In this document: piece by piece, positions 1 to 21,823 of the stretch
Layout: each line of letters opens with the position of its first letter
How positions within the stretch are numbered: the first letter of the stretch is position 1
Source: a virus
IMG/VR virus record: IMGVR_UViG_3300034374_000685
Location: 1 to 21,823 of that record
Strand: one strand, 5' to 3'
DNA length: 21,823 nucleotides
Made by a program: the position numbers and the translations under genes
Notes under the pieces: generated by a model
The model's database searches: none
Seen by the model: the letters and a program-made list of their open reading frames with translations, nothing else
What the model was told of the DNA's origin: nothing

Positions 1-2
1 CC

Positions 3-983
3 GGTTCGCGTCAACAAGTGGCAGAACGACTTGAAGCTAAGGGTGCGGTATGGTCGGAACTCACGCCGTCAGGCAGGCCGCAGGTCGATGAACGGACGCT
101 TGAGGAGAACAAGCATATACCGGAAGCTGTCCTTGTACTGGAATACCTTCTACTCCAAAAGAGGTACGCACAAGTCTCCTCTTGGATAGAACACGTAGAG
201 GAAGATGGACGGGTGCACGGAAGGGTAACAACTAACGGTGCTATCACAGGGCGCATGACGCACCAGAACCCTAATATGGCTCAGGTACCATCAGTTAATT
301 CTCAGTACGGCAAAGAGTGCAGAGATTGCTGGATTGTACCAGAGGGACGTAAGCTAGTGGGTGTTGACGCTAGTGGACTAGAGCTACGTATGCTAGCTCA
401 CTACATGGACGATGAGGAGTTTACAAATGTCCTACTTAGAGAAGACATTCACACAAGAAACCAAATGGCTGCAGGACTGGAAACAAGACCTCAGGCTAAA
501 ACTTTCATCTATGCTTTTCTCTACGGAGCAGGAGACTCAAAGATCGGAAGTATCATCGGAGGAACTGCGAAAGATGGCCGCACACTTAAGCAACGCTTTT
601 TACGAAACACACCTGCTCTTGAAGACTTACGAGAACGAGTTGGAAAAGCTGCTGGGAGGGGCCACCTTGTCGGACTCGACGGAAGGAAACTCTGGGTCAG
701 GTCAGAGCATAGTGCACTAAACACGTTACTACAGGCCGCTGGTGCAATCGTGATGAAGAAGGCCTTAGTGCTTCTAGACGACTACGCCAGTCAACATAAG
801 ATCGACTACAAATTCATAGGGAACATACACGATGAAATACAATCGGAAGTGGTTACAGAGCAAGCAGAGAAGTACGGCTGGCTTGCAGTCGAGTGCCTCA
901 AGGCGTCTGGTATATCATTCGACCTCAAGTGCCCCCTCGACGGAGAGTACAAGGTCGGAACAACATGGGCGGAGACACACTGA
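3..983 (+). CDS. T7-type family A DNA polymerase, C-terminal part (5' end outside window)
   Basis: Replicative phage DNA polymerase, palm/fingers region. The frame is open from the first bases, so the gene begins upstream; numbering here is from the GTG at 18. The sequence follows T7 gp5 closely: motif A VGVDASGLELR with Asp117, motif B (O-helix) with Arg157, Lys161, Tyr165 and Tyr169, and motif C IHDEIQ with His271-Asp272-Glu273. Tyr165 sits at the E. coli Pol I position 762 (T7 Tyr526), a variant common in lytic phages. Residues 218-232 (LVGLDGRK..VRSEHSALN) match the T7 segment before the catalytic Asp-Glu. The 3'-5' exonuclease domain would lie outside the window. The stop at 981-983 is one base before the next ATG. 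The family assignment is very secure; which phage subgroup it belongs to is not decidable from this part alone. Confidence 0.96.
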   Translation, partial: GSRQQVAERLEAKGAVWSELTPSGRPQVDERTLEENKHIPEAVLVLEYLLLQKRYAQVSSWIEHVEEDGRVHGRVTTNGAITGRMTHQNPNMAQVPSVNSQYGKECRDCWIVPEGRKLVGVDASGLELRMLAHYMDDEEFTNVLLREDIHTRNQMAAGLETRPQAKTFIYAFLYGAGDSKIGSIIGGTAKDGRTLKQRFLRNTPALEDLRERVGKAAGRGHLVGLDGRKLWVRSEHSALNTLLQAAGAIVMKKALVLLDDYASQHKIDYKFIGNIHDEIQSEVVTEQAEKYGWLAVECLKASGISFDLKCPLDGEYKVGTTWAETH

Positions 984-984
984 T

Positions 985-1530
985 ATGCAAACAAAAAGAT
1001 GTACAATTTGCAAAAAAGAAAAAACAGTAAATAATTTCCATAAAAACAACGGAAGCAAAGACGGATTAGACGGGAGGTGTCTTACTTGTAAGAAAAAACA
1101 CAATAAAGAACAGCACAAAAAAAACAACCCAAACAGAATGTGGGTAAACGGTAAGTATATACCTGTGTCACATCCACTGTACAAACCCGGACGCTACAAG
1201 ACCTTTGAAGATGCAGCGTTTAGTAGTCTAGCGAAGTACGAGTTAAGCAAAGAAGGACAGGTGTACATCATCACTAACCCTAACTTCAGAGACTGGGTTA
1301 AAGTAGGAATGGCTGTAGACTCAGAGGACAGACTCAACGGCTACCAAACGTCTTCGCCCTTCAGAGACTACGCGCTGTACAAGAGTTGGCCTGTGTCTGA
1401 CCGTAGGTCTGCTGAGTCAGAGGCACACACGCACCTAGAGAAGACCTTTGACCGTAGAGGTGAATGGTTTAAATGCACACCAGAGGAAGCAGAGGCTTCT
1501 ATCGCTGGTCTAATGGAGTCACACAAATGA
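985..1530 (+). CDS. GIY-YIG (T5orf172/MUG113-like) endonuclease with N-terminal zinc-binding module
   Basis: Probable free-standing homing-type endonuclease, 181 aa. Residues 6-35 form a C-x2-C-x22-C-x2-C zinc-binding module (Cys6, 9, 32, 35), followed by a Lys/Asn-rich linker. From about residue 90 a GIY-YIG type nuclease core is visible: VYIITN as the first strand, WVKVGMA as the second motif, then an Arg-containing helix (DRLNGYQT), an AESEAH segment and a terminal RGEWFKC, the pattern of T5orf172/MUG113 proteins. The ATG at 985 follows the polymerase stop by one base; the longer frame from 832 lies inside the polymerase gene and is not needed. The first part (about 985-1140) is visibly A-rich compared with the second half, suggesting that the two domains have different origins. 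A position directly behind the polymerase gene is a common landing place for homing nucleases. Nuclease type is fairly secure; homing activity is inferred. Confidence 0.85.
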   Translation: MQTKRCTICKKEKTVNNFHKNNGSKDGLDGRCLTCKKKHNKEQHKKNNPNRMWVNGKYIPVSHPLYKPGRYKTFEDAAFSSLAKYELSKEGQVYIITNPNFRDWVKVGMAVDSEDRLNGYQTSSPFRDYALYKSWPVSDRRSAESEAHTHLEKTFDRRGEWFKCTPEEAEASIAGLMESHK

Positions 1531-2378
1531 GTATACACACACTGATAGACGACATATACAAGGTAGTCTCATCTAAAGAGTTACCTGAGGGTGTCGATCT
1601 AGAAGCAGAAGTAGACCACTTCGGTGAAAACTGTAAGAGGCTTATGACCAACCTGTTCACAGAAGAGCGTGACGGACGTAAGTTGCGTATGTCCAACATA
1701 GGCAGAGACGATAGGTACCTCTGGAACGCTGTGAACAATCCTGACGTACAAGAGGAGATGACGCCTAACACATACGTCAAGTTTATGTACGGACACTTGA
1801 TCGAAGAGATGCTTCTGTTTCTCACTAGACTCTCTGGACACGAGGTTACTGATGAACAAAAGAAATGTGAAGTTGCAGGCATCAAAGGCTCTATGGACTG
1901 CAAGATTGATGGCGTTGTCACTGACGTTAAGTCTGTTTCCTCTTTTGGGTTTAAGAAATTCAAGGATGGAAGTCTCGCTTTTGATGATCCGTTTGGATAC
2001 GTTGCTCAGATTAAAGGCTATGCACACTCAGAAGGAGAAACAAAGTTTGGGTGGTTAGCAATGGACAAACAGAATGGACACCTGACGTATCTCATGTACG
2101 ATTCAGAGGACACTCAAGCCCCTATCTACGAAAAGATTTCTTACGACATAGAGGAGCACATTGAACGAGTAAAAAAGCTAGTGGAGCAGCCAGAGCCTCC
2201 AGAGGTCTGTCACGAAACAGTACCCGATGGCAAAAGTGGAAATCAAAAGCTCGCCGTAGGCTGCTCCTATTGTCCTTACAAGCATACTTGCTGGCCGGGA
2301 GTCCGAACCTTCCTGTACTCAAGTGGTCCAAGATATTTAACAGAGGTGGTCAATGAGCCGAAGGTCGCGGAAATCTAA
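1527..2378 (+). CDS. PD-(D/E)XK exonuclease, RecB/Cas4-like, with cysteine cluster
   Basis: 283 aa, starting at the ATG that overlaps the previous stop as ATGA. The protein shows the RecB-family nuclease signature: His90 in YGHLIEE, an acidic residue (Asp124 or Asp128) in GSMDCKIDG, the D-x-K motif TDVKS (Asp133, Lys135) and a Q-x3-Y motif at Gln161-Tyr165 (QIKGY). The C-terminus has C-x2-C-x5-C (Cys246, 249, 255), as in Cas4/AddB-type nucleases with an iron-sulphur cluster; Cys36 could be the fourth ligand. Marine podoviruses often carry such an enzyme where T7 has its gp6 exonuclease, for host DNA degradation and recombination. It is followed by endonuclease I with a 26-base overlap. The nuclease call is secure; the metal cluster is inferred from cysteine spacing. 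Confidence 0.88.
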   Translation: MSIHTLIDDIYKVVSSKELPEGVDLEAEVDHFGENCKRLMTNLFTEERDGRKLRMSNIGRDDRYLWNAVNNPDVQEEMTPNTYVKFMYGHLIEEMLLFLTRLSGHEVTDEQKKCEVAGIKGSMDCKIDGVVTDVKSVSSFGFKKFKDGSLAFDDPFGYVAQIKGYAHSEGETKFGWLAMDKQNGHLTYLMYDSEDTQAPIYEKISYDIEEHIERVKKLVEQPEPPEVCHETVPDGKSGNQKLAVGCSYCPYKHTCWPGVRTFLYSSGPRYLTEVVNEPKVAEI

Positions 2379-2763
2379 GCTAGGTAACTTTAGATCGGAG
2401 TTTGAAAAAGATGTTGCAACGCACTTACAACCATTTGGTTTTAGCTACGAACCTTTCCAAGTACCGTACGAGATACCACGGAAGTACACCCCAGACTTCG
2501 TGTACGAAAGAGGAGACAGGTGTTACCTCATTGAGTGCAAAGGATACTTTAGAGCAGGAGATACACAAAAGTATAAAGCGATCTCTAGGTCGATTCCGTG
2601 GACGCAAGAACTCATATTTGTCTTGATGAAGCCTAATCAGAAAGTGAGTAAAAGTACCAAACTTACTATGGCAGAATGGTGTGACAAACATAACATTATA
2701 TGGTATACTATAGATACACTAAAGGAGTTGGTTGATTATGTCTCTGACACTAGAAGAAATTAA
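2353..2763 (+). CDS. T7 endonuclease I-like Holliday junction resolvase
   Basis: 136 aa. It aligns by eye with T7 gp3: FRSEFEKDV corresponds to T7 FRSGLEDKV, followed by VPYEIPRKYTPDF, then YLIECKG. The four catalytic residues are all present as Glu18, Asp48, Glu61 and Lys63 (T7 Glu20, Asp55, Glu65, Lys67). The enzyme resolves branched DNA before packaging and helps cut host DNA. The C-terminal part (TMAEWCDKHNIIWY) also matches the T7 pattern of EFCEKHGI. The ATG at 2353 lies inside the end of the exonuclease gene, and a GAGGTGGTCA stretch just upstream supplies a ribosome binding site. T7 gp3 is 149 aa, so this protein is of normal length. Confidence 0.95.
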   Translation: MSRRSRKSKLGNFRSEFEKDVATHLQPFGFSYEPFQVPYEIPRKYTPDFVYERGDRCYLIECKGYFRAGDTQKYKAISRSIPWTQELIFVLMKPNQKVSKSTKLTMAEWCDKHNIIWYTIDTLKELVDYVSDTRRN

Positions 2764-2914
2764 GGAGCGTCTGTTGCGATTCTACGATCCTGACGACCTT
2801 CTTGAATCTCTACAGATTACTTCAGAAGAAATCTTGGACAGGTTTGAAGACAAACTAATCAACAGGCTAGAGAAGTTTGAAGATGACCTAGAGGAGGAAG
2901 ACTATGAGTATTGA
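2738..2914 (+). CDS. Small acidic hypothetical protein
   Basis: 58 aa from the ATG at 2738, preceded by AAAGGAG at 2721-2727, which favours this start over the in-frame TTG at 2732. It overlaps the end of the endonuclease I gene. The protein is helical and strongly acidic, with the tail DDLEEEDYEY, and has a DPDDLLESL..TSEEILDRF pattern. No catalytic motif is recognised. Codon use, ribosome site and tight packing between endonuclease I and the DUF3310 gene make it a real gene of the replication module; its function is unknown. Confidence 0.8.
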   Translation: MSLTLEEIKERLLRFYDPDDLLESLQITSEEILDRFEDKLINRLEKFEDDLEEEDYEY

Positions 2915-3200
2915 TACAGCAAAGCCAGACGAGTGGGACAAGCTATCTAAAACTACTTATGGTAAGCTGTACCACCCTCAGGATAATCACAACCCAGTGA
3001 CGCAGCCTGACCACTACAACAGGGGAGCTATAGAGGCAATAGAAGCAATCAAGGCGTCTATGCACCCACAGGAGTACAAGGGCTATCTCAAAGGGAACTG
3101 TTTGAAGTACCTGTGGAGGTACGAGTACAAGAATGGGATAGAGGACTTACGTAAGGCTAGGGTGTACCTAGAGTGGTTAATCAAAGAGGTGGCTTTATGA
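2904..3200 (+). CDS. DUF3310 family protein
   Basis: 98 aa, with GAGGAGG just upstream of the ATG and an 11-base overlap with the preceding gene. The core from about residue 30 (NPVTQPDHY, then IEAIEA, KGNCLKYLWRYEYKNG and EDLRKARVYLEWL) is the DUF3310 pattern, a small phage family sometimes labelled nucleotide kinase-like without proof. DUF3310 proteins are common in phage nucleotide or replication modules, which fits the position upstream of the ribonucleotide reductase. The role is unknown. The stop overlaps the next ATG as ATGA. Confidence 0.85.
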   Translation: MSIDTAKPDEWDKLSKTTYGKLYHPQDNHNPVTQPDHYNRGAIEAIEAIKASMHPQEYKGYLKGNCLKYLWRYEYKNGIEDLRKARVYLEWLIKEVAL

Positions 3201-3451
3201 GTGCTATCTTTGATCTAGAACAGCAGATGTTAGACTTCGCAAACGTCACTAAGGACATCGACCTAGTGACTAGATACTTCCTAGACTCAGCAGAGTGGAA
3301 TGACCACATCAGCCCGAAGGCGACTGACGCAATGATTAACAAGTACTTTGCCATCAAGGAACTGTACGAGATCAAGTTTGATGAGATGTGGGAAACCTTT
3401 GACCAAGTGTGCAAGGAGTATCACAAGAGAGGTAAAAATGAAGGTAGTTGA
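3197..3451 (+). CDS. Small hypothetical protein
   Basis: 84 aa. The ATG at 3197 overlaps the DUF3310 stop and has AGAGGTGG shortly upstream, so it is preferred over the in-frame ATG at 3173. The sequence looks like a short helical protein (DLEQQMLDFAN..DLVTRYFLDSAEW). No family is recognised and no membrane segment is present. Its stop lies inside the next gene, as is usual for this block of translationally coupled small genes. Function unknown. Confidence 0.75.
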   Translation: MSAIFDLEQQMLDFANVTKDIDLVTRYFLDSAEWNDHISPKATDAMINKYFAIKELYEIKFDEMWETFDQVCKEYHKRGKNEGS

Positions 3452-3692
3452 AGGTAACTTCGGTAAAGAAAAGGAAGAGGAGATAAGTGCATCAGAGTTT
3501 TTGTCTCTGTTTGCTGTTAAGGCAATGCAACAGGAGGAGGAAGGCAAGAACGTAAGGTGTGCAGTAATCATGTACGAAGACAGAGAAATGTTTGAAGTTG
3601 CGTCTAACCAACAGTACCCAGAAGGTGTGCATATGTTACTACAGATGGCAGCACAAGCAATACTCAATGAGACACTAGGAGTAACAGAATGA
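3438..3692 (+). CDS. Small hypothetical protein
   Basis: 84 aa from the ATG at 3438, with AAGAGAGG upstream and a 14-base overlap with the preceding gene. The N-terminus is Lys/Glu-rich (FGKEKEEEIS), followed by two likely helices around a beta-like segment (VRCAVIMYED). No known domain is recognised. The ATGA overlap at its end with the next small gene argues for co-translation with the genes leading to the ribonucleotide reductase. Function unknown. Confidence 0.75.
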   Translation: MKVVEGNFGKEKEEEISASEFLSLFAVKAMQQEEEGKNVRCAVIMYEDREMFEVASNQQYPEGVHMLLQMAAQAILNETLGVTE

Positions 3693-3826
3693 AGATCAGC
3701 GACGTAACAATACGCAACGCAAACAACGGATTCATACTTGAGTGGTACGATGACGATAGTAGAATTATGATCTACGAAACGATGGATGAACTCGTTGCTA
3801 AAATCCGTGAACTACTGGAGGACTAA
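3689..3826 (+). CDS. 45-residue hypothetical protein, easily missed because of its size
   Basis: Short gene found by reading the gap between its neighbours. Its ATG overlaps the previous stop (ATGA) and its TAA overlaps the reductase ATG (TAATG), so it fills the interval exactly. The product begins MKISDVTIRNANNG and has the sequence FILEWYDDDSRI, then a helix ending IRELLED. GGAGTAACAGA upstream offers a ribosome site, and CTGGAGGAC near its 3' end supplies one for the reductase. The perfect fit on both sides is the main evidence that it is translated. Function unknown. Confidence 0.75.
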   Translation: MKISDVTIRNANNGFILEWYDDDSRIMIYETMDELVAKIRELLED

Positions 3827-5697
3827 TGGACGCATATCAACAATACATACACAAGTCACGGTACGCTAGGTACTTACCACTTGAAAAGCGCCGTGAGACT
3901 TGGGAAGAAACAGTAAACCGCTACGTCAACTACTGGGTAGATCGTGCTGACCTTAACGACTTTGAAGTGTCAGAGATATTCAAGACCATACACGATCTAG
4001 ATGTCATGCCTTCGATGCGAGCACTGATGACAGCAGGTGAAGCCCTCGACCGTGACAACGTAGCTGGATTCAACTGTAGTTACTTACCTATAGATCACCC
4101 CAAAGCGTTTGACGAAATGATGTACGTGCTCATGTGCGGCACAGGCGTAGGGTTCAGTGTCGAGCGTCAATACATCTCAAAGCTGCCAGAAGTTGCAGAG
4201 GAGTTCCATGAAACAGACACAGTTATTAATGTTGCAGATTCGAAAGTCGGATGGGCGAAATCGTTTAGGGAGTTGGTATCACTGTTGTACTCAGGTCAAA
4301 TTCCCAGATGGGACGTCAGCAGAGTACGACCTGCAGGTGCCCCGCTTAAAACTTTCGGAGGTCGTGCAAGTGGTCCAGAACCTCTGCTCGACTTATTCAG
4401 ATTCACAGTGGAACTCTTTCGGGAAGCTGCTGGAAGAAAACTTACATCCATTGAGTGTCACGATCTTTGCTGCAAGATTGCACAAATCGTAGTAGTTGGT
4501 GGTGTGCGTAGGTCAGCGTTGATTAGCCTAAGTAATCTTACTGATGACCGCATACGGCGTTGTAAGTCAGGACAGTGGTGGGTAGATAATCCACAGCGTG
4601 GTCTAGCGAACAACAGTGCTTGCTACACAGAGAAGCCTGACTTCCCAGCCTTTTTAGATGAGTGGAAAAGTTTATATGAGTCCTACTCAGGAGAACGAGG
4701 AGTGTTCAGCAGAGTTGCTAGTCAAAAGCAAGCTGCAAAGAACGACCGAAGAGATGCTACCTATGATTTTGGAACTAATCCGTGTTCAGAAATCATCCTC
4801 AGACCGTACCAGTTCTGTAATCTATCGGAAGTTGTTGTCAGGCCAGCCGATAGTCTCGCAGACCTCAAACGAAAAGTACGTGTTGCGACTATCCTTGGAA
4901 CTCTACAGGCTACGCTGACAGACTTCCGGTACCTGCGGAAGATATGGCAGACTAACACAGAAGAAGAGGCACTCTTGGGTGTATCGTTGACAGGCATCAT
5001 GGATCACCCACTGCTGTCAGGGAGAGAGGACAATGCGAAACTTAAGAAGTGGCTTACGGCGTTGCGTGAGGAAGCTATCGCTACGAATAAAGTATGGGCT
5101 GATAGACTTGGGATTAATCCTTCTGCTGCTATTACTGCTGTTAAGCCCTCCGGTACTGTCAGCCAGCTTGTGGATTCTGCTTCAGGGATTCACCCGAGGT
5201 ACGCGCAGCAGTACATTAGACGCGTGAGGGCTGACTCTCGTGACCCTCTATGCAGCGTCCTAGAGGCCGCAGGTGTGCCTGTGGAGGACGATGTGATGTC
5301 ACCCAGTACCAAGGTATTCAGCTTCCCTATTGCGTCTCCTGAGGGCGCTGTGACAGCCTCAGACATGGGTGCTATGGAGCAGCTAGAGTTATGGGAGATA
5401 TATCAGGACTACTGGTGTGAGCACAAGCCGTCTATGACTTGCTACTACCGTGACGAGGAGTTTCTTGAGGTGGGACAGTGGTTGTACAACAAGTTTGACA
5501 AGGTGTCAGGGATTAGCTTCCTGCCCTACTCAGACCATACGTACCAACAGGCACCGTATGAGCCGGTGGACAAGAAGACGTACAACCAGCTTGTTAAGGA
5601 CTTCCCTAAGGAAATATCGTGGGATATAGAAGAGGCCAGCGATATGACCGAAGGATCACAACAACTGGCCTGTACAGGTAACAACTGTGAGTTATAG
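3826..5697 (+). CDS. Monomeric class II (adenosylcobalamin-dependent) ribonucleotide reductase
   Basis: 623 aa. It reduces ribonucleotides to deoxyribonucleotides, probably triphosphates as in the Lactobacillus leichmannii RTPR it resembles. Visible residues are Cys84 (FNCSYLP) and Cys331 as the reducible pair, Cys320 in TNPCSEI as the thiyl-radical cysteine with Asn318 and Glu322 beside it, and Cys616/Cys621 in the tail (CTGNNC) as the re-reducing pair. The 11-residue step from Cys320 to Cys331 and the C-x4-C tail match RTPR (408/419 and 731/736). Other family stretches are CGTGVGFSV, FGGRASGP, GVRRSA, AVKPSGTVS and SFLPYSD..QQAP. No small subunit gene is present, which fits class II. It is about 115 residues shorter than RTPR, partly between Cys84 and Cys320, so part of the allosteric region may be reduced. 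Some cyanophage enzymes once called class II are class I, but the motifs here favour class II. Confidence 0.93.
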   Translation: MDAYQQYIHKSRYARYLPLEKRRETWEETVNRYVNYWVDRADLNDFEVSEIFKTIHDLDVMPSMRALMTAGEALDRDNVAGFNCSYLPIDHPKAFDEMMYVLMCGTGVGFSVERQYISKLPEVAEEFHETDTVINVADSKVGWAKSFRELVSLLYSGQIPRWDVSRVRPAGAPLKTFGGRASGPEPLLDLFRFTVELFREAAGRKLTSIECHDLCCKIAQIVVVGGVRRSALISLSNLTDDRIRRCKSGQWWVDNPQRGLANNSACYTEKPDFPAFLDEWKSLYESYSGERGVFSRVASQKQAAKNDRRDATYDFGTNPCSEIILRPYQFCNLSEVVVRPADSLADLKRKVRVATILGTLQATLTDFRYLRKIWQTNTEEEALLGVSLTGIMDHPLLSGREDNAKLKKWLTALREEAIATNKVWADRLGINPSAAITAVKPSGTVSQLVDSASGIHPRYAQQYIRRVRADSRDPLCSVLEAAGVPVEDDVMSPSTKVFSFPIASPEGAVTASDMGAMEQLELWEIYQDYWCEHKPSMTCYYRDEEFLEVGQWLYNKFDKVSGISFLPYSDHTYQQAPYEPVDKKTYNQLVKDFPKEISWDIEEASDMTEGSQQLACTGNNCEL

Positions 5698-5698
5698 C

Positions 5699-5712
5699 AA
5701 CGCAGGTGCGTT
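5699..5712. terminator. Short hairpin between the two converging modules, weak terminator candidate
   Basis: AACGC-AGGT-GCGTT forms a perfect 5-bp stem with a four-base loop, lying exactly between the reductase stop (5695-5697) and the stop of the converging gene (5711-5713). Neither side has a T-tract, so intrinsic termination would be poor. The placement, not the strength, is the reason for listing it. Confidence 0.3.
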
Positions 5713-5893
5713 ATGACATGAAGATGATTGAGTAACCCTCAGATTTACCTACGTCCTCTGGCTTCTCTTTAGGGTCATGGGGCGTAGGTATTCCTTCTGC
5801 CTGCATCTTCTTGATACGATCTTTTGACTTCTGACACATCGAATGGTAGTCGATAGAAGTGTAGCTTACTGTGTGGTCTTTATCCTTCTTCAT
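5711..5893 (-). CDS. Small hydrophilic hypothetical protein, last gene of the structural module
   Basis: 60 aa. The ATG has AAGGGATT just upstream, and the start lies 11 bases after the stop of the preceding 32-residue frame. The product is charged (MKKDKDH at the start, HDPKEKPEDVGKSEG near the end) and has no recognisable domain or membrane segment. It is the last gene before transcription meets the oppositely directed reductase gene. A real gene by position and ribosome site; function unknown. Confidence 0.65.
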   Translation of the reverse strand: MKKDKDHTVSYTSIDYHSMCQKSKDRIKKMQAEGIPTPHDPKEKPEDVGKSEGYSIIFMS

Positions 5894-5904
5894 TATTTAA
5901 TCCC

Positions 5905-6003
5905 TTATTGATTTCTGCCGTTTTGAATCATGTTAAATGTTTTCTTATTTTGATCTGCTTGTTTTTTATAGTTAGCAGAAAACCTACTCATCCAATCAGC
6001 CAT
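5905..6003 (-). CDS. Tiny 32-residue open frame
   Basis: ATG at 6003-6001 overlaps the last codons of the 580-residue gene, whose TGA is at 5998-5996. The product begins MADWMSRFSANYKKQ and is basic and polar. It fills the otherwise empty 100 bases between the 580-residue gene and the 60-residue gene, in the manner of the other overlapping genes here. There is no clear ribosome binding site apart from GAGGCTTCTA before the start. Plausible but unproven as a gene. Confidence 0.45.
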   Translation of the reverse strand: MADWMSRFSANYKKQADQNKKTFNMIQNGRNQ

Positions 6004-7738
6004 TAGAAGCCTCTTTTTCTTCCTCAAGCTCCTGCTCTACAGATTTAAATACAGCATTTAGATAAGTGTAAACTTCTTTGCTGTCTCGTTGTAAAATACT
6101 ACGCTTAACTGGGTCTTTGGTTGCCTTAATTGCTTTACGTATTTCATCAAACATATCTCTTTTGATGTAAGACAACTTAGCTCTTACCTTAGCAGGGCCG
6201 GGACGCTTTAGTTGGTTCTTAATGTAAAAGTAAGGGCTAGCAACAACAGTGCCTCCTAATACGTATACAGCGTTAGCTGCTACAGACAGTGCGGTGTTTC
6301 CGCTGTACTGTGGAAGCCCTAGTGTTGTTATGAACCTACCAAATCTAGTTGTAGCTTCTGTTGCTGCTTTAGCGTTCAAAGCACCCAAAGGCGGTATTAT
6401 TTTAGACATTTGTGAAACAAGTTTTTCTGCCTCAGGAACAACATCGTATACTGTTTGATTGACTGCTCTACGTACAGACATAGCTGCCAAGTTCCTTGGT
6501 GTCAGCTTGTCTCCTGACAAATCATAGCCCATTCTTCCTAGTCTTTCGTCAAACATACTTCTGGACACCTTAAAGCCCTGTAGTGTCCCACCTTGTTCGT
6601 CAAGTATAGATAAAAACTCGTTGTACAGAGTAGCCGTTTCTTCTTTGGCTGCTTTGTTAGACATCAATTTAGGATTAGAAGTAACAACTTCGTCAAAAGT
6701 TTGCTTTACGTTTAGTCTCAAGTTCTGATCTAGTTCAGCCCAATTAACTTTTTTTTCGTTTCTAGCAAGCATTTTCATTAAGCTGTCTTCTAGCTGATCG
6801 TAATACCCCTGAAAAGCGTTGTAATTCTGTTGAAAAGTTTTGTTCCCAGACACGCCAGCAGATTTAGCTATATCTATAAGTTCAAGCTGCTCTGCTGAAG
6901 CTAGCTGTTCCTGAGTTCCGAGAACGCCTTTTGGATCTTCCGTCATCCTTACTTGTTCAGGTGTTTTTTTGTCACCCTTAAACAGAATGTTGTAAACGTC
7001 AGCGTCTCCTCCAGCTAGAGGTTTTACCTCGTTTCGTAAACCTACTCTCTCTAGCTTCATAGGTTTTAATTCAGGAGCCTTGTTTTTGATTAAGGTTCCT
7101 GTTCCTTTAGTAAAACCTAAATCCATAACAGCTACTAAATTAGCCGCTTCATTTGGATGAGTTTCCTTAAACTTTTCCCACGCCTCCTTTCCTTGACCAG
7201 CAGCGTTCCAAGCTAGTTGACCTCCTTCCGTTTCCATTAAGGCTTTAAACTGTTCTTTAGCACCCTCTCTAAGACCCTCAGGGAGCATACCAACTCCTGC
7301 CCCTGCTCCGAACATTACCATCTCAGAAGCAGAATCAAACATCATAGACAAAGGAGTAGTCATTGTTTGAATTAAAACAGAACCTAAGTTTGTACTCTGC
7401 CTGTACTGCTCCTTTAAAACTTCCGGGTCAGCCAGAGCAGCCTGCAGTCCTTCAATAGTGTTTGCTTGCGCCGTACTAGCGATTCTTTCAAACACTGCCG
7501 CTTGTCTCTGGATACCCCTCTCGTAAGGCTCAGAGAAAAATCTGTTCCACAGGGAAGTCTTCTCTGTCTCTACGTCAGAGTTATCTAGTGCAACTGCGTC
7601 AGCTTCCATAGCCCTCTGAAAAGCAGACTCATCGTCCATCAATAACTCTTTCTTCTTTTCCTCAGACACCATAGGCTCACCTTCGGCAGGTGTTCCTATT
7701 GCTCTTTGAAATGCCGCCATATCTTCATCAAAAGACAT
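5996..7738 (-). CDS. Large probable internal virion / ejection protein
   Basis: 580 aa, last large gene of the structural module. No enzyme domain is recognised. The N-terminus contains a short duplicated element (AFQRAI near residue 9 and AFQRAM near residue 39) separated by a charged linker. A hydrophobic Ala/Gly/Met-rich stretch lies at about 115-155 and a second (VAANAVYVLGGTVVASPYF) at about 480-500; the C-terminus is helical and charged (VEQELEEEKEAS). In podoviruses the last large genes behind the tail genes usually encode internal core or DNA-ejection proteins, which need amphipathic or membrane-active helices. That position and the composition support the call; sequence identity does not. 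It follows the 408-residue gene by two bases. Confidence 0.6.
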   Translation of the reverse strand: MSFDEDMAAFQRAIGTPAEGEPMVSEEKKKELLMDDESAFQRAMEADAVALDNSDVETEKTSLWNRFFSEPYERGIQRQAAVFERIASTAQANTIEGLQAALADPEVLKEQYRQSTNLGSVLIQTMTTPLSMMFDSASEMVMFGAGAGVGMLPEGLREGAKEQFKALMETEGGQLAWNAAGQGKEAWEKFKETHPNEAANLVAVMDLGFTKGTGTLIKNKAPELKPMKLERVGLRNEVKPLAGGDADVYNILFKGDKKTPEQVRMTEDPKGVLGTQEQLASAEQLELIDIAKSAGVSGNKTFQQNYNAFQGYYDQLEDSLMKMLARNEKKVNWAELDQNLRLNVKQTFDEVVTSNPKLMSNKAAKEETATLYNEFLSILDEQGGTLQGFKVSRSMFDERLGRMGYDLSGDKLTPRNLAAMSVRRAVNQTVYDVVPEAEKLVSQMSKIIPPLGALNAKAATEATTRFGRFITTLGLPQYSGNTALSVAANAVYVLGGTVVASPYFYIKNQLKRPGPAKVRAKLSYIKRDMFDEIRKAIKATKDPVKRSILQRDSKEVYTYLNAVFKSVEQELEEEKEASNG

Positions 7739-7740
7739 TT

Positions 7741-8967
7741 CTACGCTCCAATTTTCTTGAATTTACCATCCACTAGTTTGTATACAGTACCGTTGGGTCC
7801 GTCAGGTGCGTAGAATACGTTACCTGTTTCAGGATCTTTATGGTATCCCACAGCCTTGTACTCAGGCCTATCCCATTCAATAGCGTCAGCAGGAGCAACG
7901 CCGGAGGCTAGCTTCTGTACGTTCAACAGGTGCTTCTTGATAGTTGCAAGCGCCTCGTTCTGCGCCTCTCCTGACATACCTACGTAGATAGCATCAATAG
8001 TAGACTGTAAAGACATAAATTCAATGTTAGAAATTTGTCCTAAGCCAGTACCAGAGGCTCCTGACTCAGCCGCGAGTATCTTCATTTCGTTGATCTGGTC
8101 AAAGCCAAGTCTAGCCCTGATTGACAAAAGTTCTTTCTCGCGATCATACGCAGGAAATCCGGGCACTCCCGCAGTTACACCCCCGACAAAACCTTCCTCC
8201 ATAAATCCGGGGTCCATCAGCTTATCTATGTCTTGGATAAAGCTAGTAGTCTGTGCGATAAGGTTCAAGGCAGAGTCCCTGTCACCCTCGCCCTTATCAG
8301 GAGGAGGTAGGGTACTGATTAGTGATCCATCGTCAGCGTCTAATACAGATACTGAACCGTCCTCACGAGCTATTGTTTTAATACCTTTACTTGCTGCAGG
8401 AGCCTCAGGTTTAAAAGGACGCTCGTACAAGACTTCTCCGGTAGGTGAAACTAACGCACCACCGGGAGATAAACTAACAGGTTTTGCTGGCTCGGTTGTA
8501 GCCAAGCTCTTTAGATACTCAGACGCGCTGATAGCCCTACTACTAAGCGCCCTCACAGCATTAGTATCCCCTCTCTGTCTAGCAGTGTTAATAGCCTCTC
8601 GTAGCTGCTGTTGCTCCCTAGCTCCTTCTGCTCGCCTCGTTGCCTCTGCACCAGCCTGCTCAAGACCGGCTACTTGTTTCTGAGTAGCCATCTTAGCAGC
8701 ATCAAGAAACAACTTAGACAACGCATCGTTGCCTTCAGTAGCGTACTTCTGGCCTATGGCGTTAAGCTGTGCAGGATTGTTAGCGTACTGCTGAAGCAAC
8801 GCTTGTGCTTCTTGAGCAGCAGCCTCTTCCCTCTGTTTCTCTTTACGAGCAGTAAGCATACCTCCCAAGCCTTGACCAAAGGCTGAAATAGGCGCTCCTA
8901 TTTGTTGTCCGATGTTAGCCCCGGACTGCGCTAGCATACTAGCTATTCCTGACATATTAGCCATCAT
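7741..8967 (-). CDS. Probable internal virion / DNA ejection protein
   Basis: 408 aa. The ATG at 8967 is preceded by AGAGGAAAG; a second ATG follows directly. The N-terminus is Gly/Ala/Met-rich (MLAQSGANIGQQIG), and a long Gln/Ala-rich helical part (about 40-135) with likely coiled-coil character follows. The middle (GALVSPTGEVLY, then DGSVSVLDADDGSLISTL) suggests a small beta-domain. The C-terminal part has GLGQISNIEFMSLQ and ends with a compact beta-domain (GYHKDPETGNVFYAPDG). No catalytic transglycosylase motif was seen. Neighbouring genes and composition suggest a core or ejection protein, as for the two flanking genes. Function not established. Confidence 0.6.
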   Translation of the reverse strand: MMANMSGIASMLAQSGANIGQQIGAPISAFGQGLGGMLTARKEKQREEAAAQEAQALLQQYANNPAQLNAIGQKYATEGNDALSKLFLDAAKMATQKQVAGLEQAGAEATRRAEGAREQQQLREAINTARQRGDTNAVRALSSRAISASEYLKSLATTEPAKPVSLSPGGALVSPTGEVLYERPFKPEAPAASKGIKTIAREDGSVSVLDADDGSLISTLPPPDKGEGDRDSALNLIAQTTSFIQDIDKLMDPGFMEEGFVGGVTAGVPGFPAYDREKELLSIRARLGFDQINEMKILAAESGASGTGLGQISNIEFMSLQSTIDAIYVGMSGEAQNEALATIKKHLLNVQKLASGVAPADAIEWDRPEYKAVGYHKDPETGNVFYAPDGPNGTVYKLVDGKFKKIGA

Positions 8968-8979
8968 TCTTTCCTCTCT

Positions 8980-9783
8980 TTAGGGCATCCACCAAGGTTT
9001 ACCGGATCCTGTCAAAAGACCGCCTAAGCCTCCCAACAAACCGCTGTAAACACCGCCGTACAAACTACCGTATCCTGTCCTAAGTCCTAATTCTGCTTGC
9101 AGGTTGGACATAGCAGTCTCTAGATCAAACTCACCTTGCTGTCTACGTGCCACATCAGCCATACCAGCGACGTTTAGGGCAGGACTCATGGCAGACAAGA
9201 GTGCTGCCTGCGGTGCGTAGCTCTGCTGTAAGTACTGTCCTCCTAGACTTGCTTGTTGCGCCTGTTCAGCTTGCGCTTGCTGCATGGCTCCTAGCATGGC
9301 AGTGTTCTGTGCCTCTGCTTGTGCTTTAGCCATAGCAAGTTGTTCTGGAGTACCGCCAAACTGTGCTGTTCGAACACCTAAGCGTCCTTGCGCTGCAAGT
9401 CTGTTTTCCAGTTCTTGACGCTGCCTAGCCTCTTCAGGCATCTGAGCAGCCCGCATTCGTTCGTATATGTCGGTCTCTCGTTGTGCCGTAGGCATAGCAG
9501 CTTGTGTAAAGAATTGACTAGCACCGCCGAACAACTGCTGTTGCATTGCAAGTTGCTCAGGAGAAAGGGCGTAAGTCGTGCTTCCGTCAGCACCTGTTGT
9601 TACTGTGCCGCCTTGTGCGCCTGTTACCGTAAAAGGCTTAAAGGTAATGTCTGGAGGAGTAATTCCAGTGTACGAGGGTGTAAAAGTACCTGTCTCCTCG
9701 TCGTAAGAACCATATAAATTAGCAATTTCAGAGGGAATTAACCCAGACGTAATGTCACCTAGCAAGTCACTTAACCAACTCAT
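8980..9783 (-). CDS. Probable internal virion protein, T7 gp14-like position
   Basis: 267 aa. Short N-terminal helix (MSWLSDLLGDITSGL), a Thr/Gly-rich beta segment (ITPPDITFKPFTVTGAQGG), then a long Ala/Gln/Met-rich helical region (about 75-225, for example AMAKAQAEAQNTAMLGAM) and a Gly-rich tail (GLLGGLGGLLTGSGKPWWMP). Alanine/glutamine-rich helices with a glycine-rich end are typical of podovirus ejection proteins that assemble into a trans-envelope channel, but homology is not proven here. The ATG overlaps the stop of the mini-fibre gene as TAATG, with GGAGGT eight bases upstream inside that gene. Confidence 0.6.
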   Translation of the reverse strand: MSWLSDLLGDITSGLIPSEIANLYGSYDEETGTFTPSYTGITPPDITFKPFTVTGAQGGTVTTGADGSTTYALSPEQLAMQQQLFGGASQFFTQAAMPTAQRETDIYERMRAAQMPEEARQRQELENRLAAQGRLGVRTAQFGGTPEQLAMAKAQAEAQNTAMLGAMQQAQAEQAQQASLGGQYLQQSYAPQAALLSAMSPALNVAGMADVARRQQGEFDLETAMSNLQAELGLRTGYGSLYGGVYSGLLGGLGGLLTGSGKPWWMP

Positions 9784-10016
9784 TAGTAAGTACCTCCGTC
9801 AATCGTTCCTGTAGACAGAGTTCCTGTAAATGTCAGATTAGGTATCGTCACAGTGCCTGTAAAGGTAGGTGACGCTAAGTCTGCTTTGGTTGCAACTGCT
9901 GTTGCAATGTTGTCAAACTCTGTGTTAAATTCAGTGCCTTGAATAATCTTGCCAGCGTCTCCAGAAGGCAAACTATCCTTAGCAGCAAAGTTAGTTGTCT
10001 TTGTATAGTTGCTCAT
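9783..10016 (-). CDS. Mini tail-fibre-like protein
   Basis: 77 aa. The N-terminus (SNYTKTTNFAAKDSLPSGD, then KIIQGTEFNTEFDNIATAVATKADL) is a type often found at the start of phage fibre or appendage proteins. The rest is a Thr/Gly-rich beta repeat (FTGTVTIPNLTFTGTLSTGT) ending in IDGGTY, the same ending as the long fibre at 19691-21076. It has no receptor domain, so it may be a small virion appendage, a truncated fibre or an adapter. The start overlaps the stop of the gp12-like gene (ATGA), and its last codons form the ribosome site of the next gene. Confidence 0.7.
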   Translation of the reverse strand: MSNYTKTTNFAAKDSLPSGDAGKIIQGTEFNTEFDNIATAVATKADLASPTFTGTVTIPNLTFTGTLSTGTIDGGTY

Positions 10017-11578
10017 ATTGTTTTACCCATAAGTGCTAATACGTTGATTTCTTGGAGAGATAAAGCAAAACCGTTTATTTCTGACTCAAGACCAATAGTA
10101 ATTACTGTACCGCCGCCTGTGGTATTTACAGGTGGCCTAGTGGTAGTAGAACCTCCTGTAAACTCAGCAACAGTGTACTCTGAAGTTGGTTCGTTAAAGT
10201 AGTACGGAACCTGATTTCCAACGGTAAACTCTTGCGTACTATAAGTTGTGCCAAAGTCGTAAGCCCACTTGATAAATACGGTAGCACTGTTAGCACCAAC
10301 CAGCGTAGGCCTTATCTTCTTTAGCAACTTAGTCTTCGCCGGATCACCAAAGGTTAGTCCGGGGCTGTAGTACCTGAAGCGGTAGCTTGAGGGTGTAATA
10401 GTACCAGCGTTGTTGTACTCATCAGTGTACCCAGCGTACTCACCTACACCGTCATCAGTTCCTACTAGAAGTGTACCGTCAGTCTTTCTCTCGTACGACT
10501 TAAACGGAGCAGAGGTCCATCGTGTTACTCTGTAGCCTCCGTTCTCTAGCCTACCCTTTAAGTCAAAGCAGTACGTGGTTTGTGTGTCTGGGAACGTAAT
10601 CAAATAGAACGAGTTCTCAGGACTGTATATAGAAGCTGTTGGTGCGGTTCGTGTTTCTACTAACGAAATAATCTCAGTCTTTACGTTGATGCTAAGGTCA
10701 GACAGAGGCATAGATTTTTCTTGTATCGTTCGTCCAAAGCTGCGTAAACCAGAGTTAGACATAAACAATACATCAGTTCCTATGTGCTGAACAGAGTTTC
10801 TACAGATGCACCCAACACCCGCTATAGTGTCAGCCAAAGCCATTAAAGCAGGGCTAAAGGCGTTAGAGTATACAAGTATGCTGTGCTTGCCTAATATAAT
10901 TAGGTTGTTGTTGTGAGCAACCAAAGCCCGTACTTCATCGTATCCATCAGGCCACGCCTTAGATACATCTATAGAACCACTGGAGCCACCAGTGAAGTCT
11001 GTGCCTATCAGCAGGTCAGACCAATAGATAGTCTGCGTGTCTGCTGCGTTATCAACGATCCAGAGTCTACCGTAGGCTGCAAGAGCTTCGTGGCAGTACA
11101 GATCCGAACTGGTGCTGCTGCCGGTTGCGGTGCCAAACGTCCTGAGTCCTGTCGCATTGTCGTACACAAGAGGCTCGTGTCCACGCTGGAAAAAGTAAGC
11201 CTTGTCGTTAAAGTTGACTATCTTCCAGTTGTCTGCTGTAATAGTGTACGAGCCGGGAGTTATGTCAGTTAGCGTGTCATCAGGGTTAGTCGTCTGTGTC
11301 GTCTTAAATATCTTGTTGTTACCCGCAACAAAAATTTCCTCGTTACCAGCATCATCGTAAAAGTGGTGAATCTTAGTAGCGTAATCAGACCCAAGAGGTG
11401 TGTTTACAGCAGTCAACAAGTCTACACCCTTACGTGCAGCAATACGTCCACGTTTGTCAATAACAGCGTTATCTGCGACATCAGCAAAAGACGGATCTTG
11501 TGCAATCGGAGAATCTTCTGTGTTAACTCCCTTAAACGCAGGAGCAACTAGATTAATGCTTTGTAGTGGCTGTGCCAT
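10013..11578 (-). CDS. Tail nozzle / tail tubular protein B-like (T7 gp12 or P22 gp10 type)
   Basis: 521 aa, with GTAGGAG upstream of the ATG. The opening VAPAFKGVNTEDSP followed by FADVADNAVIDKRGRIAARKG is the usual start of podovirus tail-tube/nozzle proteins, and the body has repeated short beta elements (EEIFVAGNNKIFKT, KAYFFQRGHEPLVYD, NNNLIILGKHSILVYS, DVLFMSNSGLRSFG) consistent with a beta-propeller. It would cap the tail below the gp11-like adaptor, whose gene is directly upstream. T7 gp12 is 794 aa and P22 gp10 472 aa, so the length is nearer the P22 type. Function is assigned from the pattern and the gene pairing. Confidence 0.78.
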   Translation of the reverse strand: MAQPLQSINLVAPAFKGVNTEDSPIAQDPSFADVADNAVIDKRGRIAARKGVDLLTAVNTPLGSDYATKIHHFYDDAGNEEIFVAGNNKIFKTTQTTNPDDTLTDITPGSYTITADNWKIVNFNDKAYFFQRGHEPLVYDNATGLRTFGTATGSSTSSDLYCHEALAAYGRLWIVDNAADTQTIYWSDLLIGTDFTGGSSGSIDVSKAWPDGYDEVRALVAHNNNLIILGKHSILVYSNAFSPALMALADTIAGVGCICRNSVQHIGTDVLFMSNSGLRSFGRTIQEKSMPLSDLSINVKTEIISLVETRTAPTASIYSPENSFYLITFPDTQTTYCFDLKGRLENGGYRVTRWTSAPFKSYERKTDGTLLVGTDDGVGEYAGYTDEYNNAGTITPSSYRFRYYSPGLTFGDPAKTKLLKKIRPTLVGANSATVFIKWAYDFGTTYSTQEFTVGNQVPYYFNEPTSEYTVAEFTGGSTTTRPPVNTTGGGTVITIGLESEINGFALSLQEINVLALMGKTI

Positions 11579-11589
11579 TCACTAATCTC

Positions 11590-12276
11590 CTACGGAGTGT
11601 ACCAGATAACTTCTTCAGGATGCTTCTGTGCGTCCAGAGCAATCGCATCAGACAGATACTTGTCAGCAATACCAAAGTACTCAGGTGCTGATGTACCGCC
11701 TGTCTCGCCACGCTCACGAGCCAACATAGCAATAGCTAAGTGAATTACTGGTTGGCTAGGGATAATAAGCTGGTCACTGTCGTTGACTAATTCTTTAGGA
11801 CGAATAATGCTTCCATTAAAATCAGTAATTTGTCCTCTGTTTACTACGTTAAAGCGGAGATCAACACCTGCTGTATCAGGCTTAGGGTACACTTCAACTT
11901 GAGTGTCGCCGTTTGAGTTTACCCCGTTGAACGTATAGTACTGAGGAGAACCAGACTGAGGCTCTTCTTTCATATACTTCTGGTCAAACCACAAAGGAGT
12001 CTGGTACTGTAAATCCCAGTTGTCCGTATCGTTGTACGCATTAAGAACTTTAAATTCGTTACCCGCTCCTGTCATAGCGTAGTTAAACACTCCTACAGAA
12101 GTTGTAACCGTAAGGGTAGTCCTAAGTGCTGACCAGTCCCAAGCGTCCTCTACAATCTTTTTTGCGTCGTTAACAAAATCACCAGCCATCTTGCTGTACG
12201 TTGTAGACTGTACACTAGATACCTCATCTTCCCTGAGGCGTCTCAGGACATTGTTTACTATGTCTAAATATGTCAT
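11590..12276 (-). CDS. Head-tail adaptor / tail tubular protein A-like (T7 gp11 type)
   Basis: 228 aa. The start TYLDIVNNVLRRLREDEV followed by a helix ending KKIVEDAWDWSALRTTLTV is the pattern of T7 gp11-like tail tubular A proteins, which form the ring between portal and nozzle. A beta part follows (VEVYPKPDTAGVDLRFNVV), and then a C-terminal helix around HLAIAMLARERGE. T7 gp11 is 196 aa, so the size is appropriate. The gene directly precedes the gp12-like gene, as in T7. Its ATG overlaps the end of the Cys-rich gene by four bases. Confidence 0.82.
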   Translation of the reverse strand: MTYLDIVNNVLRRLREDEVSSVQSTTYSKMAGDFVNDAKKIVEDAWDWSALRTTLTVTTSVGVFNYAMTGAGNEFKVLNAYNDTDNWDLQYQTPLWFDQKYMKEEPQSGSPQYYTFNGVNSNGDTQVEVYPKPDTAGVDLRFNVVNRGQITDFNGSIIRPKELVNDSDQLIIPSQPVIHLAIAMLARERGETGGTSAPEYFGIADKYLSDAIALDAQKHPEEVIWYTP

Positions 12277-15200
12277 ACTATACCTTTAAATAGTCCTGCT
12301 AAGTAGTCTGTAATTGGGAACTCCCGTCTTGCTAGTAACTGCGGGTCTCCTGAGATGGTGGCAGTAAATGGCTCAAACATACCTGAACCTCCGCCGCCGC
12401 CACCGAAGCCGCCGCCACCGAAGCCGCCGCCTTCTACTTCCTCTTCCTCTTCTTCAGTCCCCCCACATTCTTCTGGATTTGCAGCAGCGTACTCTGCACA
12501 GGTGCAATCCACACATTCCGACCCCGGACAAGGAACCTCTGGTGATGTTGCAGTACCATCAGGACACTCAGAACATAAGGGCCAGTCTGTTGCTCCGTTC
12601 TCACAGGTTTCTTCTTCACCGCCACACTCTAACGGATTCTCCGCTGCATATACAGCATCATCACATGGATTAATGACAACTTCACCACATTCTTCTGGAT
12701 TTGCAGCAGCGTACTCTGCGCAACTACAGTCGTTACACTCCGGATCTTCTCCACATTCTAACGGGTTATTTGCAGCATACGTAGCATCATCACACGGATT
12801 AACTTGCACAGAGCCACAATCGTTTATGTCATCAACCATTTGTCCAGCTTTAGCTGTACCTTCTGGACACTCTATTTGAGTTATTTCTTCAGGAAGCTCC
12901 ACACACTCTAATTCTGTTGATTCTGCTGAAGGTCCAAAGCCTAATGTTTGTACAGGCTGAAGAGTCCCATTTTTACCGTCTTCAGTTGTACAAGGATCTC
13001 CTTCTTTTGGTCCTGTTCCAGTATTAGGATCTATACAGTTTGCATCGCTTGCGGCTATCGTTGTGTCAAACTGACAAGGCTCTTCACAGTTTTCTCCGTC
13101 AAACCTTTGCTGATTTCCGGGGCAAGGCTCTGGCTCAGGATTAGGGTCGTAACAGTTAGTCCCTACTCCGTCGTGTGTCCAGCCCTCGTTTAAACAGTCC
13201 CCACACTCGCTGTTCTTTTGATTAGCCTCATCAGCAGGAATAAACGACTTACCTCTAGAAGCGCAAGTCTCTTCTGTAGGTCCACTATTTGTCCAAGTTG
13301 TTGTTGGCTCACATTCTCCGTTAGGACCAGTAGGCGCTTCTTCGGGGTTTACACACTCGTCTAAGCACTCGTCGTTTAGGCTGTCGTATTTTAGGCCTTT
13401 ATTCGCACAGTCTTCTTCGTTGGTTGATAAAGGGTCTTTGTCAGTACAGTTACCTGATTCTGCGTTCAACTCTTGGTTTTCAGCGTCTATACATTCTTGT
13501 GAGCAATCAGCGGCAGAATAAGCAGTAGAACCGTCTTCTGGATCCTTGCGTCCTACGGAAGAACAATCAAAAGGAGCTTGGTAGCCCGGACACTCAGTTC
13601 CGTCTTCGTCTGTCTTTGGTGTTACCTCGTCAGAACAGTAACCAAACACACCTTCTGCACACTCAGCTTGCGTTTTTTTGTAGGAGCCGTCTGCACACCT
13701 AACTAACGCGCCTTCATTTAAAGCCTCATCACAGAACGCTTGGTTTTCTGACGTTTGTTGCGCCCAATCACCGTCGTAACAGTTTTGAACAAAAGCAAAA
13801 GGATTGGTGTTGCCTATAACTGTTTCTTTGATTTGACTAAAGATCAACGGACCTAAGATGCTGTAGCCCATGTCTATTAAGATGTTTATTAGGCCAGCAT
13901 CTGTTTTTTCTTCTAGGTCTTCCCAAGTATCCTTAATGTTTTCCCAAACATCAGAAGCCCAGTCTGACAGTATTTCACCTATCGTTCTGTCGTCTTCGGG
14001 ATTAAATAAATCTTCTAGAGTTTTGCCTACTTCTTTAGCGGCGTTCTCTAAGTCACGTACAGTTGTATTTACGTCAATCATTCCCGGAGGCAGAGGAATA
14101 TTTAGACCGGGAAGAAGCACACTTAATTTAGTACAGTCTTTCCACCAGTCTTCAGGATAGTTTACTCCTGCTTCTCCTTCGTTTATACACTCCTCTGGAA
14201 TTTGCGGTAGGATGTTGTCTAATATGTTTTTGATAGTGCCTATAGGATCGTCTATAGCACCTTTTATTGTGTCTTTGATTCCGTTGTATATTTCGGTTGC
14301 CTTCTGTACAGCTTCAGCACCATAGTCTCTTTCTAGCTCTTGTTCTGGCGTGAGAGGGGGTTCTGTTGACCCGTCACCAAACACGAAAGGTCCAGTGTAT
14401 CCAGAGTCTTTAAGTACCTTATTTTTTTCCCAGTCTTCTAAATCTTCCCAGCCTTCAGTTGCTTTAGCGTTTTCAAATATTACAGCGTTTTGTATTTGCT
14501 CCTGAACTACTGGATCTGTTGTGTCTATCTCTGCCCCATAGACTATTTGGTAATCGTCTGGACTACATCCTAACACACTACCCTTATAGCACCTAACAAC
14601 AGTGTCGTAAACACCGTCGCCATCCATATCAACACGAGAAACTTGGTCAGTTTCAGTGGGGAGCTTAAGAACATCCCAAACTTGCCCTGTAATATTACCT
14701 AATATATTTTCTAGTGTTACTGCGTTTTGGTTTGTTCTATCATGCAACAAACCGTTTTCAGGGTGATACAGAAGGTCGTTTATAAACTCTTGGTCGTACC
14801 CGGCCTCAAGTAGAGCTTCTTCAATATCGTTCCAATTAGCAGTGTCAGGATTTAACGTATAGTCTACACCGTCTTGATCCCCGTATACTGCAGGATCACC
14901 GTCGTTTTTTAGGTACTCGTATGCGGCCTGTATCTGCTCCTCCGTCATGCCGTCGTACCACGGATTAGTTTCTCCTGTAAGTATGTATCGCTTTAGAGCG
15001 TGAGCGTTCTTCTGCTCATCCGACATATCTTCCCAAGTTATCGGATCGCCTTCGGCGTATCCACTTCCGTCGTCAGCGGGTGCAGTAACTTCGTCCCACC
15101 AGTCGTTAAACGAAGGAAGATCAAGCAAAAAATCAGGCTCAAACGCGAGAAGGTCTTCAATAGTTTTAGTGCCGTCAGCCATTCCATCTAAAATAGCTTG

Positions 15201-15401
15201 TAATTCTTGGGCTTCTTCTTGACGGAATACTCTGTCTATGTCGTCGCTGGCTTGGTCTTCCTGATACTTAGTAAGCCAAGTATAGAACATTTCTTCAAAC
15301 TGGGCAATAGACATACACGAAGCTACAACCTCTCCCACATCGCTTTGTGTTTTGACAGGTATTTCGGATGAATTACAAGTCTTGTTGAGATCGTCAGCCA
15401 T
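12273..15401 (-). CDS. Very large cysteine-rich acidic protein, probable virion or host-contact protein
   Basis: 1042 aa and not recognised as a known family. Residues 1-540 are acidic and mostly helical, with a DMDGDGVYD element near residue 257 that resembles a calcium-binding loop, and a hydrophobic stretch (LINILIDMGYSILGPLIF) near 510. From about 540 to 980 there are about 42 cysteines in a Gly/Pro/Asp/Glu-rich context, including four copies of a short C-x-x-A-x-Y-A-A-x-N-P-x-E-C-G unit near the end. A run of glutamates and a glycine-rich linker (GGGFGGGGFGGGG) then lead to a 30-residue C-terminal segment. The start overlaps the holin stop (TAATG) and the end overlaps the gp11-like gene. 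Position among tail genes suggests a virion component, perhaps an adhesin stabilised by disulphides after release. The GC-rich glycine stretch and repeats hint at recombination-driven growth. Function is inference only. Confidence 0.75.
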   Translation of the reverse strand: MADDLNKTCNSSEIPVKTQSDVGEVVASCMSIAQFEEMFYTWLTKYQEDQASDDIDRVFRQEEAQELQAILDGMADGTKTIEDLLAFEPDFLLDLPSFNDWWDEVTAPADDGSGYAEGDPITWEDMSDEQKNAHALKRYILTGETNPWYDGMTEEQIQAAYEYLKNDGDPAVYGDQDGVDYTLNPDTANWNDIEEALLEAGYDQEFINDLLYHPENGLLHDRTNQNAVTLENILGNITGQVWDVLKLPTETDQVSRVDMDGDGVYDTVVRCYKGSVLGCSPDDYQIVYGAEIDTTDPVVQEQIQNAVIFENAKATEGWEDLEDWEKNKVLKDSGYTGPFVFGDGSTEPPLTPEQELERDYGAEAVQKATEIYNGIKDTIKGAIDDPIGTIKNILDNILPQIPEECINEGEAGVNYPEDWWKDCTKLSVLLPGLNIPLPPGMIDVNTTVRDLENAAKEVGKTLEDLFNPEDDRTIGEILSDWASDVWENIKDTWEDLEEKTDAGLINILIDMGYSILGPLIFSQIKETVIGNTNPFAFVQNCYDGDWAQQTSENQAFCDEALNEGALVRCADGSYKKTQAECAEGVFGYCSDEVTPKTDEDGTECPGYQAPFDCSSVGRKDPEDGSTAYSAADCSQECIDAENQELNAESGNCTDKDPLSTNEEDCANKGLKYDSLNDECLDECVNPEEAPTGPNGECEPTTTWTNSGPTEETCASRGKSFIPADEANQKNSECGDCLNEGWTHDGVGTNCYDPNPEPEPCPGNQQRFDGENCEEPCQFDTTIAASDANCIDPNTGTGPKEGDPCTTEDGKNGTLQPVQTLGFGPSAESTELECVELPEEITQIECPEGTAKAGQMVDDINDCGSVQVNPCDDATYAANNPLECGEDPECNDCSCAEYAAANPEECGEVVINPCDDAVYAAENPLECGGEEETCENGATDWPLCSECPDGTATSPEVPCPGSECVDCTCAEYAAANPEECGGTEEEEEEVEGGGFGGGGFGGGGGGSGMFEPFTATISGDPQLLARREFPITDYLAGLFKGIV
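12460..12800 (-). repeat. Four cysteine-bearing repeats inside the Cys-rich gene
   Basis: Four near-copies of a 15-residue unit (for example PCDDATYAANNPLECG, SCAEYAAANPEECG, PCDDAVYAAENPLECG, TCAEYAAANPEECG) alternate in two forms. At the DNA level the + strand shows CCACATTCTTCTGGATTTGC twice and CACATTCTAACGG / CACTCTAACGG once each, so the alternation is a duplicated pair. Confidence 0.8.
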
Positions 15402-15799
15402 TACCGCTCCCTCGCTACGCCTTTAGTCTTTTCAAAAGAGCGCATAGCGCCTAAGCCCAACATACCCATCAACACCGGCATCATCTCACTTAAATCAAGA
15501 GCCACGATTTCAAGAGGATAACCAGCGACACCAGCAACAAAGTTCCCAAGAGGAACGCAGATAAAATTAAATCCCATTCCTGTAGCGCATATCCACCCAA
15601 CCGCTGGACGCCATCCAGAAACAAACAGCGAAGACGATTTAGCTTCCTCCTGATTAACCTGTATCTGAGCTTTAGCCAACTCGTGGGCGTGTCTCTCAGC
15701 CATAGTCGATATTTCATGCGCTAGCCTATTACGCTCATCAGCGTCTGGTATGAACTTATCTAACAACCCTGCTATAGGGCCAACAAGTAACTCTAACAT
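15401..15799 (-). CDS. Holin of the 3-TM (GTA/DUF3154-like) family
   Basis: 132 aa. The order is a hydrophobic N-terminal helix (LELLVGPIAGLLDKF), a charged helix of about 35 residues (ERNRLAHEISTMAERHAHEL), the marker SSLFVSGWRPAVGW, then two hydrophobic segments (about 65-90 and 103-119) and a basic tail. This is the arrangement of the holin family first noted in gene transfer agents. Holins perforate the inner membrane at the end of infection. The gene sits below the coiled-coil membrane protein gene and overlaps it by one base; its TAA overlaps the ATG of the Cys-rich gene. Recognition is by pattern, and activity is not demonstrated. Confidence 0.8.
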   Translation of the reverse strand: MLELLVGPIAGLLDKFIPDADERNRLAHEISTMAERHAHELAKAQIQVNQEEAKSSSLFVSGWRPAVGWICATGMGFNFICVPLGNFVAGVAGYPLEIVALDLSEMMPVLMGMLGLGAMRSFEKTKGVARER

Positions 15800-16092
15800 C
15801 AGTGCTTCATCAACATCATTTCGAGGTGCTTGATAGTAGCCTTAGCTTCACCTAGCTCGTGACGCAGTGAGGCTATTTCTTTTAGTAGCTGCTCCTTGTC
15901 GTCACTTAACTTGTCTAGCTTGGTGCTTAACCGCTCCACCTGCATCCTCAGTGTATCGTTAAATTCTGCTCTGTCTTCACGTTCTGCTAGCGCAGCTTTG
16001 TAGTTATGTTCTGATCTCATCTTGAGATACGTCCACAAACCAGCAGAGCCTAGTATCGCCACAGCAAGCGGCATTAATGCTTCAGGATTCAT
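15799..16092 (-). CDS. Single-pass membrane protein with coiled coil, spanin-like candidate
   Basis: 97 aa. One N-terminal membrane segment (LMPLAVAILGSAGLWTYL, about 6-23) is followed by a continuous charged helix with leucine/isoleucine heptads (VERLSTKLDKLSDDKEQLL and so on) to the end. This is the shape of an inner-membrane spanin (Rz-like) subunit, and the holin gene is next to it. GGAG lies ten bases before the ATG, inside the preceding gene. It could equally be another membrane-anchored coiled-coil protein, because no Rz1-type gene is nested in it. Confidence 0.6.
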   Translation of the reverse strand: MNPEALMPLAVAILGSAGLWTYLKMRSEHNYKAALAEREDRAEFNDTLRMQVERLSTKLDKLSDDKEQLLKEIASLRHELGEAKATIKHLEMMLMKH

Positions 16093-16504
16093 TCTTTATC
16101 CGCTCCTCAATGTACAGCGATTCATGTATTTGTCTTTGCACCAGATCAATTAAGTACAGCCCGTGCATAATTAAAACTGACCCAGCAACTACTCTACCTG
16201 CAAAGAACACAGGAGTGGTGATTCCTGTCATGTACTCTTCCAAGAGATACAGAGTCAACACCATAATAGAAAACATAGTGTCAACTTTTAACGATCTAAG
16301 CAACGTAGGTTTATCTGTCCATACGGTACAGTAAACAACAGCCAACGAAGCAATAGCCCAAGCGACAAGGAGTGCTGTTGGAACGCCTACCTCATAAAAC
16401 CCAGCAGTGGTAATAAGTCCCCATATGCCCATCAGCAGATGCTGCGCTGGGCCATTAGCAGATCGTAACGCCTTCCAGAGTCCTTGTACGCCTAGAGGCT
16501 TCAT
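16082..16504 (-). CDS. Small membrane protein with four predicted segments
   Basis: 140 aa. Hydrophobic stretches lie at about 22-38, 43-62, 74-90 and 98-121, with a charged C-terminal helix (QRQIHESLYIEERIKNES). No family is recognised. Its place between the lipoprotein gene and the spanin-like and holin genes makes a second holin, an antiholin or another envelope-acting protein possible. The ATG follows the lipoprotein TAA directly, and the end overlaps the next gene by 11 bases. Function unknown. Confidence 0.7.
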   Translation of the reverse strand: MKPLGVQGLWKALRSANGPAQHLLMGIWGLITTAGFYEVGVPTALLVAWAIASLAVVYCTVWTDKPTLLRSLKVDTMFSIMVLTLYLLEEYMTGITTPVFFAGRVVAGSVLIMHGLYLIDLVQRQIHESLYIEERIKNES

Positions 16505-17353
16505 TTAGTCACACGCTACAGTTACAACCACACCGTCAACCGTAGTGCTGCATACAGTCGTAGTGTTAGTAGTGGTTTCAGTTACAGAAGTGTTCGTTAG
16601 TGGGTTATCAATAAAGTTGTTGATAGTGGTGTTGTACTGTTGCATCAGCGCCTCAATCAACTCATTGTCGCTTTGCTCTAGGGTAACAATAGCGTTCATG
16701 CCTGTGTTAGAAACATCGACAACACCGTTGATACCTGCGTTGCCCATGTCAACAATACCAGCCATGCCAGCGTTGCTAACGGCAGCAGTAGTTTCAAAGC
16801 CTGTGTTGCTGATGGATACAGCGCTGTTCAGGCCCGCGTTAGAAACGTCAACTAACCCGTCCATGCCTGATGTGCCTAGCGTAACCATGCCGTTGATGAA
16901 CGGAGTGTAGTCTACGTTGCTCGCCACAGCACCCGTAGTTTCGTTCATACCTACAAACGATCCGTACAGCGCCTGTTGTGTGGTAGCGTCTGCTGTGATG
17001 CGGGCTAGGTCTACGTTTGCGTTGTACTTAGCCATCGTCTTTGCAGAGTCTGCCTGCATCCACATCATACCCAGTGAAGACACAGGCGCAGCAAGGATAG
17101 AAGCCCACTGAATAGCCTGAGACTGTTGCGGAATAGGCGTAACACTAGGTGTCTGAGTCAACGCCAGAGCCATCACAGCCGCTGATGCAGCCTGTCCGTC
17201 ACCAGCAGAGGCAATCTTGGACAGAGCCTCAAACTTAGCCTTAGACGCTTCAGCGTTAGCCTGTGCAGCTTTTTCTACAGCTTCGTAGTACTGACTCGTT
17301 GTGCTTGAGCATCCAACCAATGTTACGAGCAACGCTACTAAAAACAGTCTCAT
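16505..17353 (-). CDS. Lipoprotein with 11-residue repeats
   Basis: 282 aa. A signal peptide (MRLFLVALLVT) ends in a lipobox LVGC with Cys15 as the lipidated residue; Ser at +2 favours the outer membrane. Residues 23-65 are an Ala/Lys-rich helix. Residues 163-228 contain five or six copies of an 11-residue unit G-x-x-x-x-V-x-x-S-N-A/T (GMDGLVDVSNA, GLNSAVSISNT, GFETTAAVSNA, GMAGIVDMGNA, GINGVVDVSNT). The tail is Thr/Asn-rich with two cysteines near the end (Cys268, Cys281). AAAGGAG lies before the ATG, inside the end of the fibre gene. Next to membrane and holin genes it could be an outer-membrane lysis partner, or a surface protein that blocks superinfection. The lipoprotein call is secure; the role is not. 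Confidence 0.8.
   Translation of the reverse strand: MRLFLVALLVTLVGCSSTTSQYYEAVEKAAQANAEASKAKFEALSKIASAGDGQAASAAVMALALTQTPSVTPIPQQSQAIQWASILAAPVSSLGMMWMQADSAKTMAKYNANVDLARITADATTQQALYGSFVGMNETTGAVASNVDYTPFINGMVTLGTSGMDGLVDVSNAGLNSAVSISNTGFETTAAVSNAGMAGIVDMGNAGINGVVDVSNTGMNAIVTLEQSDNELIEALMQQYNTTINNFIDNPLTNTSVTETTTNTTTVCSTTVDGVVVTVACD
16670..16867 (-). repeat. Tandem 33-bp (11-residue) repeats in the lipoprotein gene
   Basis: Six consecutive 33-base units code for the G-x4-V-x2-S-N-A/T elements. They are diverged at the DNA level, but the glycine and asparagine codons stay in phase. The sixth unit (GMNAIVTLEQS) is degenerate. Confidence 0.8.
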
Positions 17354-17354
17354 G

Positions 17355-19127
17355 TTAGGCTCCTTTGAGTGCCGCTACTTCGGCTTTGAGTTCTTCAATC
17401 ATTGCTTGTTGTTCTTGGATGGCTTTGGTTAGAACAGGAATTAACTTTCGATACGAAACGCCAGCAAGCGTTTGATTGCCTTCTTCATCTGCATCGTAGA
17501 AACAAAGGTTAGGATTGACTTGCTCTACTTCGTCAGCAATTAAACCGTATTCTATTTCCTGTATGATCTGATCCGTATAGGAACCGGTTTCTTGGTCTTT
17601 CTCACGGTAGTTGAATGAAACGGGGCTAAGGTTATACAGCCATGAAATGTCACTGAGGCTTTCAATATTGGCTTTACTTTCCCTAGTAGATGAGAGATAG
17701 CCCATAGTGCCAACAGAGTCCACATAAAGATCGCGTCCAGTTACGGAATAGTTATATGGCGAGTTACCGTCTTGCCCTACGTTTATTATTCCGTCATTCC
17801 TAACGTAAAAACTTAATGTTGAATCGCTATTTTTACAAAACAGAGAATAATCTGATGAGGTATTGCTTGCGCCTTTTATGTCTACCCTTGAAGAGACTGA
17901 TGCCGTTTGACCAACCAGCAAGTTTCCGCTGGTATCAATTCTTGCTTTTTCAACGTTTGCAGCTTTAATAATAAAATTGCCAGAACCACCCACAGAAAAA
18001 GATGCGGAAGATACTTCAATGCTACCGTAACCAGTGGTAACTGGATCGTCTGTAAATTGAATTGTTGAATTTCCAGATGAATTTTCTAAAATTCTCAATC
18101 CAATCGTATCAACATCCCTAGCTTTTACTGTTAAGGGTGCGCTAGGACCATCCGTGCCAATCCCCACGTTGCCGCTGGAGTCGATGCGCATAGCTTCGTT
18201 GTCTGCTGAACCTCCTCCTCCGCCTGTTTTAAATACTAACTGACCAGTTCCAGCAGTAGCGCCGTATGCTCTTATCGCGGCTATATTAGAGCCGTATTCC
18301 AGCACAACAGCGTTAGTTTGATTTGCGTTTAGCTGTCCCCTTGAAACAACAATTCCGTTTGCATCTAGTGATCCTGCTTTGCTAAAAGTTGCCGCAGGAC
18401 TCGTAGTGCCAATACCAACGTTTCCGCTTGAGTCGATACGCATGGCTTCTGAGGCGTTAGTAGAAAATGCCATAGAATTATCAGAATGATCGTATGCTAG
18501 CTGTCCAACCCTGTTGTCTGTTCCTGTAGTTCCATCAGCAAACAAAATTCTTTGTGACCCTGATGCGCTTGTAAATAAAGTCATACCAGAAAACGTATCT
18601 GACGTATTTCCAAGAACAAGATTAGGGGCAGTCGCATAAGCATCAGATGGGCTTGAGTTGCCAATACCAACATTGCCGCTGGAGTCGATACGCATCGCTT
18701 CGTCACCACTACCAAAGCCGCCTGTTCTAAAGCTAGTAACACCAGCAGATTGAATAAATAAGTTGCCAGCATTGGCAGTAAAATCTGCGACTTTTACATC
18801 ATCATCGCTAAAATGAATCTGACCACCGGCACTTCCGTTAATGTTTACGGTAGTATATCCAGCCGCTAATGAAACCGTATCCGTGCCAATACCAACATTC
18901 TCTGACGCATCAATAGTAATCGCAGTGCTTGTGGCGTTATCGTCGATGCCTGTGGAGGTGAACGTACCTGTAGTCAAACTAGTCGGATTAGAACCAAGCT
19001 CTATAACAGAGCCGCCTGAGTCTTCTGTGTAGAGTCTCTTGTTAGTTAAATCTACAGCCAATTCACCTTGAACTAGATCGCTAGCTAAAGGCGCTCCTGA
19101 TCCATTTTTAGTAACAATCGTAGTCAT
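17355..19127 (-). CDS. Tail fibre/spike with C-terminal S74 intramolecular chaperone
   Basis: 590 aa. The N-terminus (SGAPLASDLVQGELAVDLTN, RLYTEDSGG) is a common fibre start. The shaft contains the motif EAMRIDSSGNVGIG three times, at 143, 227 and 311, with weaker versions near 73 and 397. The C-terminus is a peptidase S74 chaperone: SSTRESKANIESL with Ser480 and Lys485 as the likely cleavage dyad, then NLSPVSFNYR, EYGLIADEV, SYRKLIPVLTKAIQ and a terminal coiled coil (EQQAMIEELKAEVAAL). Such domains trimerise the fibre and then cut themselves off. The ATG directly follows the TAA of the HNH gene. The fibre call is very secure; receptor unknown. Confidence 0.92.
   Translation of the reverse strand: MTTIVTKNGSGAPLASDLVQGELAVDLTNKRLYTEDSGGSVIELGSNPTSLTTGTFTSTGIDDNATSTAITIDASENVGIGTDTVSLAAGYTTVNINGSAGGQIHFSDDDVKVADFTANAGNLFIQSAGVTSFRTGGFGSGDEAMRIDSSGNVGIGNSSPSDAYATAPNLVLGNTSDTFSGMTLFTSASGSQRILFADGTTGTDNRVGQLAYDHSDNSMAFSTNASEAMRIDSSGNVGIGTTSPAATFSKAGSLDANGIVVSRGQLNANQTNAVVLEYGSNIAAIRAYGATAGTGQLVFKTGGGGGSADNEAMRIDSSGNVGIGTDGPSAPLTVKARDVDTIGLRILENSSGNSTIQFTDDPVTTGYGSIEVSSASFSVGGSGNFIIKAANVEKARIDTSGNLLVGQTASVSSRVDIKGASNTSSDYSLFCKNSDSTLSFYVRNDGIINVGQDGNSPYNYSVTGRDLYVDSVGTMGYLSSTRESKANIESLSDISWLYNLSPVSFNYREKDQETGSYTDQIIQEIEYGLIADEVEQVNPNLCFYDADEEGNQTLAGVSYRKLIPVLTKAIQEQQAMIEELKAEVAALKGA
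18156..18701 (-). repeat. Three 42-bp repeats at exact 252-bp spacing in the fibre shaft
   Basis: The copies at 18660-18701, 18408-18449 and 18156-18197 code for EAMRIDSSGNVGIG and are nearly identical in DNA, with + strand cores such as CGCTGGAGTCGATACGCAT. Their starts are 84 codons apart both times. Confidence 0.88.
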
Positions 19128-19691
19128 TTAGATAACCTCAAAACTATTTGATTTAGATAAGTTGTCTTCTGCTGTAAGTATTTGCAGATTGTGTTCTACG
19201 TGTAAACCACACACCTTATCGTTCTGCAAAGGAACAATGTGATCTACATGAAATTTTATGTTTAATCCAGCGTTGTTAAAAATATCTTCAGCTTCTCTAC
19301 AGTTTTTATACAAGTCTTCAATGTACTTTTGGTCAGCCCAAGAAACAGAGGCGTTTAATTTAGCTGTTCGCCTTCTTGATTCTTTAGCTGCGTACTTTCC
19401 TAAATTATTTTTTCTGTGCTCGTCTGCTCGTTTTTTTTGTTGTTTAACCCACTCAGTATCTTTTCTTTTTTCAAAATGATATTTTTTATTTATTTCTCTC
19501 ATGCGCTCTTTGTTTTCGTTGTACCATCTACGTTTTCTTTCTCTAGTAGCCTCTTTGTTTTTTGCTACGTATTCTCGTTCTATTTCGAGCTTGCAAGGTC
19601 TACACTCTGTAGCTAAACCATCGAAGTTAGACTTATTACAACAAAACTCTGTTAATTTTTTTGTTTGTTTACATTTCCAACACGTTTTCAT
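19128..19691 (-). CDS. HNH endonuclease with N-terminal zinc module
   Basis: 187 aa. The N-terminus carries C-x2-C-x22-C-x2-C (Cys4, 7, 30, 33). A long Lys/Arg/Glu-rich helix follows, then a C-terminal HNH core: HVDHIVPL (His148-His151), VCGLH, HNLQIL (Asn168) and DNLSKSN. This is the usual pattern of phage free-standing HNH homing endonucleases, which nick or cut DNA near their own locus. It is squeezed between two fibre genes with no spare bases: its ATG overlaps the TAA of the heptad fibre and its TAA abuts the ATG of the S74 fibre. The gene is visibly more A+T-rich than the neighbouring fibres, which suggests separate acquisition. Confidence 0.9.
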   Translation of the reverse strand: MKTCWKCKQTKKLTEFCCNKSNFDGLATECRPCKLEIEREYVAKNKEATRERKRRWYNENKERMREINKKYHFEKRKDTEWVKQQKKRADEHRKNNLGKYAAKESRRRTAKLNASVSWADQKYIEDLYKNCREAEDIFNNAGLNIKFHVDHIVPLQNDKVCGLHVEHNLQILTAEDNLSKSNSFEVI

Positions 19692-21076
19692 TAGTACGTC
19701 CCACCATCTATACTAGACAGTGTTGTTGCAATAGAAGTTGTACCAGAGCCAGTGATTGCTCCAGTCAGTGTAATTGTTTCGTTGCCTGTGAGATAACTTT
19801 GGAGATCACTAATCTGGGATTCTGTAATACTCAAAGCAGCCTGATGTTGTGTAACGCTAGCCTGTGTAATGTTTGCGTCAGGGACGTTAGCCCACGTTAC
19901 CGCAGCAGTCAGGTCGTTAGTCTCTGTAAAACTTGTGAGGTATCCAGCACTAGCGTGGTTGCCCCATCCAAAAGCAGTGTCCCACTGACCCACCTTAGTA
20001 TCAGTAATGACGTTAACACCCATGTCAATGTTGTTGCCGTTAGCATCTAACGTGCCGCCTAGCTGTGGCGTAGTGTCGCCAATGAGGTCAGGGTTTACTG
20101 TCTGCCAACCAGACCCATCGTAAATACGTGTTGTGTTGTCGCCTGTATTGAAGTACCAGTCACCAGCAGTAACTGCGTTGCCGTTTAGGTCAACAGTTGG
20201 GTTAGACGCTTGTGCACCTAAGAAGAATCCGTCGATAGCCTCTTGTGCAGCCTCTGCTGCCGTCTGAGCAGCTTCTGCAGCCGTTTGAGCCGTCTGCGCT
20301 GCTGTAGCACTGGTGGATGCGTTCGTCGCTGAGGTGGACGCTGAGGACGCGCTAGAGGCAGCATTGGTTTCTGATGTTGACGCATTGGACGCAGAGGTTG
20401 CAGCGTTGGTTTCGCTAGTGCTAGCCGCAGACGCTGATGCTGCTGCGTTAGTCTCACTTGTGCCTGCGTTAGTCTCAGACGTAGCCGCTGCTGTTGCTGA
20501 TGACGCTGCCGCTGTCGCACTAGACGCTGCGTTGGTCTCAGACGTACTTGCGTTGGATGCAGAAGTTGCTGCGTTGGTTTCAGATGTGCTAGCGTTAGTC
20601 GCTGCTGTAGACGCTGTAGTCGCACTTGAGGCAGCAGCAGTTGCGCTAGTTGACGCATTAGACGCAGAAGTTGCTGCGTTAGTCTCTGACGTACCCGCAT
20701 TAGTTTCTGATGTTGCAGCGTTGGATGCGCTAGTAGATGCAGCAGAGGCGCTAGAGGCAGCATTAGTCTCAGATGTGCCAGCGTTAGTTTCACTGGTGGA
20801 TGCTGCAGATGCGCTAGCGGCTGCGCTGGTTGCGCTAGAGGCTGCGTTAGTTTCTGATGTAGCTGCGTTAGATGCGCTAGTAGCCGCAGCGGTTGCGTCA
20901 GATGAAACACTGGCTTCACTAGCAGCAGCGTTGGATGCGCTTGTAGCCGCTGCAGATGCACTGGCAGCAGCTTCGTTTGCTTTTGTAATAGCAGTCTGAG
21001 TGTTCTCAGCTAGCTGTGATGCGTAGGCATCTGTAGAGGCATCACCAGAACCACCGTCTCCTCTGTACAAGGGCAT
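19691..21076 (-). CDS. Tail fibre with long Ala/Ser/Thr heptad-repeat stalk
   Basis: 461 aa. Residues 36-280 are 35 consecutive seven-residue units of the type A-A/S-T-S-E/A-T/S-N (for example AATSETN, AGTSETN, ASTSASN), turning into AQTAQTA/AEAAQEA at the end; such stalks are expected to form a trimeric coiled coil, as in lambda-type side fibres. A small conserved domain follows (SNPTVDLNGN, GDWYFNTGDNTTRIYDGSGW), then FGWGNHASAGYL, a motif common in phage fibres, and a Thr/Gly-rich end ending IDGGTY. No enzymatic or chaperone domain is visible. It may bind other fibre parts or the receptor. AGGATA upstream lies in the end of the HNH gene. Confidence 0.9.
   Translation of the reverse strand: MPLYRGDGGSGDASTDAYASQLAENTQTAITKANEAAASASAAATSASNAAASEASVSSDATAAATSASNAATSETNAASSATSAAASASAASTSETNAGTSETNAASSASAASTSASNAATSETNAGTSETNAATSASNASTSATAAASSATTASTAATNASTSETNAATSASNASTSETNAASSATAAASSATAAATSETNAGTSETNAAASASAASTSETNAATSASNASTSETNAASSASSASTSATNASTSATAAQTAQTAAEAAQTAAEAAQEAIDGFFLGAQASNPTVDLNGNAVTAGDWYFNTGDNTTRIYDGSGWQTVNPDLIGDTTPQLGGTLDANGNNIDMGVNVITDTKVGQWDTAFGWGNHASAGYLTSFTETNDLTAAVTWANVPDANITQASVTQHQAALSITESQISDLQSYLTGNETITLTGAITGSGTTSIATTLSSIDGGTY
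20237..20971 (-). repeat. 35 tandem 21-bp units coding for the fibre stalk
   Basis: Codons 36-280 of the heptad fibre are 735 bases, exactly 35 x 21. Units differ mainly by codon choice and by swaps among Ala, Ser, Thr, Glu and Asn. The periodicity also opens long meaningless frames on both strands. Confidence 0.9.
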
Positions 21077-21079
21077 AGG

Positions 21080-21511
21080 CTATATCCTATTTGATTTGCT
21101 CAGGTTATCCAATGCTGGGATTACCTGTAAATTCCAAGGAACGTGTAAGCCACAACAGTTTTGTCCACGGAGGGGAACTATATGGTCAACGTGATGAACT
21201 ACTCCGGTTAGCTTTGAACGCAGGTCGCGTAGTTCGTAAATCTCTTCCAGCATAAATTCATGTTCTTCTGTAAGCCACGCTGGTTTGGCTCTGGCTACCT
21301 GCTTGTTTCTTAGGTAGGCTTTGGTTATGTAGTACTGTCTTCTTTTTGTTTTATAATAATGTCTGTTTTGTGCGTTAATAGTTTCTCTACGTTCTTTGCG
21401 TTTTTCGTTAACACAAAACTTACATTGTCCAAAGTAGCCGTCTTTGTTTCTAGGCTGCTTAAAAAATTCTGTATATGGTTTGGTTTTTTCGCAAGTGCTA
21501 CACTTTTTCAT
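21080..21511 (-). CDS. HNH endonuclease with N-terminal zinc module
   Basis: 143 aa. The zinc module has Cys4, 7, 30 and 33 with the same spacing as in the 187-residue HNH protein, and the core shows HVDHIVPL (His107-His110), CCGLHV, WNLQVI (Asn127) and DNLSKSN. The basic linker between the two parts is shorter here. GGAG at 21517-21520 is six bases before the ATG. The gene lies between the capsid-distal promoter and the heptad fibre; its last codons (AATAGGATATAG) supply the fibre's ribosome site. A free-standing homing-type nuclease is the likely nature. It could act on the fibre or capsid end of related phages lacking it. Confidence 0.9.
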   Translation of the reverse strand: MKKCSTCEKTKPYTEFFKQPRNKDGYFGQCKFCVNEKRKERRETINAQNRHYYKTKRRQYYITKAYLRNKQVARAKPAWLTEEHEFMLEEIYELRDLRSKLTGVVHHVDHIVPLRGQNCCGLHVPWNLQVIPALDNLSKSNRI

Positions 21512-21618
21512 ACTATCTCCTATGGCGGTAGAAGTTGGGGTACTAAGGCCGCCACCCGTTCCCCCTAAAACGCTAGTCTACATTATAGTATAACATAGAG
21601 TTACGTTATTGTCAAGCC
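21512..21618 (-). other. 107-base non-coding leader between the capsid gene and the HNH gene
   Basis: It holds the promoter and a leader of about 70 bases. TGGCGG (21549-21554 on the complementary strand) can pair with CCGCCA (21523-21528) just before the ribosome site. GGGG (21562-21565) could pair with CCCC (21537-21540) across it, giving a pseudoknot-like order. The short stems make this tentative. Confidence 0.4.
21587..21615 (-). promoter_or_regulatory. Near-consensus sigma70 promoter
   Basis: On the - strand, TTGACA (21615-21610) is followed by 17 bases and TATACT (21592-21587); a second TATAAT lies at 21587-21582. It starts three bases after the capsid stop and points into the fibre/lysis/tail genes. 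Both boxes and the spacing fit host RNA polymerase. Confidence 0.8.
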
Positions 21619-21823
21619 TTACTCATCAGCAATAGCAATGATGAAGCCAGCTTCAGGTCGGTACGTTTCGACACCGTAGAGGGTATCTGCGGTGTACAGA
21701 GTGCTTAAATACTCCTGTTTGTATTGAGTCTGCGAACGTACAGCCATTTGCTCTGCCATTACAAGGGCGTCCTTGTGGAAGAACAAGCAACCACGTACGT
21801 CGATAGAACCACCTGAGTTCTGA
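21619..21823 (-). CDS. Major capsid protein, C-terminal 67 residues (start outside window)
   Basis: On the - strand the frame runs from the window end to the TAA at 21621-21619. The readable part includes NSGGSIDVRGCLFFHKDALVM in outline (Gly/Ser-rich loop, then CLFFHKDAL), AEQMAVRSQTQYKQEYLST, and the end LYTADTLYGVETYRPEAGF then IIAIADE. The arrangement of a strand with a buried KDAL, a helix/loop with basic and Gln residues, and a LYGVxxYRPEAG ending is that of HK97-fold capsid proteins of marine T7-like podoviruses. The following promoter and tail genes fit this order. The remaining part, including the N-arm and E-loop, is beyond the window, so the call rests on a short segment. Confidence 0.75.
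   Translation of the reverse strand, partial: QNSGGSIDVRGCLFFHKDALVMAEQMAVRSQTQYKQEYLSTLYTADTLYGVETYRPEAGFIIAIADE

Follow-up and report, generated by a model that had tools for sequence, protein, structure and literature searches.

A cassette-exchanged, cysteine-rich protein of a phage tail module, with evidence from its relatives for disulphide pairing

The proteins of tailed phages assemble in the reducing cytoplasm and are normally poor in cysteine. The viral DNA studied here, the 21,823 nucleotides of IMG/VR record IMGVR_UViG_3300034374_000685 (hereafter the window), encodes in its tail module an acidic protein with 48 cysteines, which raises the question of how these cysteines are used and what such a protein is for. 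A preliminary description, made from the letters of the DNA, had noted a 1042-residue ORF between a holin gene and a gp11-like connector gene, and we find it there on the minus strand (Table 1), with an overlap of one base between its start and the end of the holin gene and of four bases between its stop and the adaptor start. The structural operon runs TerL, portal, MCP, fibre, holin, slot, adaptor, gp12-like and ejection-like genes, the slot being the position directly upstream of the adaptor; the structural proteins encoded around it have 0 to 4 cysteines each. In a near-complete relative (G001) the gp12-like gene is followed by a small protein, three ejection-like proteins and, on the other strand, replication genes including RNR. 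Portal, MCP and ejection proteins of that genome were named from size, position and the look of the sequence, and TerL also by tblastn to annotated terminases. Since identical copies of the slot gene occur in contigs of other samples (L002 and L085) and the frame is open in dozens of diverged homologues, the gene is not an assembly artefact.

Table 1. Features of the window, with residue numbers referring to the slot protein
Feature	Positions	Strand	Basis
Slot gene, 1042-aa protein with 48 Cys, net charge -174	12273..15401	-	ORF with ATG start
Holin, directly upstream, same operon	15401..15799	-	Pfam GTA_holin_3TM E 2.3e-17; PHROG holin 4.6e-32
SU10-adaptor / gp11-like connector, downstream neighbour	11590..12276	-	Pfam SU10_adaptor E 1.4e-10; PHROG tail protein
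gp12/nozzle-like or head-closure-like virion protein (tentative name)	10013..11578	-	PHROG phrog_5107 E 2.8e-29; phrog_3287 virion structural protein 3.3e-17
Mostly helical N-terminal region (residues 1-215)	14757..15401	-	AlphaFold2 block pLDDT mostly 60-88
DMDGDGVYD, residues 258-266, Ca-binding-loop-like motif	14604..14630	-	Sequence; adjoins Cys pair C271/C279
Central helical region, residues 350-540, motif LPGLNIPLPPGM	13782..14354	-	Conserved in alignment A1; low AlphaFold2 confidence
Cys-rich mosaic, residues 541-979, 42 Cys	12465..13781	-	Sequence; resembles many slot proteins module by module
Cys modules, residues 611-700, predicted small compact units	13302..13571	-	AlphaFold2 of 541-770, pLDDT 82-95, fragment blocks 71-160
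Two 2-Cys and two 4-Cys units	12465..12800	-	Sequence
Poly-Glu and Gly-rich linker, residues 980-1007	12381..12464	-	Sequence; Gly-rich linker also in most Cys-rich relatives
C-terminal 35-residue motif MFEPFTATISGDPQLLARREFPITDYLAGLFKGIV, Cys-free, proposed virion anchor	12276..12380	-	Recurs in otherwise different slot proteins
Fibre-like gene with Peptidase_S74	17355-19127		
Fibre-like gene	19691-21076		

To gather slot ORFs, loci were found by their adaptor and gp12-like protein, and the gene directly upstream of the adaptor was taken; the matches listed include at least about 170 adaptor-bearing loci, some of which overlap on the same contig. The search for homologues that the preliminary description had suggested thus yields homologous or analogous ORFs in the same slot of scores of IMG/VR contigs. 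Close relatives of the window protein itself are found in only three IMG/VR contigs, seemingly of the same phage, and tblastn against 50,697 phage records returned none.

Comparison of near relatives indicates that the slot is swapped between them as a whole gene. Two loci (L008 and L009) share with the window an adaptor that is 94% identical and a gp12-like protein that is 82% identical, and DNA identity to the window (82%) runs to position 12275 and ends at the junction of slot and adaptor; their slot protein is a cysteine-free chain of 390 residues, unrelated to that of the window. In a third locus (L061) the gp12-like protein is 95% identical, the adaptor 71% and the slot protein about 31%. 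Replacement in the one case and divergence in the other thus make the slot a cassette. The gene shares two traits with genes for receptor-binding proteins, in that it sits in the tail module and is exchanged between close relatives, as synteny and the replacement between the window and L008 and L009 indicate. The host-recognition module of Alteromonas schitovirus A5 (PMC10579305) is an example of cassette-exchanged receptor-binding proteins or tail fibres; like these, the slot gene belongs to the structural module, differs entirely between some close relatives through replacement, and has been diversified by mosaic exchange.

The window protein is itself divided into distinct parts. Six cysteines lie in residues 1 to 540 and 42 in residues 541 to 979, so that the C-terminal concentration first noted is confirmed and the count attached to it is corrected: the last 440 residues hold 37 cysteines, and 42 are reached in the last 502. 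The early cysteines form near pairs (9/29, 271/279 and 405/423), of which C9 and C29 flank a predicted beta hairpin in the N-terminal region, and parts of residues 1 to 215 resemble the slot proteins of L061, L134, L084 and L060. The pattern Dx[DN]xDG, found next to the second pair, occurs in 39 of 54 cysteine-rich slot proteins. By hydropathy, residues 503 to 521 form a moderately hydrophobic segment, and no signal peptide is seen at the N terminus (MADDLNKTCNSSEI...). Within the rich region, 2-Cys units of the form NPCDDAxYAAxNPLEC occupy residues 868-883 and 911-926, and 4-Cys units of the form C(N/V)DC(S/T)CAEYAAANPEEC occupy residues 889-905 and 963-979. The poly-Glu and glycine-rich linker reported behind the cysteine-rich part is present as EEEEEEVE and a stretch rich in glycine. 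Most slot proteins finish in this way, with a short linker and a recognisable C-terminal peptide, and the peptides, which fall into at least two classes with one group left unclassified by the pattern used, recur in cysteine-rich and cysteine-free slot proteins alike. Repeats and modules appear at differing positions among the relatives.

Structure prediction is consistent with this modular layout. AlphaFold2 performed poorly on the full-length protein (pLDDT 52), and Foldseek returned nothing usable for that model. For residues 541 to 770, predicted with 26 relatives, the mean pLDDT was 77.7, with some blocks above 90, and the pTM was 0.38; high local pLDDT together with low pTM is as would be expected for independent small modules arranged as beads on a string. 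Foldseek on this model gave nothing significant; megalin/LRP2, the cysteine-rich region of the insulin receptor and R-spondin headed the non-significant list (best E 0.34, with probability below 0.1 for these). Sequence searches with the window protein were equally empty. Pfam gave no match passing its cut-off, PHROGs none below 1e-3 (best E 0.0038 to an unknown family, and 0.35 to tail tape measure) and PDB sequences none, and in these three libraries there was likewise no match to a known cytoplasmic family; a clear match to such a family is what the preliminary description had named as contrary to its proposal. In Pfam, neither the window protein (to E 1) nor nine slot relatives and 27 members of A3 (to E 0.1) matched an EGF-like, TNFR-like, furin-like or disintegrin family. 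PHROGs and the phage records revealed no homology to a tail fibre, spike or receptor-binding family, and these two, Pfam, PDB sequences and Foldseek gave no match to a known receptor-binding or adhesin fold. The profile of alignment A1 drew from the PDB coiled-coil or helical matches, the best at E 0.0047, which were rejected as chance. In the literature searched such a phage protein is unreported, and the family appears to be undescribed in the libraries and literature covered.

Taking position, exchange and layout together, we propose, with a probability of roughly one half, that the slot protein is a virion-associated, host-contacting mosaic that is anchored by its C terminus and oxidised after release. 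On this reading the tail module of an uncultured, podovirus-like group would have a hypervariable slot whose contents are swapped as cassettes, and the window gene would be one of its alleles. Expressed with the late operon and lacking a signal peptide, the product would stay in the cytoplasm until lysis, and the short C-terminal peptide, beyond the flexible linker, would fix it to the tail, most likely to the adaptor or nozzle. We infer this tail anchoring and host contact from the location in the tail module, the C-terminal peptides behind a linker and the swapping of the gene. Once oxidised, its cysteines would join in pairs and make the protein a chain of small disulphide-stapled modules, probably calcium-bound, pointing outward to touch the host surface, and shuffling of modules and replacement of the whole gene would alter host range. 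The protein need not be the receptor-binding protein, because the window holds separate fibre-like genes.

The main rival to this tail-anchored reading is that the slot protein is an internal virion protein, ejected from the lumen of the head or tail into the periplasm of the next host, where Dsb enzymes or the oxidising milieu would close its disulphides. The slot adjoins tail and ejection-like genes in the structural operon, several alleles carry a central hydrophobic segment (mean hydropathy 1.61 at residues 503-521 of the window protein, 2.06 in L028 and 2.04 in L291), and flexible chains with a strong negative charge might thread through a narrow channel. We nevertheless consider ejection unlikely, as the operon ends in genes for three cysteine-free proteins that are more natural candidates for ejection, many alleles have only a weak hydrophobic segment, and the size of the chain, its variability and the swapping of its gene better suit contact at a surface. 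The placement of the gene directly after that of the holin, with an overlap of one base, would also fit a late protein outside the virion that serves lysis or release, for example one that acts from the lysate on neighbouring cells or on the envelope. Such a role seems improbable for a protein in which neither a signal peptide nor, by Pfam, an enzymatic domain is found. The C-terminal peptides that recur among slot proteins, and the coupling of the slot gene to the start of the adaptor gene, point to assembly together with parts of the tail, and in relatives a candidate for the endolysin, called M15-like from the look of its sequence only, is encoded separately near TerL.

The preferred host-contact reading, like the disulphide dependence first suspected, supposes that the cysteines pair. 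The parity of cysteine counts is a recognised way of testing for disulphides (PMC3177088), and even counts have been read as a disulphide sign for exported proteins (PMC12421883). Among 94 distinct complete slot ORFs from the sampled loci, 66 contain cysteine (2 to 84 residues) and none has an odd number, as against 80 of 264 distinct control proteins from the same phages (Fisher p 1.2e-9), drawn from eight families: gp12-like, portal, MCP, RNR, nuclease, fibre, holin and a 282-aa lipoprotein-like protein. Two of the slot ORFs (L003 and L064) are apparent internal-start fragments, and parity holds in 64 of 64 without them; two others (L155 and L288) are very short and likewise leave the result unchanged. 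Kinship among slot ORFs inflates this significance, and they were therefore clustered at 60% identity, which gave 34 clusters with 52 distinct combinations of cluster and count, all even; 34 all-even clusters would arise by chance at about 5e-6 given the control odd rate and at 6e-11 given a rate of one half. In homologous pairs that are 60-95% identical, moreover, no residue is as well conserved as cysteine (86%, with Trp at 83% and Gly at 82%), the match score for cysteine having been lowered in the alignment for this comparison. Gains come in pairs: two slot proteins of 91% identity (L092 and L151) differ by a 24-aa insert with two cysteines, and another two (L156 and L194) by a 9-aa segment with two, with zero cysteine substitutions in either case. 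A count over every alignment gap gives many single-cysteine gaps, and the placement of gaps at low identity is unreliable, so that only such clean pairs are taken as evidence. On these sequence grounds we consider disulphide pairing in the slot proteins well supported, which bears out the disulphide part of the early suggestion; an adhesin, its other part, would fit the swapping of whole genes and the place in the tail module.

Tandem 2-Cys repeats do occur in two slot proteins (L044 and L063), but it is very improbable that the even counts are a mere by-product of expanding 2-Cys units, as parity persists down to 2, 4 and 6 cysteines, the cysteines ahead of the rich region number 0, 2, 4 or 6 in all but L060 and L071, and single losses that break parity are absent from the complete ORFs. 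The abundance of cysteine also agrees with a zinc- or Fe-S-binding shell or storage protein, of which a metal-rich shell protein had been one early suggestion, but we give this almost no credence: histidine averages about 0.4% across the slot family, cysteine counts divided by 4 leave a remainder of 0 or 2 with about the same frequency, so that pairs are kept and tetrads are not, just four CxxC spacings occur in the window protein, and Pfam yields no zinc-ribbon or ferredoxin match for it and only scattered zinc-finger matches of weak E in 2 of 27 members.

Parity is silent on the time and place of bond formation. The lack of a signal peptide, the reducing cytoplasm and the paired cysteines together suggest that oxidation follows release; it would take place on lysis into oxidising water or on reaching an oxidising periplasm, that of the next host. 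In some genomes of the group the late operon includes, ahead of TerL, a gene for a small glutaredoxin (Pfam Glutaredoxin E 1.1e-9). Among genomes with both regions readable, it is present in all five whose slot protein has at least four cysteines (G001, G005, G011, G023 and G027) and in 2 of 10 whose slot protein has 0 to 2 (present in G004 and G024; absent from G002, G003, G012, G025, G026, G028, G030 and G031), a suggestive association only (Fisher p 0.007, ignoring phylogeny). The slot of G003 runs off the contig end, in G031 the sequence ahead of TerL is only about 2.3 kb long, and the window record stops short of the glutaredoxin region. More tentatively, the slot proteins may form a new class of virion appendage, a C-terminally anchored mosaic of disulphide-stapled mini-modules resembling extracellular matrix, reduced in the cytoplasm, folded through oxidation only after lysis, possibly with help from the phage glutaredoxin, and serving as an exchangeable host contact.

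Known phage receptor-binding fibres are generally cysteine-poor, beta-structured and trimeric, with N-terminal anchors; unlike them, slot proteins have up to 84 paired cysteines and are proposed to be anchored by the C terminus, and fold searches gave no match for the window protein. The g3p of filamentous phages recognises the host with disulphide-stapled domains, but it leaves the cytoplasm through Sec and its oxidation in the periplasm precedes assembly, whereas in the slot protein the staples are predicted and a signal peptide is lacking. Small variable accessory virion proteins of the T7 gp6.7 and gp7.3 type are encoded near the tail or portal genes of T7-like phages; by description they share with the slot its variability and place near tail genes, but are far smaller and have no cysteine-rich mosaic. 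Outside phages, the eukaryotic EGF-like, LDL-receptor class A and furin-like mosaics are similar chains of small modules with paired cysteines and acidic calcium-loop-like motifs, from which the slot protein differs in the spacing and number of cysteines per module, in having no signal peptide and in having no significant sequence or structure match. We class the slot gene with the exchangeable host-contact genes of phages, as a variant whose disulphide-mosaic build was unmatched by known phage proteins in our search. That a widespread phage group should encode a swappable tail-module protein with as many as 42 presumptive disulphides makes it a testable question when and how oxidative folding proceeds without export; the family is also a source of many disulphide mini-modules without a known fold, and its gene may serve as a marker for host-range exchange in uncultured phages.

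As for the limits of the group, the gene upstream of the adaptor match in Rhizobium phage N2 was rejected as a slot homologue, having neither a cysteine-rich part nor the C-terminal motif. Bacterial genome contigs gave adaptor relatives only, on six mostly short MAG or single-cell contigs, and no reliable host. The RNR shares about 60% identity with the roseophage and cobavirus enzymes. Slot ORFs range from 61 to 1406 residues and from 0 to 84 cysteines, and among the alleles are short ones that look disordered (151 aa), which is odd for an essential adhesin.

Glutaredoxin genes accompany cysteine-rich slot proteins (products of the swappable gene between the holin and SU10-adaptor/gp11-like genes) in 5/5 genomes whose slot protein has four or more cysteines versus 2/10 of those with 0-2, a count that ignores relatedness. 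In a slot-protein subgroup from four IMG/VR loci (L028, L063, L057 and L123), hydrophobic segments rich in Gly and Ala, with a mean hydropathy of 1.5-2.1, could insert into membranes.

FKPFTVTG of the 267-aa protein is similar to FEPFTATISG of the slot C-terminal motif, a recurring 35-residue ending, a likeness that may be due to chance. The ending shared by the 77-aa protein and the 461-aa fibre-like protein, also seen in relatives, is perhaps a docking peptide. Two putative HNH-like endonuclease ORFs border the fibre-like genes of the window, and a putative GIY-YIG/T5orf172-like ORF adjoins the PolA-like gene.

Coordinates of the features discussed (window unless a locus or relative's genome is named)
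Feature	Position	Remarks
GIY-YIG/T5orf172-like ORF	832-1530	putative, from look of sequence (VYIITNPNFRDWVKVGMA)
267-aa protein	8980-9783	FKPFTVTG within N-terminal third
77-aa protein	9783-10016	C-terminal end ..IDGGTY
HNH-like ORF	19128-19691	small, Cys-containing; from look of sequence only
461-aa fibre-like protein	19691-21076	C-terminal end ..IDGGTY
HNH-like ORF	21080-21511	small, Cys-containing; from look of sequence only
Glutaredoxin	L146:12089-12319 (genome G005)	late operon, upstream of TerL
Glutaredoxin	G001:1616-1843	late operon, upstream of TerL; further examples in other genomes
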